64,000 bases of DNA, from NCBI RefSeq assembly GCF_019599145.1, contig NZ_CP080647.1, positions 3,472,001 to 3,536,000 on the forward strand, read 5' to 3'. The stretch comes from Streptomyces akebiae (lineage in GTDB: Bacteria; Actinomycetota; Actinomycetes; Streptomycetales; Streptomycetaceae). The stretch's first letter is position 1; every line of letters starts with the position of its first letter. The notes beneath the pieces were generated by a model, which searched no databases, was not told the origin of the DNA, and saw nothing but the letters and a program-made list of their open reading frames with translations. Of the stretch, positions 1 to 64,000 are shown in pieces. The position numbers and the translations under genes are program-made.

Positions 1-558
1 GGGACGCACCACGGTGACATTGAGGCCCGGATGGGCACGCGGCGCCCGGCGGGCGAGCCGCTCGATCTCCAGCAGGTCGCCGACCCCCGTGGCCTCGGCG
101 GTCGCCCGCAGCTCGGCGTCCTCCGAGAGCGGCAGCTCGTTGTCCGGCAGCGCCCCGTAGACCATCGCCGACGTGCACAGCACGACCCGGTGCACCCCGG
201 CCGCGGCGGCGGCCGTGAGCACGGTCTGCGTCCCGCGCACGTTGTACGCGCTGCGGGCCGCCGAGTCCGCCCCCAGGTCGAGATCGACGGCGAGGTGCAC
301 CACCACGTCGGCCCCGCGCAGCTTCTCGGCGATCGCCGGGTCCCGCACATCCAGGATGTGCCACTGAGCGGCAGCGCACTCGCCGCGCCGCTCGTCGATG
401 GCGATGACCTGCCGGATCTCGTCGGACTCGGCGAGCCGCTCCGTGAGCAGCGCTCCTACGCCGGACGCGGCACCGGTGACCGCGACGACGGGCCCGCGCA
501 CGGCGGGACTGGTTGAGTGGTTTCGCGCTGCGCGAACCTGCGGATCTGGGGAACTCAC
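1..558 (-). CDS. NAD-dependent epimerase/dehydratase (SDR), C-terminus cut by window edge
   Basis: The minus strand encodes an extended short-chain dehydrogenase/reductase fold. Near residue 25 lies the dinucleotide-binding motif VTGAASGVG, followed by an acidic residue after beta-2 (AIDERR), a DVRD turn, a VVHLAV strand and an STSAMVYG-like segment that carries the catalytic Tyr region. I chose the GTG at 558 because a GGAG ribosome-binding site precedes it by a normal distance and the resulting N-terminus looks natural. The 186 visible codons are only the N-terminal half, and the frame stays open to base 1. The gene is divergent from the zincin gene. Substrate is unknown; nucleotide-sugar or steroid-type SDRs are both possible. 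Confidence 0.85.
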   Translation of the reverse strand, partial: MSSPDPQVRAARNHSTSPAVRGPVVAVTGAASGVGALLTERLAESDEIRQVIAIDERRGECAAAQWHILDVRDPAIAEKLRGADVVVHLAVDLDLGADSAARSAYNVRGTQTVLTAAAAAGVHRVVLCTSAMVYGALPDNELPLSEDAELRATAEATGVGDLLEIERLARRAPRAHPGLNVTVVRP

Positions 559-748
559 CGGGCGTCTCCAGCGGTTGTCTTCAGTACGAACGCGGGTGAC
601 GCGTACGTACCAGGTGGCATCCATCCTGCCGCAGGCCTTCGGTCGGCGGAGCACCGAGGCCTTAACCCGCCGTGGTGTCTACGCTGGGTGGTGTTCGGGC
701 AGCCGTGCCGTCGGAGAAAACCGATGGCCCTATCAGCCGAGGAATCCC

Positions 749-2164
749 GTGAGTGACACCCCATTCGGATTCGGCCTTCCGCCGGAGGAGCCGGACGACG
801 GCGACGAGGGCAAGAAGAAGGACCAGCAGAGCGGTGGTGGTCAGGGCCCGGCCAACCCGTTCGGTTTCGGGTTCCCCGGGGCCGGGGGCCCCGGCGCCGA
901 CAATCCGTTCGCCGCGATGTTCGGTTCCATGAACCCCACCGACCTGGGCGCCGCCTTCCAGCAGCTTGGCCAGATGCTCTCGTACGAGGGCGGCCCGGTG
1001 AACTGGGACATGGCCAAGCAGATCGCCCGCCAGACGGTCTCCCAGGGGACCGCCGACGGCACGAAGGACGAGAGTGTCGGCCCCGCCGAGCGCACCGCCG
1101 TCGAGGAGGCCGTCCGCCTGGCAGACCTGTGGCTGGACGACGCGACGTCGCTGCCGTCCGGCGCGGGCTCCGCCGTGGCGTGGAGCCGCGCGGAGTGGGT
1201 CGAGGCCACCCTGCCCGCCTGGAAGGAACTGGTCGACCCGGTGGCCGAGCGGGTCGGCGGCGCCATGGGCGACATCCTGCCGGAGGAGATGCAGGCCATG
1301 GCCGGCCCGCTGATCGGCATGATGAAGTCGATGGGCGGCGCCATGTTCGGCCAGCAGATCGGGCAGGCCGTGGGCGTGCTCGCGGGCGAGGTCGTCGGAT
1401 CCACCGACGTCGGCCTGCCGCTCGGACCGGCCGGCAAGGCCGCGCTGCTGCCGCTGAACGTGGAGGCGTTCGGCAAGGACCTGGGCGTCGGCAAGGACGA
1501 GGTGCGGCTCTACCTGGCCCTGCGCGAGGCCGCCCACCAGCGCCTCTTCGCGCATGTGCCGTGGCTGCGCTCGCATCTGTTCGGCGCTGTCGAGGGCTAC
1601 GCGCGCGGGATCAAGGTCGACACGGCCAAGCTGGAGGACGTGGTCGGCCAGTTCGACCCGCAGAACCCCGAGGAGCTGCAGCAGGCGCTCCAGCAGGGCA
1701 TGTTCCAGCCGGAGGACACCCCTGCGCAGAAGGCGGCCCTGGCGCGTCTGGAGACCGCTCTGGCGCTGGTGGAGGGCTGGGTGGACGCCGTGGTGCACGC
1801 CGCGGCGAAGCCGCGCCTGTCGTCCGCCGACGCCCTCCGCGAGACCTTGCGCCGCCGCCGTGCCACCGGCGGTCCGGCCGAGCAGACCTTCGCCACGCTG
1901 ATCGGTCTGGAGCTGCGCCCCCGCCGCCTGCGCGACGCCTCCCGCCTGTGGGCGTCCCTCACGGACGCGCGCGGTGTCGACGGCCGCGACGCCCTGTGGT
2001 CCCACCCCGACATGCTGCCCACCGCCTCCGACCTGGACGACCCGGACGGCTTCGTCCACCGCGAGCAGATGGACTTCTCCGAGCTGGACAAGATGCTCGG
2101 TGAGGCTGCGGGCGGTTCCACCGAGAAGCCGGACTTCAAGAAGAAGGACGACGACACCGAGTGA
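749..2164 (+). CDS. Zincin-like metallopeptidase family protein (Zincin_2), degenerate motif
   Basis: This 471-residue protein begins with a Gly/Pro/Phe-rich low-complexity region (residues 1-60) and continues as a conserved alpha-helical domain of the actinobacterial Zincin_2 family (Rv3195 type). The GTG at 749 is favoured because GAGGAA lies six bases upstream; the longer open frame upstream has no comparable signal. At the place where family members carry HExxH, the sequence reads REAAH, so the first zinc histidine appears replaced by arginine, and peptidase activity is doubtful. A Lys/Asp-rich tail (KKKDDD) ends the protein. The stop overlaps the start of the NUDIX gene, so the two are probably translationally coupled. 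A possible -10 (TACGCT, about 680-685) precedes it. Confidence 0.8.
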   Translation: MSDTPFGFGLPPEEPDDGDEGKKKDQQSGGGQGPANPFGFGFPGAGGPGADNPFAAMFGSMNPTDLGAAFQQLGQMLSYEGGPVNWDMAKQIARQTVSQGTADGTKDESVGPAERTAVEEAVRLADLWLDDATSLPSGAGSAVAWSRAEWVEATLPAWKELVDPVAERVGGAMGDILPEEMQAMAGPLIGMMKSMGGAMFGQQIGQAVGVLAGEVVGSTDVGLPLGPAGKAALLPLNVEAFGKDLGVGKDEVRLYLALREAAHQRLFAHVPWLRSHLFGAVEGYARGIKVDTAKLEDVVGQFDPQNPEELQQALQQGMFQPEDTPAQKAALARLETALALVEGWVDAVVHAAAKPRLSSADALRETLRRRRATGGPAEQTFATLIGLELRPRRLRDASRLWASLTDARGVDGRDALWSHPDMLPTASDLDDPDGFVHREQMDFSELDKMLGEAAGGSTEKPDFKKKDDDTE

Positions 2165-2676
2165 GCCTGCACGACGACGCGGTCCTCGTACTGAAGAGCT
2201 ACGAGGACCAGGCCGAGCTGCGCCAGGCGTACCTCGACCATCTCGTGGCCCACCCGGACGGCATGTGGAAGGCCTGCGGCGCCGGGCACATCACGGCGAG
2301 CGGCCTGGTGATCGACCCCGAGCGCGGCCGGGTGCTGCTCACTCTCCACAAGAAGCTGCGCATGTGGCTCCAGATGGGCGGCCACTGCGAGCCCGGGGAC
2401 ATCAGCCTGGCCGGCTCCGCCCTCCGCGAGGCCACGGAGGAGTCCGGCATCGAGGGCCTGACGCTGCTGCCGGGCGGCCCGGTCCGCCTCGACCGCCATC
2501 ACACCCCGTGCGCCTGGCACCTGGACGTCCAGTACGCGGCCCTCGCCCCGGCCGACGCGGTCGAAGCGATCAGCGACGAGTCCCTCGACCTGCGGTGGTT
2601 CGCCTACGACGAGGTGCCGACCGTGGCCGACGATTCGGTCGTACGCCTGCTGGAGGCCACGCGAGCGCGGCTCTGA
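2161..2676 (+). CDS. NUDIX hydrolase
   Basis: The product has 171 residues and a Nudix box reading GHCEPGD...REATEESGI, in which the spacing between the first half and REATEES is one residue longer than the textbook signature; this variant is seen in other actinobacterial NUDIX proteins. The REATEESG core supplies the metal-binding glutamates, so the enzyme should hydrolyse a nucleoside-diphosphate-X substrate, which cannot be named. The GTG start overlaps the zincin stop (GTGA), implying coupled translation. A strong hairpin follows downstream. Confidence 0.9.
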   Translation: MSLHDDAVLVLKSYEDQAELRQAYLDHLVAHPDGMWKACGAGHITASGLVIDPERGRVLLTLHKKLRMWLQMGGHCEPGDISLAGSALREATEESGIEGLTLLPGGPVRLDRHHTPCAWHLDVQYAALAPADAVEAISDESLDLRWFAYDEVPTVADDSVVRLLEATRARL

Positions 2677-2760
2677 CCTCGCTCTTTCGCATGACGTCGG
2701 CGGCCTGTCGGCATGGCGCCGCCGGACCGGGGGCATGCCCCCGCCGGGGGCACGAACGCG

Positions 2761-2794
2761 GTAAGGGGCGTCCGCAAGGCGGAACGCCCCTTAC
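2761..2794. terminator. Bidirectional terminator hairpin
   Basis: An 11-base-pair inverted repeat (GTAAGGGGCGT with ACGCCCCTTAC) sits between the converging NUDIX (+) and AIM24 (-) genes. There is no strong U-tract, as is usual for Streptomyces. The symmetrical position suits termination in both directions. Confidence 0.7.
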
Positions 2795-2849
2795 ACGTGG
2801 ACCGCTGACACATGCTGGGCATGGTCCGGCTCGCCCATCGGCCCGTCGG

Positions 2850-3602
2850 TCAGTTGCGGCTGCCCCCGAGCGAGTTCCCGCTCAGTCCGCCCGCGCCCAT
2901 GCCGAACTGCCCGAGCACCCCGGACGTCCGCAGGTGCTGCGGCGGCAGCAACTCGCTCGGCTGCACCAGGACATGTCCGTGGCCACCGAAGTGCATCTCC
3001 CAGCCCTCACCGGTGGACCCCCTGCGGCGCCACACGGCGGACGTGGAGGTCGGCGCCTGGAGCTGCGTACGCAGCGAGGTGGACCAGGCGATGACGGCGT
3101 CCGAGTCGACGCAGATGTTCTTCTCGGGCGTCACTTCCAGAGCGAGCGGCGCACCCGAGGTCATCAGGACGACCTTGCCGCCACCGGACAGCTCCAGGTT
3201 GTACGCCCCGGCCGAGGCCACCTCGACGGCGCTGTCCACGGCGACGATGCCGACGTTGAGCGAACCGTCGAAGGCGAGGACCGCGGAGGAGTCGACGGTG
3301 ATGCCTCTGCCGACCTCCATGATGTGCAGGTACTGCGCGAAGTTGGCGAGATACACGATCCCGTTGCCCTTGCAGCGCATGAGTTCGAGCCGCTCACCGG
3401 TCATCCGCTCGGCGTTGCGCCAGCTGCGGTTGCGGTACTGGCTGTCGAAGTCGACCTGCCCCTCGAAGGCGACCATGGCGCCCTGGCGGGCCAGGACCGG
3501 GCTGCTGCCGATGGTCACATCGGTCTTGAGCAGCTGCGGGTTCTGCAGTGTGTAGCGCTCGGTGTGGTTCACCGGGATGTGCGCGAAGAGTGTGCTGTGC
3601 AT
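2850..3602 (-). CDS. AIM24 family protein, distal gene of TerD/AIM24 operon
   Basis: The 250-residue product is a stand-alone AIM24 (DUF124, TIGR00266-like) beta-sandwich protein. Family hallmarks visible are the early 'LARQGAMVAFEG' segment, the 'LMRCKGNGIVYLAN' strand pair and the 'LTTSGAPLALEV...VDSDAVIAW' turn-rich region. No signal peptide or membrane segment is seen. The C-terminal tail is Gly/Ser-rich. It is the last of three co-directional genes, 27 bases after the second AIM24 gene. AIM24 proteins have no settled bacterial function; the yeast homologue works in mitochondrial inner-membrane organisation. Association with TerD suggests a stress or envelope role, which is inference. Confidence 0.85.
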   Translation of the reverse strand: MHSTLFAHIPVNHTERYTLQNPQLLKTDVTIGSSPVLARQGAMVAFEGQVDFDSQYRNRSWRNAERMTGERLELMRCKGNGIVYLANFAQYLHIMEVGRGITVDSSAVLAFDGSLNVGIVAVDSAVEVASAGAYNLELSGGGKVVLMTSGAPLALEVTPEKNICVDSDAVIAWSTSLRTQLQAPTSTSAVWRRRGSTGEGWEMHFGGHGHVLVQPSELLPPQHLRTSGVLGQFGMGAGGLSGNSLGGSRN

Positions 3603-3629
3603 GGTGTGCTGTTCTCCTCTCAGCCCCGG

Positions 3630-4307
3630 TCAGCCACGGATCTTGAAACGGTCGCCGGTGTCCTCGCTGGGCTGGACGACCACGAAGCCCCGCCCCTTGA
3701 AACCGATCTGGAAGGCCTCCCCGCTGCCCCGGCCGATGAGCGCACTGGCCTTGATGGTGCGGCGGGCCTTCATGTCGAGGCCGTCGGTCCAGGCGATCAG
3801 CGCGTCCGGGTCGACGTACGTCTCCCGTTCGGCGCAGTCGAGGGAGATCGGCACACCCCGGCTGACCAGGGCGACCCATCCGGTGCCCCGGATCACGAGG
3901 TTGGTGAGGCCGGAGCCCGAGAGCTTGGCGAGGCCCTTGACCGGCTCGATGGAGAGCTGGAGTGAGGCGTCGCAGGCCAGCAGGGTCGGGCCGTTGACCG
4001 ACAGCGCCTCGTTGTTCAGGTGGAGGATGAGGACGTCACCGCCGTAGTCGGCGAGGTACAGGTCCCCGTCGCCCCGGCAGAGCATCAGCTTGCCGCCCTC
4101 GCCGCTGACCATCTCCTCCGCGCTGCGCCGCAGCGTGGCGGGCGGACCGTCGAACTGTACGTAGCCGTCGTACGCGATCATCGAGCCGGCCTTGGCCAGG
4201 AGGTCCTGACCCGTGACCATGGTGACCTTGAGTGTCTTGGAGCTGTGCACGCTCATACGGACGCCGGTGGAGGCGGAGCGGTGCGCGTTGAGTGTCTGGA
4301 GGTCCAT
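3630..4307 (-). CDS. AIM24 family protein, middle gene of TerD/AIM24 operon
   Basis: The 225-residue product is a second AIM24-domain protein with the same segment order as its neighbour: 'LLAKAGSMIAYDG', 'LMLCRGDGDLYLADYG', 'VALVSRGVPISLD' and 'YVDPDALIAW'. I chose ATG 4307, which has a GAGGCA-like site upstream; an in-frame GTG at 4319 overlapping the stop of the preceding gene (GTGA) is an alternative that would add four residues. Either way the gene abuts the TerD-AIM24 gene, implying coupled translation. The two AIM24 proteins and the AIM24 domain of the fusion are diverged paralogues rather than recent copies. Confidence 0.83.
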   Translation of the reverse strand: MDLQTLNAHRSASTGVRMSVHSSKTLKVTMVTGQDLLAKAGSMIAYDGYVQFDGPPATLRRSAEEMVSGEGGKLMLCRGDGDLYLADYGGDVLILHLNNEALSVNGPTLLACDASLQLSIEPVKGLAKLSGSGLTNLVIRGTGWVALVSRGVPISLDCAERETYVDPDALIAWTDGLDMKARRTIKASALIGRGSGEAFQIGFKGRGFVVVQPSEDTGDRFKIRG

Positions 4308-4315
4308 GCTCTGCC

Positions 4316-6067
4316 TCACACCTCGAAGGGCTGGACGACGACGAAGTTGCCGGGAGCGCCGCGGAACTGGAGGTTGACGGCCTCCTGGGTCTGCCGTGCG
4401 TACCCGGAGCGGCGCAGCCTGAGCGAGGTCGTGGTGACAGCCTGCGCGCCGGCGGACCAGGCGATGACGGCGTTGCCGTCGACGTAGGTGGCCGGGCCGA
4501 CGGGCAGGACGACGGGAACCCCGCGCGTCTTGACGACGACCGCGCCCGTGCCGGAGAAGAGCATGCTGAACAGGCCCCCACCGGGCAGACCCGCGCCCTC
4601 GATGCGGCGGATCTCGGTGTCCAGGGACTCGTCGAAGGCGAGGACGCCGCGTGCGCTGGTGTAGAGCTGCTCGTTCTCCAGGCGGATGACGAAGAGACGG
4701 CTGCCCTCGTCGGCGAGGAACACCTCACCGTCTCCGGAACACCGCATCAGGGCCATGCCCTGGCCGGTGAGCTGGCCCGTCAACTTGCCGAGCAGGCCGG
4801 AACCCTTGTGAGCGAAGTCGATGTCGCCCTGGTAGGCGACCATGCTGCCCTGCTTGGCGAGGATGTTGGCGCCCTTGGTGAGCGTGGCCCGCACCATCTG
4901 CGGGTTCTGCTCGGTCCAGCGGTCCCCGACGGGGGCCTCGGAGTACTTCGTCAGGACGACTCTCAGCCCTGCCTCCGGCGGCACCGGCGCGAGCTGTGTA
5001 CCGCCACCGAAAGGCTGTGCCTGGCCCGGGAAGACACCCGGGGCACCCGGGGGCGTGAAAGGGCCGCCTTGCGGAGCTGCGCCCGGCGGGGTGAAGGGTC
5101 CCCCCTGAGGCGGGGCACCGGGAGGAGTGAAGGGCCCACCCTGAGGCGGAGCGCCGGGCGGGGTGAAGGGGCCACCCTGAGGCGGAGCGCCGGGCGGGGT
5201 GAAGGGGCCACCCTGAGGCGGAGCGCCGGGCGGGGTGAAGGGGCCACCCTGAGGCGGAGCGCCGGGCGGGGTGAAGGGGCCACCCTGAGGCGGAGCGCCG
5301 GGCGGGGTGAAGGGGCCACCCTGAGGTGCGGGGGCGGCCGGGGGCGGGACGGTGCCGCCGGGCGGCGTGTTCAGGGGCGCGGCAATCGTCGGAGCGGCAT
5401 GCACGGAGGGCGGGGGCGCCGGGGGCGCGAACGGCTGGGCGGGCGCCGGGGTGGCCGGAGCCGCAGGGGCACCGAACGCGGGTGGGGCGAAGCCCGGCGT
5501 GGCGTCGGCCTGCGGCTGCTGCGGGGCGACGGGCTCCTCCTCGGCGACCTCGCCGCCGAAGTTCTTCAGCAGCGCGTCGAGGCCGCCGTCGAAACCCTGC
5601 CCGACGGCCGCGAACCGCCAGACGTCCTTCAGGTAGAAGTCGCCCAGCATCACGGCGCGCTCGGTGGAGAACTCCGAGCCGTCGAACGGATACCTGGCCA
5701 CCTCCTCGCCGCCCGCGACGATTCGGACGTAACCGGGGCCGATCTGCGACATCTGCCCGTTGCCGTCGATCGTCGCCGTGAAGGACAGCTTCTGGATCTG
5801 CGACGGGATCTTGTCGAGGGTGACGCGGAAGGACTCGGTGTCACCCGACTGGGCGCCCAGGAGCTGGATCGACTCCTCGGGGGTCTTCGGCTGGTTGAAG
5901 AAGACGAAGTAGCGGTCGTCCGAAAGCCGTTCGTCGGCGTCCAGTCCGAAGCAACTGATGTCGAAGCTCAGCCCGGGGGCGGAGATCTGTACACCTACGT
6001 ACAGATCCGTACCCGCGGTGAGGTCACTGATCTTGGCCTTGTGGCCGCGTTGGAATTCCCTGGCCAT
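4316..6067 (-). CDS. TerD domain - Pro/Gly repeat linker - AIM24 domain fusion
   Basis: The 583-residue protein begins with a complete TerD domain (residues about 1-180: MAREFQRGHKAKISDL, then DISCFGLDADERLSDD with conserved acidic calcium-type residues and FFNQPKTPEES). It continues with an Ala/Pro-rich linker that includes eight copies of a 12-residue unit GGPFTPPGAPPQ, and ends with an AIM24 domain (about 365-583). ATG 6067 is chosen because it starts the TerD domain exactly; the longer upstream frame is Arg-rich noise. It heads a three-gene operon with two more AIM24 genes. TerD proteins belong to tellurite/stress systems; the fusion implies that TerD and AIM24 work in one complex. Confidence 0.88.
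   Translation of the reverse strand: MAREFQRGHKAKISDLTAGTDLYVGVQISAPGLSFDISCFGLDADERLSDDRYFVFFNQPKTPEESIQLLGAQSGDTESFRVTLDKIPSQIQKLSFTATIDGNGQMSQIGPGYVRIVAGGEEVARYPFDGSEFSTERAVMLGDFYLKDVWRFAAVGQGFDGGLDALLKNFGGEVAEEEPVAPQQPQADATPGFAPPAFGAPAAPATPAPAQPFAPPAPPPSVHAAPTIAAPLNTPPGGTVPPPAAPAPQGGPFTPPGAPPQGGPFTPPGAPPQGGPFTPPGAPPQGGPFTPPGAPPQGGPFTPPGAPPQGGPFTPPGAPPQGGPFTPPGAAPQGGPFTPPGAPGVFPGQAQPFGGGTQLAPVPPEAGLRVVLTKYSEAPVGDRWTEQNPQMVRATLTKGANILAKQGSMVAYQGDIDFAHKGSGLLGKLTGQLTGQGMALMRCSGDGEVFLADEGSRLFVIRLENEQLYTSARGVLAFDESLDTEIRRIEGAGLPGGGLFSMLFSGTGAVVVKTRGVPVVLPVGPATYVDGNAVIAWSAGAQAVTTTSLRLRRSGYARQTQEAVNLQFRGAPGNFVVVQPFEV
5041..5330 (-). repeat. In-frame 36-bp tandem repeats, eight copies
   Basis: Eight tandem 36-base units encode the repeated peptide PQGGPFTPPGAP in the linker of the TerD-AIM24 fusion. 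The five central units are almost identical at DNA level while outer ones have drifted (for example the AAPQ variant at the left end), which is the pattern expected of recent slippage or unequal recombination. Copy number probably varies between strains. Confidence 0.9.
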
Positions 6068-6320
6068 GCGTAACGACCGTCCCCCATCCCGAAAGTGCGT
6101 GCGCCTGCGAATGCGTCGCGCCAGGCTAACCGCAAAGTCCTGAAGCGTACGAGGCTGGTACAGAGACGGTACAAAAGCGCGACTTCGGTCACCGGTCCCA
6201 CAAACGCGCACGCGCGCGTGAAGCGCCCGTTTCGTGGCACCCACGCCCGGAGCACCGGCCGGGCGGCGCCTTAGAGCAGCGGGTCGTGGACCGTGTACGG
6301 GCGAACGGCCACGCGAGGGG

Positions 6321-6917
6321 TCACTCGTCCCGCGTAAGGGGCAGGTGAGGCAGCCGGTCGGCGGCGACCACCCCTTCGAGGTAGCCGCGAGCACGCTCGG
6401 TGCGTGGATAGGCGTCCAGCAGCTGCCAGAAGCGGGGGCCGTGTCCTGGTACGAGCAGGTGTGCGAGTTCGTGGAGGAGGACGTAGTCGACGACGTACTC
6501 GGGCATGCCCTGCAGTCGGTGCGAAAGACGGATGCTGCCCTCGGCGGGGGTGCACGAGCCCCAGCGGGTGTTCTGGTTGGTGACCCACCGCACGGAGGTG
6601 GGCCGGGCGCGACCGCCGAAGTACTGGTCCGAGAGCCGGGCGGCCCGCTCCGCCAACTCGGTGTCGCCGAGGCGCCGTTTGCTCTCCTGCGCGGCCAGCT
6701 TGTCGAGCATGACGGTCACCCAGCGCTGCTCCTCGGCCTCGGACATCCGGGCGGGGATGAGCACGACGGTGCGATCGCCCTCGCGGTACGCGGAGACCGT
6801 TCTGCGCCGTCGCGCGCTCCTGCGGACCTCGATCGCGCTCGCCCCCGAGCCGCTCGGCGGCTGGCTCGTCGTGCTGCGCGGTGACTTCGCGGCGCGGTGC
6901 AGTGGGTCGGCGGGCAC
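6321..6917 (-). CDS. M48/DUF45-type zinc metallopeptidase (YgjP-like)
   Basis: The 198-residue protein carries the zinc-binding motif HELAH followed by LLVPGHGPRFWQLL, and just before it the DUF45/WrbC-family signature 'TNQNTRWGSCTP'. Together these identify the YgjP-like family, small soluble gluzincin-type proteins. There is no membrane segment, unlike HtpX. The N-terminus (about 40 residues) is basic and poorly conserved in style, so the start is approximate. The gene is divergent from the E1-like gene, with a DnaA-box-like site in the shared upstream region. Substrate is unknown. Confidence 0.87.
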   Translation of the reverse strand: MPADPLHRAAKSPRSTTSQPPSGSGASAIEVRRSARRRRTVSAYREGDRTVVLIPARMSEAEEQRWVTVMLDKLAAQESKRRLGDTELAERAARLSDQYFGGRARPTSVRWVTNQNTRWGSCTPAEGSIRLSHRLQGMPEYVVDYVLLHELAHLLVPGHGPRFWQLLDAYPRTERARGYLEGVVAADRLPHLPLTRDE

Positions 6918-7020
6918 GCCCTGACGTTACCCGCTGCACACGCGGGAAGTCCCGCCTCCGGGACGGTTCGATATCGATCCGCACTCCGAGCGCCTGATTT
7001 GTACGACGAATGCCGTCGCC

Positions 7021-7029
7021 TGTGGACAA
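7021..7029 (-). promoter_or_regulatory. DnaA-box-like site (TTGTCCACA on minus strand)
   Basis: The exact Streptomyces DnaA-box nonamer TTGTCCACA occurs on the minus strand in the divergent intergenic region between the DUF45 peptidase and the E1-like gene. Functional binding is inference. Confidence 0.4.
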
Positions 7030-7134
7030 CTCTCGACAGACGTCGTCACTGTCCGTGCATGCTGGCACTCGTCGGCGGACCAGGCACTCGCACCGTCGGC
7101 ATACGGAACCGATCTCTGGCTACGGGGGCCGATC

Positions 7135-8400
7135 ATGCATCCGATGGTGAAGCCCGCGCTCCGGCGCGGTTGGCGGGATCTCAACACCGTGCAGTTCGGT
7201 CTGGCCCCGGCGCACGCCATGGTGCTGGGCCCGATGGACTCGGCGACGGGCAGCTTCCTCGCCCTGCTCGACGGCACACGCGGTGTGCCGCTCCTGCGCG
7301 ACGAGGCGCGCCGCATGGGCCTGCCGGACGGTCACGTGGACGGCTTGGTGGACCGGCTGTCCCGGTCGGGCCTGCTGGACGACGCGACGGGCGGCGGCCC
7401 GGCCGCCGACGAACTGCGCGCCAAACCGGAGGTCCTGGACCGGCTGCGGCCCGACGCCGCCACTCTCTCCCTGATCGCCTCCGAGCCGGGCGACGCCATG
7501 AGTCGTCTGGCCGCGCGCCGGTCACTGAGAGTGCAGGTGCGGGGTGCGGGGCGCGTGGGGGTGGTGCTCGCCTCCCTGCTGTCGGGCGCCGGGGTCGGCG
7601 AGGTCGACGTCCGCGATGTCGGCAGGGTCGAGCCAGGTGACGTGGCACCGGGTGGGTTGCCGGCCGAATCGATCGGCGAGCGCAGGGACGCGGCGGCCCG
7701 TCGGGCCGCTCGCCACGCGGCGCCCGATCGCCCGCCTCGGCGTCGCCGCGGCTCCCGGCCGCCCGAAGCTCCACCCGGGGACCTGACGGTGGACCGTCTC
7801 CGCGAGGAGCCCGGCTTCTCGCTGGTGATCCTCGCCTCACGCGACGGTGTCGACGTCCACGCTCCCAGGCCCATGGCCGCCGAGCCGCTCATCTCGTCGG
7901 GCACACCACACCTCTATGCGGGTGTCGTCGAGGGGACGGGCGTGGTCGGCCCTCTGGTCCTGCCGGGTGAGACGGGTTGTGCGGGCTGCCTCGAACAGAG
8001 CCGTACCGACCGCGACGAGACGTGGCCGCGGCTGGTCGCGCAGTGGCGGTCCGGACGCCCGCACCAGCTGGAAGCGTGCGACCTGGCCCTGGCCACGACG
8101 GTCGCCGGACTGGCCGCGGCGCACGCGCTCGCCTTCCTCGACGGGCGGACGCCGTCCAGCGCGGGTGCCCGCTGGGAGGTCTCGGTACCAGGGTTCGACT
8201 GGCACCCGCGTCCGGTGTGGCCGCACCCTTCATGTTCCTGCGCGGCCGCGGAAAACGGTGCCGCCGGAAAAGGTAACGGGGAACACACCGCAAAGGAGGG
8301 GGAGGCGCACGAGACAATGGCCGGGCATCAGCGGTCAACGAGGTTGTCCCGCACGGCACACGCGGCACGGCCTGCTGGGACTTGGAGGGCGCATGTCTGA
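7135..8400 (+). CDS. ThiF/E1-like (TOMM cyclodehydratase-partner-like) protein
   Basis: The 421-residue product has an N-terminal winged-helix-like region (about 1-110) as in leader-peptide-binding E1-like proteins. A Rossmann-type segment follows around residue 125 ('VQVRGAGRVGVVLASLL', with only a partial GxGxxG), then a ThiF-like C-terminal half. Zinc-type cysteine pairs are visible: CAGC near residue 282 and CSC near 364. The basic stretch around 180-200 is not typical of active E1 enzymes and the ATP-binding arginine finger cannot be assigned. It overlaps the start of the ABC1 kinase gene by eight bases. This pair matches Rv3196-Rv3197 next to whiB7. No precursor-peptide gene is evident, so a TOMM biosynthetic role is unproven. 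Confidence 0.75.
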   Translation: MHPMVKPALRRGWRDLNTVQFGLAPAHAMVLGPMDSATGSFLALLDGTRGVPLLRDEARRMGLPDGHVDGLVDRLSRSGLLDDATGGGPAADELRAKPEVLDRLRPDAATLSLIASEPGDAMSRLAARRSLRVQVRGAGRVGVVLASLLSGAGVGEVDVRDVGRVEPGDVAPGGLPAESIGERRDAAARRAARHAAPDRPPRRRRGSRPPEAPPGDLTVDRLREEPGFSLVILASRDGVDVHAPRPMAAEPLISSGTPHLYAGVVEGTGVVGPLVLPGETGCAGCLEQSRTDRDETWPRLVAQWRSGRPHQLEACDLALATTVAGLAAAHALAFLDGRTPSSAGARWEVSVPGFDWHPRPVWPHPSCSCAAAENGAAGKGNGEHTAKEGEAHETMAGHQRSTRLSRTAHAARPAGTWRAHV

Positions 8401-9751
8401 TCTTCCCCGGAAGGCGGTCACCCGGACCGCCAAGCTCGCCGCGCTTCCGCTCGGCATCGCAGGCCGGGCCACCTGGGGACTCGGCAAGCGGATCGTCGGC
8501 GAGTCGGCCGATCTCGTGGGCCGTGAACTCCAGCAGCGCACGGCGGAGCAGTTGTTCAAGGTCCTGGGCGAGCTGAAGGGCGGCGCGATGAAGTTCGGGC
8601 AGGCCCTGTCCGTCTTCGAGTCGGCGCTTCCCGAGGAGGTGGCGGGCCCCTACCGCGCGGCTCTGACCAAGCTCCAGGACGCGGCACCACCGATGCCGAC
8701 CCGCACGGTGCATGCCGTGCTGGAGGAGCGCATCGGAGCGGACTGGCAGGAGCTGTTCCTGGAGTTCGAGGACAAACCGGCCGCCGCGGCCTCGATCGGC
8801 CAGGTGCACCGAGCGGTGTGGCACGACGGCCGAGAGGTCGCAGTGAAGGTGCAGTACCCGGGCGCGGGCGAGGCCCTGCTTTCCGATCTCGGTCAACTCA
8901 GCCGGTTCGCCCGCCTGTTGGGCCCGCTGATCCCTGGCATGGACATCAAACCGCTCATCGCGGAACTGCGGGACCGTGTCTCCGAAGAGCTCGACTACGG
9001 CCTGGAGGCCCAGGCCCAGCAGGCGCACGCGGAGGAGTTCGAGGGCGACCCGGACGTGGTGGTCCCGGCTGTGGTGCACCAGTGCGAGCAGGTGCTGGTG
9101 ACCGAGTGGATGGAGGGCATCCCTCTCTCCGAGGTGATCACCGACGGCTCTCAGGAGCAGCGCGACCGGGCGGGCCAGTTGCTGACCCGCTTCCTCTTCT
9201 CGGGTCCGGCCCGCACCGGTCTCCTGCACGCCGACCCCCATCCGGGGAACTTCCGCCTCCTGCCGGACGAGAAGAGCGGCTGGCGCCTCGGCGTCCTCGA
9301 CTTCGGCACGGTGGACCGACTGCCGGGCGGCCTGCCGACCCCGATCGGAGACGCCCTCCGGCTGACCATCGAAGGTGAGGCCGAAGCGGTCTACGAGATG
9401 CTCCGTACGGAGGGTTTCGTAAAGGAGTCGATAGACCTGGACCCGGACGCCGTCCTCGACTATCTGCACCCCATCATCGAGCCGGTCCGGGCGGACGAGT
9501 TCACCTTCGCCCGCGGCTGGATGCGCAGCCAGGCCGCGCGGATCGCCGATCCACGCTCCCCCGCCCACCAGTTGGGCAAGCAGCTGAACCTGCCCCCGTC
9601 CTACCTCCTCATCCACCGGGTGACCCTGAGCACCATCGGCGTCCTGTGCCAGCTCGGCGCGACGGTCCGTATGCGCGACGAGTTGGAGGAGTGGCTGCCG
9701 GGCTTCCTGGCAGAAGAAGAGGAGGAGGGCGAGTCGGCCGCGGAGGCGTAG
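8393..9751 (+). CDS. ABC1/UbiB (AarF) family atypical kinase
   Basis: The 452-residue product has the ABC1 hallmarks: the KxGQ motif (MKFGQALS, about residues 64-71), the Ala-rich loop AAAASIGQVH instead of a Gly-rich loop, the catalytic-loop LLHADPHPGNF and the DFG motif in LDFGTVD. ABC1 kinases are ATPases linked to quinone-lipid metabolism (UbiB/COQ8). ATG 8393 has GGAGG seven bases upstream; the upstream in-frame extension overlaps the E1-like gene and is discarded. It lies immediately upstream of the wblC unit on the opposite strand, as in mycobacteria where the Rv3197 gene neighbours whiB7 and has been tied to macrolide tolerance. Confidence 0.93.
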   Translation: MSDLPRKAVTRTAKLAALPLGIAGRATWGLGKRIVGESADLVGRELQQRTAEQLFKVLGELKGGAMKFGQALSVFESALPEEVAGPYRAALTKLQDAAPPMPTRTVHAVLEERIGADWQELFLEFEDKPAAAASIGQVHRAVWHDGREVAVKVQYPGAGEALLSDLGQLSRFARLLGPLIPGMDIKPLIAELRDRVSEELDYGLEAQAQQAHAEEFEGDPDVVVPAVVHQCEQVLVTEWMEGIPLSEVITDGSQEQRDRAGQLLTRFLFSGPARTGLLHADPHPGNFRLLPDEKSGWRLGVLDFGTVDRLPGGLPTPIGDALRLTIEGEAEAVYEMLRTEGFVKESIDLDPDAVLDYLHPIIEPVRADEFTFARGWMRSQAARIADPRSPAHQLGKQLNLPPSYLLIHRVTLSTIGVLCQLGATVRMRDELEEWLPGFLAEEEEEGESAAEA

Positions 9752-9772
9752 CCGGTTCGGGCGAGGGCGGGT

Positions 9773-9982
9773 TCACCACCAGGCCGAGTCCAGCCTGCCT
9801 TCGATCGCGCGCAGGTTCTCCCTGGCACAGGTCTCGCAGAAGTAGTGCCGTGCCCCGTTCTCCACGGAACAGATCCACAAGGGTCGAGGGGCCTCGGCGG
9901 TGGTGCCGCAGCGGGCGCACACGAGGGTCTGGGGTTCCGCGGCGGGGCCGCCCTGGTCGCCGTCCCCGGAAAGACTCGTCAC
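9773..9982 (-). CDS. Small zinc-ribbon protein
   Basis: The 69-residue product has two Cys pairs, CARC and CETC, with an additional Cys before a His (CSVENGARHYF). This is a zinc-ribbon arrangement, and the protein ends in the conserved-looking RAIEGRLDSAWW. The GTG at 9982 gives the compact form; the longer open frame upstream is Arg-rich and runs through a terminator hairpin, so it is rejected. The ribosome-binding site is weak. Function is unknown. It converges with the ABC1 kinase gene. Confidence 0.7.
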   Translation of the reverse strand: MTSLSGDGDQGGPAAEPQTLVCARCGTTAEAPRPLWICSVENGARHYFCETCARENLRAIEGRLDSAWW

Positions 9983-10030
9983 TCGGCGACGATATCGCCG
10001 CCCTCGACGGATCCGTGGGCACAACGCACC

Positions 10031-10062
10031 GCGGGGGCCGGTCCCTTCGGACCGGCCCCCGC
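10031..10062 (-). terminator. Strong terminator after the wblC operon
   Basis: A 14-base-pair perfect GC-rich stem with a CTTC tetraloop lies about 70 bases downstream of the wblC-associated small gene and upstream of the zinc-ribbon gene. It would end wblC transcription. Confidence 0.8.
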
Positions 10063-10130
10063 GGGGAGCCACTGCTGGTGGTGGTGACGTGCCTGTCCAG
10101 GCCGGGTCTTGCCGGTCGCCGCCGTGGCGA

Positions 10131-10454
10131 CTACTGCATGACCGCCATGGCGAGCGCACGGCGGGCGCGCAGCGAGGCGCGCTCGGCCCTGCGCTGCATC
10201 CGCTGAGCGACCGCCAGGCGCATGGCCCGGCGTTCCTGCTCAGCCTGGTGCAGGCGCTCGTGCATATGCGCACGAGCCAGGGCTTCTGGCATGAGATGCA
10301 TTTCTCGGGTCCTGTTCTGACGCGAGGCGTTCGCGCCGGTGGTGGTGAAATCAGGTGTCGCGGAGCCGGCGGGCTCGCTCGTGGACGGCTTCATCGGGGC
10401 CTGCTTCTTGGGGTCGTGCGTGAGGGGGCGGTCGATCGTTCCGGTGATGTTCAT
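10131..10454 (-). CDS. Hypothetical Arg/Ala/Met-rich protein coupled to wblC
   Basis: The 107-residue product has an unstructured N-terminal half and a strongly helical, Arg/Gln/Met-rich C-terminal half with no Cys pairs, signal peptide or membrane segment. Its ATG overlaps the stop codon of wblC (ATGA), so the two are translationally coupled and this protein should be made whenever WblC is induced. I do not recognise the family. It may be a small nucleic-acid- or ribosome-associated factor, but that is only suggested by charge and context. Confidence 0.7.
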   Translation of the reverse strand: MNITGTIDRPLTHDPKKQAPMKPSTSEPAGSATPDFTTTGANASRQNRTREMHLMPEALARAHMHERLHQAEQERRAMRLAVAQRMQRRAERASLRARRALAMAVMQ

Positions 10455-10819
10455 GCTGTGACCGGGTTCTTGCGCGGGCGACCACGGGGCCGCTTGCGGG
10501 CCACGACGACACCCTGGACGAAGAGCTCGCCACCCCAGACGCCCCAGGGCTCACGCCGCTCCTTGGCGCCGGCGAGGCAGGCCTCCATCAGCGGGCAGGT
10601 GCGGCAGAGGGACTTGGCGTACTCGACATCGGCCGGCGACTCGGCGAAGAAGACCTCCGGGTCGTAGGAGCGGCAGGGGACGGGCACGCCGAGGTTCTCG
10701 ATGGCGTCGTCGAGCGCGGTGAGCGCGGTGAGCGGGGTCAAGGTGGAGTCCTCCGTGAGGCCGGGCGGGGGGATCGTTTCGGAAGGCGGTACGGACGGGG
10801 CGTGCGCTTCGAGTTGCAC
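10451..10819 (-). CDS. wblC: WhiB7-type transcriptional regulator WblC
   Basis: The 122-residue protein has the four Fe-S-ligating cysteines of WhiB proteins (C49, C72, C75, C81), the turn GVWGG at 93-97 preceded by EPW, and a C-terminal AT-hook RGRPRK (112-117). The AT-hook distinguishes WhiB7/WblC from other WhiB paralogues. Known role in the family: it binds the principal sigma factor and AT-rich DNA beside the -35 to activate intrinsic antibiotic-resistance genes, including its own. GTG 10819 has GAGGAA eight bases upstream. A long leader containing an ORF and an intrinsic attenuator precedes the gene. UvrD2 upstream and the ABC1 gene downstream match the mycobacterial whiB7 neighbourhood. 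Confidence 0.95.
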   Translation of the reverse strand: MQLEAHAPSVPPSETIPPPGLTEDSTLTPLTALTALDDAIENLGVPVPCRSYDPEVFFAESPADVEYAKSLCRTCPLMEACLAGAKERREPWGVWGGELFVQGVVVARKRPRGRPRKNPVTA

Positions 10820-10934
10820 GGTTCGTCTTCCTCGTCTGGTCGTTCCGGCCTGTTGGCCGGTTGCGGCTGGTACCGGGTTCTCTTCTTGTCCCGAGGCCCC
10901 TTCGCTCTGTAGTCCCTGGTCGGGGGCAAACAGA

Positions 10935-10969
10935 AGGGCCGCGGATCCCGGATGGGGTTCCGCGGCCCT
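10935..10969 (-). promoter_or_regulatory. Intrinsic attenuator hairpin in the wblC leader
   Basis: An 11-base-pair perfect stem (AGGGCCGCGGA / TCCGCGGCCCT) with a 13-base loop is followed on the minus strand by TCTGTTTG. It lies about 115 bases upstream of the wblC start and 23 bases after the stop of the leader ORF. Its 5' arm could pair instead with GGGCCTGAA at 11022-11014, inside the leader ORF, using TTCAGGGCC at 10972-10964 (one bulged G). That is the expected form of a terminator/antiterminator switch. Confidence 0.75.
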
Positions 10970-10992
10970 GAAGGCGCCGACCTGATCGTCGA

Positions 10993-11316
10993 TCAGGCTG
11001 GATCACTCCAGGGTTCAGGCCCACGGAAGGCCCACATCAGGTGGTGCTGCGTCGTCTGCTTCCGGAATCCGGCACCGGCCGCCGCGAAGGCATAGGCGTG
11101 GGCCTGTGCCTCTACTGCTGCTTCCAGTGCCTTGGTCGGTCGCTCATTGCGCTCACGGACGGGAAGACCCGCCAGAGACACGGAGGACGCCGGACGGCCG
11201 CCACTGATGGCGGACAGACCGGTGCCCAGGTTCGAGACGCCGAGCATGCACAGGGAGACGGCCGAGCGATCGGTCATTTTGACCGTGCTGATGTAGCTGG
11301 TGTTGATGCTGATCAC
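10993..11316 (-). CDS. Leader ORF (107 codons) upstream of wblC attenuator
   Basis: The frame from GTG 11316 has an excellent ribosome-binding site (AGGAGG, eight bases upstream). It encodes a 107-residue product beginning VISINTSYISTVKM and ending PEPWSDPA, with no recognised domain. It ends just before the attenuator hairpin, so its translation could control which RNA structure forms. Leader ORFs that sense slowed translation are known for whiB7/wblC genes of actinobacteria, although they are usually shorter than this. Whether the whole frame or only an internal part is translated cannot be decided here. An upstream in-frame ATG (11385) has no ribosome-binding site. Confidence 0.6.
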   Translation of the reverse strand: MISINTSYISTVKMTDRSAVSLCMLGVSNLGTGLSAISGGRPASSVSLAGLPVRERNERPTKALEAAVEAQAHAYAFAAAGAGFRKQTTQHHLMWAFRGPEPWSDPA

Positions 11317-11427
11317 TGGACTCGCCTCCTCTCGGCGTCTACGGGGACCGGCGCGAACCAATCCGACGGATATGAAGTACATCACGAAACCAGGGCCTTC
11401 GAGAAGGCCGCTGCTCTCGTGCCTAAG

Positions 11428-11470
11428 AACCTATGGGGATTGCCGGGGCATGCGCAAACTATTTTTTCGA
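11428..11470 (-). promoter_or_regulatory. Candidate autoregulated wblC promoter with AT-rich element
   Basis: On the minus strand an A-run (TCGAAAAAATAG, 11470-11459) directly precedes a -35-like TTGCGC (11457-11452). After an 18-base spacer comes TAGGTT (11433-11428), a TANNNT -10. AT-rich DNA just upstream of the -35 is the known binding architecture of WhiB7/WblC. It starts 11 bases after the uvrD2 stop codon in an otherwise very GC-rich region. Confidence 0.6.
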
Positions 11471-11480
11471 CGAGTTCGCA

Positions 11481-13703
11481 TCAGTCGCTCTCGTCGTCGC
11501 CCTCAAGCTCCCGACCTGCACAGATGTCGAGAACATCGGCGCCGTAGCGCTGCAACTTGCGGGCGCGGACGCCGGGGATGCGGGCGAGTTCAACCGGAGT
11601 GCTCGGCCCCGCTTCCGCGATCGCCATCAGTGTCCGGTCCGTGAAGACACAGAAGTCGGGTTGGCCACTGCGGCGTGCCTGGACCGCGCGCCACTCTCGC
11701 AGTCGCTCGTAGAGGCCCTCGTCCATGTCGGAGGGACAGTCCTCGCAGCGCATCAGCTTCATCTCGCCGGCGTCCCGCAGAGTGCGCCCGCAGACACGAC
11801 AGCGCGCCGGGGTGCGGCTGGTGCGGCGCGGTGCCCCCTCGGTGCCGCCGCCTACGAGGTCACCCGCCCGGGCGCCCGGGAAGCCCACTTCGACGCCCCC
11901 GGAGCCGCCCGTGCCGGTCCGTCCCGGGCCGGCGGTGGATCCGGGGCGCAGGCCGTTGAGGAATCGGCTGGGGCGGCGGTTGGGGCGGGTACCGGGCGAG
12001 CGGGACAGGGCCCAGGAGACGGAGAGCTGTTCGCGCGCGCGGGTGACGCCCACGTAGAGAAGTCGTCGCTCCTCCTCGATCTGTTCGTCCGTTCTCGCGT
12101 AGGTGATCGGCATCATGCCCTCGGCGACCCCGACGAGGAAGACGACGTCCCACTCAAGGCCCTTCGCGGAGTGCAGCGAGGCGAGCGTGACGCCCTGGAC
12201 GGTCGGGGCGTGCTGGGCGTTGGCCCGCTCGTCGAGTTCCGCGACCAGGTCGCCGAGCGTGGCGTGGGGCTTGGCGGCGGCGAAGTCGTGGGCCAGGTTC
12301 ACCAGGGCCGCGAGGGAATCCCAGCGTTCCCTGACCGCCCCGGAGCCCGCCGGTGGTTCACCGGTCCAGCCCTCGCCGGACAGCACGGCCCGTACCTGAG
12401 AGGGGAGGTCCACGGCGTCCTCAAGGAGGGTGTCGTTGCCCCCGAAGCGCGCGGCCGCCCTCAGCGCGGCCCCGGCCTTGCGCACCTCGGGGCGGTCGAA
12501 GAACCGTTCCGCGCCGCGCAGCTGATACGGCACTCCGGCGTCCGCGAGTGCCTGTTCGTAGGTTTCGGACTGGGAGTTCGTGCGGAACAGGATGGCGATC
12601 TCGCTCGCGAGGACTCCGGAGGCGATGAGGTCGCGGATGCGGTGGGCGGCCCCCTCGGCCTCGGCGGGCTCGTCCGCGTACTCGGTGTACCGGGGCTCGG
12701 GGCCCGGGGGCCGCTGGGAGATCAGTTCGAGGCGGTGGTCGGCGGCGCGGCCGCGGGCCTGGGAGAGCAGTGCGTTGGCGAGGTGGACCACCTGCGGGGT
12801 GGAGCGGTAGTCGCGGACGAGTTTGACGACGGTGGCCCCGGGGTGACGGTGACGGAAGTCGAGCAGATGGTCGGGAGTTGCGCCGGTGAACGAATAGATC
12901 GTCTGGCTGGCGTCGCCCACGACGCACAGGTCGTCCCGGTCGCCGAGCCACAGCTCCAGGAGGCTCTGCTGGAGGGGGCTGACGTCCTGGTACTCGTCGA
13001 CCACGAAGTGCTGGTACTGGGAGCGGACCTGCTCGGCGATGTCGTGGCGGTCCTGGAGGATACCGACCGTGAGCAGGAGCACGTCCTCGAAGTCGATGAC
13101 GGCCCGCTCGCGCTTCAGGTCCTCGTACGTGGCGTAGATCTGGGCGATCTCGGCGGGGTCACGGGGTGCCTCGCGGCCGTGTTTGGCGGTCGCGGCGGCG
13201 TAGTCGGAGGGGACGGTGCGGGTGACCTTGGACCACTCGATCTCGGCGGCCGCGTCGCGCAGTTCATTGCGATCGAGACGGATGCGGCAGGCGGCGGCGG
13301 CGTCCGCGACGAGTTGGATCTTGCGGTCGATGATGCGAGGCATGCCGCCGCCGACGGCTTTCGGCCAGAAGTACTGGAGTTGACGCAGTGCGGCCGAGTG
13401 GAACGTCCGGGCCTGGACTCCGGCGGCGCCGAGTTGGCGGAGACGGCCGCGCATCTCTCCGGCAGCCCGGTTGGTGAAGGTGACGGCCAGCACACTGGCG
13501 GGCTGGAGCATGCCGGCTCGCACTCCGTAGGCGATGCGGTGGGTGATCGCACGGGTCTTGCCCGTACCGGCGCCGGCCAGCACGCACACCGGACCGTGCA
13601 GCGCGGTGGCCACCGCGCGCTGCTCGGGGTCGAGCCCTTCGAGCACCGCGTCGGCCGAGTCGGGGACCTGCGGGAAGAGGGTGGAATGCGTTGCTGCTGT
13701 CAC
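11481..13703 (-). CDS. uvrD2: UvrD2-type SF1 DNA helicase with tetracysteine and HRDC domains
   Basis: The 740-residue protein has a Walker A motif GAGTGKT (about 44-50), Walker B VVDEYQD, the motif QTIYSFTGA and the other SF1A helicase motifs. After the helicase core comes a Cys4 segment (CRVCG...MRCEDCP) and a C-terminal HRDC-like domain (VELARIPGVRARKLQRYG). This order matches mycobacterial UvrD2. GTG 13703 is chosen because the sequence upstream is not protein-like, though the ribosome-binding site is poor and the start is uncertain by a few codons. It is divergent from the mycoredoxin gene and followed by the wblC promoter. Confidence 0.93.
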   Translation of the reverse strand: MTAATHSTLFPQVPDSADAVLEGLDPEQRAVATALHGPVCVLAGAGTGKTRAITHRIAYGVRAGMLQPASVLAVTFTNRAAGEMRGRLRQLGAAGVQARTFHSAALRQLQYFWPKAVGGGMPRIIDRKIQLVADAAAACRIRLDRNELRDAAAEIEWSKVTRTVPSDYAAATAKHGREAPRDPAEIAQIYATYEDLKRERAVIDFEDVLLLTVGILQDRHDIAEQVRSQYQHFVVDEYQDVSPLQQSLLELWLGDRDDLCVVGDASQTIYSFTGATPDHLLDFRHRHPGATVVKLVRDYRSTPQVVHLANALLSQARGRAADHRLELISQRPPGPEPRYTEYADEPAEAEGAAHRIRDLIASGVLASEIAILFRTNSQSETYEQALADAGVPYQLRGAERFFDRPEVRKAGAALRAAARFGGNDTLLEDAVDLPSQVRAVLSGEGWTGEPPAGSGAVRERWDSLAALVNLAHDFAAAKPHATLGDLVAELDERANAQHAPTVQGVTLASLHSAKGLEWDVVFLVGVAEGMMPITYARTDEQIEEERRLLYVGVTRAREQLSVSWALSRSPGTRPNRRPSRFLNGLRPGSTAGPGRTGTGGSGGVEVGFPGARAGDLVGGGTEGAPRRTSRTPARCRVCGRTLRDAGEMKLMRCEDCPSDMDEGLYERLREWRAVQARRSGQPDFCVFTDRTLMAIAEAGPSTPVELARIPGVRARKLQRYGADVLDICAGRELEGDDESD

Positions 13704-13742
13704 ACGGCCATGCTGCCAGGTCGCCGGAGGCGGTCGAGCAGG

Positions 13743-13751
13743 TTGTCCACA
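13743..13751 (+). promoter_or_regulatory. DnaA-box-like site in uvrD2/mycoredoxin intergenic region
   Basis: An exact TTGTCCACA nonamer lies 40 bases upstream of the uvrD2 start in the divergent promoter region. One isolated box cannot be an origin; a regulatory role is inference. Confidence 0.4.
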
Positions 13752-13920
13752 GGCAGGCCCCCGCAGTCGTACTAATGCGGCAGTCGCTCCTGTGTTCCGG
13801 TGCGCCCGCCGCGGGGCAGCGGTGCCGGCCGTCACCCGTGTGGGGGAATGGCGGGCCTGTCGCGTACGTTCCACTCACTGCGACCACGCACCCCTCTGAC
13901 CGTGAAGGAGCGCCAGGGAC

Positions 13921-14163
13921 ATGCCGGGCACTGTGACGATGTACAGCACCACGTGGTGCGGCTACTGCCGTCGGCTGAAGAGCCAGATGGACCGCGAGGG
14001 CATCACGTACGAGGAGATCAACATCGAGCAGGACCCGGAGTCCGCCGCTTTCGTGGAGAAGGCGAACGGCGGGAACCAGACGGTCCCCACCGTCCTCTTC
14101 CCGGACGGTTCGACGCTCACGAACCCTTCGCTGGCGCAGGTCAAGCAGAAGATCGGCGCGTAA
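13921..14163 (+). CDS. Mycoredoxin (glutaredoxin-like, CGYC)
   Basis: The 80-residue thioredoxin-fold protein has the redox motif WCGYC at residues 12-16 and the cis-Pro segment TVPTVLF. A CGYC site together with the position beside uvrD2 and nudC matches Mrx1 (Rv3198A), which reduces mixed disulfides between proteins and mycothiol. It has a strong ribosome-binding site (GAAGGAG). It converges with nudC, 12 bases apart. Confidence 0.92.
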   Translation: MPGTVTMYSTTWCGYCRRLKSQMDREGITYEEINIEQDPESAAFVEKANGGNQTVPTVLFPDGSTLTNPSLAQVKQKIGA

Positions 14164-14175
14164 CCACGGCGGGCT

Positions 14176-15123
14176 CTAGCCGGTGTGACCTCGTGTCGGC
14201 AGGGGCTTGCCGTACCAGAGTTCGATCAGTCGGGCCGCGATCGAGATGCCGTAGGGAGGCAGGACCTCCCCGGACTCGAAAGCGGCCCGCAGTTCTTCGC
14301 GGGAGAACCAGCGGGCCTCGTGGATCTCGTCGCCGTCGACGTCCACGGTGGTGGAGGTGGCCCGGGCCATGAATCCCAGCATGAGGCTGGAAGGGAAGGG
14401 CCACGGCTGGCTGGCGATGTAGTCGACCTGGCCGACGGTGATGCCGACCTCTTCCTGGACCTCGCGCCGCACGGACTGCTCGATGGACTCGCCGGGCTCC
14501 ACGAAGCCCGCGAGAGTGGAGAAACGACCCTCGGGCCAGTGCATCTGGCGGCCGAGCAGGATGCGGTCCTCGTCGTCCGTGACCGCCATGATCACCGCCG
14601 GGTCGGTGCGCGGGTAGTGCTCGGCGCCGCAGGCCGGGCAGCGCCGGATGTGTCCGGCCGCCGCGATGACGGTGCGCTCTCCGCAACGGGAGCAGAAGCG
14701 GTGGGTGCGCTGCCAGTTCTCCAGGCCGACCGCGTGCACCATGAGGCCCGTGTCACGCGGCGACAGCAGCATGCCTGCCTCCCGCAGCCCGGCCGGGCGA
14801 GCCGACTGGTCCATGCGGCCGGGCAGCGCGTCCTTCTGCAGTGCGAAATAGCTCACACCGTCGGCGTCGGTGCCCAGGAAGTAGCGGTGCGCCTCGGTGA
14901 GCGGCGCCTCGAAGGAAGGGGTCATGACGAGTTCGGTGGTGCCGTCCGGGGTCTCGTCGATGAGGACCTGACCGCCGGAAACCACGAAGCAGCGGGTCGT
15001 GGGGTGGCTCCACGCCGCCGCGAGCCAGGCCTCGTCGAGCCGGTGGTGGGCGGCCCGGTCGATGCCGCTGGGGGCGGTGAGCGCGATGGGTCGGTCGGCG
15101 GTGTGGTCGGTCCAGGTGGTCAC
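14176..15123 (-). CDS. nudC: NADH pyrophosphatase NudC (NAD+ diphosphatase)
   Basis: The 315-residue protein has an N-terminal domain, a zinc ribbon (CSRCG ... RCPACG), a Nudix box (GFVEPGESIEQSVRREVQEEVG) split here as GFVEPGE and REVQEEVG, and the NudC-specific signature SQPWPFPSS. The enzyme cleaves NAD(H) and can remove NAD caps from RNA. GTG 15123 gives the N-terminus typical of the family; a TTG four codons upstream would sit too close to the GGGGGAG site. It is the last gene of a probable adnA-adnB-dipeptidase-nudC transcript. Confidence 0.93.
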   Translation of the reverse strand: MTTWTDHTADRPIALTAPSGIDRAAHHRLDEAWLAAAWSHPTTRCFVVSGGQVLIDETPDGTTELVMTPSFEAPLTEAHRYFLGTDADGVSYFALQKDALPGRMDQSARPAGLREAGMLLSPRDTGLMVHAVGLENWQRTHRFCSRCGERTVIAAAGHIRRCPACGAEHYPRTDPAVIMAVTDDEDRILLGRQMHWPEGRFSTLAGFVEPGESIEQSVRREVQEEVGITVGQVDYIASQPWPFPSSLMLGFMARATSTTVDVDGDEIHEARWFSREELRAAFESGEVLPPYGISIAARLIELWYGKPLPTRGHTG

Positions 15124-15219
15124 GGGTGCTTCCAACTCCCCCGGTGAAACGGTTGATTGGGCGGGCGGTTCGACGGGGCGTGCGGCGGGCGGGGCGTCCT
15201 GGAGCGGGCGGGGCCTTCT

Positions 15220-16632
15220 TCAGTGTGCCTCGTGGGTGCCTTCGGCCAGTTCGCCCCAGAGATACGCGCTGGTCTCGACGCCCTTGAACAACAGATCGAG
15301 TTCGACCTTCTCGTTGGGGGCGTGCCAGCCGTCGGAGGGGACGGAGATGCCCAGGAAGAGCACGGGGGCGTCGAGAACTTCCTGGAGGTCGGCGGCGGGG
15401 CCGGAGCCGCCCTCGCGCGTGTGGCGGACCGGCTGCTGGAATGCGCGGCCCATGGCCCGTACGACCGACTGCAGGGCCGGGTGGTCCAGGGGCGTCAGGC
15501 AGGGGCGGGTGGAGCCGCTGAAGGTGATCTCGTGGCGGATCCCGGCGGGGATCCGCTCGGCGGCCCAGGCGGTGACAGCCTTCTCGATGTGGTCCGGGTT
15601 CTGGCCCGCGACCAGGCGGAAGGACAACTTCACCATGGCCGAGGACGGGATGATCGTCTTGCTTCCCGCGCCCTGATAGCCGCCGCCGATGCCATTGACC
15701 TCGGCGGTCGGGCGGGCCCAGATGCGCTCCAGGGTGGTGTGGCCGGCTTCGCCGCATGTCGCGGTCGACTTGGCCGTGCGCAGCCATCGTTCCTCGTCGA
15801 AGGGCAGTTCGGCGAAGAGTTCGCGTTCGCGGTCGGTGAGTTCGACGACGCCGTCGTAGAAGCCGGGGATCGCCACGCGCCCGTGCTCGTCGTGCAGGGC
15901 GGCGACCAGGCGGGCGATCTCGGTGGCCGGATTCGGTACGGCGCCGCCGAAGGAACCGGAGTGGATGTCCTGGTCCGGGCCGTACAGCTGGATCTCGCAC
16001 TCGGCGAGGCCGCGCATGCCGGTGCAGACGGTAGGGGTGTCCTCGGCCCACATTCCGGTGTCGGAGACGACCACCGCGTCGGCGGCGATCCGTTGGGCCT
16101 GTGCCTCGACGAGGGCGCGGAAGTGCGGGGAACCGGATTCCTCCTCGCCCTCGATCAGCATCTTGAGGTGGACGGCGGGGGCGGTGCGGCCGGTGGCGGC
16201 GAGGTGGGCACGGACACCGAGTGTGTGAAAGAACACCTGCCCCTTGTCGTCGGCCGCCCCGCGCGCGTGGAGTCTGTTCGCACGGATCACCGGGTCGAAC
16301 GGCTCGGTGTCCCAGCCGTCCTCGCGCGCCGCGGGCTGCACGTCGTGGTGTCCGTAGATCAGGACCGTGGGGGCGTCGGCGTCCGCGGAAGGCCATTCCG
16401 CGAAGACGGCGGGGGCTCCTGGCGTCTCCCAGACCTCGGCTGTCGGGAAGCCGGTCTCCCGGAGCTTGGCGGCCAACCAGTCGGCGCTGCGGCGTACGTC
16501 CGTCGCATGCTCGGGCTGGGCCGAGACCGACGGGATGCGCAGCCATTCCACGAGGTCGTCGAGGAAGGCGGCACGGTGGTTCTCGATGTACGTACGGACG
16601 ACGCTGACGTCGCTGTCAACGGACTGGCTCAT
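15220..16632 (-). CDS. M20 family metallodipeptidase
   Basis: The 470-residue protein shows the M20/ArgE-like layout: the zinc motif GHHDVQP (about residues 94-100), the catalytic EGEEESGS region, the bridging aspartate in RGAADDKGQ and the dimerisation-domain insertion between. It resembles dipeptidases of the PepV/CNDP type (long form of about 450-470 residues). ATG 16632 is chosen; the long upstream frame runs into adnB. The gene lies between adnB and nudC in the same direction. It is probably cytosolic with a broad dipeptide substrate. Confidence 0.9.
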   Translation of the reverse strand: MSQSVDSDVSVVRTYIENHRAAFLDDLVEWLRIPSVSAQPEHATDVRRSADWLAAKLRETGFPTAEVWETPGAPAVFAEWPSADADAPTVLIYGHHDVQPAAREDGWDTEPFDPVIRANRLHARGAADDKGQVFFHTLGVRAHLAATGRTAPAVHLKMLIEGEEESGSPHFRALVEAQAQRIAADAVVVSDTGMWAEDTPTVCTGMRGLAECEIQLYGPDQDIHSGSFGGAVPNPATEIARLVAALHDEHGRVAIPGFYDGVVELTDRERELFAELPFDEERWLRTAKSTATCGEAGHTTLERIWARPTAEVNGIGGGYQGAGSKTIIPSSAMVKLSFRLVAGQNPDHIEKAVTAWAAERIPAGIRHEITFSGSTRPCLTPLDHPALQSVVRAMGRAFQQPVRHTREGGSGPAADLQEVLDAPVLFLGISVPSDGWHAPNEKVELDLLFKGVETSAYLWGELAEGTHEAH

Positions 16633-16708
16633 GCTCACGAGCCTATCGGCCCGCGCCGACCTGCTCGTCCGGCGGTTCGTCCGTGACCGTCTCCCGTCCG
16701 TCCGCCGG

Positions 16709-19700
16709 TCACTCCGGCCACTCCGTGCTCGAATCCGGTTCCTCTCCGGTACCGGGTTCCTCCATGAGCAGTCGCACCAGAGCGTCCCGGCCGGGGAGGT
16801 TCGCGGGTCGTACGACGTCCCCTGTGCGGACGTGCAGGAAGACCGCGTCGACGGACTCCAGGGGCACGCCGTGCTGCTCGGCCCAGGCCAGTCGGTAGAC
16901 GGCGAGCTGGAGCGGGTCGGCGGCGCGGGTGCGGCTGGTCTTCCAGTCGACGATCTCGTACGTCGTCGTCCCGTCGCCGTCGTCGGTCCGGTAGACGGCG
17001 TCGATGCGGCCGCGTACGACACGGCCGGCGATGTCGATCTGGAAGGGTGCCTCGACCCGGTGGGGGGTGCGGTGCGCGTACGGCGTGCGTTCGAATGCCT
17101 CCTTGAGGGCCTCCAGGTCCAGTTCGTCGGCGATCTCGGCCTCGCTGCCGGGCAGTTCCTCGGGCTCCAGCATGGGCAGCCTAAGTTCCTCGAAACGGGC
17201 TTCGAGCCAGGCGTGGAAACGGGTGCCGCGGCGTGCCGCGGGCTGCGGGGGGCGCGGCATGGGGCGGGCGAGCTCCTGCGCGAAGCCGTCCGGGTCGGCG
17301 GCCAGACGCATCAGCTGCGAGGTGGTCAGGGACGCCGGCAGGGGTACGTCGGTGACCTTCGCGCGGGCTCGCATGAGCTCTCCGGTGAGGGCGTCCAGGT
17401 CGCGGTCCCATGAGGCGACGGTGCGGGACTCCTCGGGGGTGAGTGCGGAGGCGGAGGGGTGTCTGCGGGCGTGCGGCACGGCCGGTGCGAGCTCGGCCGG
17501 TGCGGGAGGCTGCACGCGCGCATGGGGGCCCTGCGCGGGGCGGTCCGACGACCAGGAGTCCCAGTCGTCGGTGTCCTCGTCGGCCGAGGGGTCGTCCGCG
17601 AAGTCCTCGTCAGCGGTACCCGGACGCGTGTCGTCGTGGCCGGCGGCCGCGTCCAGGTGGGCCAGTACGGTGCGGGCCGCCGCGCGGCGGCGCATCAGGG
17701 CCGTGGCGTCGAGCGGAAGCGGCCAGGCGTGGTCGGCCGCCCTCTCGTGGAGGGCGGGGTTCTCCGCGTCCCCCTCCGGCTCGTCGGCCCAGGCTTCGAT
17801 CTCGCCGTGCCCGGCGACGCAGTGGTCGTACAGGGCCTTGAGGAAGTCGGACGGCCCGCGCGGGCGTTTCTGGGACGGGCCCCACCAGTGGCCGGAGCCG
17901 AGGAGCAGGGAGCGGGGCCGGGTGAACGTGACGTAGCCGAGGCGGAGTTCCTCGGTGTGCTGGTGGTCCTTCATGGCCTCCTGGAAGGCCTTCAGGCCGC
18001 GCGAGTCCCAGGCCTCGACGTCGGGGAGGGTGTCGGCGTCGCCGCGCAGCTCGTGCGGCAGGACCTTGCCCTGGGCGGTCCACTTCTCGCGGCCCTGGGT
18101 GCTGGGGAAGGTACCGGTGACCAGGCCGGGGACGGCGACGACGTCCCACTCCAGGCCCTTGGACTTGTGGGCGGTGAGGACCTTGACGGTGTTCTCTCCG
18201 CCCGGCAGGGCGTTGTCGAGGCCCTTCTCGTACTGGGCGGCCGTACGCAGGAATCCGAGGAAGGCGAGCAGGGTGGCCTCTCCCGCGCTGTTGGCGGCGA
18301 AGGAGGCGGCGACGTCCAGGAAGTTGGACAGGGTCTCGCGGCGACGGGCGGCGAGCGCGTGGGGGGACGCTGAGAGTTCCACCTCCAAGCCGGTGACGGC
18401 GAGGACGCGGTGGAGGACGTCCATGAGCGGGTCCGCGAGCGAGCGGCGCAGGTCACGCAGTTCGGCGGCGAGCCGGGCGAAGCGGACGCGCGCGTCCGGC
18501 GAGAACGGCAGCCCGTCGTCCTCCCCCCCGGCTTCCAGGGGGAGTTCCAGGAACGTGTCCAGCGCGTCCGCGAGCGAGATCACCTCGGACGGGTCGACGC
18601 CCTCGACGGCCGCGGCGAGCCGGCGGTCCGGGTCGGCGTCGCCGTCCACGCGCGCGTGGGACACGAGCAGCCTGGCGCGGCGCCCCAGAAGGGCGAGGTC
18701 GCGGGGGCCGATCCGCCAGCGCGGGCCGGTGAGGAGGCGGACGAGAGAAGCGTTGGCGCCCGGGTCCTGGAGAACCTCGCAGACAGCTACCAGGTCGGCG
18801 ACCTCGGGGAGGTGGAGCAGCCCGGAGAGGCCGACCACCTCTACCGGGATGTCCCGGGCGACGAGGGCGCCCTGGATCTCGGCGAAGTCGCCGGCGGTGC
18901 GGCACAGGACCGCGATCTCACCGGGTTCCTTTCCTGTGCGCACCAGGTGGGCGATCGCGTCGGCGAGCCAGTCCAGTTCCTCGGCGTGCGTGTTCAGGAG
19001 GGCGCAGCGGACCACACCGTCGCGTTCGGCGCCGGGAGCGGGGCGGAGGGCCTCCACGCCCGCGTGCATGGCCCGCAGGGGCTCTGCGAGACCGTTGGCG
19101 AGGTCGAGAAGACGGCCGCCGCTGCGGCGGTTCTCGCTGAGCGCCTGGCGAGCCGCGGGGCGGCCGTCGGGGTGGGCGAAGTGCTCCGGGAAATCATCGA
19201 GGTTGGCGACGGAGGCGCCGCGCCAGCCGTAGATGGCTTGGCAGGGGTCGCCCACGGCGGTCACGGGATGACCGGTGCCGCCGCCGAACAGACCTGCCAG
19301 CAGGACACGTTGGGCGACCGAGGTGTCCTGGTACTCGTCGAGCAGGACCACTCGGAACTCGTCCCGCAGGATGCGCCCCACCTCGGGGAGTCGGGCGAGG
19401 CCGGCGGACAGGGCGATCTGGTCGCCGAAGTCGAGGAGGTCCCGCTCGCGCTTGGCCGCGCGGTAGCGGCCGACCAGTTCGGTGAGTTCGCGTCGGGCGG
19501 CGGCCGCCTCGGGGACCTTGCGCAGATCCGCGTTGGTGAGCTTCGCACCCTCCAGTTCGCGCAGCAGTTCGGCGTCGTACGCGCGTAGGTCCTCGGGGCG
19601 TACGAGGTGCTCGGCGAGTTCGGAATCGAGGGTCAGGAGGTCGCTGACGAGATCGGGGAAGGAGCGGGTCAGCGCCGGGTAGGGGCCCGGGGACTCCCTC

Positions 19701-20146
19701 AGGACCCGCGCGGCGAGCTGGTAGCGGGTGGCGTCGGCCAGGAGCCGCGCGGTGGGCTCCAGGCCGACGCGCAGTCCGTGGTCGGTCAGCAGGCGGCCCG
19801 CGAAGGCGTGGTACGTGGAGATGACCGGTTCCCCCGGCGGGTTGTCCGGGTCGATCACGTCCGGGTCGGTGATGCCCGCTCTGACCAGGGCCTTGCGTAC
19901 GCGCTCGGCGAGTTCGCCCGCCGCCTTGTTGGTGAAGGTCAGGCCGAGCACCTGTTCGGGGGCGACCTGTCCGGTACCGACCAGCCACACCACGCGCGCG
20001 GCCATCACGGTGGTCTTGCCCGACCCCGCTCCGGCAACGATCACCTGCGGAGCGGGCGGCGCGACGATGCAGGCCGTCTGCTCCGGGGTGAACGGAATGC
20101 CCAGGAGCTCCTTGAGCTGCTCGGGATCGCTGATACGGGCGGACAT
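16709..20146 (-). CDS. adnB: AdnB-type helicase-nuclease subunit (UvrD/RecB-like)
   Basis: The 1145-residue protein has an N-terminal SF1 helicase with Walker A GAGSGKT (39-45), Walker B LLDEYQD and the GDPCQAIYGWRGA motif. Its C-terminal RecB-type nuclease domain has the conserved aspartates and lysine (GRIDAV, EIVDWKTS, QLAVYRLAWAE). Intact helicase and nuclease motifs and position after the AdnA gene fit AdnB. AdnAB is the actinobacterial heterodimeric motor-nuclease that resects double-strand breaks. The start ATG 20146 has only a weak ribosome-binding site; an in-frame GTG eight codons upstream is possible. An acidic low-complexity insert (about 865-890) precedes the nuclease domain. Confidence 0.9.
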   Translation of the reverse strand: MSARISDPEQLKELLGIPFTPEQTACIVAPPAPQVIVAGAGSGKTTVMAARVVWLVGTGQVAPEQVLGLTFTNKAAGELAERVRKALVRAGITDPDVIDPDNPPGEPVISTYHAFAGRLLTDHGLRVGLEPTARLLADATRYQLAARVLRESPGPYPALTRSFPDLVSDLLTLDSELAEHLVRPEDLRAYDAELLRELEGAKLTNADLRKVPEAAAARRELTELVGRYRAAKRERDLLDFGDQIALSAGLARLPEVGRILRDEFRVVLLDEYQDTSVAQRVLLAGLFGGGTGHPVTAVGDPCQAIYGWRGASVANLDDFPEHFAHPDGRPAARQALSENRRSGGRLLDLANGLAEPLRAMHAGVEALRPAPGAERDGVVRCALLNTHAEELDWLADAIAHLVRTGKEPGEIAVLCRTAGDFAEIQGALVARDIPVEVVGLSGLLHLPEVADLVAVCEVLQDPGANASLVRLLTGPRWRIGPRDLALLGRRARLLVSHARVDGDADPDRRLAAAVEGVDPSEVISLADALDTFLELPLEAGGEDDGLPFSPDARVRFARLAAELRDLRRSLADPLMDVLHRVLAVTGLEVELSASPHALAARRRETLSNFLDVAASFAANSAGEATLLAFLGFLRTAAQYEKGLDNALPGGENTVKVLTAHKSKGLEWDVVAVPGLVTGTFPSTQGREKWTAQGKVLPHELRGDADTLPDVEAWDSRGLKAFQEAMKDHQHTEELRLGYVTFTRPRSLLLGSGHWWGPSQKRPRGPSDFLKALYDHCVAGHGEIEAWADEPEGDAENPALHERAADHAWPLPLDATALMRRRAAARTVLAHLDAAAGHDDTRPGTADEDFADDPSADEDTDDWDSWSSDRPAQGPHARVQPPAPAELAPAVPHARRHPSASALTPEESRTVASWDRDLDALTGELMRARAKVTDVPLPASLTTSQLMRLAADPDGFAQELARPMPRPPQPAARRGTRFHAWLEARFEELRLPMLEPEELPGSEAEIADELDLEALKEAFERTPYAHRTPHRVEAPFQIDIAGRVVRGRIDAVYRTDDGDGTTTYEIVDWKTSRTRAADPLQLAVYRLAWAEQHGVPLESVDAVFLHVRTGDVVRPANLPGRDALVRLLMEEPGTGEEPDSSTEWPE

Positions 20147-20204
20147 TCCAGAGAGGCTAACGCCGCCCACTGACAGCGGCTGCGGGACCGCCGAGCGGGC
20201 GCCG

Positions 20205-23200
20205 TCACTCGACCACGTGACGCCCCTCGGGGCGGGCACTGCACGATGCCCGGAAAGCGCAGTGTGCACAGTGTTGTCCGGCGGTCGGAGAGAAACGCTC
20301 GTCCAGCACCTTGCCCGCGGCGGTGGCCAGGAGGTCCCCCACCCACTCCCCTTCCGTGCCCTCAAGGGGGCCCTGCGCCTGCACCTTGGGGACGGTCTCG
20401 CCACCGTTCTTCTTGGCGGCACCCTGCCGCAGCTGGACGAGTTCGGCGCCGCCCGGTTCCGGGCGCACGCCGCCGAAGGGCTCGTCGACGGCCCCCTCGC
20501 GGACCGCGAGCTGGTACACCGCGAGCTGGGGATGGCGGGTCACCTCGGCGGAGCTCACGGGCTGCTTGCCCGTCTTGAAGTCGACGACGTACGCGCGGCC
20601 CTCGGTGTCGGTCTCGACGCGGTCCATGGAGCCCCGAATGCGCACTTCGTAGTCGCCCGCCTCGAGAGTGACGTCGAAGTCGTGCTCACTGACCACCGGG
20701 GCACGCCCCGCGCGGTCCATGACATGCCACTTCAGGAAGCGCTCGAGCGCCACGCGCGCGTGCTGCTTCTCCTGCTCCGACTTCCAGGGCGCGTCGAAGG
20801 CGAGCGCGTTCCACACGGAGTCGAGGCGCTCCATGAGGACGTCGAGATCGGCCGGGGTGCGCCCGGAGGCGACCTCGTCGGCGAGCACGTGGACGACGTT
20901 GCCGAAGCCCTGGGCGGCGGTCGCGGGCGCGTCGGCCTTCACCTCGCGGCCCAGGAACCACTGCAGGGCGCAGGTGTTGGCGAGCTGGTCGAGGGCGCTG
21001 CCGGACAGCACGACGGGCTGGTCACGGTTCCTGAGCGGCACCTTGCTCTCGGTGGGCTCGAACATGCCCCACCAGCGGTAGGGATGCGCCGACGGCACGA
21101 GCGGACGGCCGTCCTCGTCGCTCAGCGCGGCCAGCCGCGCCAGCCGGAGAGCGGCCGCCTCACGGAGGGCTTCCGACACGCGCGGGTCCACCGTGGTGGC
21201 GCGCAGTTCGGCGACGAGGGCGGCCACGGACAGCGGGCGGCGGGGACGGCCGGTGACGTCCTTGGGCTCGACCCCCAGTTCGGTGAGGAAGCGAGAGGGC
21301 TGGTCGCCGTCGTCGGCGGGGGCTTTCACCGCGGTGACGACGAGGCGTTCACGCGCACGCGTGGCCGCCACGTAGAACAGCCGGCGTTCCTCCGCGAGGA
21401 GCGCGCCCGGCGTGAGCGGTTCGGCGAGACCGTCGCGGCCGATGCGGTCGGCCTCCAGGAGCGAACCGCGACGGCGTAGGTCCGGCCACAGACCCTCCTG
21501 GACGCCCGCCACGACGACCAGGCGCCACTGGAGGCCCTTGGCACGGTGCGCGGTCATCAGACGTACGGCGTCGGGGCGGACGGTCCGCCCGGTCAGCGTG
21601 TCGGCGGCGATGTCTTCAGCCTCGAGTTCCGCCAGGAGGTTGAGTGCGCCCAGACCGCCGGTGCGCTCCTCCGCGCGCGCCGCCGTGGCGAACAGCGCGC
21701 ACACGGCGTCGAGGTCACGGTCCGCGTTGCGTCCGGCCGCGCCGCCGCGCCGGGCGGCGCGCTCCAGCCTCCTGGGCCACGGCGTGCCGTCCCACAGCTC
21801 CCACAGCGCCTCCTCGGCCGTACCGCCTCCCGCGAGGCGTTCACGGGCCTTCCGCAGCAGCGCGCCGAGGCGTTGAGCGCCGCGCGCGTACACCGGATCG
21901 TGCGCCACCAGCCGCTCCGGCTCCGCCAGCGCGCGTGCCAGCAGTTCGTCCGAGGGCGGAGGTACGGGGTTGCCGCCGGCTCGCTCCTCCTCGCGCAGCG
22001 CGCGCCCGAGACGCCGCAGATCGGCGGTGTCCATGCCCGCCAAGGGGGAGGACAGGAGGTCGAGCGCGGTTTCGGTGTCGAGCCAGCGGGGCCGCGCGTC
22101 GGGCGTGCGGGACGCCGCGGACGGATCTGCCGAGGCCTCGTCGGGAGACTCGGACTTGTCGGGAGAGTCGGGCTCGTTCGGCGGCTCGGACACGTCGGGT
22201 GAGTCGTGGGGTTCCGCTGCCGAGGCCGTCGGGGCCGCCTCCCCCAGCTCCGCCCGTGCCACCGCCCGCAGCGCCGTCAGCAGGGGCTGTACGGCCGGTT
22301 CGTGGCGCAGGGGCAGGTCGTCGCCGTCGATCTCCAGAGGAACACCCGCCGCGGTGAGGGTGCGCCGGATCGAGGGGATCGTGCGTGCGCCGGCGCGCAC
22401 CAGGACGGCCATCTCGCTCCAGGGGACGCCGTCCTCCAGATGTGCCCGGCGAAGCACGTCCGCGATGTTGTCCAGTTCGGTGCCCGGCGTCGGGTACGTG
22501 TAGACCTCGACGCGCCCTCCGTCCCGTACGGGCCTCAGCTCGCGGTGGGCGCGCACCTTCTCGGCGGGGAGGCGGGTGAGTGGCATGCGCTGGGTGAGCA
22601 GGCGGGTGGCGGCGAGCAGGTTCGCTCCCGAGCGGCGGGAGTTCCTGAGGACCGCGACCGGAGCCCGGCGTCCGTCCGCGCGCGGGAAGGCATGCGGGAA
22701 CTCCAGGATGCCGTTCACGTCGGCGCCCCGGAAGGTGTAGATCGACTGGTCGGGATCGCCGAAGGCGACCAGGGTGCGGCCGCCGCCGGCGAGGGTCCTC
22801 AGCAGCCGTACCTGCGCGGGGTCCGTGTCCTGGTACTCGTCGACGTAGACCGCGTCGTACTGCGCGGCCAGCCGCTCGGCGACGTCGGGGCGGCCGGCCA
22901 GGAGCACCGCGCGGTGGACCAGTTCCGCGTAGTCGAGGACGCCCTGCAGGTCGAGGACGTCGAGGTACTCGGCGAGGAACGCGGAGGCCGCGAGCCAGTC
23001 CGGGCGGCCGATGCGCGAGGCGAAGGCGCGCAGGTCCTCGGGGGCCAGACCCAGTTCGCGACTGCGGGCGAGGACAGCGCGGACCTCGTCGGCGAAGCCG
23101 CGCGTGGTGAGGCAGGCGCGCAGTTCGTCCGGCCAGCGCACATGCGCCAGGCCCAGACGCTCGAGGTCGGGCTGGCCCGCGAGCAGTTCACGAACCGCCA

Positions 23201-23639
23201 CGTCCTGCTCCGGGCCGGACAGCAGACGCAGCGGCTCGACGAACAGGTCGCTGTCCTGGTGGGCGCGGACCAGGGCGTAGCAGAACGAGTGGAAGGTGGT
23301 GGCCTGCGGGGCGCGCGCGGCGCCCATGCGCCGCGCCATGCGGTCGCGCAGCTCCACGGCCGCCTTGCGACTGAAGGTCAGGACCAGCACGCGCGCCGGG
23401 TCGGCCCCGCGGGCGACGCGCGCCCCCACCGACTCGACGAGCGTGGTCGTTTTGCCTGTGCCCGGACCTGCGAGAACGAGCAGGGGCCCGCTCTCGTGGT
23501 CAACCACGCCGCGCTGCTCGGCGTCCAGACGAGGGGGGTCCGTCCGGGCCGGTGGGGTACGCACCAGTCGGTAAGCGCCACGGTTCCCCTGTCGCACCTG
23601 GGTGTGCGACAGGCGCCTGGTGGAGAAAGAGGAGCTCAC
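20205..23639 (-). CDS. adnA: AdnA-type helicase-nuclease subunit with Cys cluster
   Basis: The 1144-residue protein has Walker A GPGTGKT (58-64), Walker B VDEYQDTD, the motif FGDPDQSIYTFRGAD and a C-terminal nuclease domain (GSMDRVE, VVDFKTGK, HPQLAVYQLAV). A distal CAHCAFRASC cluster, together with an upstream Cys in NTCALQWF, looks like the 4Fe-4S arrangement that brackets AddB/Cas4-type nuclease domains. A Glu/Ser/Asp/Pro-rich insert lies around residues 470-530. The gene is 58 bases upstream of adnB in the same direction. Family knowledge assigns end resection of DNA breaks to the AdnA-AdnB dimer. Confidence 0.9.
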   Translation of the reverse strand: MSSSFSTRRLSHTQVRQGNRGAYRLVRTPPARTDPPRLDAEQRGVVDHESGPLLVLAGPGTGKTTTLVESVGARVARGADPARVLVLTFSRKAAVELRDRMARRMGAARAPQATTFHSFCYALVRAHQDSDLFVEPLRLLSGPEQDVAVRELLAGQPDLERLGLAHVRWPDELRACLTTRGFADEVRAVLARSRELGLAPEDLRAFASRIGRPDWLAASAFLAEYLDVLDLQGVLDYAELVHRAVLLAGRPDVAERLAAQYDAVYVDEYQDTDPAQVRLLRTLAGGGRTLVAFGDPDQSIYTFRGADVNGILEFPHAFPRADGRRAPVAVLRNSRRSGANLLAATRLLTQRMPLTRLPAEKVRAHRELRPVRDGGRVEVYTYPTPGTELDNIADVLRRAHLEDGVPWSEMAVLVRAGARTIPSIRRTLTAAGVPLEIDGDDLPLRHEPAVQPLLTALRAVARAELGEAAPTASAAEPHDSPDVSEPPNEPDSPDKSESPDEASADPSAASRTPDARPRWLDTETALDLLSSPLAGMDTADLRRLGRALREEERAGGNPVPPPSDELLARALAEPERLVAHDPVYARGAQRLGALLRKARERLAGGGTAEEALWELWDGTPWPRRLERAARRGGAAGRNADRDLDAVCALFATAARAEERTGGLGALNLLAELEAEDIAADTLTGRTVRPDAVRLMTAHRAKGLQWRLVVVAGVQEGLWPDLRRRGSLLEADRIGRDGLAEPLTPGALLAEERRLFYVAATRARERLVVTAVKAPADDGDQPSRFLTELGVEPKDVTGRPRRPLSVAALVAELRATTVDPRVSEALREAAALRLARLAALSDEDGRPLVPSAHPYRWWGMFEPTESKVPLRNRDQPVVLSGSALDQLANTCALQWFLGREVKADAPATAAQGFGNVVHVLADEVASGRTPADLDVLMERLDSVWNALAFDAPWKSEQEKQHARVALERFLKWHVMDRAGRAPVVSEHDFDVTLEAGDYEVRIRGSMDRVETDTEGRAYVVDFKTGKQPVSSAEVTRHPQLAVYQLAVREGAVDEPFGGVRPEPGGAELVQLRQGAAKKNGGETVPKVQAQGPLEGTEGEWVGDLLATAAGKVLDERFSPTAGQHCAHCAFRASCSARPEGRHVVE

Positions 23640-23950
23640 GTGGTTCGCCGGTCCTGGTGGGTGTGCGAGGTGTCACTGCCGACGCGGTGCGCCGGTGTCG
23701 AGGGGTGGTGGTCGGGAAAAGGGTGCGCGGCGCGCCGCCCGTCGAGGACGGTGGTTGCGGGGTGAGGGGGACACGCGCAGCCGACGCTACGCCGACAGGT
23801 GGTGCGGAAGCAGGGCTTCCCCTTATTGCCCCCCGACGCGCGCGACACGTGCGTCCCTCGCCCCACGAACGTACGGCATGGCACCGACGTGCCCCGCGTC
23901 CCCCGTACGGACCAGAGGTCGCACCGAGGTCCCTCGGATGCCGGAAGCTG
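23640..23950. other. Intergenic region upstream of adnA
   Basis: These 311 bases lie between the alkyltransferase-like gene and adnA, both on the minus strand. They should hold the adnAB promoter. I see no convincing coding frame, no SOS-type GAAC-N4-GTTC box and no clear hairpin, only GC-rich sequence with a small AT-richer patch near 23820. Confidence 0.5.
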
Positions 23951-24316
23951 TCAGGTGTGACCCTCCGCGCCTCCACCGCCGTCCCAGCGCGCCCGCCTCA
24001 TGTCGACGCGCGGCACGTGGCCCTCGGTGGCGCGGCTCGCTTCGCGCAGGGGGGTCGCCTCCGCGCGGTAGTGGTCCAGGGCTCTCAGTTCGTGGCCGGG
24101 CAGCAGGACGCCGTCGGCACGGACGACCCGCCACCACGCGGCCGCGCCCCCGTAGAGGGCCATGACACGGCCCACCTGGCGCGGGCCGCCCTCCCCCAGC
24201 CATTCGGCGACGTCCCCGTATGTCATGACCCGCCCCGGCGGGATCAGGTCGGCGACCTCGAGGACCCGCTCCGCGTACTCCGGCAGGGCGTCCGCCGGAA
24301 GGCTCTCCTCGCTCAT
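23951..24316 (-). CDS. Alkyltransferase-like protein (ATL), no catalytic Cys
   Basis: The 121-residue protein matches the C-terminal DNA-binding domain of O6-alkylguanine-DNA alkyltransferases: GRVMTYGDVAEWLG helix-turn-helix, then an arginine-finger region ending WWRVVRADG. The PCHR active site is replaced by AWWR, so it cannot accept an alkyl group. Known ATL proteins bind and flag O6-alkylguanine for nucleotide excision repair. ATG 24316 has AGGA upstream; an alternative start is three codons earlier. Its place beside adnAB and uvrD2 supports a repair role. Confidence 0.9.
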   Translation of the reverse strand: MSEESLPADALPEYAERVLEVADLIPPGRVMTYGDVAEWLGEGGPRQVGRVMALYGGAAAWWRVVRADGVLLPGHELRALDHYRAEATPLREASRATEGHVPRVDMRRARWDGGGGAEGHT

Positions 24317-24501
24317 CCGCCCCATCCTGCCCCACCCCACCGACAATGGGACGTGGTGGCCGACGCGTGCGTCCCTCGCCCCGGGGGCGGTCTTCGGGCA
24401 GACTGTGCGCCCCCGCATTGCACCCTGATGCCCCTGTGTGCCCACCCGGCATGCCACCATCGTGCGGGCGGTGACTGGTGATAAGAGACCAAGAAGAGAC
24501 G

Positions 24502-27306
24502 ATGAAGCAGCAGAGCGTGCACCCGGATGACGCGGCGGGCACCTCTGACGCCTCGTCGCGCCCGGACGCCTCCGAGGGGGGCGACGAGGGCAGCGACAAC
24601 GTCTCGAGGAAGGCCTCCGGCACCACCACCCCTCCCTCCACCGAAGAAGAATCCCCCACGCCGCACGAGGACGACAAGCAGCCGAACGAGCAGGACGAGG
24701 ACGACCTCGAGGAGACGCACGCCGACGAGGTCGAGGGCGACGAACCACTGCTCCCCGCGCGCGTGCACCGTCCTTCCGACCTCATGCGGCTGTCGGTCGG
24801 CATCCTCGGGATCATCGTCCTGCTGGCGATCGCCGCGTTCGCCCACGGCACCACCTCCGGGCTCGAACAGGACATCAACAAGGGCACAGGACAGGCACCC
24901 GATCTTCTGATCAAGCTCGCCGGCCTGGGATCGAGCATCGCGATCCTGCTCGTACCGGTCGCCTTCGCGATCGAGCGGCTGATCAAGCGGGACGGTCTGC
25001 GCATCGCCGACGGTGTGCTGGCGGCTGTCCTGGCGCACGGGGTGACGCTGGCGACCGACCTGTGGGTCGCCAGGGCGGCCCCGGACTCGATCCAGGAGGC
25101 GCTCACCCAGCCCTCCCCCGGCGACATCCACGCCCTCACAGACCCCGTACACGGCTACCTCGCGCCGGTCATCGCGTACATGACCGCCGTCGGCATGTCG
25201 CGCAGACCCCGCTGGCGGGCCGTGCTGTGGATCGTGCTGCTCCTGGACGCCTTCTCGATGCTGGTCACGGGCTACACGACACCGTTCTCGATCATCCTGA
25301 CGGTGCTGATCGGCTGGACCGTCGCCTACGGAACGCTGTACGCAGTGGGCTCCCCGAACGTCCGCCCGACCGGCCGGACTCTGATGGCCGGCCTCAGGCG
25401 GGTCGGCTTCAAGCCGGTGAGCGCCGCCCGTGAGGAGATCCCGGAGACGGCGGAGGGCGGGGACCGGGGTCGACGGTACTTCGTGACGCTGGAGGACGGC
25501 CCACCCCTGGACGTCACCGTCGTGGACCGGGAGCAGCAGGCTCAGGGCTTCTTCTACCGCGTCTGGCGGCGTCTGACGCTGCGCGGCATCACCACGCGCC
25601 GCAGCCTCCAGTCCTTGCGCCAGGCGCTGGAGCAGGAGGCCCTCCTGGCGTACGCGGCCATCGCGGCCGGTGCCAACGCGCCGAAGCTGATCGCCACGTC
25701 CGAGCTCGGACCGGACGCCGTGATGCTCGTCTACGAGCACACCGGCGGCCGCACCCTGGATTCCCTGGCGGACGACGAGGTCACCGACGAGCTGATGTCG
25801 GACACCTGGCACCAGGTGAAAGCACTGCAGTCGCGGCGCATCGCGCACCGCAGGCTCGTGGGTGACGCGATTCTGGTGGATCGTTCCGGCACGGTGATTC
25901 TCACCGATCTCCGTGTCGGCGAGATCGCGGCGGGCGATCTGGTGCTGCGCATGGACGTCTCCCAGTTGCTGACGACCCTCGGCCTGCGCGTGGGCGCGGA
26001 ACGCGCGGTGGCCTCGGCGGTCGGCGTGCTCGGCCCCGACGCGGTGGCCGACTGTCTGCCGATGCTCCAGCCGATCGCCCTGTCACGCTCCACACGCGCG
26101 ACCCTGCGCAGACTCGCCCGGGAGCGCGCCGAACGCGAGCGCGAGGCGGTCCTGGAGGCGTCCCACCTGGCCAAGCAGGCCCGTGCGGAGGAGCACAGCA
26201 AGGCCGCCGAGCCGGGCAAGGCCGACAAGAAGGCCGCGCGGGCCGAGCAGCGCGCCGAGAAGCGGGCGATCGACGAGGCCCTGGAAGAGGCCCGCGAGGA
26301 GGACCTGCTCACCCAGATCCGCCACCAGGTGCTGCTGATCAGGCCCCAGGCACCGGTCGAACCGGCCCGGCTGGAGCGGGTCAAGCCGCGCACGCTGATC
26401 AGTCTCATCGCCGGTGCGATCGGCGCGTATTTCCTGCTGACCCAGCTCACCCACATCGAGTTCGGGCCGCTCATCGAGAACGCCGAGTGGGGCTGGGTAG
26501 CCGCGGCGGTGTTCTTCTCCGCGCTGAGCTATGTCGCGGCGGCCATGAGCCTGCTGGGCTTCGTGCCGGAACGGGTGCCGTTCCTGCGGACGATCGGGGC
26601 GCAGGTCGCCGGATCGTTCGTGAAGATCGTGGCGCCGGCCGCGGTGGGCGGTGTGGCACTCAACACACGCTTCCTGCAGCGTGCGGGAGTGCGGCCGGGG
26701 CTCGCGGTGGCGAGTGTCGGCGCATCGCAGCTCTTCGGGCTCGGTTGCCACATCCTGATGCTCTTGGCCTTCGGCTATCTGACCGGTACCGAGAAGACGC
26801 CGTCCCTGTCGCCGTCGCGCACCGTCATCGCGGGCTTGTTGACGGTCGCGGTGCTCGTGCTGGTGGTGACGTCGATCCCGTTCCTGCGCAAGTTCGTCGT
26901 CACGCGCGTGCGGTCGCTCTTCGCCGGTGTCGTGCCTCGCATGCTCGACGTGCTGCAGCGGCCGCAGAAGCTGATCACCGGCATCGGCGGCATGCTGCTC
27001 CTCACGGGTTGCTTCGTGATGTGTCTGGACGCCTCCATCCGCGCGTTCGGCAACGAGGACGTGTCGATCAGCATCGCCAGCGTCGCGGTCGTCTTCCTCG
27101 CGGGAAACGCGCTCGGTTCCGCGGCCCCGACCCCGGGCGGTGTGGGTGCCGTCGAGGCCACCCTCACCGTCGGTCTGATCGCCGTCGGGCTCCCCAAGGA
27201 GGTCGCCGCGCCCGCCGTGCTGCTGTTCCGTCTGCTGACCCTGTGGCTGCCCGTACTCCCGGGATGGCTGGCCTTCAACCAACTGTCGCGCAAGGGCGCG
27301 CTGTAG
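24502..27306 (+). CDS. Lysylphosphatidylglycerol-synthase-like TM protein with pseudokinase-like region
   Basis: The 934-residue protein has several parts. An acidic disordered N-terminus (1-85) is followed by a membrane block of about five segments (95-290). A cytosolic region (about 300-520) is reminiscent of protein kinases, with HRRLVGDAILV and LTDLRVG replacing the HRDxxxxN and DFG motifs. A charged Ala/Glu/Lys coiled-coil-like stretch (540-610) precedes a C-terminal LPG_synthase_TM domain with six to seven segments (640-930). No aminoacyl-transferase (DUF2156) domain is attached, so the name describes the fold, not lipid lysylation. It is divergent from the ATL gene. A lipid-transport or flippase-like role is inference. 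Confidence 0.85.
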   Translation: MKQQSVHPDDAAGTSDASSRPDASEGGDEGSDNVSRKASGTTTPPSTEEESPTPHEDDKQPNEQDEDDLEETHADEVEGDEPLLPARVHRPSDLMRLSVGILGIIVLLAIAAFAHGTTSGLEQDINKGTGQAPDLLIKLAGLGSSIAILLVPVAFAIERLIKRDGLRIADGVLAAVLAHGVTLATDLWVARAAPDSIQEALTQPSPGDIHALTDPVHGYLAPVIAYMTAVGMSRRPRWRAVLWIVLLLDAFSMLVTGYTTPFSIILTVLIGWTVAYGTLYAVGSPNVRPTGRTLMAGLRRVGFKPVSAAREEIPETAEGGDRGRRYFVTLEDGPPLDVTVVDREQQAQGFFYRVWRRLTLRGITTRRSLQSLRQALEQEALLAYAAIAAGANAPKLIATSELGPDAVMLVYEHTGGRTLDSLADDEVTDELMSDTWHQVKALQSRRIAHRRLVGDAILVDRSGTVILTDLRVGEIAAGDLVLRMDVSQLLTTLGLRVGAERAVASAVGVLGPDAVADCLPMLQPIALSRSTRATLRRLARERAEREREAVLEASHLAKQARAEEHSKAAEPGKADKKAARAEQRAEKRAIDEALEEAREEDLLTQIRHQVLLIRPQAPVEPARLERVKPRTLISLIAGAIGAYFLLTQLTHIEFGPLIENAEWGWVAAAVFFSALSYVAAAMSLLGFVPERVPFLRTIGAQVAGSFVKIVAPAAVGGVALNTRFLQRAGVRPGLAVASVGASQLFGLGCHILMLLAFGYLTGTEKTPSLSPSRTVIAGLLTVAVLVLVVTSIPFLRKFVVTRVRSLFAGVVPRMLDVLQRPQKLITGIGGMLLLTGCFVMCLDASIRAFGNEDVSISIASVAVVFLAGNALGSAAPTPGGVGAVEATLTVGLIAVGLPKEVAAPAVLLFRLLTLWLPVLPGWLAFNQLSRKGAL

Positions 27307-27308
27307 AG

Positions 27309-27362
27309 CTCACGCGCGCGTGAGGTCCCTCTCGACGACTCACGCGGTCCACGCGCGCGTGG
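27309..27362. repeat. Pair of palindromes with a shared CACGCGCGCGTG core
   Basis: A 16-base perfect palindrome (CTCACGCGCGCGTGAG, 27309-27324) and a 14-base one (CCACGCGCGCGTGG, 27349-27362) lie with centres 39 bases apart between the membrane-protein stop and the next lipoprotein gene. They may be operators for a dimeric regulator, or hairpins ending the upstream transcript. Confidence 0.55.
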
Positions 27363-27432
27363 CCACGCCCGGGGCTCACTCGCACGGCCCGCGCGCCGAG
27401 CGCATCGCTCCTGACGCTTCCAGGATGGAGGC

Positions 27433-28983
27433 ATGCCCCTCTGTTCCCGACCGCGTGCCGTCGCCGTGACCGCCATCGCCGCCCTGCTGTCCCTGACGGC
27501 CGTGGGCTGCGGCGACGACGCCCAGGGGGACGACGGGGACCTGGCGACGCAGAAGCTGAGCTGGAAGACCTGTGAGGCACCGTCCGAGTCCCAGGGGGGC
27601 GGCACCGCCCCCTCACCGCTGCCGGACGGCGACATCTGGCAGTGCGCCACCATGAAGGCACCTCTCGACTGGGACGAGACAGACGGCGACACCATCGGCA
27701 TCGCCCTGATCCGGGCCCGGTCCAGTGGTTCCGAGAGTGAGCGGATCGGCTCGCTCGTCTTCAACTTCGGCGGCCCCGGCCTCTCGGGCGTCAAGACGCT
27801 TCCGTCGTTCGGTGAGGACTACGCGAAACTGCGGACCCGCTACGACCTGGTGAGCTTCGACCCGCGTGGCGTCGGGCGCAGCGCCGGCATCGCGTGCGAG
27901 GACGACGAGGCACTCGACGAGTACTTCCAGCAGGACATGACACCGGACGACGCGTCCGAGCGGACGGAGTTCCTCGACAACACGAAGACGTTCAACTCCG
28001 CCTGCGAGGACAACTCCGGCAAGACCCTCCCGCACGTCCCTACTACGGACGCGGCCCGCGACATGGACCTCATGCGCCGCGTCCTCGGCGACGACGAACT
28101 CCATTACTTCGGCTTCTCGTACGGCACCGAACTCGGCGGCGTCTACGCCCATCTGTTCCCGGAGAACGTCGGGCGGGCCGTGTTCGACGCGGTCGTCGAC
28201 CCGACCCAGACCTCGGAGCAGGGCTCGCTCGCCCAGGCCAAGGGCTTCCAGCGGGCGCTCGACAGCTACGCCCGGGACTGCGTCTCCCAGGTGGCGGGGT
28301 GCCCGGTGGGCGACACCGAGCAGGAAGTCGAGGACCGAATCGTCAAGCTGCTCGAAGACCTCGACAGAAAGCCGATCACCGGTGTCTTCCCCCGCGACCT
28401 GACCGAATCCGAGGCGAGGAACGGTATCGCGCAGGCCCTGTACTCCCAGAATCTCTGGCAGTACCTGACGGAGGGCCTGGATCAGGCGTACGACGGGGAC
28501 GGCCAAGTGCTGATGCTGTTGTCCGACTCGTTGAACGGGCGCAGCGAGAACGGCGAGTACAGCAATATCTCCGCGGCGAACGTCTCCATCAACTGCGCGG
28601 ACGACAAGCCGCGCTACACCACCGAGCACGTGGAGGAGAGGCTGGCCGAGTTCCGGGCGGCCTCGCCCGTCTTCGGTGAGTGGCTCGCCTGGGCCATGCT
28701 CAGCTGCACCGACTGGGCGGTCGCCGGCGCGGCCGACCATCCCGATGTGCGGGCCCCGGGCTCGGCGCCGATCCTCGTGATCGGCACCACGGGCGACCCG
28801 GCCACACCGTACGAGGGAGCGAGAAGGATGGTCGAGGCGCTCGGGCCGGGGGTCGGAGTGGGGCTGACGTACAAGGGGGAGGGCCATGGCGCGTACCGCA
28901 GCGGCGACGCGTGCGTCCACGCGGCCGTGAACGGTTACCTGCTGACGGGGAAGGTACCGAAGGCCGGGACCGTCTGCCCATGA
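27433..28983 (+). CDS. Secreted alpha/beta-hydrolase lipoprotein (tripeptidyl aminopeptidase-like)
   Basis: The 516-residue product begins with a lipoprotein signal: positive residues, a hydrophobic stretch and the lipobox LTAVGC (Cys around residue 26). The mature part is an alpha/beta hydrolase of the Streptomyces SlpD/SlpE mycelium-associated proteinase type. It has an oxyanion region NFGGPGLSG, the nucleophile elbow GFSYGTELGG, a TAP-like C-terminal segment GTTGDPATPYEGA with the acid, and the catalytic His in GEGHGAY. Such enzymes remove tripeptides or act as exopeptidases at the cell surface. It is followed by a close paralogue, suggesting tandem duplication. Confidence 0.9.
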   Translation: MPLCSRPRAVAVTAIAALLSLTAVGCGDDAQGDDGDLATQKLSWKTCEAPSESQGGGTAPSPLPDGDIWQCATMKAPLDWDETDGDTIGIALIRARSSGSESERIGSLVFNFGGPGLSGVKTLPSFGEDYAKLRTRYDLVSFDPRGVGRSAGIACEDDEALDEYFQQDMTPDDASERTEFLDNTKTFNSACEDNSGKTLPHVPTTDAARDMDLMRRVLGDDELHYFGFSYGTELGGVYAHLFPENVGRAVFDAVVDPTQTSEQGSLAQAKGFQRALDSYARDCVSQVAGCPVGDTEQEVEDRIVKLLEDLDRKPITGVFPRDLTESEARNGIAQALYSQNLWQYLTEGLDQAYDGDGQVLMLLSDSLNGRSENGEYSNISAANVSINCADDKPRYTTEHVEERLAEFRAASPVFGEWLAWAMLSCTDWAVAGAADHPDVRAPGSAPILVIGTTGDPATPYEGARRMVEALGPGVGVGLTYKGEGHGAYRSGDACVHAAVNGYLLTGKVPKAGTVCP

Positions 28984-29000
28984 ACTTGCAGGTCAGAACG

Positions 29001-29009
29001 TTATCCACA
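29001..29009 (+). promoter_or_regulatory. DnaA-box-like site (TTATCCACA)
   Basis: The nonamer TTATCCACA lies in the short gap between the paired hydrolase genes, about 100 bases upstream of the second. It matches the E. coli DnaA box exactly and the Streptomyces one at eight of nine positions. Confidence 0.3.
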
Positions 29010-29102
29010 GGCCATCTCGGCATTCCCCGCAGCCCGCATACCATGGCATGACCGTCATTCGGGACAACCGACGGACGGTATCTCGAGAGGGGGGAAGTGT
29101 TC

Positions 29103-30629
29103 ATGGCGCGTTTTACACGGGGGGCGGCTCTGGCCGCAGCCGTGCTGCTGATCGCCGGCTGCAGCGGCGGCACGGACGACGGAGCCGACGACGAGAAGGA
29201 CGACGGCAAGGCCTCCGCGTCCGCGCCGACGTCCTCGGCCGCGTCCCAGGAACTCGACTGGGGGCGCTGCAAAGCGACGTCGGAGGGTCCGGCGCCGGGC
29301 GACGACTGGCAGTGCGCGACGCTGAAGGTGCCGCTGGACTACGCCGAACCGGACGGCGCAACGATCGGGCTCGCACTGATCCGCAGCAGAGCGACGGGCG
29401 ACGCCGACGAACGTGTCGGCTCCCTCCTGTTCAACTTCGGCGGACCGGGCGGCTCCGGTGTCTCCATGCTGCCGTCGTACGCGGGCCTGACGAGCGAACT
29501 GCACAAGCGGTACGACCTGGTGAGCTGGGACCCGCGCGGGGTGGCCCTGAGCGAGGGGGTGCGCTGCCGCAGCGACAAGGAGATCCAGGCGGGCGAATCG
29601 GTGGACGCCACACCGGACGACACGGCCGAGGAGACGGTCTTCTTCAAGGACGCGGCCGACTTCGGCGCGGGCTGCGAGAAGGACGCGGGCAAGTTGTTGT
29701 CGCACGTCTCGACCACCGAGACCGCCCGTGACATGGACCTCATGCGCCAGGTGCTCGGCGACGAGAAAATGCACTACTTCGGCATCTCCTACGGCACCGA
29801 ACTGGGTGGCGTCTACGCCCATCTGTTCCCCGGGAACGTGGGACGCCTGGTCCTGGACGCGGTGGTCGACCCGACCGCCGACACGGTGGGCCACGCGAAG
29901 AACCAGGCCCTGGGCTTCCAGCGCGCCCTCGACAACTATCTGCAGTCCACGGGCCAGGACCCCGAAGAGGGCACCCGGAAGATCGAGAAGCTGCTGGAGC
30001 GCATCGACGCCGAGCCGCTGGCGACGACGTCCGGCCGCGAGCTCACCCAGAGCCTGGCGACCACAGGGATCGTGCTGCCGCTCTACAGCGAGCAGAGCTG
30101 GCCCACACTGACCAGCGCGCTCGACGCGGCCGAGGACGGCGACGGCACCGAGCTGCTCGCGCTGGCCGACGGGTACAACGAGCGTGACCCGTCGGGCCAC
30201 TACGGCACGACGACCCACTCGCAACGGGTCATATCGTGCTTGGACCAGAAGCAGCGGCCGACTCCGGAGGAGACAAAGAAGCTGCTGCCCGAGTTCCGGG
30301 AGATCTCGCCCGTCTTCGGCGAGTTCCTGGGCTGGGACACGGCGGGCTGGTGCCACGACTGGCCGGTGCCCGGTCTCACGGACTCGCCGGAGGTGAGCGC
30401 CCCTGGAGCGGAGCCCGTCCTCGTGGTGGGCAACACCGGGGATCCGGCGACGCCCTACGAGGGCGCGCGGAGGATGGCCGGGGAGCTGGGCGAGGGCGTC
30501 GGTGTGATGCTCACCTGGAAAGGCGAGGGCCATGGCGCGTACGGCAGCGGCAGCCGCTGTGTCGACTCGACGGTGAACGCGTACCTGTTGGACGGGACGG
30601 TACCCAAGGACGGCAAGGTCTGCGCGTAG
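29103..30629 (+). CDS. Secreted alpha/beta-hydrolase lipoprotein, paralogue of preceding gene
   Basis: The 508-residue protein has a lipobox LIAGC (Cys about residue 20), an acidic linker, then an alpha/beta-hydrolase domain collinear with its neighbour: NFGGPGGSG, GISYGTELGG, GNTGDPATPYEGA and GEGHGAY. Catalytic Ser, Asp and His are all retained. ATG 29103 is preceded by GGGGAA at good spacing; a GTG two codons earlier is the alternative. It carries its own presumed promoter in the 119-base gap. It is a likely surface aminopeptidase with distinct specificity. Confidence 0.9.
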   Translation: MARFTRGAALAAAVLLIAGCSGGTDDGADDEKDDGKASASAPTSSAASQELDWGRCKATSEGPAPGDDWQCATLKVPLDYAEPDGATIGLALIRSRATGDADERVGSLLFNFGGPGGSGVSMLPSYAGLTSELHKRYDLVSWDPRGVALSEGVRCRSDKEIQAGESVDATPDDTAEETVFFKDAADFGAGCEKDAGKLLSHVSTTETARDMDLMRQVLGDEKMHYFGISYGTELGGVYAHLFPGNVGRLVLDAVVDPTADTVGHAKNQALGFQRALDNYLQSTGQDPEEGTRKIEKLLERIDAEPLATTSGRELTQSLATTGIVLPLYSEQSWPTLTSALDAAEDGDGTELLALADGYNERDPSGHYGTTTHSQRVISCLDQKQRPTPEETKKLLPEFREISPVFGEFLGWDTAGWCHDWPVPGLTDSPEVSAPGAEPVLVVGNTGDPATPYEGARRMAGELGEGVGVMLTWKGEGHGAYGSGSRCVDSTVNAYLLDGTVPKDGKVCA

Positions 30630-30673
30630 ACCGGAGCGGCAAGCGGCTCGCGCCTGTCAGGTGGGCGGGGGAG

Positions 30674-30704
30674 AGGGGCCCGGCACCCGTGGTGCCGAGC
30701 CCCT
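30674..30704. terminator. Bidirectional terminator between hydrolase and moeZ
   Basis: A 14-base imperfect stem (AGGGGCCCGGCACC with GGTGCCGAGCCCCT, one mismatch) and a CGT loop lie between convergent genes. Confidence 0.75.
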
Positions 30705-30742
30705 CCTCGGAAGGCGCGCGTGCCGTGAACCGGCCTGTGCGG

Positions 30743-31921
30743 CTAGTAGACCGGCTTGCTGGGCTCAATCTGGTTGACCCAGCCGATCACGCCACCGCCG
30801 ACGTGGACCGCGTCGGCGAAGCCGGCCGACTTCAGCACCGCGAGGACTTCCGCACTGCGGACACCCGTCTTGCAGTGCAGGACGATCTTCTTGTCCTGCG
30901 GGAGGGCCTCCAGGGCCGTGCCCATGAGGAACTCGTTCTTCGGGATCAGCTTGGCGCCCGGGATGGAGACGATCTCGTACTCGTTGACCTCGCGCACGTC
31001 GATGATCTCGATGTTCTCGCCGTCGTCGATCCACTCCTTGAGCTGCTTGGGAGTGATCGTCGAACCTGCGGCCGCCTCCTGGGCCTCCTCGGAAACGACG
31101 CCGCAGAAGGCCTCGTAGTCGATGAGCTCGGTGACGGTGGGGTTCTCACCGCAGACGGCGCAGTTGGGGTCCTTGCGGACCTTGACCTGGCGGTACTGCA
31201 TCTCCAGCGCGTCGTAGATCATCAGACGGCCGACCAGCGGCTCGCCCGTGCCGGTGAGGACCTTGATGGCCTCGGTGACCTGGATGGAACCGATGGAGGC
31301 GCACAGCACACCGAGGACGCCGCCCTCGGCGCAGGAGGGGACCATGCCCGGCGGCGGGGGCTCCGGGTAGAGGCAGCGGTAGCAGGGACCGTGCTCGGAC
31401 CAGAAGACGGAGGCCTGGCCGTCGAAGCGGTAGATCGAACCCCAGACGTACGGCTTGTTCAGCAGCACGGCCGCGTCGTTGACCAGGTAGCGCGTCGCGA
31501 AGTTGTCCGTGCCGTCGACGATCAGGTCGTACTGGCTGAAGATGTCCATCACGTTCTCGGCCTCGAGCCGCTCTTCGTGGAGGATCACGTTCACGTACGG
31601 GTTGATGCCAAGGACGGAGTCGCGCGCGGACTCGGCCTTGGAGCGGCCGATGTCGGCCTGGCTGTGGATGATCTGGCGCTGCAGGTTCGACTCGTCGACC
31701 TCGTCGAACTCCACGATGCCGAGCGTCCCGACGCCCGCCGCGGCCAGGTACATCAGCGCCGGCGAGCCCAGGCCGCCGGCGCCCACACAGAGCACCTTGG
31801 CGTTCTTCAGCCGCTTCTGCCCGTCCATCCCGACGTCGGGGATGATCAGGTGGCGGGAGTACCTGCGGACCTCGTCTACGGTGAGCTCGGAAGCGGGCTC
31901 GACCAGGGGTGGCAGCGACAC
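30743..31921 (-). CDS. moeZ: MoeZ: E1-like adenylyltransferase/rhodanese sulfurtransferase
   Basis: The 392-residue protein joins a MoeB/ThiF adenylation domain to a C-terminal rhodanese domain. The first has GAGGLGSPALMYLAAAGVG (about residues 48-66), the DNF in VDGTDNFATRY, and zinc cysteine pairs CYRC and CAVC. The second begins near residue 290 with the persulfide loop CKTGVR. This architecture is that of MoeZ, which adenylates and thiocarboxylates ubiquitin-like sulfur carriers for molybdopterin, thiamine-type and cysteine-related pathways; in Streptomyces one MoeZ can serve several sulfur carriers. The start is GTG. It corresponds to Rv3206c in the conserved block. Confidence 0.94.
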   Translation of the reverse strand: MSLPPLVEPASELTVDEVRRYSRHLIIPDVGMDGQKRLKNAKVLCVGAGGLGSPALMYLAAAGVGTLGIVEFDEVDESNLQRQIIHSQADIGRSKAESARDSVLGINPYVNVILHEERLEAENVMDIFSQYDLIVDGTDNFATRYLVNDAAVLLNKPYVWGSIYRFDGQASVFWSEHGPCYRCLYPEPPPPGMVPSCAEGGVLGVLCASIGSIQVTEAIKVLTGTGEPLVGRLMIYDALEMQYRQVKVRKDPNCAVCGENPTVTELIDYEAFCGVVSEEAQEAAAGSTITPKQLKEWIDDGENIEIIDVREVNEYEIVSIPGAKLIPKNEFLMGTALEALPQDKKIVLHCKTGVRSAEVLAVLKSAGFADAVHVGGGVIGWVNQIEPSKPVY

Positions 31922-31984
31922 GGGGACTCCGTTGGTCGGTCAATCACTACAGTTGTTCTCCCCGTAACACTGCCACGCCCTTTT

Positions 31985-32734
31985 TCATTCCGAGACACCC
32001 GTTCCAACCAGCGAGACGATTTCGTCCCAGTAGCCGGGCATCGTCTCCCAGGGATCGATCCTGCCGTCGCGATCCGTACGGTCGGTGAAGTAGATCGTGG
32101 CCGCGCCCTGCCAGCGGGCGATGCGCAGCGCCTCGTCGAGGTGACCGCGCGGGACCCCGTGGACGAAGTGGCAGAAGCGCTCGGGTGGATGGTCGGCGGT
32201 CCATTCGGCCACCTGAGACCACCGGTAGTCGCTCCAGGAGCCGGAGAAGGTCACCAACTGGTCGGCGGTCTCGACATATCCGGGGTGCGGGTGGGTGCCG
32301 TGGCCGAGGACGATGTGGCCGCCACCGAGGAGGGCACGGAGTGTGGTGACCGTGCGGCCGGTCTCGGCGAGGGCGCCGCACTCGGTGGGACAGCGGTCCA
32401 GGAGGAAGCCGTCGACCAGGTACCAGTCGAGATAGCGGCGGGCGTCGGCGGCGAGCTCGGCGAAGGCGCGCGCCCCGTAGGTCATGTCCAGACGGCCGAG
32501 GACCTGGACGCCCGCGTTCCGCAACCGTCCGGCGGCCTCCAGGCAGTGCCGGTCGGGGCGGGTGCCGGGGCCGTCGGAGACGTCGAGGGCGACCCAGTGC
32601 AGAGGGGTGCCGGGGCGGGTGAGTTCGCCCCATTCCAGTGGAGCGACGAGGGGGTGGGCATAGCCGGGGACCCCGATTCCGAGGCTTGAGCCGGTGCGGG
32701 CGATGCCGGACGGGGCGGGAGTCAGATACGGCAT
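31985..32734 (-). CDS. Spherulin-4 family (GH135-like) glycoside hydrolase homologue
   Basis: The 249-residue protein fits the spherulation-specific family 4, a TIM-barrel hydrolase family. Visible are the first strand SLGIGVPGYAHP, the HWVALDVSDGPG strand end, VLGRLDMTYG and YLVDGFLLDRCP, which supply acidic residues at the strand ends where this family's catalytic Asp/Glu sit. No signal peptide is evident, so it would be cytosolic unless exported otherwise. Characterised fungal member Sph3 cleaves galactosaminogalactan. ATG 32734 has GGAGGC upstream and overlaps the epimerase gene by 13 bases, so they are co-translated. Substrate here is inferred, not shown. Confidence 0.85.
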   Translation of the reverse strand: MPYLTPAPSGIARTGSSLGIGVPGYAHPLVAPLEWGELTRPGTPLHWVALDVSDGPGTRPDRHCLEAAGRLRNAGVQVLGRLDMTYGARAFAELAADARRYLDWYLVDGFLLDRCPTECGALAETGRTVTTLRALLGGGHIVLGHGTHPHPGYVETADQLVTFSGSWSDYRWSQVAEWTADHPPERFCHFVHGVPRGHLDEALRIARWQGAATIYFTDRTDRDGRIDPWETMPGYWDEIVSLVGTGVSE

Positions 32735-33681
32735 GCCGCCTCCATCCAGATGTCGGCCAGGGACTCCTCCAGGTTGATGCGGGGCCGCCAGCCGAGCCGG
32801 TCGCGGGCGGTGCGCACATCGGCCTGCTGCCAGCTGCCGCAGCCGTCCGGGTAGGGGTAGGAGACGGGGGCGGCGTGGTCGGAGTCGGGACGGGGGTGGC
32901 CGATGGTCGACCTGAGGGGGTTGGGCGGGGAGTCCAGTTCGTGGAGGGCGCCGCCGTAGCCGGCGACGCGGGCGAGTACGGCCGCGGCGTCACGCAGGCG
33001 TACGGCTCGGCCCGAGCCGATGTTGATCACGCCTTGCGCCGCGGAGAGCGAGGCTGCGTGGACGGCGCGGGCGACATCTCGGACGTCGACGAAGTCGCGC
33101 TGGACGCCGAGGCCGCCGAGTTTGAGTTCGCCGTCGCCCGACTGCATGGCGCGGCGCATGGCTTCGGCGAGGCGGCCGAGCGGGGATCCGGCGGGTGTGC
33201 CGGGCCCGGCGGGCGAGAAGACGCGCAGGACCACGGCGTCCAGGCCGGAGCCGAGGACGAGTTCGGTGGCGGCGAGCTTGCTCACTCCGTACGGACCGCC
33301 GGGGCGGGGCACGGCGTCCTCGGCGGTGGAGGAACCGGGCTGGCTCGGCCCGTACTCCGCGCCGCAGCCGAGCTGCACCAGGCGCGCCCCGCAGCCGCTG
33401 CGGCGCAGGGCCTCGCAGACGGTGGCGACGGCGACGGTGTTGTGCCGGGTGAGTTCGCGGGCACCGCCCCGGGTGGCGCCGGCGCAGTTGACGACGACTC
33501 CGGGGTGGACGGCGTCCAGGAAGCGGGTGAGCGCGCCGGGGCTGCCGGTGGCGAGGTCGAACCGTACGTCGGCGTCGTCGCCGCGGCCGAGCGCGGTGAG
33601 CTGGACGGCCGGGTCGGCGAGCAGACGTTCGGCGACGAAGCCGCCGAGATATCCGTTGGCTCCGATCAGCAGGACCCTCAT
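32722..33681 (-). CDS. NAD-dependent epimerase/dehydratase (extended SDR)
   Basis: The 319-residue protein has the NAD-binding motif GANGYLGG (7-14), a catalytic YGVSK (Tyr/Lys pair near residue 130) and a C-terminal substrate domain with the family phrase QRDFVDVRDVARA. It is a GalE/RmlD-type nucleotide-sugar enzyme. The ATG overlaps the stop of a 15-codon upstream ORF (ATGA), and its 3' end overlaps the spherulin-4 gene. In a polysaccharide locus it would supply an epimerised sugar nucleotide such as UDP-GalNAc; that is inference. Confidence 0.88.
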   Translation of the reverse strand: MRVLLIGANGYLGGFVAERLLADPAVQLTALGRGDDADVRFDLATGSPGALTRFLDAVHPGVVVNCAGATRGGARELTRHNTVAVATVCEALRRSGCGARLVQLGCGAEYGPSQPGSSTAEDAVPRPGGPYGVSKLAATELVLGSGLDAVVLRVFSPAGPGTPAGSPLGRLAEAMRRAMQSGDGELKLGGLGVQRDFVDVRDVARAVHAASLSAAQGVINIGSGRAVRLRDAAAVLARVAGYGGALHELDSPPNPLRSTIGHPRPDSDHAAPVSYPYPDGCGSWQQADVRTARDRLGWRPRINLEESLADIWMEAACRI

Positions 33682-33725
33682 CGGGCGGCTCCCGGGGCGG
33701 GCTCTCCGGTTCGGGAGGTGATCAT
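33678..33725 (-). CDS. Putative 15-residue leader peptide coupled to the epimerase gene
   Basis: An ATG at 33725 preceded by AAGGAG at eight bases opens a frame encoding MITSRTGEPAPGAAR. Its TGA stop overlaps the epimerase ATG (ATGA). The strongest ribosome-binding site of the transcript serves this mini-ORF, so it may load ribosomes for the epimerase or sense translation. Confidence 0.5.
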   Translation of the reverse strand: MITSRTGEPAPGAAR

Positions 33726-33830
33726 CTGGCGTTCTCCTTATGGGGTGGTGCCGTGGCTGATGAGGTGCCCCGCGGTGTCGGCCCCGCGGGAGGGGACGCC
33801 CGGGACGGAAGCCCCGCGCGTCGATCGGGC

Positions 33831-33872
33831 TCGGGCTTCGCGCGGCGGTCTGATCCGTCGTGCGAAGCCCGA
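33831..33872 (-). terminator. Hairpin after the membrane-protein gene
   Basis: An 11-base perfect stem (TCGGGCTTCGC / GCGAAGCCCGA) begins four bases after the stop codon of the 418-residue membrane protein. It separates that pair from the epimerase/spherulin-4 pair. Confidence 0.6.
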
Positions 33873-33876
33873 GGGG

Positions 33877-35133
33877 TCAGGTCGCCCCGGAGGGCGGGGC
33901 ATGGGCCGAGGCCCGGGTCAGCGTGCGGGTGGTGTGGACGAGCAGGGCGAGCGCGGCGGCGCCGCACACGAGGGCGGGTACGGCCCCGGGCCCCCACGCG
34001 TGGACGACGGTTTCGGCGGGGGCAGCCAGGAAGGAGCAGCCGGGCAGGCGGCCGGCGAAGACGGTGCCCAGCGCGACCGCCTCGGCGAGGGCGGCTGCGC
34101 GGAGGGCGACGACCGGGGCCTGGGCGAAGCCATGGGCGGTGAGGAGACGGGCGAGCAGCAGGAGGGCGCCGAGGGCCGCGGCTCCCCCGTACCCGGTGGG
34201 CTCGTCCAGGATCGTGCCGCACAGCGTGAGCAGGGCGGTCAGGGCACCGAGGTGGAGTGCGAACACACCGAGGATCAGGGGCTTCATGGACTCGGCGAAC
34301 TCCGCGAGACCCCGGCTGGCGGTGAGCTTGCGACGGGCCCGTACGGAGAGGAGGTGGGCGCACCAGACGGCGGGAGCGCAGGACAGCGCGAGCGCGAGCA
34401 CGGGCGCGAGGGCCAGGGGCCAGGGGCCGTGGGGCCCGCCTTCGAGACCGGCGGCGAGCAGGCCGTCGCCGAGAAGGGCGTACGCGATCAGCCAGCAGGT
34501 CCAGGTGCGGGTACGGCCCGCCGTACCGGACGCGGCACGCAGCGGCCCCCGGTCGAGTGCCACGCGAAGGCCGAGCGCCACCGCGAGGGCGCCGAGGGCC
34601 GCGGCCATGAGCCGGGGTTGGCCGTCGGTGAGCCGGACTCCGGCGACGGCCGCCGCGCACAGGGCACCCGGCAACAGGGCGAACACGGCCCATCCCCCGC
34701 GCGGGCCGGACGCGCACGGCACCGGCTGGCGCTCTGCGGATTCATCCCCGTCACGCGACACGCGCGCGTACATCTCCTCGGCGAGCGAAAAGACGTCGCG
34801 GTGCCGGAAGCGGGCGGCCGTCCGGTCGGTCACCCCGTGGGCCTCCAGCGCGGCGGCGATCTCCAAGGGGTCCACCGCCCGCTCGCAGAGCTCTCGGTGA
34901 CGGTGCATCAGGGCCTTCACGGGGTCCACGGCACCGCGGCGGGGAGCGGGCCTGGGCGCGGCCTCGGGCACGCCGAGGCCGTCGCCGACCGCCCGGAGGA
35001 CAGAGTCGGGCGGGGCGACCAGGTCCCGGGAGGCCGAGGGGTCGTCCGACGTCATGGCATCCGGCGGGAGCTTCGCATCGAACCCGTCCAACCCGTCCAA
35101 CCGGTCCAGCCCGTCCAACCGCAGCTCGCTCAC
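33877..35133 (-). CDS. Polytopic membrane protein of the Pel-like locus
   Basis: The 418-residue protein has a soluble N-terminal region (1-150) starting with short LDGLDRLDGLDG repeats and containing a compact helical segment (MHRHRELCERA... FSLAEEMYARV). About eight hydrophobic segments follow between residues 150 and 410. The GTG start overlaps the glycosyltransferase stop by four bases (GTGA), so the two proteins are made together. The topology suggests a transporter or a membrane partner of the transferase, but I do not recognise PelG, PelE or a Wzx flippase signature. Family unknown. Confidence 0.75.
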   Translation of the reverse strand: MSELRLDGLDRLDGLDGFDAKLPPDAMTSDDPSASRDLVAPPDSVLRAVGDGLGVPEAAPRPAPRRGAVDPVKALMHRHRELCERAVDPLEIAAALEAHGVTDRTAARFRHRDVFSLAEEMYARVSRDGDESAERQPVPCASGPRGGWAVFALLPGALCAAAVAGVRLTDGQPRLMAAALGALAVALGLRVALDRGPLRAASGTAGRTRTWTCWLIAYALLGDGLLAAGLEGGPHGPWPLALAPVLALALSCAPAVWCAHLLSVRARRKLTASRGLAEFAESMKPLILGVFALHLGALTALLTLCGTILDEPTGYGGAAALGALLLLARLLTAHGFAQAPVVALRAAALAEAVALGTVFAGRLPGCSFLAAPAETVVHAWGPGAVPALVCGAAALALLVHTTRTLTRASAHAPPSGAT

Positions 35134-37169
35134 AGCGCCCCCTCCCCCACGGGCACCGGCTCCACGGCGGCGGTACCCGAAGGCCGCTCCGCAGCCCGCG
35201 CAGACGCCGCCCCAAGTACAGAACCAGCAGCCGGCGTGGCACCCGCCGCCGAAGCCGCGTCCCTCCCAGCCACGTCACCCCGCAGAGTCGCCCCGTCCTG
35301 CGCCGGAACAGCGCCCCTGACGGGCACCCCGTCCCGCTCAGACACCCGGTCCCGCTCAGACACCGCATCCCGAACTGGCGCCGCAGCCCGCACAGGCGAG
35401 CCAACCGCCCAGCGCGGTCTCCCGACGGTGCCCCCAGCCGAACCCACCGCACCGGCGTCTGCGGCGGCCCCGGTCACCCCCGCCGCTCCGGCAACCCCCA
35501 CGACCCCCGCGACCCCCGCGACCCCGAAGCCGCTCGCCGCCGGCCGGGGCTCGGTCCAGCGTCCGGGGACGTGGGCCTCGGCGGGGGATCCGAAGGGCAG
35601 TGGTTCACCGGTGTCGTCGAGGACGATCTTGTGTACCGGGGCGTGAGAGACGATCTCCAGGTAGATGCCACGAAAAGCCGCGACGTTCTGCTCCACCGTG
35701 AAGAGTTCGAGAGCGCGGGCGCGGGCGGCCGCGCCCAGGCGCGCACGGCGCTCGGGTTCTCGCAAGAGCGCCACGCACGCCTCGGCGAGCGCCCGCGGAT
35801 TGCGCGGGGGGACGACGAGCCCGGTGCCGCCGATGACCTCCACGACCGCTCCCACGTCGGTGGAGACCGTGGGCCGGGCACAGAACATGGCCTCGACCAG
35901 ACTGATCGGGAAGCCCTCGACGACGCTCGACAGCACGACCACCGCACCGGCCGCGTAGGCCTCGGCCAGGTCGGGGACGGCCGGGTCGCCGACCTCCTCG
36001 AAGGAGACGGGGTTGTCGCCGACCGCGTGGACTCCGTCCGCCTCGTCGGGGAAGAGCTGCGCGGCGAGGGCCTTGCAATGGCCCAGATAGGCGGTGGCCT
36101 CGGCCCCCGCGGCCGCTCCGACGATCCTGAGCCGCGCTCTGGGCTCCGCCCGACGGACCTCGGCGAAGGCGTGCAGCAGCGAGATCAGGTCCTTGGCGGG
36201 CTCGATGCGGCCCACCCACACCAGCGTGTGCGGATCCGCACGCTCCGGCGACTCGCCCACCTCCGCGAAGCGGGTGGCGTCCATGCCGGGGTAGACCGTT
36301 CGGATTCTGGCTCGGTCGGCGCCGCAGCGCTCCTGCCAGCGCCGGGCATGGGTGTTCCCGGGGGTGAGGCAGGCGGCCTGCCGGTACACCTCCGCGGTCA
36401 GCCGCCGGTGGAAGGCCGCGAGGAGCGCGCGTACCGGCGCCTCTCCCGACGTCCCGAGGTAGTGCGCCCGCAGCGGCACGCCGTACTCGGTGACCAGGAG
36501 CGGCACCCCGTGGAAGTGACGGGCCAGCAGTCCGGGCAGCGCGGCCGACCCGCCCGCAGCCGCGTGGCACAGGTCGACAGAGCCGAGTCCGTCCTCCTCG
36601 TACCAGTCGAGTGAGAGGGGGCGCAGAGCACGTTCGAGGTGGGCGGCGACCGCCAGCAGATCCGGTACGCGAGCCTCGCGCGCCCCTCGCAGGGCGCCCG
36701 GCGCGCGACAGGCGCGCTCCAGCGTGCGGACGGCAGCCTCGGAGCGCAGTGCGCCGACCAGCCCGCCTTCGTCCCGGGCCAGCTCGGCCAGCCCGTACAG
36801 CGCGTTGCCGAAACGGTCCGCCTCAACACCGGCCGGACCTTCGAGGACTTCTCCAGCCGCGTCGGCGCCGCCTGCTCCTCCCGAACAGACAGCCGCCACC
36901 AGCTCGCCGTACGCCTCCGCGAAGCGCTTTCGCGCCTGGCGGCCATGAACGACCCCGTCGTCCTCGGCCGTCCACAGTGGTGCCGTACGGACGCGGTTGA
37001 CCTGTGGCGGCAGTGAGATCCAGCCTTCGTCCTCCTGCCGCTCGCTCCGGCTGAGCGCGTAGACGTCGAACTCGTGTCGCTCCAGCCCACGTACGAGTCG
37101 GTCGCACCAGAGCCTGGCGTCACCGCTCACATACGGATAGCCACCCTCCGTAAGCAGTCCGATGCGCAC
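35130..37169 (-). CDS. PelF-like glycosyltransferase (DUF3492, GT4 fold)
   Basis: The 679-residue protein opens with RIGLLTEGGYPYVSGDARLW, the hallmark of DUF3492/PelF transferases. A GT4 C-terminal Rossmann domain follows with LVWVGRIEPAKDL, the sugar-nucleotide motif EGFPISLVEAM (E-x7-E type) and GTGLVVPPRNP. PelF uses UDP-activated amino sugars to build Pel polysaccharide. After about residue 520 comes an Ala/Val/Gly-rich and then Arg/Asp/Glu-rich repetitive tail unusual for the family. GTG 37169 is chosen because it begins the conserved strand; upstream residues are not family-like. It is translationally coupled to the downstream membrane protein. Confidence 0.88.
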   Translation of the reverse strand: MRIGLLTEGGYPYVSGDARLWCDRLVRGLERHEFDVYALSRSERQEDEGWISLPPQVNRVRTAPLWTAEDDGVVHGRQARKRFAEAYGELVAAVCSGGAGGADAAGEVLEGPAGVEADRFGNALYGLAELARDEGGLVGALRSEAAVRTLERACRAPGALRGAREARVPDLLAVAAHLERALRPLSLDWYEEDGLGSVDLCHAAAGGSAALPGLLARHFHGVPLLVTEYGVPLRAHYLGTSGEAPVRALLAAFHRRLTAEVYRQAACLTPGNTHARRWQERCGADRARIRTVYPGMDATRFAEVGESPERADPHTLVWVGRIEPAKDLISLLHAFAEVRRAEPRARLRIVGAAAGAEATAYLGHCKALAAQLFPDEADGVHAVGDNPVSFEEVGDPAVPDLAEAYAAGAVVVLSSVVEGFPISLVEAMFCARPTVSTDVGAVVEVIGGTGLVVPPRNPRALAEACVALLREPERRARLGAAARARALELFTVEQNVAAFRGIYLEIVSHAPVHKIVLDDTGEPLPFGSPAEAHVPGRWTEPRPAASGFGVAGVAGVVGVAGAAGVTGAAADAGAVGSAGGTVGRPRWAVGSPVRAAAPVRDAVSERDRVSERDGVPVRGAVPAQDGATLRGDVAGRDAASAAGATPAAGSVLGAASARAAERPSGTAAVEPVPVGEGAL

Positions 37170-37382
37170 GCGTGCACCCCCGATCTCCCGTTTGAGGAGC
37201 CGCCGTTCGCCCGGCGGCCCGCAGCGGGAAGAACGTATGCGGACAAGGCAGTGGTGCGACGGACGGTTGTCCATCGCACCACCAAAAGGGGTGAACGGTC
37301 GTAACTTTCACTAGCGGGACGCGTTTGGTCGCGCTAAGGGATCACGCGATCACACTGCGTCGGCCGACGGGAGGAGGTCCCG

Positions 37383-39146
37383 TCAACTCCCCGGGTAGGG
37401 CCAGGGATTGGCCTTGCACGTGATCCCGCGGTAGGTCAGGAACTTGCTCTGCTGCTGCATCACGGGCGCGAGTTCGCCGCTCTTGTCGCAGGTCACGTGG
37501 CTGTACCCGAGGCGGTGGCCGATCTCGTGGTTGATCAGCATCTGCCGGTACGCGTGGATCTGGTCGCCGTACGTCTTCGAACCCTGGGCCCAGCGGTACG
37601 CGTTGATCATCACGCGCTCGGTGGCGGCCGAGTCGCAGGAGACGTTGTCCACGGTGGTGTCGAGCCCCGACTTGTCGCACCAGAACGCGGTGGTCCCCGG
37701 ACTCGCCAGCGTGATCACGAAGTCCGGTGTGCCCGAGGAGATCCGCTCGAACGTACGGCCGCCGCCGTGGGACCAACTCCGTTCGTCGTTCAGGGTCTTC
37801 TGCACGGCGTCGGCGAACAACTCCGCGTCCAGCCCGAGCCCCTGCTCGACATCGACCCGGTAGCGGTACTTCTGCCCCGCCCCCGGCGCCTTGGCGAAGC
37901 CCCTGACCGCCTCGAACTTCCCGCCGCCCTCCAGGTCCGCCGCGAGGGGGTACTTCTTGTCCATCTTCTGGTCGTACGACAGCGGGGTGACGCTCGGGCT
38001 GGGCGAAACGGGCGGGGTGGGCCGGTTGTCACTGCGCGAGGCGTCGCGCACGGCGCGCTCGCCGGCGTCGGCGGCCTGCGGCCGAGTGGCGGTGTCGTCC
38101 TCCCCAACGGCCATCTGTCCGCCGACGACCACCACGAGCACGGTCGTGACAGCGGCGGCCGCGATCCCGGCGAACGCCCGCCCCTTGCCGCCCTTCGCCG
38201 CCCCGGCGGCCTGGGGCTCGTCGCCCGGCGGCTGATCGTGCGGCGTCTGTCGCGGCGACCGCCCCCGCAGCGGTTCCTCCGCCAGAGCCGTCCCGACCCG
38301 GCCGTCGTCGGCACCCGGCGCACCACGATGTGTCCGGCCGGGTACGAAGACGTCGTCGACCTCGTCGAAGGCGTCCAGATAGGCCTGGCGTGGGCCACCG
38401 GGGGGCATGGTCTCCTGCCGCTGCCGGGGAATGGGGATACGGCGGCCCGACCTCTCCGGAGGCACGCCGTGCGGGGCGCCATGGGGTGACGCCTCGCCCG
38501 GCCCACCATACGGAGCCCCCGCAGGAGGCCCTTGCGCCACGCCGTGTCCGGCATCCTGCCGACGCCCACCACCACCCAGGTGGCCCCAACCCCCGCCCGC
38601 TTCACGCTGCTCGGGGTGTTCACCACGACTCGGCGGATAACCGCGGGCCTGGGCGCCGTCCGGAAGAAGCGGGAAGCCGTGCGCCGGCGTGCCGTCGGGC
38701 AGACGCGTCATCCCGCGCGCGGGCGTGCCGTCAGGGAGGCGGGGGAAACCGTGCGCCGGGGTGCCGTCGGCGAATCGCGGTACGCCATGTGCGGGCGTGC
38801 CGTCGGGCAGTCGCGGGAAGCCATGTGCGGGCGTCCCGTCAGGGAAACGCACCCCCTGCGGCCGGGGCGCACCACCACCGAACGGCGGCATGCCCTGCTG
38901 CCCGGGCACACCACCGCCCGCCCCCGGCATCCGCCGCCCCAGGGTCCCTTGCCCCGGAGTCCTGTCGTACTCCGGCGACTGCGCTCTCGTCTGTGCCGCA
39001 GGCGCCGACGCACTCTCGACGCCCGGCCCTCGCGGCGCCCCCGGCGCACGGTCGCCCGTCCCGGTGGACGTGGCTGTCCCGGCTGCTGTCCTTATATCGC
39101 TGTTGTCGCCTTTCGGCGCCCGCCCCTTACGGCTGTGCCGTCCCAC
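37383..39146 (-). CDS. DUF3152 membrane-anchored zinc metalloprotease
   Basis: The 587-residue protein has a long disordered cytosolic N-terminus with six 12-residue repeats (RLPDGTPAHGFP type, residues 100-171), one transmembrane segment (about 324-347) and an extracytoplasmic C-terminal domain. That domain carries the extended metzincin-like motif HEIGHRLGYSH (540-550) and four nearby cysteines that may form disulfides. DUF3152 proteins (Rv3207c type) are widespread in Actinobacteria. The GTG start has GAGG at eight bases. It follows the alpha/beta hydrolase gene by eight bases and is probably co-transcribed. Substrate is unknown. Confidence 0.88.
   Translation of the reverse strand: MGRHSRKGRAPKGDNSDIRTAAGTATSTGTGDRAPGAPRGPGVESASAPAAQTRAQSPEYDRTPGQGTLGRRMPGAGGGVPGQQGMPPFGGGAPRPQGVRFPDGTPAHGFPRLPDGTPAHGVPRFADGTPAHGFPRLPDGTPARGMTRLPDGTPAHGFPLLPDGAQARGYPPSRGEHPEQREAGGGWGHLGGGGRRQDAGHGVAQGPPAGAPYGGPGEASPHGAPHGVPPERSGRRIPIPRQRQETMPPGGPRQAYLDAFDEVDDVFVPGRTHRGAPGADDGRVGTALAEEPLRGRSPRQTPHDQPPGDEPQAAGAAKGGKGRAFAGIAAAAVTTVLVVVVGGQMAVGEDDTATRPQAADAGERAVRDASRSDNRPTPPVSPSPSVTPLSYDQKMDKKYPLAADLEGGGKFEAVRGFAKAPGAGQKYRYRVDVEQGLGLDAELFADAVQKTLNDERSWSHGGGRTFERISSGTPDFVITLASPGTTAFWCDKSGLDTTVDNVSCDSAATERVMINAYRWAQGSKTYGDQIHAYRQMLINHEIGHRLGYSHVTCDKSGELAPVMQQQSKFLTYRGITCKANPWPYPGS
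38634..38849 (-). repeat. Six in-frame 36-bp repeats in the DUF3152 gene
   Basis: Six tandem 36-base units encode RLPDGTPAHGFP-like peptides in the cytosolic N-terminal region. The units differ more than those of the TerD-AIM24 gene, so they are older. Confidence 0.85.
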
Positions 39147-39154
39147 GCCGCGCC

Positions 39155-40285
39155 TCAGCTCCCCACGCCGGGCGAGCCCTTGGGCGGCCCTTCGGCAACC
39201 GAGTCACCGTCGTCGGCGCCGACCGAGCCATCGCCACTCACCGAACCACCCTCACCCGAAACATCGACCGGCCCCGGCTCCGAACCCACCGGCTCCGAAC
39301 ACGCCGGCATCGAATCCACCCCGCCCCGCGTCCTCCCCGAATCCGCGAGCAGTTCACGGAACGCGGCGGCGACCGCCTCCGGGTACTCCATCATCGCCAT
39401 GTGCCCCGCGTCCGGCAGGGAGACGAGGCGGGAGCCGCGGAAGGCGCGGGCGGCGCGCTGGGCCATGCGGTAGCCGACGAGTCGGTCGCGGCGGCCGTAG
39501 ACGAGGAGGGTCGGGGCGAGGACCCGCTCGGCCTGGCGCCAGAGCGAGTGCTGTCCGCCCACAGTGTAGGCGTCCACGAGCCCTCGGGCGGAGCGCGTCA
39601 ACGCGTCCCACATGTACGGAAGTTGGAGGCGCCGCTCCATCTCCTCCACAGCGTTGCGGAAAGCCTCGTCCGAGACGCGGCCCGGGTCGCCGTAACAGAG
39701 CGCGATGACGCCCCGGACGCGCTGCTCGGCGGTCCAGCCCTTGGTGAAGCGGGTGAAGAGCGCCGACACGCCGGGCAGGGCGAGCATCCCGGTCGGCACG
39801 GCGGTCCGCTGCACGCGGAGCTCCGGCAGCGCGGGCGACACGAGGGTCAGGGTGCGGACGAGGTCCGGGCGCAGCGCGGCGACGCGGGTCGTGATCGCGC
39901 CGCCGAGGGAGTTGCCGAAGAGGTGCACGGGGCCGCGCCCCGCGGAGTCGAGGTAGCGGATGACCGCGCGGGCGTGTCCCGTGACGGAGTAGTTGCCGTC
40001 GTCCGGCGGCGGTGAGTCGCCGAAGCCGGGCAGATCGAGCGCCTCACTGTCGACGAGCCCGTCGAGCAGCGGCATCAGCGCGGACCAGTTCTGCGAGGAA
40101 CCGCCCAGTCCGTGTACGTACAGGGCGGGCGGCAGCCCTTCGCGCGCCGACGGTCTCGACCGCACGGACAGCGTGATCCCCGGCAACCGGACCGACCTCA
40201 GCCGCTCACCGGGTGCCACGCGCACGGCGCTCGCCTTCGGCGACGCGGTGGCGGTCAGCAGGGACGGCAGCTCGGTCGAAGACAT
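39155..40285 (-). CDS. Alpha/beta hydrolase
   Basis: The 376-residue protein has a canonical alpha/beta-hydrolase core: the oxyanion segment YVHGLGGSS, nucleophile elbow GNSLGG, the acid in YGRRDRLVG and the catalytic His in DAGHMAMME. A 50-residue acidic Ser/Gly tail follows the fold and is probably disordered. It has no signal peptide. It lies eight bases upstream of the DUF3152 gene on the same strand, and is divergent from a small acidic protein gene. Substrate cannot be assigned. Confidence 0.9.
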   Translation of the reverse strand: MSSTELPSLLTATASPKASAVRVAPGERLRSVRLPGITLSVRSRPSAREGLPPALYVHGLGGSSQNWSALMPLLDGLVDSEALDLPGFGDSPPPDDGNYSVTGHARAVIRYLDSAGRGPVHLFGNSLGGAITTRVAALRPDLVRTLTLVSPALPELRVQRTAVPTGMLALPGVSALFTRFTKGWTAEQRVRGVIALCYGDPGRVSDEAFRNAVEEMERRLQLPYMWDALTRSARGLVDAYTVGGQHSLWRQAERVLAPTLLVYGRRDRLVGYRMAQRAARAFRGSRLVSLPDAGHMAMMEYPEAVAAAFRELLADSGRTRGGVDSMPACSEPVGSEPGPVDVSGEGGSVSGDGSVGADDGDSVAEGPPKGSPGVGS

Positions 40286-40631
40286 GCGGGCAATGTTACG
40301 AGACGATCACGCAGTGACTCATGTGTTCGCCGTCACAGACCACCCCACAAATCAGCCACTTCTCCGGGGGTACCGGGCGTGGAGCACTCACCGCCGGAAC
40401 AGCACCCCCCCGGCCCGACCGCATAGCGCCGCGATGACCTGTCTCCTAGGCTCGGAAACGCGCTCTCGCACGGGCCGGTGAGCGCGCTCACGGGCAGGCC
40501 GCGAGCAAGTCCGCAAGGCAAGCCCGTGGGCAGCGCATCCGCGCCCACGAAGAGGGCACCCGTACGTGGCCCCCGCCGCCGCCGGGGACGTTCCGGCGGC
40601 ACCAGGGCAGCATCAGGAAGGGGAACCCACG
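40286..40631. other. Divergent promoter region
   Basis: These 346 bases separate the alpha/beta hydrolase (-) from a small acidic protein (+). The first 60 bases after the hydrolase start are AT-richer than average and probably hold its promoter. A TANNNT hexamer TAGGCT near 40447 could be a -10 on the plus strand. No further coding frame is convincing. Confidence 0.45.
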
Positions 40632-40850
40632 ATGGCCGTTGATCCGACCGATCCCGACACCTTCGTCGAGGAGGATTCTGTGGAGTTCGACGATGTCGAA
40701 GCCCCCGAGGCCGATGCCGCCGAGCAGCACGCGGACGTCGCCCAGCACCGGGACGACCCACTGACCGACATCGATCCGGACGCGGCCAACGAGGCCGATC
40801 TGGCGGAACAGGCCCGCGTGGTCTCCCTGGACGAGGACGACTATCGGTAA
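40632..40850 (+). CDS. Small highly acidic hypothetical protein
   Basis: The 72-residue product is about one third Asp/Glu, with no Cys and no hydrophobic segment, and ends LDEDDYR. ATG 40632 is preceded by AGGAAGGGGAA; an upstream in-frame ATG would add a poorly encoded Ala/Pro extension. It is likely disordered. The gene looks real because of its ribosome-binding site and regular third-base GC pattern. No function is suggested. Confidence 0.65.
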   Translation: MAVDPTDPDTFVEEDSVEFDDVEAPEADAAEQHADVAQHRDDPLTDIDPDAANEADLAEQARVVSLDEDDYR

Positions 40851-41051
40851 CCCGATCCTCACCAGGGACGACGACCGGTGAACGAGAAAGGGCTTCCTCC
40901 TGCCCGCTCTACACCTGTTTGATGTGGTAGGCGGCACTTTCCCCGCTGTCCGGTCCGTGAAATTCTGCGCTCGCACCGCGCACACCCGGGTTACCGAAAA
41001 GTACGATGGCGGCGCGGCGCACACCGCATGTGGACGATCTTGGGAGGCGGC

Positions 41052-41693
41052 GTGACAGCCATCGAGCAGACAGAGGCGGCGCGCCCGCGGGGCACACGCC
41101 TGCCCCGCCGAGCCCGACGGAACCAGTTGCTGGGCGCCGCCCAGGAAGTCTTCGTGGCCCAGGGCTATCACTCGGCCGCGATGGACGACATCGCCGAGCG
41201 CGCCGGAGTCAGCAAGCCGGTGCTCTACCAGCACTTCCCCGGCAAGCTCGACCTCTACCTGGCGCTGCTGGACCAGCACTGCGAGTCCCTGATCCAGGCC
41301 GTGCGGGGTGCGCTGGCGTCGACGACCGACAACAAGCAGCGGGTCCTGGCGACGATGGACGCCTATTTCGCGTACGTCGAGGACGAGGGCGGTGCCTTCC
41401 GGCTGGTCTTCGAGTCCGACCTGACGAACGAGCCCGCAGTGCGCGAGCGCGTCGACAAGGTCACCAACGAGTGCGCGGAGGCCATCCGCGACGTCATCGC
41501 GGAGGACACCGGCCTCTCCCGCGCGGAGTCGATGCTCCTCGCCTCGGGACTGGGCGGTCTCTCACAGGTGGTGGCGCGGTCCTGGCTGCACAGCGACCGC
41601 AGCGTCCCGCGCGAGCAGGCGGTCCAGTTGCTGGCCTCGCTGGCCTGGCGCGGTATCGCGGGCTTCCCCCTGCACGGCACGGACCAGCACTGA
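41052..41693 (+). CDS. TetR family transcriptional regulator
   Basis: The 213-residue protein has an N-terminal TetR helix-turn-helix (RRNQLLGAAQEVFVAQGY ... IAERAGVSKPVLYQHF, about residues 23-68) and an all-helical ligand domain with VFESDLTNE. GTG 41052 has GGGAGG at proper spacing; an ATG eight codons upstream lacks one. It corresponds to Rv3208 and lies directly upstream of the DUF3107 gene in the conserved block. Targets are unknown. Confidence 0.92.
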   Translation: MTAIEQTEAARPRGTRLPRRARRNQLLGAAQEVFVAQGYHSAAMDDIAERAGVSKPVLYQHFPGKLDLYLALLDQHCESLIQAVRGALASTTDNKQRVLATMDAYFAYVEDEGGAFRLVFESDLTNEPAVRERVDKVTNECAEAIRDVIAEDTGLSRAESMLLASGLGGLSQVVARSWLHSDRSVPREQAVQLLASLAWRGIAGFPLHGTDQH

Positions 41694-41857
41694 CGCCAGC
41701 GGCCGGCACGGCGCACCCTGGTCCGGGGATTTGTTCCCGTCCCCTGTTCGCTCCTGGCGTTCTCAGGCGGAGCGTGTACGTCCCCTCACCGGGCTAATGT
41801 GTGCTGCGTACAGCGCGGAAGCCCGCGCATTTCACTGACCGTCGGAGGGACATAGCC

Positions 41858-42085
41858 GTGGAGGTCAAGATCGGCGTGCAGCACGCGCCCCGCGAGATCG
41901 TTCTGGAGAGCGGTCAGAGTGCCGAGGAGGTCGAGCGTGCGGTTGCCGAGGCGCTGGCCGGCAAGTCGGCGCTGCTGAGCCTCACGGACGAGCACGGCCG
42001 CAAGGTGCTGATCCCGGCCGACCGTCTCGCTTACGTCGACATCGGCGAGCCGACCGTCCGCAAGGTGGGCTTCAGCGCGCTGTAG
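41858..42085 (+). CDS. DUF3107 family protein (TB9.4-like)
   Basis: The 75-residue protein belongs to the actinobacterial DUF3107 family (Rv3208A type), with the pattern EVKIGVQHAPREIVLES, a helix EEVERAVAEAL and the strand KVLIPADRLAYVDIG. GTG 41858 follows GGAGGG by nine bases; the longer frame from 41801 is not family-like. Function is unknown. It is followed by a very strong terminator. Confidence 0.92.
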   Translation: MEVKIGVQHAPREIVLESGQSAEEVERAVAEALAGKSALLSLTDEHGRKVLIPADRLAYVDIGEPTVRKVGFSAL

Positions 42086-42100
42086 TCAAGAGCACAAGAG

Positions 42101-42149
42101 GCGTACGGAGGGGGCCCGGTGGTGTGAACCACCGGGCCCCTCCGTACGC
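42101..42149 (+). terminator. Very strong terminator after DUF3107
   Basis: A stem of about 22 base pairs with one bulged G and a four-base GTGA loop begins 16 bases after the stop codon. It shows no U-tract, as is common in Streptomyces. Confidence 0.85.
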
Positions 42150-42291
42150 CCGCGTCTCATGGCCGCCATGGGACGCGCCTCACAGAGTGCCCACATCTCG
42201 TCCACCGACGATGATTGCGTTCCACGCCGCGCGGGTAGTACCGGCTACGACCGATTTGCCCAGGCCAGGCCGTGCGGGAGGGAACCCGATC

Positions 42292-42564
42292 ATGTTCTTG
42301 GAAGCACTCGGATCCGCACTCCTCGGCTTCGTCCTCGCCTGCGCCGCCGCCTACCGTCTGCCGCACCGTCTGCCGTCCCGCGCCCTGGTCCTGCCGACCG
42401 GCACCGCCGGCGGTCTCTTCGGCGCCTTCCTCACGCACACGGCACTCGGCTCCGCCAACTACCTGGTGGTGCTCACCGGCGCACTGGTCGTCGCGGCGGC
42501 CTCCCTGTCCCTGCTCCTCCGCCCGACGGAGCGCTTTCGACGCAGCAGCTCGGCGACGGCGTGA
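42292..42564 (+). CDS. Small two- or three-TM membrane protein
   Basis: The 90-residue protein has hydrophobic segments at about residues 3-22, 32-50 and 57-77, with a basic C-terminus (RPTERFRRSS), implying a cytosolic tail. ATG 42292 has GGGAGGGAA upstream; the longer frame from 42124 runs through the terminator arm and is rejected. Family unknown. Confidence 0.65.
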   Translation: MFLEALGSALLGFVLACAAAYRLPHRLPSRALVLPTGTAGGLFGAFLTHTALGSANYLVVLTGALVVAAASLSLLLRPTERFRRSSSATA

Positions 42565-42710
42565 GGAAGACCCCCTGCCGGAAGACCCCCTGCCGGAGGC
42601 CCCTCTGACAGCGGCCGAGCCGCCCGTCCAGGGGCGCGGGGCCCCGCGCGACCGGCCACGACCAGGCCCGCATCCGCACGACGACACCGCACCCCACGGC
42701 GACTAGGCGC

Positions 42711-43478
42711 TCACGCGGCCAGGCCCAGCGCGGCCATCCGCTTGGTGTGCGCCTCGGTGATCCGCGAGAACATCCGCCCCACCTCGGCGAGATCGAACCC
42801 GTCGGCCACACCGCCCACGAGCATCGTGGACAGGGCGTCCCGGTCGGCGACCACCCGCTGCGACTGGGACAGCGCCTCCCCCATCAACCTCCGCGCCCAC
42901 AGCGCCAGTCGACCGCCCACCCGCGGGTCCTCGTCGATGGCGGCCCGCACCTTCTCCACGGCGAACCCGGCGTGCCCCGTGTCGTCGAGCACGGCGAGCA
43001 CCAGCCCGCGCGTGTCCGAGTCGAGGTGCGCCGCGACCTCCCGGTAGAAGTCGCTGGCGATCGAGTCGCCGACGTAGGCCTTGACGAGCCCCTCCAGCCA
43101 GTCCGAGGGCGCGGTCTGCTTGTGGAAGCCGTCGAGCGCGTCGACGAACGGCTCCATGGCACGCGTCGGCTCCTCGCCGATCTCGGTGAGCCGGCCGGCG
43201 AGCCTCTCGAAATGGTGGAACTCGGCCGCCGCCATCTTCGCCAGCTCCGCCTTGTCGACGAGGGTGGGCGCCAGCTTCGCGTCCTCCGCGAGCCGTTCGA
43301 ACGCCGCCAGCTCCCCGTACGCCAGCGCGCCCAGCAGATCCACCACCGCGGCGCGGTACTGCGGGTCGGCCGAGGCCCGCTCCCAGTTCTGGGCGGCGAT
43401 CCCGGTGACCTCCGTGGTGTCGGCGGCGTCGGCGGACTCGCCGCCGCTGGCGTTCTCAGGCTTGTCAGACGTGGTCAT
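42711..43478 (-). CDS. Ferritin-like fold protein (MiaE-like/Rv3210c type)
   Basis: The 255-residue helical protein has two segments that could supply di-iron ligands: YGELAAFERL in the first long helix and AAAEFHHFERL (ExxH type) in the second. A later helix pair carries DDTGHAGFAVEKV. Similar proteins are annotated as ferritin-like or tRNA-hydroxylase-like. ATG 43478 starts the sequence MTTSDKP; a GTG three codons upstream is an alternative. It is divergent from the DEAD-box helicase gene, as in mycobacteria (Rv3210c beside rhlE). Confidence 0.85.
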   Translation of the reverse strand: MTTSDKPENASGGESADAADTTEVTGIAAQNWERASADPQYRAAVVDLLGALAYGELAAFERLAEDAKLAPTLVDKAELAKMAAAEFHHFERLAGRLTEIGEEPTRAMEPFVDALDGFHKQTAPSDWLEGLVKAYVGDSIASDFYREVAAHLDSDTRGLVLAVLDDTGHAGFAVEKVRAAIDEDPRVGGRLALWARRLMGEALSQSQRVVADRDALSTMLVGGVADGFDLAEVGRMFSRITEAHTKRMAALGLAA

Positions 43479-43888
43479 GAAGCGCACAATAGCCCGCTTC
43501 GCGCAGGGCGGAAGGGCCCCGTCATGTCGTGCGTCATTCAGTGTGACAACGACTACGTGACCAAATCGGCCATCGCATATGCGCGATTCCGGGGTATGGT
43601 GGTAATGCGCCTGCTGGTACCGCGACGTAGTTCGACGGTGTCTCGACAGGCCGCACGCATGAGGATGCCCGGTCGGTGGCCCGATCGGCTCCGACCCGAC
43701 AGCCCTCCTTTTCCGTACGGCACTCTGCGTACGGCGTCCGGAGGGAACCCCTCAGCGGTATGAGCGCTAGAGCGTCGGCAGTGGTCCCGTGCCACACGGT
43801 CCGCCCGTGAGGCGGCCGACGTCCCCCGGCACGGTCCGACACGACCCCCGCGCTCGCCTCACACCGCGTACACAGAAGAGGCAGCACC
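43479..43888. other. Long divergent intergenic region / DEAD-box helicase leader
   Basis: These 410 bases separate the ferritin-like gene and the helicase. The first 130 bases are AT-richer and contain the palindrome CGCATATGCG near 43574; the rest has several GTACGG inverted pairs (around 43715-43735). A long 5' untranslated region is plausible, as found for cold-inducible RNA helicases. No second coding frame is convincing. Confidence 0.5.
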
Positions 43889-46336
43889 CTGACTACGACT
43901 TTCCGAGATCTCGGAATCTTTCCCGAGACCGCCGAGGCCCTTGAGGCCGTCGGCATCGTCAACCCCTTCCCCATCCAGGAGATGACGCTCCCGGTCGCCC
44001 TCACCGGCACCGACGTCATCGGCCAGGCCAAGACCGGCACCGGCAAGACGCTGGGCTTCGGCCTCCCGCTCCTCGAGCGCGTCGTCGTCCCCGCCGACGT
44101 CGAGGCCGGCCGCGCCAAGCCCGAGGACCTCGTCGACTCGCCGCAGGCGCTCGTCGTCGTCCCCACGCGCGAGCTGTGCACCCAGGTCACCAACGACCTG
44201 CTGACCGCGGGCAAGGTGCGCAACGTGCGCGTCACCGCGATCTACGGCGGCCGCGCCTACGAGCCCCAGGTCGAGGCCCTCAAGAAGGGTGTCGACGTCG
44301 TCATCGGCACCCCCGGTCGGCTCCTCGACCTCGCGGGCCAGAAGAAGCTGAACCTGAAGCACGTCAAGTGCCTGGTCCTCGACGAGGCCGACGAGATGCT
44401 CGACCTGGGCTTCCTGCCCGACGTCGAGAAGATCATCAACATGCTTCCGGCCCGCCGCCAGACCATGCTGTTCTCGGCGACCATGCCGGGCGCGGTCATC
44501 GGCCTCGCGCGCCGCTACATGTCGCAGCCCACGCACATCAGCGCCACGGCGCCGGACGACGCGGGCAAGACGGTCGCGAACACCAAGCAGCACGTCTACC
44601 GCGCGCACAACATGGACAAGCCCGAGCTGGTCGCGCGCATACTGCAGGCCGAGGGCCGCGGTCTCGTGATGGTCTTCTGCCGTACGAAGCGGACGGCGGC
44701 CGACCTGGCCGACCAGCTCCAGCAGCGCGGCTTCGCGTCCGGCGCGGTCCACGGCGACCTCGGCCAGGGCGCCCGCGAGCAGGCCCTGCGCGCCTTCCGC
44801 AACGGCAAGGTGGACGTCCTCGTCTGCACCGACGTCGCCGCGCGCGGCATCGACGTCGAGGGTGTCACCCACGTCATCAACTACCAGTCCCCCGAGGACG
44901 AGAAGACGTACCTGCACCGCATCGGCCGTACAGGCCGCGCGGGTGCCAAGGGCATCGCGATCACCCTCGTCGACTGGGACGACATCCCGCGCTGGCAGCT
45001 CATCAACAAGGCGCTGGACCTCGGGTTCAGCGACCCGCCGGAGACGTACTCCACCTCCCCGCACCTCTTCGAGGAACTGAACATCCCCGCAGGCACCAAG
45101 GGTGTCCTGCCGCGCTCGGAGCGGACCCGCGCCGGGCTGGGGGCGGAGGAACTGGAAGACCTCGGTGAGACGGGCGGGCGTGGTCCGCGCGGTCGTGGTG
45201 GCCGTTCCTCCGGCCCGTCGTCCGCCGAGCGCGAGCAGGAGCGCCCGGCGCGTACGCCGCGTCGTCGCCGCCGCACGCGTGGCGGTGCCACCGTCGACGG
45301 TGCGTCCCCGGAGGCCGCACCGGTCACGGAGCCTTCGGAGACCACGCAGACGCCGGGCACCGACACCGACGCGTCCGAGGCCCGTACGCCTCGCCGTCGC
45401 CGCCGCACGCGCGCCGGGGTGAACCCCGCCGCCGCCGAGGCCGTGACCGAGACCGAGACCGAGACCGTCGAGAGTGCGCCGGTCGAGTCGGCGCAGACCG
45501 TGGTCGACACCGTCGCGGGCGCGCCGGCCGAGTCGGTGGAGGAGGCCCCCAAGCCGCGCCGCCGCCGGACCCGTAAGTCGGTGGAGGCAGCCGCGGCTAC
45601 CGTGGCCGAGGCCGCGCCCGCCGCGGAAGCCGCGCTGGACTCGGCGGAGGGCACGTCCGTGGTCGAGCCGGCCCCCGAGGCCGAGACCAAGCCGCGCCGC
45701 CGTACCCGCAAGGTCGCCGCGCCCGCCGAGACCGTCGCCGAAGAGGCCGCCGCCGAAGAGGCACCCGCCGCCAAGCCGCGCCGCCGGACCCGCAAGGCCG
45801 TGGCGGAGGCTGCCGAGAGCGTGGTCGAGGCTGTCGCCGAGGAGGCGGCGGTCGAGGCTCCGGCCCCGCGTCGTCGGACCCGCAAGACCGCCGCTGCCGC
45901 CGTGACGCCTGCCGCCGAGGCCGCCGTCGACACGGCGGAGGGCACGTCCGTGGTCGAGCCGGCCCCCGAGGCCGAGACCAAGCCGCGCCGCCGTACCCGC
46001 AAGGTCGCCGCGCCCGCCGAGACCGTCGCCGAGGAGGCCGCCGCCGAAGAGGCACCGGCCAAGCCCCGCCGCCGGACCCGCAAGACCGCCGAGACCGTCG
46101 CCGAGGCGACGGACACCGCCGCCGAGGCACCCGCGCCCCGCCGCCGGACCCGCAAGGCCGTGGCGACGGCTGAGGGGGCGGTTCCCGCGCAGCCGACGGA
46201 GGAGCAGGCCACGAAGCCGCGTCGCACGCGGAAGGCAGCGGCCTCGGTTGCCGCCGAGGAGGCGGGGGCCGAGACTCCGGCACCGCGGCGACGTACGCGG
46301 AAGGCTGCGGCTGTGGTGGAGAGCGCGGAGGGCTGA
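43889..46336 (+). CDS. DEAD-box RNA helicase with CTG start and RRRTRK-repeat tail
   Basis: The 815-residue protein has all DEAD-box motifs: Q motif (FPIQ, residues about 27-30), AKTGTGKT (49-56), PTREL, GG, TPGR, DEAD in VLDEADEML, SAT and HRIGRTGR. It corresponds to mycobacterial RhlE (Rv3211). The first in-frame ATG (43982) lies after the Q motif and would remove it. The frame upstream has no ATG, GTG or TTG, but CTG 43889 has GAGG eight bases upstream and gives LTTTFRDLGI, a normal start for this family. The C-terminal 380 residues are Ala/Glu-rich with repeated PRRRTRK motifs, an RNA-binding-like basic tail. Confidence 0.9.
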   Translation: MTTTFRDLGIFPETAEALEAVGIVNPFPIQEMTLPVALTGTDVIGQAKTGTGKTLGFGLPLLERVVVPADVEAGRAKPEDLVDSPQALVVVPTRELCTQVTNDLLTAGKVRNVRVTAIYGGRAYEPQVEALKKGVDVVIGTPGRLLDLAGQKKLNLKHVKCLVLDEADEMLDLGFLPDVEKIINMLPARRQTMLFSATMPGAVIGLARRYMSQPTHISATAPDDAGKTVANTKQHVYRAHNMDKPELVARILQAEGRGLVMVFCRTKRTAADLADQLQQRGFASGAVHGDLGQGAREQALRAFRNGKVDVLVCTDVAARGIDVEGVTHVINYQSPEDEKTYLHRIGRTGRAGAKGIAITLVDWDDIPRWQLINKALDLGFSDPPETYSTSPHLFEELNIPAGTKGVLPRSERTRAGLGAEELEDLGETGGRGPRGRGGRSSGPSSAEREQERPARTPRRRRRTRGGATVDGASPEAAPVTEPSETTQTPGTDTDASEARTPRRRRRTRAGVNPAAAEAVTETETETVESAPVESAQTVVDTVAGAPAESVEEAPKPRRRRTRKSVEAAAATVAEAAPAAEAALDSAEGTSVVEPAPEAETKPRRRTRKVAAPAETVAEEAAAEEAPAAKPRRRTRKAVAEAAESVVEAVAEEAAVEAPAPRRRTRKTAAAAVTPAAEAAVDTAEGTSVVEPAPEAETKPRRRTRKVAAPAETVAEEAAAEEAPAKPRRRTRKTAETVAEATDTAAEAPAPRRRTRKAVATAEGAVPAQPTEEQATKPRRTRKAAASVAAEEAGAETPAPRRRTRKAAAVVESAEG
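45642..46032 (+). repeat. 100-bp exact direct repeats inside the helicase tail
   Basis: Bases 45642-45741 and 45933-46032 are identical over 100 bases, offset by 291 bases (97 codons). Recombination between them would delete or duplicate 97 codons in frame. They lie in the Ala/Glu and RRRTRK repeat region. Confidence 0.85.
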
Positions 46337-46399
46337 GGCCGTCCCGCCTGTCGCATGAAGGTCCGGTTCCCTTGGCACAGGGGGCCGGGCCTTCGGCCT

Positions 46400-46417
46400 T
46401 TTCAGGGATCCCTGAAA
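46400..46417. repeat. 18-bp perfect palindrome
   Basis: TTTCAGGGATCCCTGAAA lies between the helicase and the next hydrolase, right after a GGCC-TTC-GGCC-TTTT element. It could be part of a terminator or an operator of the leaderless downstream gene. Confidence 0.5.
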
Positions 46418-46453
46418 GAGCGGGCAGCACGAGCCTCCACGTCGGCGTGCGGT

Positions 46454-46459
46454 TACGCT
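46454..46459 (+). promoter_or_regulatory. -10 element of a leaderless gene
   Basis: TACGCT (TANNNT) ends seven bases before the ATG of the hydrolase gene, which has no ribosome-binding site. Transcription starting at or next to the A of ATG is expected. Confidence 0.5.
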
Positions 46460-46465
46460 CCCCCC

Positions 46466-47341
46466 ATGAGCCGTCCCCCCTCGTTCACCCCGCCCCCCGG
46501 CGCTAGCGCCCACCGATTGCGTACCCCTCGTGGGGAGTTCGCCGTGATCGAGGCGGGGGTGGCGGTGAAGGGGAGCGTGCTGCTCGTGCCCGGGTTCACG
46601 GGGAGCAAGGAGGACTTCATCGCGCTGCATGAGCCGTTGGCGGCGGCGGGGTACCGGACGGTGGCCGTGGACGGGCGCGGCCAGTACGAGAGCCCAGGAG
46701 CCGAGGACGACGAAGCACCGTACGCGCAGGCGGAGTTGGCGAAGGACCTGCTCGCCCAGGCGCAGGCAGTGAGCGACGGCGGCCGACTGCATCTCGTCGG
46801 CCACTCCCTCGGCGGCCAGATCTCCCGCGCCGCCGTGCTGATGGACGCCTCCCTCTTCGCCTCGCTCACCCTCATGGCCTCGGGCCCCGCCGAGATCTCG
46901 GCGAGTCAGCAGGAGCGCGTGAAGCTGTTGCGGGACGCCCTCGCCGTGATGGACATGGAGCAGGTGTGGGACGCCATCCAGGCGATGGAGGCCCCGGAGC
47001 CGGAGGAGGCCGACACGGGCGCCCTCGACGCAGGGCTGGACGACCGCGCCGACCTGCGCCGCCGCTGGCTCGCCACCAAACCCGCCCAGCTCATCGCCAC
47101 GGGCCGCCAACTCTGCGCGGAACCCGACCGCGTCGTCGAGCTCGCCGCCGTGGACCTGCCCAAGCACGTCCTCTCCGGTGAACGCGACGACACCTGGCCG
47201 ATCCCGGTGCTCGACGACATGGCCGTACGGCTGCGCGCCCACCGCACCGTCGTCCGCGGCGCCGAGCACTCCCCGAACACCGATCAGCCGCAGGCGACGG
47301 CCGACGCCCTCATCGGCTTCTGGGACCGGGTCGCCCGCTGA
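46466..47341 (+). CDS. Alpha/beta hydrolase
   Basis: The 291-residue protein has the alpha/beta-hydrolase order LVPGFTGSKED, GRGQYESPG, nucleophile elbow GHSLGGQ, the acid in LSGERDDTWP and the catalytic His in GAEHSPNTDQP. ATG 46466 begins MSRPPSF; the mRNA is probably leaderless. The gene converges with the NYN-domain gene. The substrate is unknown; it resembles lysophospholipase-like or haloperoxidase-like hydrolases only in fold. Confidence 0.9.
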   Translation: MSRPPSFTPPPGASAHRLRTPRGEFAVIEAGVAVKGSVLLVPGFTGSKEDFIALHEPLAAAGYRTVAVDGRGQYESPGAEDDEAPYAQAELAKDLLAQAQAVSDGGRLHLVGHSLGGQISRAAVLMDASLFASLTLMASGPAEISASQQERVKLLRDALAVMDMEQVWDAIQAMEAPEPEEADTGALDAGLDDRADLRRRWLATKPAQLIATGRQLCAEPDRVVELAAVDLPKHVLSGERDDTWPIPVLDDMAVRLRAHRTVVRGAEHSPNTDQPQATADALIGFWDRVAR

Positions 47342-47405
47342 GACCGCCGGCCCGAGCCCTCGCCGAACCCGGACCCGGACCAGCCGGCCCGGCCCGGCCC
47401 AGCCC

Positions 47406-48302
47406 CTAGTACTGCGCCCGCAAGTGCTCCCAGAAGCCGTCCCGCAGCGCCCGTCTCAGGTCCGCCTGCCCCCGCAGCGAGTACTGGAGCAGGCCCTCCG
47501 CCTCGACGAGCAGGTCCTGGTCGACGGAGCCGGGGAGGTACGGATGGCCGTGGAGCAGTTCCTGCAAGGTCTCCCGGCCCCGGTTGGCGAGCCACTTCGC
47601 TGCGATCTGGGCGCCGACGAAGCGGACGTCGTCACGGGTGGGACGGGTACCGGTGGGGGCGTCGTACGTGGGGGCGGCACGCCGTGACACGTACGGCTTG
47701 AAGAAGTCGAGGTCGAAGGTCCGCTGGCTGTCGACCTCCCAGAGCAGCGGATCGGCCTGGTTGCGGCCCTCGGGCGCCTCGATCCCCCACAGGTGGACGC
47801 GCGCTCCGTACCCCTGCGCGGCCTCGACCGCCGAGACCAGGTCCTCGTCGCCGCCGAGGAGGGCCGCGTCGCTGATCGCGCGGTGCCGTGCCAGTGACTC
47901 CAGATCGGTGCGGATCAGGGAGTCGACACCCTTCTGCTGGTTGTTCGCGTTCAGGTTGCCGAGTCGGACCTTCACGTCCGGCAGTTCGGCGATCGACTGC
48001 TGTTCGGCCGTATGGATGCGGCGGCGCGCCCCGTCGTACCAGTAGACCCGCAGCAGCCGGCTGTCCGCGAAGATCGTGCGGGCCTTGTCGATCAGCGCGT
48101 CGATGAGACCTTCCGCGTCGAGATCGAAGGACCGCCGGTCCTCCGTGCCGGCCACGAGCCGTCCCACGGCTGCGTACAGGTACCCGGCATCGACGAAGAT
48201 CGCGTGTGTCGAGGGCGTCTTCGCCACCTCGGCGAGCATGCGGTGCAGCAGCTCGTTCGTACGGTCGATGCGGGCGCCGAGCGCCGTGAGGTCGTCGTTC
48301 AT
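47406..48302 (-). CDS. NYN-domain RNase-like protein with C-terminal helical domain
   Basis: The 298-residue protein has a PIN-like NYN domain: THAIFVDAGYLYAAVG (Asp at about residue 37), RVYWYDGARRR, the KGVDSLIRTDLESL acidic helix and ALLGGDEDLVSAV. These provide the four acidic metal ligands of this nuclease fold. The C-terminal 80 residues form a helical module (LANRGRETLQELL ... LDRDLLVEAE-like) that may bind RNA like a LOTUS domain. ATG 48302 gives MNDDLTALG; an ATG three codons earlier is possible. Function is unknown, perhaps RNA turnover. Confidence 0.85.
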   Translation of the reverse strand: MNDDLTALGARIDRTNELLHRMLAEVAKTPSTHAIFVDAGYLYAAVGRLVAGTEDRRSFDLDAEGLIDALIDKARTIFADSRLLRVYWYDGARRRIHTAEQQSIAELPDVKVRLGNLNANNQQKGVDSLIRTDLESLARHRAISDAALLGGDEDLVSAVEAAQGYGARVHLWGIEAPEGRNQADPLLWEVDSQRTFDLDFFKPYVSRRAAPTYDAPTGTRPTRDDVRFVGAQIAAKWLANRGRETLQELLHGHPYLPGSVDQDLLVEAEGLLQYSLRGQADLRRALRDGFWEHLRAQY

Positions 48303-48369
48303 CACCACCATTGTCCCGGCGGTCACGCTGCGAACACAACCGGTCTCGATCAGTCTTCCTGCCTTCAGG

Positions 48370-48440
48370 TAGACATATCACCACTCCACTTAACGGCTAG
48401 TAATTAGCTTCTCGAAAAATTTCCTTAGCGTAGGGAATGT
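48370..48440. promoter_or_regulatory. Unusually AT-rich divergent control region
   Basis: In an otherwise GC-rich window these 70 bases contain runs such as TAGTAATTAG and AAAAATTTCC. They lie between the NYN gene (-) and a 50-residue small gene (+), and are likely a strong promoter or a binding site for an AT-preferring nucleoid protein or regulator. Confidence 0.5.
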
Positions 48441-48547
48441 TCGTAACACGCATGCCGTTGACTACTCATGGAACACGGGCACCGACGACCCGTGAGCCAC
48501 CACCAGTAGTTCTCCTCAGGAGGATGACCAGACGAAGGGAGAAGCCC

Positions 48548-48700
48548 ATGCGCTTCGAAATTCTGCGACTCGACGATGTCAGCGGCACGCCCGTCGACAG
48601 CACCGTCGTGGACGCCGCCTCCGTCAACAGGATCGTGCAGCAGGCCGCCGCCATCGGGCAGCGCCTCTGGATCCGCCCGGCCGACGCGACCGCCTCATAG
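48548..48700 (+). CDS. 50-residue hypothetical protein
   Basis: The product begins MRFEILRLDDVSGTP and ends WIRPADATAS, with an amphipathic helix (VNRIVQQAAAIGQRL). ATG 48548 has GAAGGGAGAAG upstream. A second in-frame ATG nine codons earlier lies directly against an AGGAGG and is a poor start. The gene is followed by a 16-base-pair terminator and preceded by an AT-rich control region, both of which argue that it is a real, regulated gene. No family is recognised. Confidence 0.7.
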   Translation: MRFEILRLDDVSGTPVDSTVVDAASVNRIVQQAAAIGQRLWIRPADATAS

Positions 48701-48721
48701 GACGCGGATCCGTTCACACTT

Positions 48722-48758
48722 CAGAGCCCCGTACGGCACGACGCCGTACGGGGCTCTG
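48722..48758. terminator. Bidirectional terminator
   Basis: A perfect 16-base-pair stem (CAGAGCCCCGTACGGC and its complement) with a five-base loop follows the 50-residue gene. Before the IS landed it also lay just downstream of the marC-family gene. Confidence 0.85.
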
Positions 48759-48796
48759 CGACATCCCGGGGCCGCGGTGCCCGGGGCGTACAGGGC

Positions 48797-48800
48797 CTAG
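48797..48800. repeat. Left target-site duplication CTAG
   Basis: CTAG flanks the insertion sequence on the left and matches the CTAG at 50368-50371, as expected for an IS701-family transposition (4-base duplication). Confidence 0.75.
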
Positions 48801-48917
48801 TACTCCAGCAGTACTTCGTGGCTTGACCTGGGGAAACGTCGAGCGGTGGGAGTGTAGCGGGCGGGAAGTCGTCACGGACGGCTTCTGCCCGCACGCCCCT
48901 CGAAGGAGTGCCCCCGA
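48801..48917 (+). repeat. Left terminal inverted repeat, 117 bp
   Basis: This stretch is identical to the reverse complement of 50251-50367 over 117 bases and diverges from base 48918 inward. IS701-family ends are usually only some 15-30 bases, so the length is unusual. Confidence 0.9.
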
Positions 48918-48975
48918 CGTCGGTAGTGGCAGCGGCGGGCCACCGCTTGGCGTCGTCGGCGCCAGTGCGACCAGC

Positions 48976-50214
48976 TCAACACGTGAGTGAGGGTGTGAAG
49001 GTCTCGGGGTGTGTGAGCTGCCAGGAGTCGCCGCACTTCTGCCACGGTGAGCTCGATGACCGCGGCATCCTCACCGGTGGATCCCCTTTTTCGGCTGCTC
49101 GCGCGCTCATCGCAACGAGGAAGGTGTGGGCGAGCATGGCCAGGGTGATGTGCCGGTACCAGCCCACGTAGCGGCGGACTTCGTACTCGTCCAGGCCGCA
49201 CTCGTTCTTCGCTGCCTGGAAACACTCTTCGATCGCCCACCGGGCGCCAGCGACGCGCACCAGTTCGTCCACACCGACATCCAGCGGTGCGTAGCCGAGG
49301 TAGTAGGCGATCTCGTCCGGCCGACTCAAGCTGCGCCGTGCCAGCGCCCACCGTCGACGGATCAACACGCCGCCCTGGTGGTCGTACTCGACCACTGGGC
49401 GCAACTTGACGGCTGCCCAGTCGTATTCGCGCTGTCCCTTTGCGCCCGCGCCGCAGGAACGGCGTTCCCATGCCTGGTCGGGGGCCTGCTCGAAGGCCTT
49501 GTCGATGCGTGGGCCGGCCAGGGAGAACTGGGACTTGGGGACGGCCAGGACGTAGCCGACGCCGGATGTTTCCAGCATCCGGCGGAAGCGGTTGTCCTGT
49601 CCGTAGGCGGCGTCCGCCGTGACCCAGGCGACCGGCAGTGGCGAGGCCAGAGCTCTGCGGACGATCGTTGCCGCGAGGGTGTTCTTGGTGGCGAACTCCC
49701 GCTCGTCGGGGATCTTGGCGGCGCGGCATCGGTCACGGTCGTCCGTCCAGGACTTGGGCAGGTAGAGCTCCCGGTCCACCAGGGCGCGGCCGACTGTGCT
49801 GGTGTAGGCGGCGAAGACGCCGATCTGGCAGTTCTCGGTACGGCCGGCGGTGCCGGAGTACTGCCGTTGGACTCCGGCGGATGTAGTGCCCTTCTTCAGG
49901 AACCCGGTGTCGTCGATGATCAGTACCCCGTCGGGGCGGCCAAGGTGTTCGGCGACGTAGGTCTGCAGGTCGTCGCGGATGTCGTCGGGGTTCCAGCGGG
50001 CTCGGGAGAGCAGGTGCTGCAGGCCGTCCGGGGTGGCGTGGCCAGCGTGTTCGGCAAGTTGCCAGCTGTTTTTTCGGGCCACCGGGGCGAGCAGTGCGCG
50101 CACGTAGTCCCGCATGCGGCGGCGTGGTTCGACACGGCCGAAGTGGCGCCCGATGGTGGTGAAGAGGTGGTCCAGGTCGCGGTCCCAGGTCTCGGCTGCC
50201 TGTTCTGTGATCAC
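48976..50214 (-). CDS. IS701 family transposase
   Basis: The 412-residue transposase has a DDE-type core: LIIDDTGFLKKG (first Asp), AWVTADAAYG (second Asp) and WAIEECFQAAKNECGLDEYEVR (Glu region, with the IS701-style YREK-like Y..R pattern). The frame is intact, so the element may be active. The GTG at 50214 lies just inside the right inverted repeat. Codon usage is similar to the host, so it probably comes from another actinobacterium. Confidence 0.94.
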   Translation of the reverse strand: MITEQAAETWDRDLDHLFTTIGRHFGRVEPRRRMRDYVRALLAPVARKNSWQLAEHAGHATPDGLQHLLSRARWNPDDIRDDLQTYVAEHLGRPDGVLIIDDTGFLKKGTTSAGVQRQYSGTAGRTENCQIGVFAAYTSTVGRALVDRELYLPKSWTDDRDRCRAAKIPDEREFATKNTLAATIVRRALASPLPVAWVTADAAYGQDNRFRRMLETSGVGYVLAVPKSQFSLAGPRIDKAFEQAPDQAWERRSCGAGAKGQREYDWAAVKLRPVVEYDHQGGVLIRRRWALARRSLSRPDEIAYYLGYAPLDVGVDELVRVAGARWAIEECFQAAKNECGLDEYEVRRYVGWYRHITLAMLAHTFLVAMSARAAEKGDPPVRMPRSSSSPWQKCGDSWQLTHPETFTPSLTC

Positions 50215-50250
50215 GACCGGAGGCTTCCCAGGCCCGGGGCGACCTTGCCA

Positions 50251-50367
50251 TCGGGGGCACTCCTTCGAGGGGCGTGCGGGCAGAAGCCGTCCGTGACGAC
50301 TTCCCGCCCGCTACACTCCCACCGCTCGACGTTTCCCCAGGTCAAGCCACGAAGTACTGCTGGAGTA
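50251..50367 (-). repeat. Right terminal inverted repeat, 117 bp
   Basis: This is the partner of 48801-48917, with perfect identity after reverse-complementing. It carries the upstream region of the transposase gene, so the same promoter-like sequence is present at both ends. Confidence 0.9.
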
Positions 50368-50371
50368 CTAG
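50368..50371. repeat. Right target-site duplication CTAG
   Basis: This CTAG contains the TAG stop codon (minus strand) of the marC-family gene, so the duplication preserved the stop. Confidence 0.75.
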
Positions 50372-50973
50372 GCGCTCTGCACGACCTGGGTGACGCCGTT
50401 GATGATCTGCTGCACGGCGATCGCGGAGAGCATCATGCCCGCGAGCCGGGTCACCAGCACCACGCCACCGTCCTTGATGACCCGGATGATCAGCAACGAG
50501 TACCGCATCGTCAGCCACAGCACGACGTGGATCGCCAGGATCGCGGCCCATACGGAGACGTGACCGGCCACGCCGTCCGCCTTCTGCACGGCGAGGATCA
50601 CCGACACGATCGCACCGGGACCGGCCAGCAACGGCATCCCCAGAGGCACGAGCGCGACATTGACGTCCTTCGTCTGCTTGGGCTCGTCCGTCTTGCCGGT
50701 CAGGAGATCGAGCGCGATCAGCAGAAGCAGCAGCCCTCCCGCGATCATCAGCGCGGGCACGGACACATGCAGATAGTCAAGGATCTGGTGGCCCAGCAGC
50801 CCGAAGACGGTGATCACACCACCGGCCACGCAGACGGCCTGGAGGGCCATCCGCTTCTGGGTACGCGCGGGTCGGCCCGCGGTGAGGCCGAGGAAGATCG
50901 GAGTGATCCCAGGGGGATCCATGATCACGAAGAGGGTGAGGAAGAGGGAACCGAAGATGGCCAGATCGAACAC
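50368..50973 (-). CDS. MarC family integral membrane protein
   Basis: The 201-residue protein has the six hydrophobic segments of the MarC/UPF0056 family and the conserved phrases FVIMDPPGITPIFLGLT (about 16-32) and MPLLAGPGAIVSVI. Function of the family is unresolved; the original multiple-antibiotic-resistance link was withdrawn. GTG 50973 begins FDLAIFGSLF. Its stop codon coincides with the IS target duplication, so the protein is intact but transcription now runs into the IS rather than the old terminator. Confidence 0.92.
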   Translation of the reverse strand: MFDLAIFGSLFLTLFVIMDPPGITPIFLGLTAGRPARTQKRMALQAVCVAGGVITVFGLLGHQILDYLHVSVPALMIAGGLLLLLIALDLLTGKTDEPKQTKDVNVALVPLGMPLLAGPGAIVSVILAVQKADGVAGHVSVWAAILAIHVVLWLTMRYSLLIIRVIKDGGVVLVTRLAGMMLSAIAVQQIINGVTQVVQSA

Positions 50974-51143
50974 GGGGATGCCTTGCGGGAGTGGAGAAGA
51001 GACGAGGGCAGCCCACAGCGAGGGGCCACTGTGAGCGACGGCTCCGCGGGGCGATGGGGGCACCGCCCGCTCGAACGGAGGCGGGAGTGAGGCATGGTGG
51101 GCACGGCCGGCGGCCGCCGGGTGCCCGTACGGTCGGGGACCGG

Positions 51144-52001
51144 CTAGTTCCCGCCGGTCCCCGGGACGGGAAACGCTCCGGTGGCCCGGCGCGTGATCTC
51201 GCCGTACACCTCGGGGTCGGTCGTGTATTCGCCGAGCACACAGGTCTTCCGGCTGCCGTGGTAGTCCGAGGAACCGGTGGCGAGAAGCCCCAGCTCCTTC
51301 GCCAGGCCGCGCAGCCGTGCCCGGGTCGCCGGCTCGTGCTCCATGTGGTCGACCTCGATGCCGTCGAGTCCGGCGGCGGCCAACTCGGCGATGGCGGACT
51401 CCGGTACCGTCCGGCCGCGCTTGACGGCGGCGGGGTGGGCGAAGACGGCGACGCCGCCGGCGCCCTTGATCAGCCGGATCGCCTCGAAGGGATCCGTCTC
51501 GTGCTTCTCCACGTAGGCACGGCCGCCGTCGGCGAGCCACTGCTCCGTGAAGGCGTCGCCCACGGTCGGTACGACGCCGAGTTCGACGAGCGCGGTGGCC
51601 ACGTGCGGCCGTCCCACGGAACCGCCGGCGGCGATCCGGGCGACCTGGTCCCACGTCACCGGCACACCCAGCTCGTTCAGCTTGGCGATCATCCCGCGGG
51701 CCCGCGGGACCCGGTCGTCCCGGACCAGCTCGCGCTCGGCCAGCAGGTCGGGCTCCTCGGGGTCGAACAGATAGGCCAGCATGTGCATGCTGACGCCGTC
51801 CAGTCGGCACGACAGCTCGGCGCCGGTGACCAGAGTGAGCCCCTCCGGCAGCGCGGCGATGGCCTCGGCGTGCCCGCGCGTGGTGTCGTGGTCGGTCAGC
51901 GCGACGACGTCCAGACCGGCCGCCCCCGCCTTCCGTACCAGCTCCGCCGGGGTGTCCGTACCGTCGGAGGCCGTGGAGTGGCAGTGCAGATCGATACGCA
52001 C
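51144..52001 (-). CDS. PHP-domain phosphoesterase
   Basis: The 285-residue protein has the PHP metal motifs in order: RIDLHCHSTASDG (HxH), ALTDHDT (D-H), a Glu in TGAELSC, FAHPAAVKRG and SSDYHG near the C-terminus. This type includes nucleotide 3',5'-bisphosphate and RNA/ssDNA 5'-to-3' phosphoesterases (YciV/TrpH-like). The start is GTG. It lies upstream of the marC-family gene on the same strand, 170 bases apart. Confidence 0.92.
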   Translation of the reverse strand: MRIDLHCHSTASDGTDTPAELVRKAGAAGLDVVALTDHDTTRGHAEAIAALPEGLTLVTGAELSCRLDGVSMHMLAYLFDPEEPDLLAERELVRDDRVPRARGMIAKLNELGVPVTWDQVARIAAGGSVGRPHVATALVELGVVPTVGDAFTEQWLADGGRAYVEKHETDPFEAIRLIKGAGGVAVFAHPAAVKRGRTVPESAIAELAAAGLDGIEVDHMEHEPATRARLRGLAKELGLLATGSSDYHGSRKTCVLGEYTTDPEVYGEITRRATGAFPVPGTGGN

Positions 52002-52186
52002 GACTCGAACTCCAGGCGCAGAAGAAACGGAAGCGGACGCTCAAGGATAGCGCCCTTCCGGGCAGGTCCTGTCACACCCGAAACCGGGGGTTGACCCCTA
52101 CAGGCCTGAAGCCCAGGGCGAGCGGAAGAGGCGCCTCCCTCTGATCGCGTCTTCGGCGACTGGGGGGCACCACGGCATCAGGCGCC

Positions 52187-52828
52187 CTACGGCTCCAGGA
52201 TGCGCGGCGAGAGTGCTCCGCACGGGAGCAGTTCCACCTCCGCTCCCGCGTCCCGCAGATCCGTCAGCACGAGCTCGTCGTACATCAGCAGCCCCGTCTG
52301 TTCGGGCCACACGATCGCCCACAGCCACAGACCGAGCGCCTCGCCCGCGAAGACCGCGCGGTCGTCCGGCGTGCCGGTGACGTGCCACAGCGGTGTGGGC
52401 CGTCCGGCGGCCAGCACTTTGGCCTGGGGCGGTTTCTCGACGCTCAGGTACGGGCCGGGGTCGGGTCCGTCGATGCCGGCGTACCGCGCACCGAGTCCGA
52501 CGCCGAGTTCCTCCGCGATGAGGACGAGCTCCCCGACACCGCCGAGCGGGCCCGGACCGGAGCAGGCCACGGCGGTGGCACGTCCGCCGCTGCGGTCGTC
52601 CCCGGCGAAGGCGGCACCCGTGAAGAGCCAGCCCACAGGCAGCGGCCAAGGCATCCAGACCGGCACCTTGGCGCGGTGCACGACGACGCTGAGGGCCTCG
52701 ACGCTGGGCGGGATCACGGGCTGCAGCGGGTGCACCGTCCCGTGCGCGGCGCACTGCCAGGAGTCGGCAAAGAGGCCGGGAGCCCTGACCCGGCCACCAC
52801 ACTTCGGGCAACTGGGTTCGCCCCTCAT
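52187..52828 (-). CDS. DUF6758 family protein with N-terminal zinc ribbon
   Basis: The 213-residue protein starts MRGEPSCPKCGGRVRAPG with a CPKC pair, plus a nearby Cys/His (WQCAAHGTVH) that may complete a zinc site. The rest is a mixed alpha/beta domain conserved in Streptomyces but unassigned. ATG 52828 is family-like, although a TTG three codons upstream has the better-spaced GGGGAGG and could be the real start. No function can be given. Confidence 0.8.
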   Translation of the reverse strand: MRGEPSCPKCGGRVRAPGLFADSWQCAAHGTVHPLQPVIPPSVEALSVVVHRAKVPVWMPWPLPVGWLFTGAAFAGDDRSGGRATAVACSGPGPLGGVGELVLIAEELGVGLGARYAGIDGPDPGPYLSVEKPPQAKVLAAGRPTPLWHVTGTPDDRAVFAGEALGLWLWAIVWPEQTGLLMYDELVLTDLRDAGAEVELLPCGALSPRILEP

Positions 52829-53069
52829 AGGGCCCAACGGTCCTCCCCGTGCTTCCTCGCGTCAAGGACGATCACCCGTCCGGCGTGTGCGCGTCACATT
52901 CCGCGCACGAACGCCGGTCTCCGGCCGTCGGTCGGCCCGACGGCCGACCAACGGAATCAACTACCCACACCGCCAAGGGAAGCGGCGGTTTTCGGCCACC
53001 TCTCTGGCGGCCTCCGGTCACGTATGGCGTGCCGTCCGTCACACGGGGAAGCCGTGTCGGCCGGTCCGG

Positions 53070-53654
53070 TCAGTCCAGGGAGACCGACTTGCGGACCGGG
53101 TCACGGAGGTCGGCCCCCTGGGTGAGCCAGCGCTCCTGGAGGGCCTGGGCGCCGTGCACCCGCTTCCAGGCCGCCTCGTTGGGGGTCATCGGCAGGAGGG
53201 GCAGGAACCGGACGGGATCGGCGGGGGCGTCGAGTTCGAGATCCTCGACCAGGCCGCCGGACTCGGCGACGAGGACGGAGGTGAAGGGGGCGCCGGGCCA
53301 GAGCGGATCCCCTACGTCCAGCGAGGCACCGGGGGCCACGACCACGCCCTCGACCTGCGGTGACGCGGCGAGTACGGCGAGCGGGCGCAGCACCTTGTCG
53401 GTGTCGGCGACGCCGCGCCGCACGGACAGGACGAGCTCGGCGCGCGGGCCCTTGACGGGGTCGGCGAGGACCGCGGTGGGGTCGGCCATCGGCTGGGCGG
53501 ACATGCCGAGCGTGGCGTAGCGGACGACGTCGCCGTCGGTGAAACGGAGCACCTCGATGCGGTCCGTGCCGAGGAAGGTGACCGCGGCGCGCGCGTCCGG
53601 TTCGCCCAGCGCGGTGCGCAAACGGGCCTCCACCAACGGAAGAACATCAGCCAT
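53070..53654 (-). CDS. Suppressor-of-fused (SUFU) domain protein
   Basis: The 194-residue protein shows the bacterial SUFU-like pattern: RIEVLRFTDGDVVRYATLGMS, RAELVLSVRRG and, near the end, FLPLLPMTPNEAAWKRVHG, the best-conserved phrase of the family. ATG 53654 is chosen; the ribosome-binding site is weak. In bacteria SUFU proteins often occur as immunity proteins or stand-alone; no toxin gene is adjacent here. The gene is divergent from corA. Confidence 0.85.
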   Translation of the reverse strand: MADVLPLVEARLRTALGEPDARAAVTFLGTDRIEVLRFTDGDVVRYATLGMSAQPMADPTAVLADPVKGPRAELVLSVRRGVADTDKVLRPLAVLAASPQVEGVVVAPGASLDVGDPLWPGAPFTSVLVAESGGLVEDLELDAPADPVRFLPLLPMTPNEAAWKRVHGAQALQERWLTQGADLRDPVRKSVSLD

Positions 53655-54191
53655 GAGCCGAGCATAGAACTCGTCAGGAACAGGCAAACGGGCGCCTTGA
53701 CACTTCAGCCGGCTGTTAGTCTGGGGCGCCGGTCGGGACAGCACGCGGGCAGCACGCAGAAGCCTCGTTCTCAAGGCTTCTCACACCTTGGCGTCCCGGA
53801 CCGAGAAGACTGACTCCCCTACGGGGAACCCCGGATGGGGTATGGAACGTCCCTTACGAGGGACCGGCCGGAGGAGGTGGGGCTGCGATGGACCGAAGTC
53901 GACCTGGCAGTACCACCCGCTCTTCCGCTGTTCGAGTTCCGTAGCGCTGGTCGTAGCCGTAGTACTCGCTCCGCTGGCTACCACCCTCACTCGCGTCGCA
54001 TGCCGTTCGCCGGTCGTCGCGCATCGGAAGAGCACTTCTTTCCCGTCTTGATCTGAATCAAGCGAAGCTGTCACCGCGACGGTGCGGTGCTCCCCGCTTT
54101 GTGGACGTGCCAAACATCCGCAGTCAAAACGTCCCCATTCCGGGTAGTTCCAACCGTCGTCGGCGGCCTTTCGTTGCGAAGGAGCCAGCTC
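53655..54191 (+). promoter_or_regulatory. Long structured leader upstream of corA
   Basis: These 537 bases contain a consensus -35 TTGACA (53697-53702) and a hairpin with an eight-base-pair stem (AGAAGCCT / AGGCTTCT, 53758-53781). Three short hairpins follow in a row (CCCC/GGGG at 53816-53826 and 53829-53840; GTCCC/GGGAC at 53849-53864), then a strong ribosome-binding site with a short ORF. Near 54050-54065 the sequence is AT-richer and could hold a second promoter. I do not recognise the M-box or another known riboswitch. Confidence 0.5.
53888..53944 (+). CDS. Possible 18-residue leader peptide of corA
   Basis: ATG 53888, ten bases after GGAGGAGG, opens a frame encoding MDRSRPGSTTRSSAVRVP, rich in Arg and with Pro near both ends. 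Short Pro-containing leader ORFs control Mg2+ transporter genes in enteric bacteria; the parallel here is inference. An overlapping 73-codon frame from 53835 is an alternative product. Confidence 0.4.
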   Translation: MDRSRPGSTTRSSAVRVP

Positions 54192-55316
54192 ATGTCGATG
54201 ATCCACAACCTGCGTGCCGCGGTCCGCCCGTCCCGTCCCTCGCGGCTGTCGCTGCGCAAGGACGGCGGGGTGTACGACGCCACGCGTCCGGCGGAGGCGG
54301 CCACGGCCGTCGTGGACTGCGCCGTGTACCGCGACGGCGCGCGCGTGTCGTTCGAGCGCAACCTGACCCCGCACGAGGCGATCCGTCAGGTGCGCCGTGA
54401 CGGCGGCTTCGTCTGGATCGGCCTGCACGAGCCGTCGGAGGCCGAATTCTCCGGTATCGCGGCCGAGTTCGGGCTGCACCCGCTGGCCGTGGAGGACGCG
54501 GTGCACGCGCACCAGCGGCCGAAGCTGGAGCGGTACGACGACACCCTCTTCACCGTCTTCAAGACCATCCACTACGTCGAGCACGACGAACTCACCGCCA
54601 CCAGCGAGGTCGTGGAGTCCGGCGAGGTCATGTGCTTCACCGGGCGGGACTTCTTCATCACCGTCCGGCACGGCGGGCAGGGCTCGTTGCGGGCGCTGCG
54701 TCACCGGCTGCAGGACGACCCGGAGTTGCTCGGCAAGGGACCCTCCGCCGTGCTGCACGCCATCGCCGACCATGTCGTCGACGGGTACGTGGCGGTCGCG
54801 GACGCCGTGCAGGACGACATCGACGAGGTGGAGACGGAGGTGTTCTCCCCCGGGCGCAAGGGCACGCCCCGGGGTACCGACGCCGGCCGGATCTACCAAC
54901 TCAAGCGCGAGGTCATGGAGTTCAAGCGCGCGGTGCTGCCGCTGGTGCGGCCCATGCAGCTGCTGAGCGAGCGGCCGATGCGGCTGATCGACCCCGACAT
55001 CCAGAAGTACTTCCGTGACGTGGCCGACCACCTCGCCCGCGTCCAGGAGCAGGTCGTCGGCTTCGACGAGCTGCTCAACTCGATCCTCCAGGCGAACCTG
55101 GCGCAGGCCTCCGTCGCGCAGAACGAGGACATGCGCAAGATCACGTCCTGGGCGGCCATCATCGCCGTGCCGACGATGGTCTGTGGCGTGTACGGCATGA
55201 ACTTCGACTACATGCCGGAGACGCACTGGAAGTACGGCTACCCGGTGGTCCTCGGCGTCACGGTCGCGCTCTGCCTCGGCATCCACCGGACGCTGAAGCG
55301 CAACGGGTGGCTGTGA
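54192..55316 (+). CDS. corA: CorA family Mg2+/Co2+ transporter
   Basis: The 374-residue protein has a large cytosolic N-terminal domain with the typical FVWIGLHEPSEAEF and EDAVHAHQRPKLERYDD segments, a long stalk helix, and two C-terminal transmembrane helices with the selectivity motif GMN (335-337) in VYGMNFDYMPE. ATG 54192 has AAGGAG seven bases upstream. CorA forms pentamers importing Mg2+, Co2+ or Ni2+. The long structured leader suggests regulation after transcription starts. Confidence 0.94.
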   Translation: MSMIHNLRAAVRPSRPSRLSLRKDGGVYDATRPAEAATAVVDCAVYRDGARVSFERNLTPHEAIRQVRRDGGFVWIGLHEPSEAEFSGIAAEFGLHPLAVEDAVHAHQRPKLERYDDTLFTVFKTIHYVEHDELTATSEVVESGEVMCFTGRDFFITVRHGGQGSLRALRHRLQDDPELLGKGPSAVLHAIADHVVDGYVAVADAVQDDIDEVETEVFSPGRKGTPRGTDAGRIYQLKREVMEFKRAVLPLVRPMQLLSERPMRLIDPDIQKYFRDVADHLARVQEQVVGFDELLNSILQANLAQASVAQNEDMRKITSWAAIIAVPTMVCGVYGMNFDYMPETHWKYGYPVVLGVTVALCLGIHRTLKRNGWL

Positions 55317-55354
55317 CGGGGTGAGCCCTGGTCGAGGCGGGGGCCGAGGTCTTC

Positions 55355-55449
55355 GGGCGGGCTCGGTTCGTACTGCGAGCGGGCGGGCTCGGTTCGTACC
55401 TCGAGCGGGCGGGCTCGGTTCGTACCTCGAGCGGGCGGGCTCGGTTCAC
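55355..55449 (+). repeat. 26-bp tandem repeats, 3.6 copies
   Basis: The unit GGGCGGGCTCGGTTCGTACC plus TCGAGC repeats at 55355, 55381 and 55407, with a partial fourth copy from 55433. The first copy differs at two adjacent positions. It lies between corA and the next gene, directly upstream of that gene's -10 element. Confidence 0.85.
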
Positions 55450-55460
55450 AAGGGCACGGT

Positions 55461-55466
55461 TAGGCT
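55461..55466 (+). promoter_or_regulatory. -10 element of a leaderless gene
   Basis: TAGGCT ends six bases before the ATG of the next gene, which lacks a ribosome-binding site. The tandem repeats lie just upstream where the -35 would be. Confidence 0.55.
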
Positions 55467-55472
55467 GCCCCC

Positions 55473-56048
55473 ATGACCGCCGATTCGCTCCCCGCCGATT
55501 CGCCGACCTCCGACGCGCTGCTCGAAGCGGCCCTCGTCGAAGAGGCCACCAAGAAGTCCGGGCTGATCTGGGTCCGAGGTGGTGGGGCGGATGCACAGCA
55601 GAGCCCCGGTGGGGCGTCGCGGGCGTTGTGGCACGTCTGGCACGAGGGTGCGGCGTGTGTCGTGGGCGACGGGCCGGGTGAGCAGCCGCTGCCCGGGCTG
55701 GTCGGCGGGGGCTCGGCGGTGGTGACCGTCCGCAGCAAGGACAAGGGCGGGCGGCTGGTCGGCTGGGCGGCGCACGTCGTCGAGCTGGTCCCGGACTCCC
55801 CCGAGTGGGAATCCGCCGTGGCCGAGCTGAAGGGCAAACGGCTCAACGCCCCCGACGGTGAGGCCATGCCGGCCCGTTGGGCCCGGGAGTGCCGGGTGCT
55901 CCGCCTGGAGCCGACGGGAACGATTCTGCCCCTGCCCGACGGCGATCTGGCACGGGCGCCGGTCGCCACGTCGGCGACCACCCGGCAGCCGGTTCCGGCG
56001 GCGGTACCACGCCTGCTCTTCACCCGCCGCAAGCGCGGCAAGGGCTGA
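55473..56048 (+). CDS. Conserved hypothetical protein
   Basis: The 191-residue product has a mostly beta-rich central part (SGLIWVRGGG, ASRALWHVWHEGAACVVGDG, SAVVTVRSKDKGGRLVGWAAHVVEL) and a basic C-terminus (RLLFTRRKRGKG). The pattern recalls a split-barrel (pyridoxamine-oxidase-like) fold, but cofactor residues cannot be assigned. The start ATG is supported by a -10 at leaderless distance. Function is unknown. Confidence 0.75.
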   Translation: MTADSLPADSPTSDALLEAALVEEATKKSGLIWVRGGGADAQQSPGGASRALWHVWHEGAACVVGDGPGEQPLPGLVGGGSAVVTVRSKDKGGRLVGWAAHVVELVPDSPEWESAVAELKGKRLNAPDGEAMPARWARECRVLRLEPTGTILPLPDGDLARAPVATSATTRQPVPAAVPRLLFTRRKRGKG

Positions 56049-56176
56049 GAAAGCGGGCCCGCCCTGCCACACGGCCCCTCATGGGCATCTGCTCGGGCCC
56101 GAAAGGCGGCAGGAGATCCGCCGGATCGGCGCCGCCGAAGCCCATCCCGACATCGATCAGCGCCGCGGCGGCGTGC

Positions 56177-56935
56177 TCATGAGCTCGGCAGTTGCTTTCC
56201 GTAGTCCACCACCGACTTCTCGTCCGGCTCCTCCAGGGTGAAGTCCTTGCCCCAGTCGGAGAGGAGGATGGTGCCGGCGTCGCCGGCGCGGACGAGGCGC
56301 AGGGGGTAGGGAGTGCCTTCGAGGGACACGTCGAGCGTGCCACCGGAGCCCTTGTCGCCGGTGATGCGGATGGTGCGGGTGCCGGACTGCTCGTGGTGGC
56401 CCTCGGTGGACAGCGTGCCGTGCAGGGTGAGCAGGCTGTTGAGGAGGACGTCCTTGTCGGTGAAGCCGCTGAACCGCTTGTAGGCGGGGTCACCGGTCGG
56501 CACCTTCACATACATGCCGTCCAGCTTGTCCGCGGCGGCCGTCTCCGAGTCCTCGTTCTTCCCGCCGTCCTTCCCGGAGTCCTGGGGGTCCCAGAAGTCC
56601 GCGTCGGCTTTGAGGAAGAGGTGCTCCCCCACCTTCAGCAGCCGGAACGTGGAGCCCTCCGACGTCACCGAACCCGTACCGCCATCCTCCTTCAGGCGCA
56701 TGTCCAGCTTGTAGGTCCTGCCGTTGCTCACCACGGCCCCGGACAGCCTGACCGTGTCCGCCGCCGTGGCGGCCGCCCTGGTCGTGCTCTGGATCTTCGC
56801 CGGCTCCAGCTTGCCGACCCCGTTGGTGCCCTCGTTGGGATCCTCACCGCATCCTGTGAGCCCCAGCCCGCCGACCACGAGGGTGCAGACGGCGCTCACC
56901 AGTGCGGCCCTTCGGGTACGGGGAATCACAGTCAC
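56177..56935 (-). CDS. Lipoprotein, LppX/LprAFG-like beta fold
   Basis: The 252-residue protein has a twin-charge N-terminus (PRTRRAAL), hydrophobic core and lipobox LTGC (Cys about residue 29). The mature domain alternates short strands and charged turns in the manner of LppX_LprAFG lipid-carrier lipoproteins (VRLSGAVVSNGRTYKLDMRL, EGSTFRLLKVGEHLFLKAD). GTG 56935 has GAGG upstream at a rather long spacing; a GTG two codons later is an alternative. It probably shuttles or binds a lipid at the outer face of the membrane; inference from fold only. Confidence 0.8.
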   Translation of the reverse strand: MTVIPRTRRAALVSAVCTLVVGGLGLTGCGEDPNEGTNGVGKLEPAKIQSTTRAAATAADTVRLSGAVVSNGRTYKLDMRLKEDGGTGSVTSEGSTFRLLKVGEHLFLKADADFWDPQDSGKDGGKNEDSETAAADKLDGMYVKVPTGDPAYKRFSGFTDKDVLLNSLLTLHGTLSTEGHHEQSGTRTIRITGDKGSGGTLDVSLEGTPYPLRLVRAGDAGTILLSDWGKDFTLEEPDEKSVVDYGKQLPSS

Positions 56936-57111
56936 AGGCGATGCACCTCTTCGTGGGGAGTCCAGGCGTACCGCAGAGTACCGGGGCTCCCGAACCACCA
57001 AGGAGCCAGTCCGTCCGCACCGCTCACCAGGGCATATCCGATCGGGACGGGCTAGCCTGAAGCCGTCCTAGGCGGACATTCCCCTCACGACGGGAAGGAA
57101 AGGGGCGGCTC

Positions 57112-58413
57112 ATGGCGGCGGTGGCGGCCCGGATCTTCGTCTCCCACCTCTCCGGCGTCGCCGTCTTCGACCCGAACGGCGATCAGGTGGGGCGCGTCCG
57201 GGATCTGGTGGCCATCCTGCGGGTGGGCCGCAAGCCCCCGCGCCTGCTCGGCCTGGTCGTCGAACTGTCCACCCGCCGCCGGATCTTCCTGCCCATGACC
57301 CGGGTCACCGGCATCGAGTCGGGCCAGGTCATCACCACCGGAGTCCTGAACGTGCGCCGCTTCGAGCAGCGCCCCACCGAGCGCCTCGTCATCGGAGAAC
57401 TGCTGGACCGGCGCGTGACCCTCGTCGAGACCGGCGAGGAGGTGACGGTCCTGGACATCTCGGTCCAGCAGCTGCCGGCCCGCCGGGACTGGGAGATCGA
57501 CCGGGTGTTCGTCCGCAAGGGCAAGGGCGGGACGTTCCGTCGGCACAAGGGCGAGACGGTCACCGTGGAGTGGTCGGCGGTCACCGGCTTCTCGCTGGAG
57601 GAGCACGGGCAGGGTGCCGAGAACCTCCTCGCGACCTTCGAGCAGCTCCGCCCCGCCGACCTGGCCAATGTGCTGCACCACCTCTCCCCCAAGCGCCGGG
57701 CCGAGGTCGCCGCCGCCCTCGACGACGACCGGCTCGCCGACGTCCTGGAGGAGCTGCCCGAGGACGACCAGATCGAGATCCTCGGCAAGCTCAAGGAGGA
57801 GCGGGCCGCCGACGTCCTGGAGGCCATGGATCCGGACGACGCCGCCGACCTCCTCGCCGAGCTCCCCGAGGAGGAACAGGAACGGCTGTTGACCCTGATG
57901 CAGCCGGACGACGCGGCGGACGTACGGCGGCTGATGGCGTACGAGGAGAAGACCGCCGGCGGTCTGATGACCACCGAGCCGATCGTGCTGCGCCCGGACG
58001 CGACCGTCGCCGACGCGCTCGCCAGGGTCCGCAACGCCGACCTGTCCCCCGCCCTCGCCGCCCAGGTGTACGTGTGCCGGCCGCCGGACGAGACCCCGAC
58101 CGGCAAGTACCTCGGCACGGTGCACTTCCAGCGGCTGCTGCGGGACCCGCCGTACACCCTGGTCAGCGCGCTCGTCGACGACGATCTTCAGCCGCTGGAC
58201 CCGGAGGCCGCGCTGCGCGCCGTCGCCGGGTTCTTCGCGACGTACGACATGGTCGCGGCGCCCGTGGTCGACGAGAGCGGCTCGCTGCTGGGCGCGGTGA
58301 CCGTCGACGACGTACTGGACCACATGCTCCCCGAGGACTGGCGGGAGACGGAGTTCCATCTGTACGAGGACGACGGCGTCGCGGACGGGCAGGGGGCCGA
58401 CAATGGCTCCTGA
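57112..58413 (+). CDS. PRC-barrel / MgtE N-domain / CBS-pair protein without membrane domain
   Basis: The 433-residue protein has two PRC-barrel-like regions (about 1-80 and 90-160), an MgtE_N superhelical domain rich in LADVLEELPEDDQIEIL repeats (170-285) and a CBS pair (MTTEPIVLRPDATVADAL from about 290). It lacks the five-helix transporter domain of MgtE, so it resembles the cytosolic Mg2+-sensing half of MgtE alone. ATG 57112 is preceded by GGAAGGAAAGGGG. Its stop overlaps the DUF1003 start by 11 bases. Rv1232c is the mycobacterial counterpart. Confidence 0.88.
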   Translation: MAAVAARIFVSHLSGVAVFDPNGDQVGRVRDLVAILRVGRKPPRLLGLVVELSTRRRIFLPMTRVTGIESGQVITTGVLNVRRFEQRPTERLVIGELLDRRVTLVETGEEVTVLDISVQQLPARRDWEIDRVFVRKGKGGTFRRHKGETVTVEWSAVTGFSLEEHGQGAENLLATFEQLRPADLANVLHHLSPKRRAEVAAALDDDRLADVLEELPEDDQIEILGKLKEERAADVLEAMDPDDAADLLAELPEEEQERLLTLMQPDDAADVRRLMAYEEKTAGGLMTTEPIVLRPDATVADALARVRNADLSPALAAQVYVCRPPDETPTGKYLGTVHFQRLLRDPPYTLVSALVDDDLQPLDPEAALRAVAGFFATYDMVAAPVVDESGSLLGAVTVDDVLDHMLPEDWRETEFHLYEDDGVADGQGADNGS

Positions 58414-59125
58414 CCGGGACGGGCGTGAGGCCCGGGAGGGGCGGGAGGGCCGGCCCGGAGGACGTGAGGGGCGGGACGGGCGGCACCTGGGGCGCGAGCG
58501 CGCGCACTCCGCCGCGGGAGTGCGGGAGCGCACGTCGCCCTCCGGGACTCCTCTGAGGGATCGCACACCCTCCGGGGCCACCGCCCGCCCGCGTACGCGT
58601 CTCGACCTGCCGCTGCCGCGCCGGGCCAGGCTCCTGCCCGAATGGGACCCGGAGGCCTTCGGACGGCTGTCGGAGCGGATCGCGCGGTTCCTGGGCACCG
58701 GTCGGTTCATCGTCTGGATGACGGTCGTCATCATCCTGTGGGTGGTGTGGAACGTCTCCGCCCCGAGCGACCTGCGGTTCGACAACTACCCGTTCATCTT
58801 CCTCACCCTGATGCTCTCCCTCCAGGCCTCCTACGCGGCCCCGCTGATCCTGCTCGCGCAGAACCGCCAGGACGACCGCGACCGCGTCAACCTCGAACAG
58901 GACCGCAAACAGAACGAACGGTCGATCGCCGACACCGAATACCTGACCAGGGAGATCGCCGCGTTGCGCATCGGCCTCGGCGAGGTCGCCACCCGCGACT
59001 GGCTGCGTTCGGAGCTCCAGGACCTGGTCAGGGACATGCACGAACACGACGGTGACGGGCCGCGCGGGACCCGGACCGTATTCCCGCCGGAGCACCACCG
59101 CGGACGTGACATGGGCGACCGCTGA
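58403..59125 (+). CDS. DUF1003 membrane protein
   Basis: The 240-residue protein has a disordered Arg/Gly-rich N-terminus (1-70), then the DUF1003 core. That core has two transmembrane helices (about 110-130 and 142-165) separated by SDLRFDNYPFIFL, with FIVWMTVVIILWVVWN and the basic helix QNRQDDRDR. Function is unknown, but the gene always seems to be coupled to an MgtE_N/CBS gene in this block, and here their reading frames overlap. The two may form a divalent-cation-responsive membrane complex, which is inference. Confidence 0.88.
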   Translation: MAPDRDGREAREGREGRPGGREGRDGRHLGRERAHSAAGVRERTSPSGTPLRDRTPSGATARPRTRLDLPLPRRARLLPEWDPEAFGRLSERIARFLGTGRFIVWMTVVIILWVVWNVSAPSDLRFDNYPFIFLTLMLSLQASYAAPLILLAQNRQDDRDRVNLEQDRKQNERSIADTEYLTREIAALRIGLGEVATRDWLRSELQDLVRDMHEHDGDGPRGTRTVFPPEHHRGRDMGDR

Positions 59126-59155
59126 CAGGGCTCCCAGCGGCCCCGCGCAGCGCCG

Positions 59156-59161
59156 TACCAT
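59156..59161 (+). promoter_or_regulatory. -10 element of leaderless mrp
   Basis: TACCAT ends seven bases before the mrp ATG, and there is no ribosome-binding site. This is the third gene in the right half with this arrangement. Confidence 0.5.
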
Positions 59162-59168
59162 CGTCCTT

Positions 59169-60302
59169 ATGGCTACGGAAGACGCGGTGCGCGAAGCACT
59201 GTCGACGGTGAACGACCCCGAGATCAACCGCCCCATCACCGAACTCGGGATGGTCAAGTCGGTGGAGATCGGCGCGGACGGAGCGGTCGCGGTCGCCGTG
59301 TACCTGACGGTCTCCGGCTGCCCCATGCGCGACACCATCACCCAGCGCGTGACCGAGGCGGTCGCGCGGGTCGAGGGCGTCACCCGCGTCGACGTCGAAC
59401 TCGACGTCATGAGCGACGAGCAGCGCAAGGAGCTGGCGAACGCGCTGCGCGGCGGCCAGGCCGAGCGCGAGGTGCCCTTCGCCAAGCCGGGCTCCCTCAC
59501 GCGCGTGTACGCCGTCGCCTCCGGCAAGGGCGGGGTCGGCAAGTCCTCGGTGACGGTGAACCTGGCGGCGGCCATGGCCGCCGACGGCCTCAAGGTCGGC
59601 GTCGTCGACGCCGACATCTACGGCCACTCCGTGCCCCGCATGCTGGGTGCCGACGGCCTTCCCACCCAGGTCGAGAACATGATCATGCCGCCGTCCGCGA
59701 ACGGTGTGAAGGTCATCTCGATCGGTATGTTCACCCCGGGCAACACCCCGGTGGTCTGGCGCGGCCCGATGCTGCACCGGGCGTTGCAGCAGTTCCTCTC
59801 GGACGTCTACTGGGGCGACCTGGACGTGCTGCTCCTCGACCTCCCGCCGGGCACGGGCGACATCGCCATCTCGGTGGCCCAGCTGGTCCCGAACGCCGAG
59901 ATCCTCGTCGTGACGACCCCGCAGCAGGCTGCGGCCGAGGTCGCCGAGCGCGCCGGCTCCATCGCCGTGCAGACCCACCAGAAGATCGTCGGCGTCGTCG
60001 AGAACATGTCGGGCCTGCCCTGCCCGCACTGCGACGAGATGGTCGACGTGTTCGGCACGGGCGGCGGCCAGACCGTCGCCGACGGCCTCACCCGCACCAC
60101 CGGCGCCACCGTCCCGGTCCTGGGCAGCATCCCCATCGACGTACGCCTGCGCGAGGGCGGCGACGACGGCCGTCCGGTCGTCCTCACCGACCCCGACTCC
60201 CCCGCCGGCGCGGCCCTGCGCGCCATCGCGGGCAAGCTGGGCGGCCGTCAGAGGGGCCTGTCGGGCATGAGCCTGGGAATCACCCCGCGGAACAAGTTCT
60301 AG
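59169..60302 (+). CDS. mrp: Mrp/ApbC family Fe-S cluster carrier ATPase
   Basis: The 377-residue protein has an N-terminal MIP18-like domain (DPEINRPITELGMV ... SGCPMRDTI) and a P-loop ATPase domain with the deviant Walker A SGKGGVGKSS (about 120-129). Further motifs are DADIYGHSVPR, LLLDLPPGTGD and the CPHC cysteine pair that bridges an Fe-S cluster in the dimer. It is the actinobacterial Mrp (Rv1229c type), which delivers Fe-S clusters. ATG 59169 is supported by a leaderless -10. Confidence 0.95.
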   Translation: MATEDAVREALSTVNDPEINRPITELGMVKSVEIGADGAVAVAVYLTVSGCPMRDTITQRVTEAVARVEGVTRVDVELDVMSDEQRKELANALRGGQAEREVPFAKPGSLTRVYAVASGKGGVGKSSVTVNLAAAMAADGLKVGVVDADIYGHSVPRMLGADGLPTQVENMIMPPSANGVKVISIGMFTPGNTPVVWRGPMLHRALQQFLSDVYWGDLDVLLLDLPPGTGDIAISVAQLVPNAEILVVTTPQQAAAEVAERAGSIAVQTHQKIVGVVENMSGLPCPHCDEMVDVFGTGGGQTVADGLTRTTGATVPVLGSIPIDVRLREGGDDGRPVVLTDPDSPAGAALRAIAGKLGGRQRGLSGMSLGITPRNKF

Positions 60303-60400
60303 GGGCCTGGCGCCCCGCGAGGGGCGCGGGGAACCGCGCGATCAGCCGCGACGCACCGCAGCCCCCGAACCACCTGAGTGACCCGAGCCACCACGCCGTT

Positions 60401-60435
60401 GAAGGGCACCGCAGCACGACAAGGCGGTGCCCTTC
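60401..60435. terminator. Bidirectional terminator between mrp and convergent gene
   Basis: A perfect 12-base-pair stem (GAAGGGCACCGC / GCGGTGCCCTTC) with an 11-base loop lies between the converging genes. Confidence 0.8.
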
Positions 60436-60439
60436 ACCG

Positions 60440-61111
60440 TTACGCGTACGCCTCGACGTCCTTGATCACGGCGAAGCCCAGTCCGTACGCGCTCATCCCT
60501 CGCCCGTACGCCCCCACATGCACCCCTTGCGAGGTCGACCCCGCGAGCACCCACCCGAACTCGGACTCCCGGTAGTGGAAGGGCGTCGGCACGCCGTCCA
60601 CCGGCAGGGACAGGGTGGTCCAGTCGGGTCCGGCGAGATCGTCGGCCAACACCCACGCGGCCTCGGTCTGCTGGTCCAGCCAGTCGTCCCGCAGGGAGTG
60701 GTCCAACTGGCCGGGCCAGGTGAACGACAGCAGCCCCACGCCCGCGAGCCACGCCGCCGAGGAAACCGACGTGGCCTCCAGCAGCCCCGTACCGTCGGCG
60801 CTCCTCCGGGACGGATTCGCCGCGACGGTCACCACGACCGCGAACCGCTCCTTGACCTCGTCGTCCGACCCGGCGGTGTACTCGTTGCGCACCGAGGGCT
60901 CGTCACCGTGGCCGATCGAACCGTGCTCGACGGCTCCTTCCGCCGACGTACCGACCTGCATCAGCCAGCGCTGTCCCGTGAAGGCCTCGTCGAGGCCGTA
61001 CCACGGGAAGGGCGCCAGCAGGTAGCCGTCGACCGTGCGTCGGGCGGAGGGCAGCTGTTGTCCACCCTCCGCGACCGACGCCTGCGCGCCTACCCGACTC
61101 GTCGTCTCCAT
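60440..61111 (-). CDS. Conserved hypothetical protein
   Basis: The 223-residue product is a mixed alpha/beta protein rich in Trp and Tyr (FPWYGLDEAF, GQRWLMQVGTS, FHYRESEFGWVLAGS), with no signal peptide or membrane segment. ATG 61111 follows GAGGAGG by 11 bases, a slightly long spacing; the longer frame upstream is less protein-like. I do not recognise the family or find catalytic motifs. Confidence 0.75.
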   Translation of the reverse strand: METTSRVGAQASVAEGGQQLPSARRTVDGYLLAPFPWYGLDEAFTGQRWLMQVGTSAEGAVEHGSIGHGDEPSVRNEYTAGSDDEVKERFAVVVTVAANPSRRSADGTGLLEATSVSSAAWLAGVGLLSFTWPGQLDHSLRDDWLDQQTEAAWVLADDLAGPDWTTLSLPVDGVPTPFHYRESEFGWVLAGSTSQGVHVGAYGRGMSAYGLGFAVIKDVEAYA

Positions 61112-61346
61112 GTGCCCGGACGCCTCCTCGCTCTCGACGGACCGGAGCGGCCCGCCCCCCTCGGGTGCGTCGCTCGCTCTTCTTACGGTCCGCACAACAA
61201 CTGGGCAGCATAGCCACAGCTCTCCGAGCAGCAGGGAAAGCGCCCGGCGCGTAGGACGGCGTACTGGCGGGTTCAGGCCGTACGAGGGTGCGCGAGGGTA
61301 TGAATCGCATCACGTAAGGGGGCGCGGCAGCACACCGGCGTACGGC

Positions 61347-61805
61347 TCAGGTGGCGTCCATGTCGTACGGCGGACGCTCTTCGATCTCGCGCTTCTTCGT
61401 CATGTCGACGGAGCCGCCGGTCGCACCCGAGGAGGAGCCACCGGAGGAGTCCGAGGAGGAGACGGACGAGGAGGAGGCGGACTCGCGGCCGTGGACCGCG
61501 TCCGTGAGCTCGGCCATCTCCTTCTTCAGGTCCAGGCCGTTGCGGATCTCCTTCAGCCCCAGTTCGTCGTTGTCCAGCTGCTTGCGGATGAACGTCTTGG
61601 GGTTGAGGTCCTCGAACTCGAAGTCCTTGAACTCCGGTCCGAGTTCGTTGCGGATGTCCGCCTTGGCGCTGTCCGAGAACTCGCGGATCTTGCGGATCGT
61701 CCGCGTGACGTCCTGGATCACCTTCGGGAGCTTGTCCGGACCGAAGACGAGCACGGCGAGGACGACGAGCGTCACCACCTCGAGTGCACCTATGTCATTG
61801 AACAC
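61347..61805 (-). CDS. tatB: Sec-independent protein translocase TatB
   Basis: The 152-residue protein has the TatB layout: a short N-terminus with the conserved Glu (FNDIGALEVVTLVVLAVLVFGP, one membrane helix at residues 6-22), hinge GPDKLPK, an amphipathic helix (VIQDVTRTIRKIREFSDSAK) and a long polar helical tail ending in a Ser/Gly-rich region. GTG 61805 follows AAGGAG by six bases. TatB recognises twin-arginine signal peptides together with TatC. It sits next to the HtrA-like gene as in mycobacteria (Rv1224). Confidence 0.95.
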   Translation of the reverse strand: MFNDIGALEVVTLVVLAVLVFGPDKLPKVIQDVTRTIRKIREFSDSAKADIRNELGPEFKDFEFEDLNPKTFIRKQLDNDELGLKEIRNGLDLKKEMAELTDAVHGRESASSSSVSSSDSSGGSSSGATGGSVDMTKKREIEERPPYDMDAT

Positions 61806-62038
61806 CTGAAGCTCCTTGCGATGTCCTCGGTCCCGATCCGCGGGCCTCGGCAGGTCTTCCGTGGTCCGGGCCGGATCCACGGTACCCGGCCATCCCGTCG
61901 AACGGGTACCGTCGGGCGGCTTCCGACCACGCCCGAACGACGGGTTTTCCCAGCTGTTTGCCTGGCAGGAGGGGTACGGGGCCCCCTCCTGTGAGGTTGC
62001 TGTCAGTGGGCGCCGACGTCATGGCCGCCGGATTACGG

Positions 62039-64000
62039 TCAGTCGCCGCCGGACGAGCCGAGGGTGAGGGAGACCGTCCGCTCCCTGCCGTCGCGCAGCA
62101 GGGTGAGCTCCAGGCGGTCGCCGGGCCGGTGCGCGCGGACCTTGACGATCAGTTCGTCGCCGGAGTGGACCCGCTGGCCGTCGACCTCGGTGATGACGTC
62201 GCCCGAGCGCATGCCCGCCCGGTCGGCGGGGCCGCCCGAGGTCACCCCGGAGCCGTTGCCGTCGCCCCGGTCACCGATGCGGGCGCCGTCGCCCGAGTAG
62301 TCCATGTCGAGGGTGACCCCGATCACCGGGTGGGTGGCCTTGCCGGTGTTGATCAGTTCCTCGGCGACGCGCTTGCCCTGGTTGATGGGTATCGCGAAGC
62401 CCAGTCCGATGGAGCCGGCCTGCCCGCCGTCCGACTCGGAGCCGCTGCCGGCGGAGCGGATGGCGCTGTTGATGCCGATCACGCGGGCCTTGCCGTCGAG
62501 GAGCGGGCCTCCGGAGTTGCCGGGGTTTATCGGCGCGTCGGTCTGCAGCGCGTCCACGTACGACACGTCGCTGACGTCGCCGCTCTCGCCGCCTGCGGTG
62601 ATGGGCCGCTCCTTGGCGCTGATGATGCCGGAGGTGACGGTGTTGGCGAGGTCGAAGGGGGCTCCGATGGCGACGACCGGGTCACCGACCTGGACCTCCT
62701 CGGAATTGCCGAGGGGCAGCGGCTTGAGTCCGCTGACGCCGGACACCTTGACCACGGCCAGGTCGTAGCCGGTGTCCCGGCCGACGATGCGCGCCTCGGC
62801 GGTCTCACCGCCGCTGAAGGTCACCGATATGTCGCCGCCGGTGCCCGCGGGATCGACGACGTGGTTGTTGGTGAGGATGTGGCCGCGTTCGTCGAGCACG
62901 AAGCCCGTGCCGGTGCCCTGTGCGCTGTCCCCGCTCACGTGCAGGGTCACGACGCTGGGCAGCGCGCTGGCGGCGATCCCGGCGACGCTGTCGGGCGCCC
63001 GGCCCGTCACCCCGTCGCTGGTCTGTGGCAGCTCTATGGCCCCGACTCCGCCGTTCCGCTCCAGGTACGCGCCCACGGCTCCGCCGATGCCGCCGGCCAC
63101 GACGGCGATCAGCAGGGCCCCGACCACGAGCGTCCTGCCCCTGCGCCGACGTCGCCGCGCCACGTCGTCCACCGCGGCCCCGTTCTGCTGCAGCGGCCCC
63201 GATGCGGCCCACGGGTCGTAGTTCTGCCAGGGCCCCTGCGAACCGTGCGGCGGCCGCCCGGGATCGGTGTGAGCTCCCGAGGGATGCTGACCTCCGGCTC
63301 CCTGCGAGGGCGGCACCGGCTGGTCTCCGCCCGCGTACGGGGGCGGCACCGGCCGCGCCGAATCCCCGAAGGGCGGAGGGCCCGGCTGGGACGGATAGGC
63401 GTAGGAGGCCACGGCGGGCTGAGAGGGGTCGGGGTAGGGCGCGGGGGTGGGCCGGGCCGTGTCCGGGAAGGGAGCCGCGGCGGCCACGGGCACCTCCGCG
63501 TACGAAGGCGCTGCGGCCGGTGCGGCCGCCGGTACGGCGGTGCCGTGGGCCGAGGTCACCGGCGTGGTCGGGTCGGCGTACTCATGCGCGGCCGCCGCCG
63601 GCGCTCCGGCGTGCGTCGAGGAAGCCGCCGACGCCGCTCCACCGCCGCTCAGGACTCCCGACGCGGTCGGCCCGTCGAGTGCCGGCTCCCCCGGCGCCGC
63701 GCGCACGCCGTGTGCCGGTGTCGTCGGCTGAACGTTCGTGCCGGGGACGGGAGTCGTCGCCGGATGCTGGACCGGCGGAGCGGGCGCCCAAGGGCCCGGC
63801 TCGCCATAGGGCGGGGTGCTGTAGGGATCGGGGTCATGCAGCGGCCTGGGGCGCTCAGAGGGCGCGTCAGGGGCGCTCAGGGCACCCTCCTCGCCCGAGG
63901 GCCGGCCATCGCCGACTGTGGCGGCAGTGGCAGCGGCTGCGGCACCACCGGTACCGACCCCGTCGGGCCCGGTCGGCGAGCTCGTCCCGCCCTCCGCGTC
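62039..64000 (-). CDS. HtrA/DegP-like S1C serine protease with PDZ domain, N-terminus beyond window
   Basis: The frame is open from base 64000 to the stop at 62039 (653 visible residues). It begins with a long Pro/Ala/Gly-rich cytosolic region, followed by a basic stop-transfer region and one membrane helix (TLVVGALLIAVVAGGIGGAV). The trypsin-like domain has His in TNNHVVD, Asp in DLAVVKV and Ser in GNSGGPLL, and a C-terminal PDZ domain follows (SGDVITEVDGQRVHSGDEL). Any apparent GTG start at 63706 would remove part of the Pro-rich segment, yet the sequence upstream continues in the same style without a stop, so the true start is outside the window. HtrA proteases handle misfolded envelope proteins. 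Confidence 0.93.
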   Translation of the reverse strand, partial: DAEGGTSSPTGPDGVGTGGAAAAATAATVGDGRPSGEEGALSAPDAPSERPRPLHDPDPYSTPPYGEPGPWAPAPPVQHPATTPVPGTNVQPTTPAHGVRAAPGEPALDGPTASGVLSGGGAASAASSTHAGAPAAAAHEYADPTTPVTSAHGTAVPAAAPAAAPSYAEVPVAAAAPFPDTARPTPAPYPDPSQPAVASYAYPSQPGPPPFGDSARPVPPPYAGGDQPVPPSQGAGGQHPSGAHTDPGRPPHGSQGPWQNYDPWAASGPLQQNGAAVDDVARRRRRRGRTLVVGALLIAVVAGGIGGAVGAYLERNGGVGAIELPQTSDGVTGRAPDSVAGIAASALPSVVTLHVSGDSAQGTGTGFVLDERGHILTNNHVVDPAGTGGDISVTFSGGETAEARIVGRDTGYDLAVVKVSGVSGLKPLPLGNSEEVQVGDPVVAIGAPFDLANTVTSGIISAKERPITAGGESGDVSDVSYVDALQTDAPINPGNSGGPLLDGKARVIGINSAIRSAGSGSESDGGQAGSIGLGFAIPINQGKRVAEELINTGKATHPVIGVTLDMDYSGDGARIGDRGDGNGSGVTSGGPADRAGMRSGDVITEVDGQRVHSGDELIVKVRAHRPGDRLELTLLRDGRERTVSLTLGSSGGD

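Follow-up and report, generated by a model that had tools for sequence, protein, structure and literature searches.

The wblC (whiB7) leader of Streptomyces akebiae carries an attenuator whose long upstream open reading frame (uORF) we read as a pan-amino-acid, pan-inhibitor stall sensor, with a probability of about 0.72. The uORF is followed by a predicted intrinsic terminator, and a conserved candidate antiterminator encloses a hairpin at the uORF stop codon. Such uORFs hold amino acid inventories far more complete than expected by chance, each rare amino acid occurring about once. From these sequence comparisons we infer the pan-amino-acid sensing role, which would also be the reason why the uORF is long. 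The window analyzed is a 64,000-nucleotide stretch of contig NZ_CP080647.1, and all features described below lie on its minus strand.

The wblC leader and its uORF

The gene that follows the leader is WhiB7/WblC (wblC, 10451..10819; GTG start; Pfam PF02467, 55.3 bits), adjoining uvrD2 (11481-13874), which lies upstream of the leader and has UvrD and HRDC domains. A reading made from the sequence only had placed an A-run directly upstream of a -35/-10 pair after uvrD2, and both were located. The A-tract AAAAAAT (11461..11467) is separated by 13 bases from the uvrD2 stop and lies three bases upstream of the -35 of a predicted promoter, TTGCGC-18-TAGGTT (11428..11457; -35 at 11457-11452, -10 at 11433-11428, spacer of 18 bases), with the transcription start predicted near 11421. 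In the accessible text of PMC7157823, the WblC box sits three bases before the -35. As a candidate WblC box, the A-tract matches GAAAWY at 5 of 6 bases and at the published spacing, and this stretch is conserved in Streptomyces. CATAG[GC] is present in 171 of 175 Streptomyces leaders. A simple sigma-70 scan did not flag the promoter because the -35 and -10 are non-consensus, and Rfam gave nothing at the gathering score for the leader, its three matches falling far below with E up to 5. On the other side of wblC, a 107-amino-acid ORF (10131-10454) has an ATG that overlaps the wblC stop (ATGA) and is possibly translationally coupled to wblC; Pfam and NCBIfam searches with it returned no match.

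As proposed by the sequence-only reading, the leader holds a 107-codon ORF (the uORF, 10993..11316; GTG start, TGA stop) with a good ribosome-binding site, AGGAGG at 11330-11325, 8 bases 5' of the GTG. All 20 amino acids are encoded. The same reading called the ORF much longer than a usual leader peptide. The length itself stands, but long uORFs are common in wblC leaders. In a first set of 45 leaders, 39 of which belong to other families of the class, 44 had uORFs of 23-202 codons; in a second set of 60 leaders, 54 had uORFs of 11-158 codons. Of 121 Streptomyces genomes searched, 120 have both the uORF protein and WblC; the sole genome with neither (G116) is an assembly of 540 contigs, and the absence is perhaps an assembly gap. 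The uORF was present in all 184 Streptomyces loci examined, 100 of which had been collected via the uORF itself and 80 via WblC alone, and AGGAGG stood 14-16 bases before an ATG or GTG in 182 of them. In a set of 232 family leaders, none had an open +1 frame and 16 had an open +2 frame. Nine of the 184 loci were dropped as identical or lacking the Shine-Dalgarno pattern, which left 175 uORFs, and 18 of the 120 genus places were not included in the genus sampling. The distance from the Shine-Dalgarno sequence to the motif, taken modulo 3, fell into all three classes (185, 27 and 2 of 214), possibly as a result of different motif hits, and was set aside.

Amino acid inventory of the uORFs

All 20 amino acids occur in 168 of the 175 distinct Streptomyces uORFs, the remaining 7 lacking Cys only, and in 47 of 50 uORFs from other Streptomycetaceae genera. 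As a yardstick, length-matched segments drawn at random from 35 long window ORFs, themselves picked mechanically by length and GC3, reached all 20 in 15% and 22%. In the Streptomyces and Streptomycetaceae sets, the wrong frames deviated too, in three of four cases (z -7.1, -3.4, -5.9 and -0.9), and shared descent therefore inflates those sets. Since relatives share residues by descent, the across-family test is what counts.

A script selected the other-family uORFs, taking in each leader the ORF with the best Shine-Dalgarno sequence, then the longest, ending near the terminator. Six Streptomycetaceae rows were left out of the class-wide inventory tests, and uORFs outside 30-150 codons were excluded from the frame-controlled tests of both sets and from the one-per-family test. 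The 38 other-family uORFs of the first set had 45 missing amino acids, as against 87.8±6.0 after the residues were pooled and redealt (0/2000); cut to 30-150 codons (36 uORFs), the numbers were 35 and 80.5±5.8, respectively (0/1000). The second set comprised 60 leaders, 54 with and 6 without a uORF plus terminator, and yielded 52 uORFs of 30-150 codons; 4 loci already in the first set had been dropped, and several families are common to both sets. Its 52 uORFs had 78 missing amino acids against 139.7±7.3 (0/1000), and 20 of them contained all 20 amino acids, with 3.4 expected. The wrong frames +1 and +2 showed no deficit in the first set (z 0.6 and 0.0) or in the second (z 1.7 and -0.3). When a single uORF was taken from each family (28 families plus the window), 50.0 amino acids were missing against 74.0±5.4, again with no deficit in the wrong frames (z +2.8 and +1.2); P values elsewhere in this work, Fisher tests included, ignore phylogeny, and these one-per-family runs are the exception. 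The deficit persisted without the last 12 codons, with 4 against 74.1 missing in 47 Streptomyces uORFs, 6 against 76.7 in the set of 50 and 164 against 283.4 in 88 other-family uORFs.

All 20 amino acids were found in just 35 of the 88 other-family uORFs. Cys was missing from 25 of the 88, and Trp from 38 once the last 12 codons were removed; among the zeros in other families, Glu was not reduced (7 vs 5.4) and Asn hardly (6 vs 7.9). Cys occurred exactly once in 151 of 175 Streptomyces uORFs, 45 of 50 from other Streptomycetaceae and 32 of 44 other leaders; in the second set (52 uORFs) it occurred once in 29 and never in 19. The variance/mean ratio with one uORF per family was 0.36 for Trp and 0.38 for Tyr, the low Trp dispersion being partly due to a codon near the end, inside RNA elements. 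Phe, Asp, Cys, Ile and Met gave 0.59-0.74, Lys, Asn and Glu showed no such reduction (1.0-1.1), and His was near 0.9. A run of codons for a single regulated amino acid was not found in the uORF; all 20 are present, the rare ones once or twice per uORF.

Turnover of rare amino acid sites

The sole Cys codon of the uORF is codon 23 (11248..11250), where 159 of 175 Streptomyces have Cys. Trp is encoded twice, 5th from the end and at codon 95, 13th from the end (11032..11034); 171 of 175 Streptomyces have Trp at the latter place. None of these 171 has another Trp further upstream, and the four Streptomyces without the 13th-from-end Trp all have a Trp 29th-31st from the end. Among other genera, none of the 17 uORFs with Trp at this place has another upstream, and 32 of the 33 without it have an upstream Trp, at 19 different distances. 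The Trp 5th from the end, found in 175 of 175 Streptomyces and 48 of 50 uORFs of other genera, does not make the upstream Trp dispensable. Because it is no substitute, evolution seems to set the boundary of the sensor between 13 and 5 codons from the end.

Three further sites in Streptomyces uORFs were compared in this way. Where Tyr75 is lost, another Tyr is present in 13 of 13 uORFs, compared with 19 of 162 where it is kept; the corresponding counts are 9 of 16 and 17 of 159 for Cys23, and 42 of 42 and 99 of 133 for Asn57. Eleven further sites tested in Streptomyces uORFs showed no difference in turnover, in most cases because the residue is present elsewhere regardless.

Terminator, antiterminator and stop-codon hairpin

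Structure tests were carried out on 160 of the 175 leaders, or on the 47 that remained after 88% filtering. Column-pair covariation (APC) was swamped by one clade split, and arm-swap tests were therefore used; 150 random segment pairs served as calibration, with z averaging 0.33 and reaching -2.6 at the lowest. No usable structure emerged from RNAalifold when applied to the gappy 5' alignment.

The 11-bp intrinsic hairpin that had been read 23 bases after the ORF stop was recovered at 10935..10969, between the uORF and wblC. Its stem (10969-10959:10945-10935) is extended by 3 more pairs, and the fold has -30.2 kcal/mol with z -5.8 (0/200 shuffles). The 5' arm is common to the predicted terminator and antiterminator. 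The U-tract is weak, and a simple terminator scan did not flag the hairpin because this tract is broken (CCUUCUGUUU). As an exact pattern, the terminator occurs once per genome in 15 of the 21 genomes searched and is absent from the other 6. By eye, the stem sequence (GGCCGCGGA...UCCGCGGCC) is near-identical in most families sampled, perhaps reflecting three strands forced to change together. Directly before the terminator lies a C-rich CCUCC (CCUUC in the window, 10970-10979), which recurs in most of the listed other-family leaders and is complementary to the uORF Shine-Dalgarno sequence; a pairing of the two is plausible, yet the flanking bases show no covariation, and this candidate was rejected.

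The predicted antiterminator is built from the end of the uORF and the terminator 5' arm. Its 5' strand (11017..11033) pairs with 10969-10955 at -22.6 kcal/mol in the window, with a median of -22.5 in 160 Streptomyces leaders and an 8-bp core in 141 of the 160. Swapping arms among the 47 non-redundant Streptomyces leaders caused a slight weakening (z -4.5, 29/2000), the antiterminator having 3 variant arms on one side where the calibration pairs needed at least 8 per side. The swap signal across families was weak (p 0.028; 54 leaders from 20 families, 10 of them hand-picked Streptomycetaceae), and no support for the antiterminator came from shuffles of synonymous codons (mean z -0.38, with p<=0.05 in 2 of 54). 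By eye, altered terminator arms go with matching uORF changes in leaders L284, L288, L292, L293 and L294, the computed duplexes of L288 and L292 being weak (-10.0 and -9.9 kcal/mol, respectively). Enclosed by the antiterminator is a predicted hairpin across the uORF stop codon, SH (10977..11001; arms 11001-10991:10987-10977). The arm swap for SH gave z -7.2 in Streptomyces, and across 20 families (54 leaders) the pairing had -13.1 kcal/mol, compared with -9.8 kcal/mol when partners were swapped (0/5000).

Further hairpins were predicted in the leader. P1, located where the transcript is predicted to have its 5' end (11383..11421; -25 kcal/mol, z -4.55; swap z -6.9, 0/2000), may protect that end. 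P2, before the Shine-Dalgarno sequence (11344..11364), had a swap z of -9.7 (0/2000) and a fold z of just -1.46. The Shine-Dalgarno hairpin CGCC-GAGAGGA-GGCG (11323..11337), which holds the AGGAGG, is near-invariant in the 47 leaders, so that no covariation test was possible. Inside the uORF, at codons 62-83, is UH (11069..11132; -36.1 kcal/mol, z -3.95), whose outer arms gave a swap z of -8.0 (0/2000) and whose dG ranged from -28.5 to -55.4 in 160 of 160 Streptomyces leaders. Support for UH from synonymous shuffles was weak, with a mean z of -0.73 at its place and an equal value elsewhere too. UH may pause the polymerase and let the ribosome catch up.

Folding model of the switch

In the mechanism we propose, a ribosome finishing the uORF would cover the stop hairpin along with part of the antiterminator strand; with that strand covered, the terminator would form and wblC would be off. 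If the ribosome stalled early or were missing, the antiterminator strand and the stop hairpin would be free. Both would then form ahead of synthesis of the terminator 3' arm, and transcription would continue into wblC. Shortage of any charged tRNA, or any ribosome poison, would produce the same stall signal.

Partition-function folds of 222 leaders were computed for these states. With the ribosome upstream and the terminator 3' arm absent, the mean probability was 0.90-0.93 for the antiterminator and 0.99 for the stop hairpin. With RNA free only from 13 bases past the start of the stop codon, both were 0 by construction, since the RNA was taken as covered. In full-length folds the terminator wins (0.81-0.82), and the choice of the switch must therefore be kinetic. 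A map of stall sites, for which 12 covered bases from the A site were assumed, gave antiterminator probabilities of 0.93-0.98 in Streptomyces and its family, and 0.71-0.75 in other families, for stalls at least 15 codons before the stop; two upstream stall positions in the window drop to 0.27 and 0.34. Stalls 13-14 codons before the stop gave about 0.5-0.7 and stalls at 10-12 codons 0.22-0.57, and stalls in the last 9 codons reached 0.53-0.65 in Streptomyces, via pairings other than the conserved one. The modeled stall map thus supports an upstream ON zone and draws no clean line within the last 14 codons. As the Trp 13th from the end (0.51) and the Trp 5th from the end (0.53) are not separated by the folding map, the boundary between them rests on the turnover data.

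Alternative explanations

All features computed for the switch hold whatever the cause of the stall, and the leader could be an ordinary wblC attenuator, with a uORF whose length only has to suffice for catching antibiotic-stalled ribosomes and whose amino acid content is incidental. The published mechanism, as far as the accessible text goes, covers antibiotics, and antibiotic stalling by itself requires no amino acid repertoire, which counts against the sensor reading. Incidental content, however, predicts random dispersion, whereas the missing amino acids amount to half to two thirds of the permuted numbers and a Trp, Tyr or Cys lost from its site tends to be replaced elsewhere; we regard such an incidental content as rather unlikely. 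Different pairings within the leader were also weighed. The competing pairing put forward by the sequence-only reading, 11022-11014:10972-10964, is present in the window, with 8 of 9 positions paired, a single G-G mismatch and -11.9 kcal/mol, and might serve ribosomes stalled near the uORF end, but all 8 pairs occur in only 31 of 160 leaders and the pairing does not covary (swap z +1.2). The conserved pairing is instead the overlapping and stronger register 11033-11017:10969-10955, and that the former pairing is the antiterminator appears most improbable. Hardly better are the chances of a classical four-segment scheme, with a 1:2 hairpin 11028-11020:11013-11006, or of an intra-uORF relay of GGTGCC pairings. 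The window sequence allows these pairings, but swap z was -0.2 for the 1:2 hairpin, which has few variant arms and little power, and 0.0 and +2.1 for the relay, without covariation.

It is also improbable that the uORF encodes a functional small protein, as the sequence-only reading had allowed, or a specific arrest peptide, for which the amino acids would be retained. The blocks KMTDRSVV, ERPTKALE and MWAFRG..PW are conserved in Streptomyces uORFs and would fit such a product, but the conserved C-terminal peptide motif is located inside RNA elements. In 74 Streptomyces, the uORF diverges equally at codon positions 1, 2 and 3 (0.187, 0.204 and 0.191, respectively), compared with 0.060, 0.037 and 0.188 for wblC; the codon-position ratio is 0.98 against 3.88, so the third position does not change faster than the first two and the uORF bears no protein-type selection. 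The uORF protein had no match in Pfam or NCBIfam, and its best match outside the family was no better than E 0.02. Within the blocks, the choice among synonymous codons is conserved as well; divergence at fourfold sites is 0.03-0.18 in the conserved blocks, below the 0.22 of wblC, with 0.36 in the spacer. RNA pairing explains this in part. Many blocks hold A/T-ending codons (GAT, GGT, CGA, GCA, TAT), and the UH hairpin accounts for some of them. In codons 55-61 (11134-11154) and other blocks, the synonymous codons are near-invariant and several are A/T-ending, with CGA59 in 173 of 175; no explanatory pairing partner was found for the near-invariant codons of such blocks.

Comparison with known leaders

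Attenuation of whiB7/wblC mediated by a uORF has reportedly been described by Lee, Lee and Roe in 2022 (Mol Microbiol 117:179; doi 10.1111/mmi.14834) and by Burian and Thompson in 2018. In the trpL and hisL leader attenuators, the position of the ribosome on the leader ORF decides between terminator and antiterminator, and these leaders are short, with runs of the one regulated amino acid. The wblC leader would follow the same ribosome-position logic, but its uORF has 107 codons, with each rare amino acid about once or twice.

In their accessible parts, PMC11550727, PMC9618640, PMC10727445, PMC12121999 and PMC13393426 describe whiB7/wblC attenuation by a uORF with antitermination upon stalling, and the excerpts of PMC11550727 and PMC12121999 add induction by amino acid starvation; in the latter, antibiotic stalling within the whiB7/wblC uORF is described as still untested. 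The core of the sequence-only reading, an autoregulated wblC with a uORF, a terminator/antiterminator and stalling that leads to read-through, agrees with the accessible text of PMC11550727, PMC9618640 and PMC10727445. The gene family, the uORF, the Rho-independent terminator and an antiterminator that overlaps uORF and terminator are the same as in the attenuators of PMC11550727, PMC10727445 and PMC12121999, which as published, in the sections available, are induced by antibiotics and by amino acid starvation. Those sections do not mention the stop-codon, 5' or intra-uORF hairpins or the repertoire, although Lee 2022 may. A literature search of partly accessible sources found no statement of such a uORF amino acid repertoire; Lee 2022 or Poulton 2024, on alanine starvation and cited in the excerpted PMC13370626, could contain one. 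According to the accessible text of PMC12421871, antibiotic stalling on a uORF is likewise thought to cause antitermination in the are5sc/tiaA ARE-ABCF leaders, but these have tiny uORFs (MLV, MVGDDDISG), stalling at the start codon and one drug group. The toiL/topAI uORF of Escherichia coli resembles the present one in that a single uORF senses several classes of ribosome inhibitor with stalls at different places, and differs in that no amino acid repertoire is reported in the available portion of PMC12121999.

Biological significance

Although the attenuator itself is already known, a leader ORF under selection for its amino acid inventory, and not for one amino acid, drug or protein, would be a new design rule. 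For the wblC/whiB7 uORFs of Actinomycetia at large, we hold it to be somewhat better than an even bet that selection maintains one or more codons for (nearly) every amino acid, near the minimum for the rare ones, upstream of the antiterminator/stop-hairpin end, and that starvation for any amino acid and any ribosome poison are read by one cis switch. If true, this would explain the length of the uORFs, mostly 60-150 codons, the response of one switch to unrelated antibiotics as well as to starvation, and the use of a common regulator for resistance and nutrient stress. It would predict, codon by codon, which removal blinds the sensor to which amino acid, and the wblC leader would be a bacterial, cis-acting counterpart of general amino acid control.
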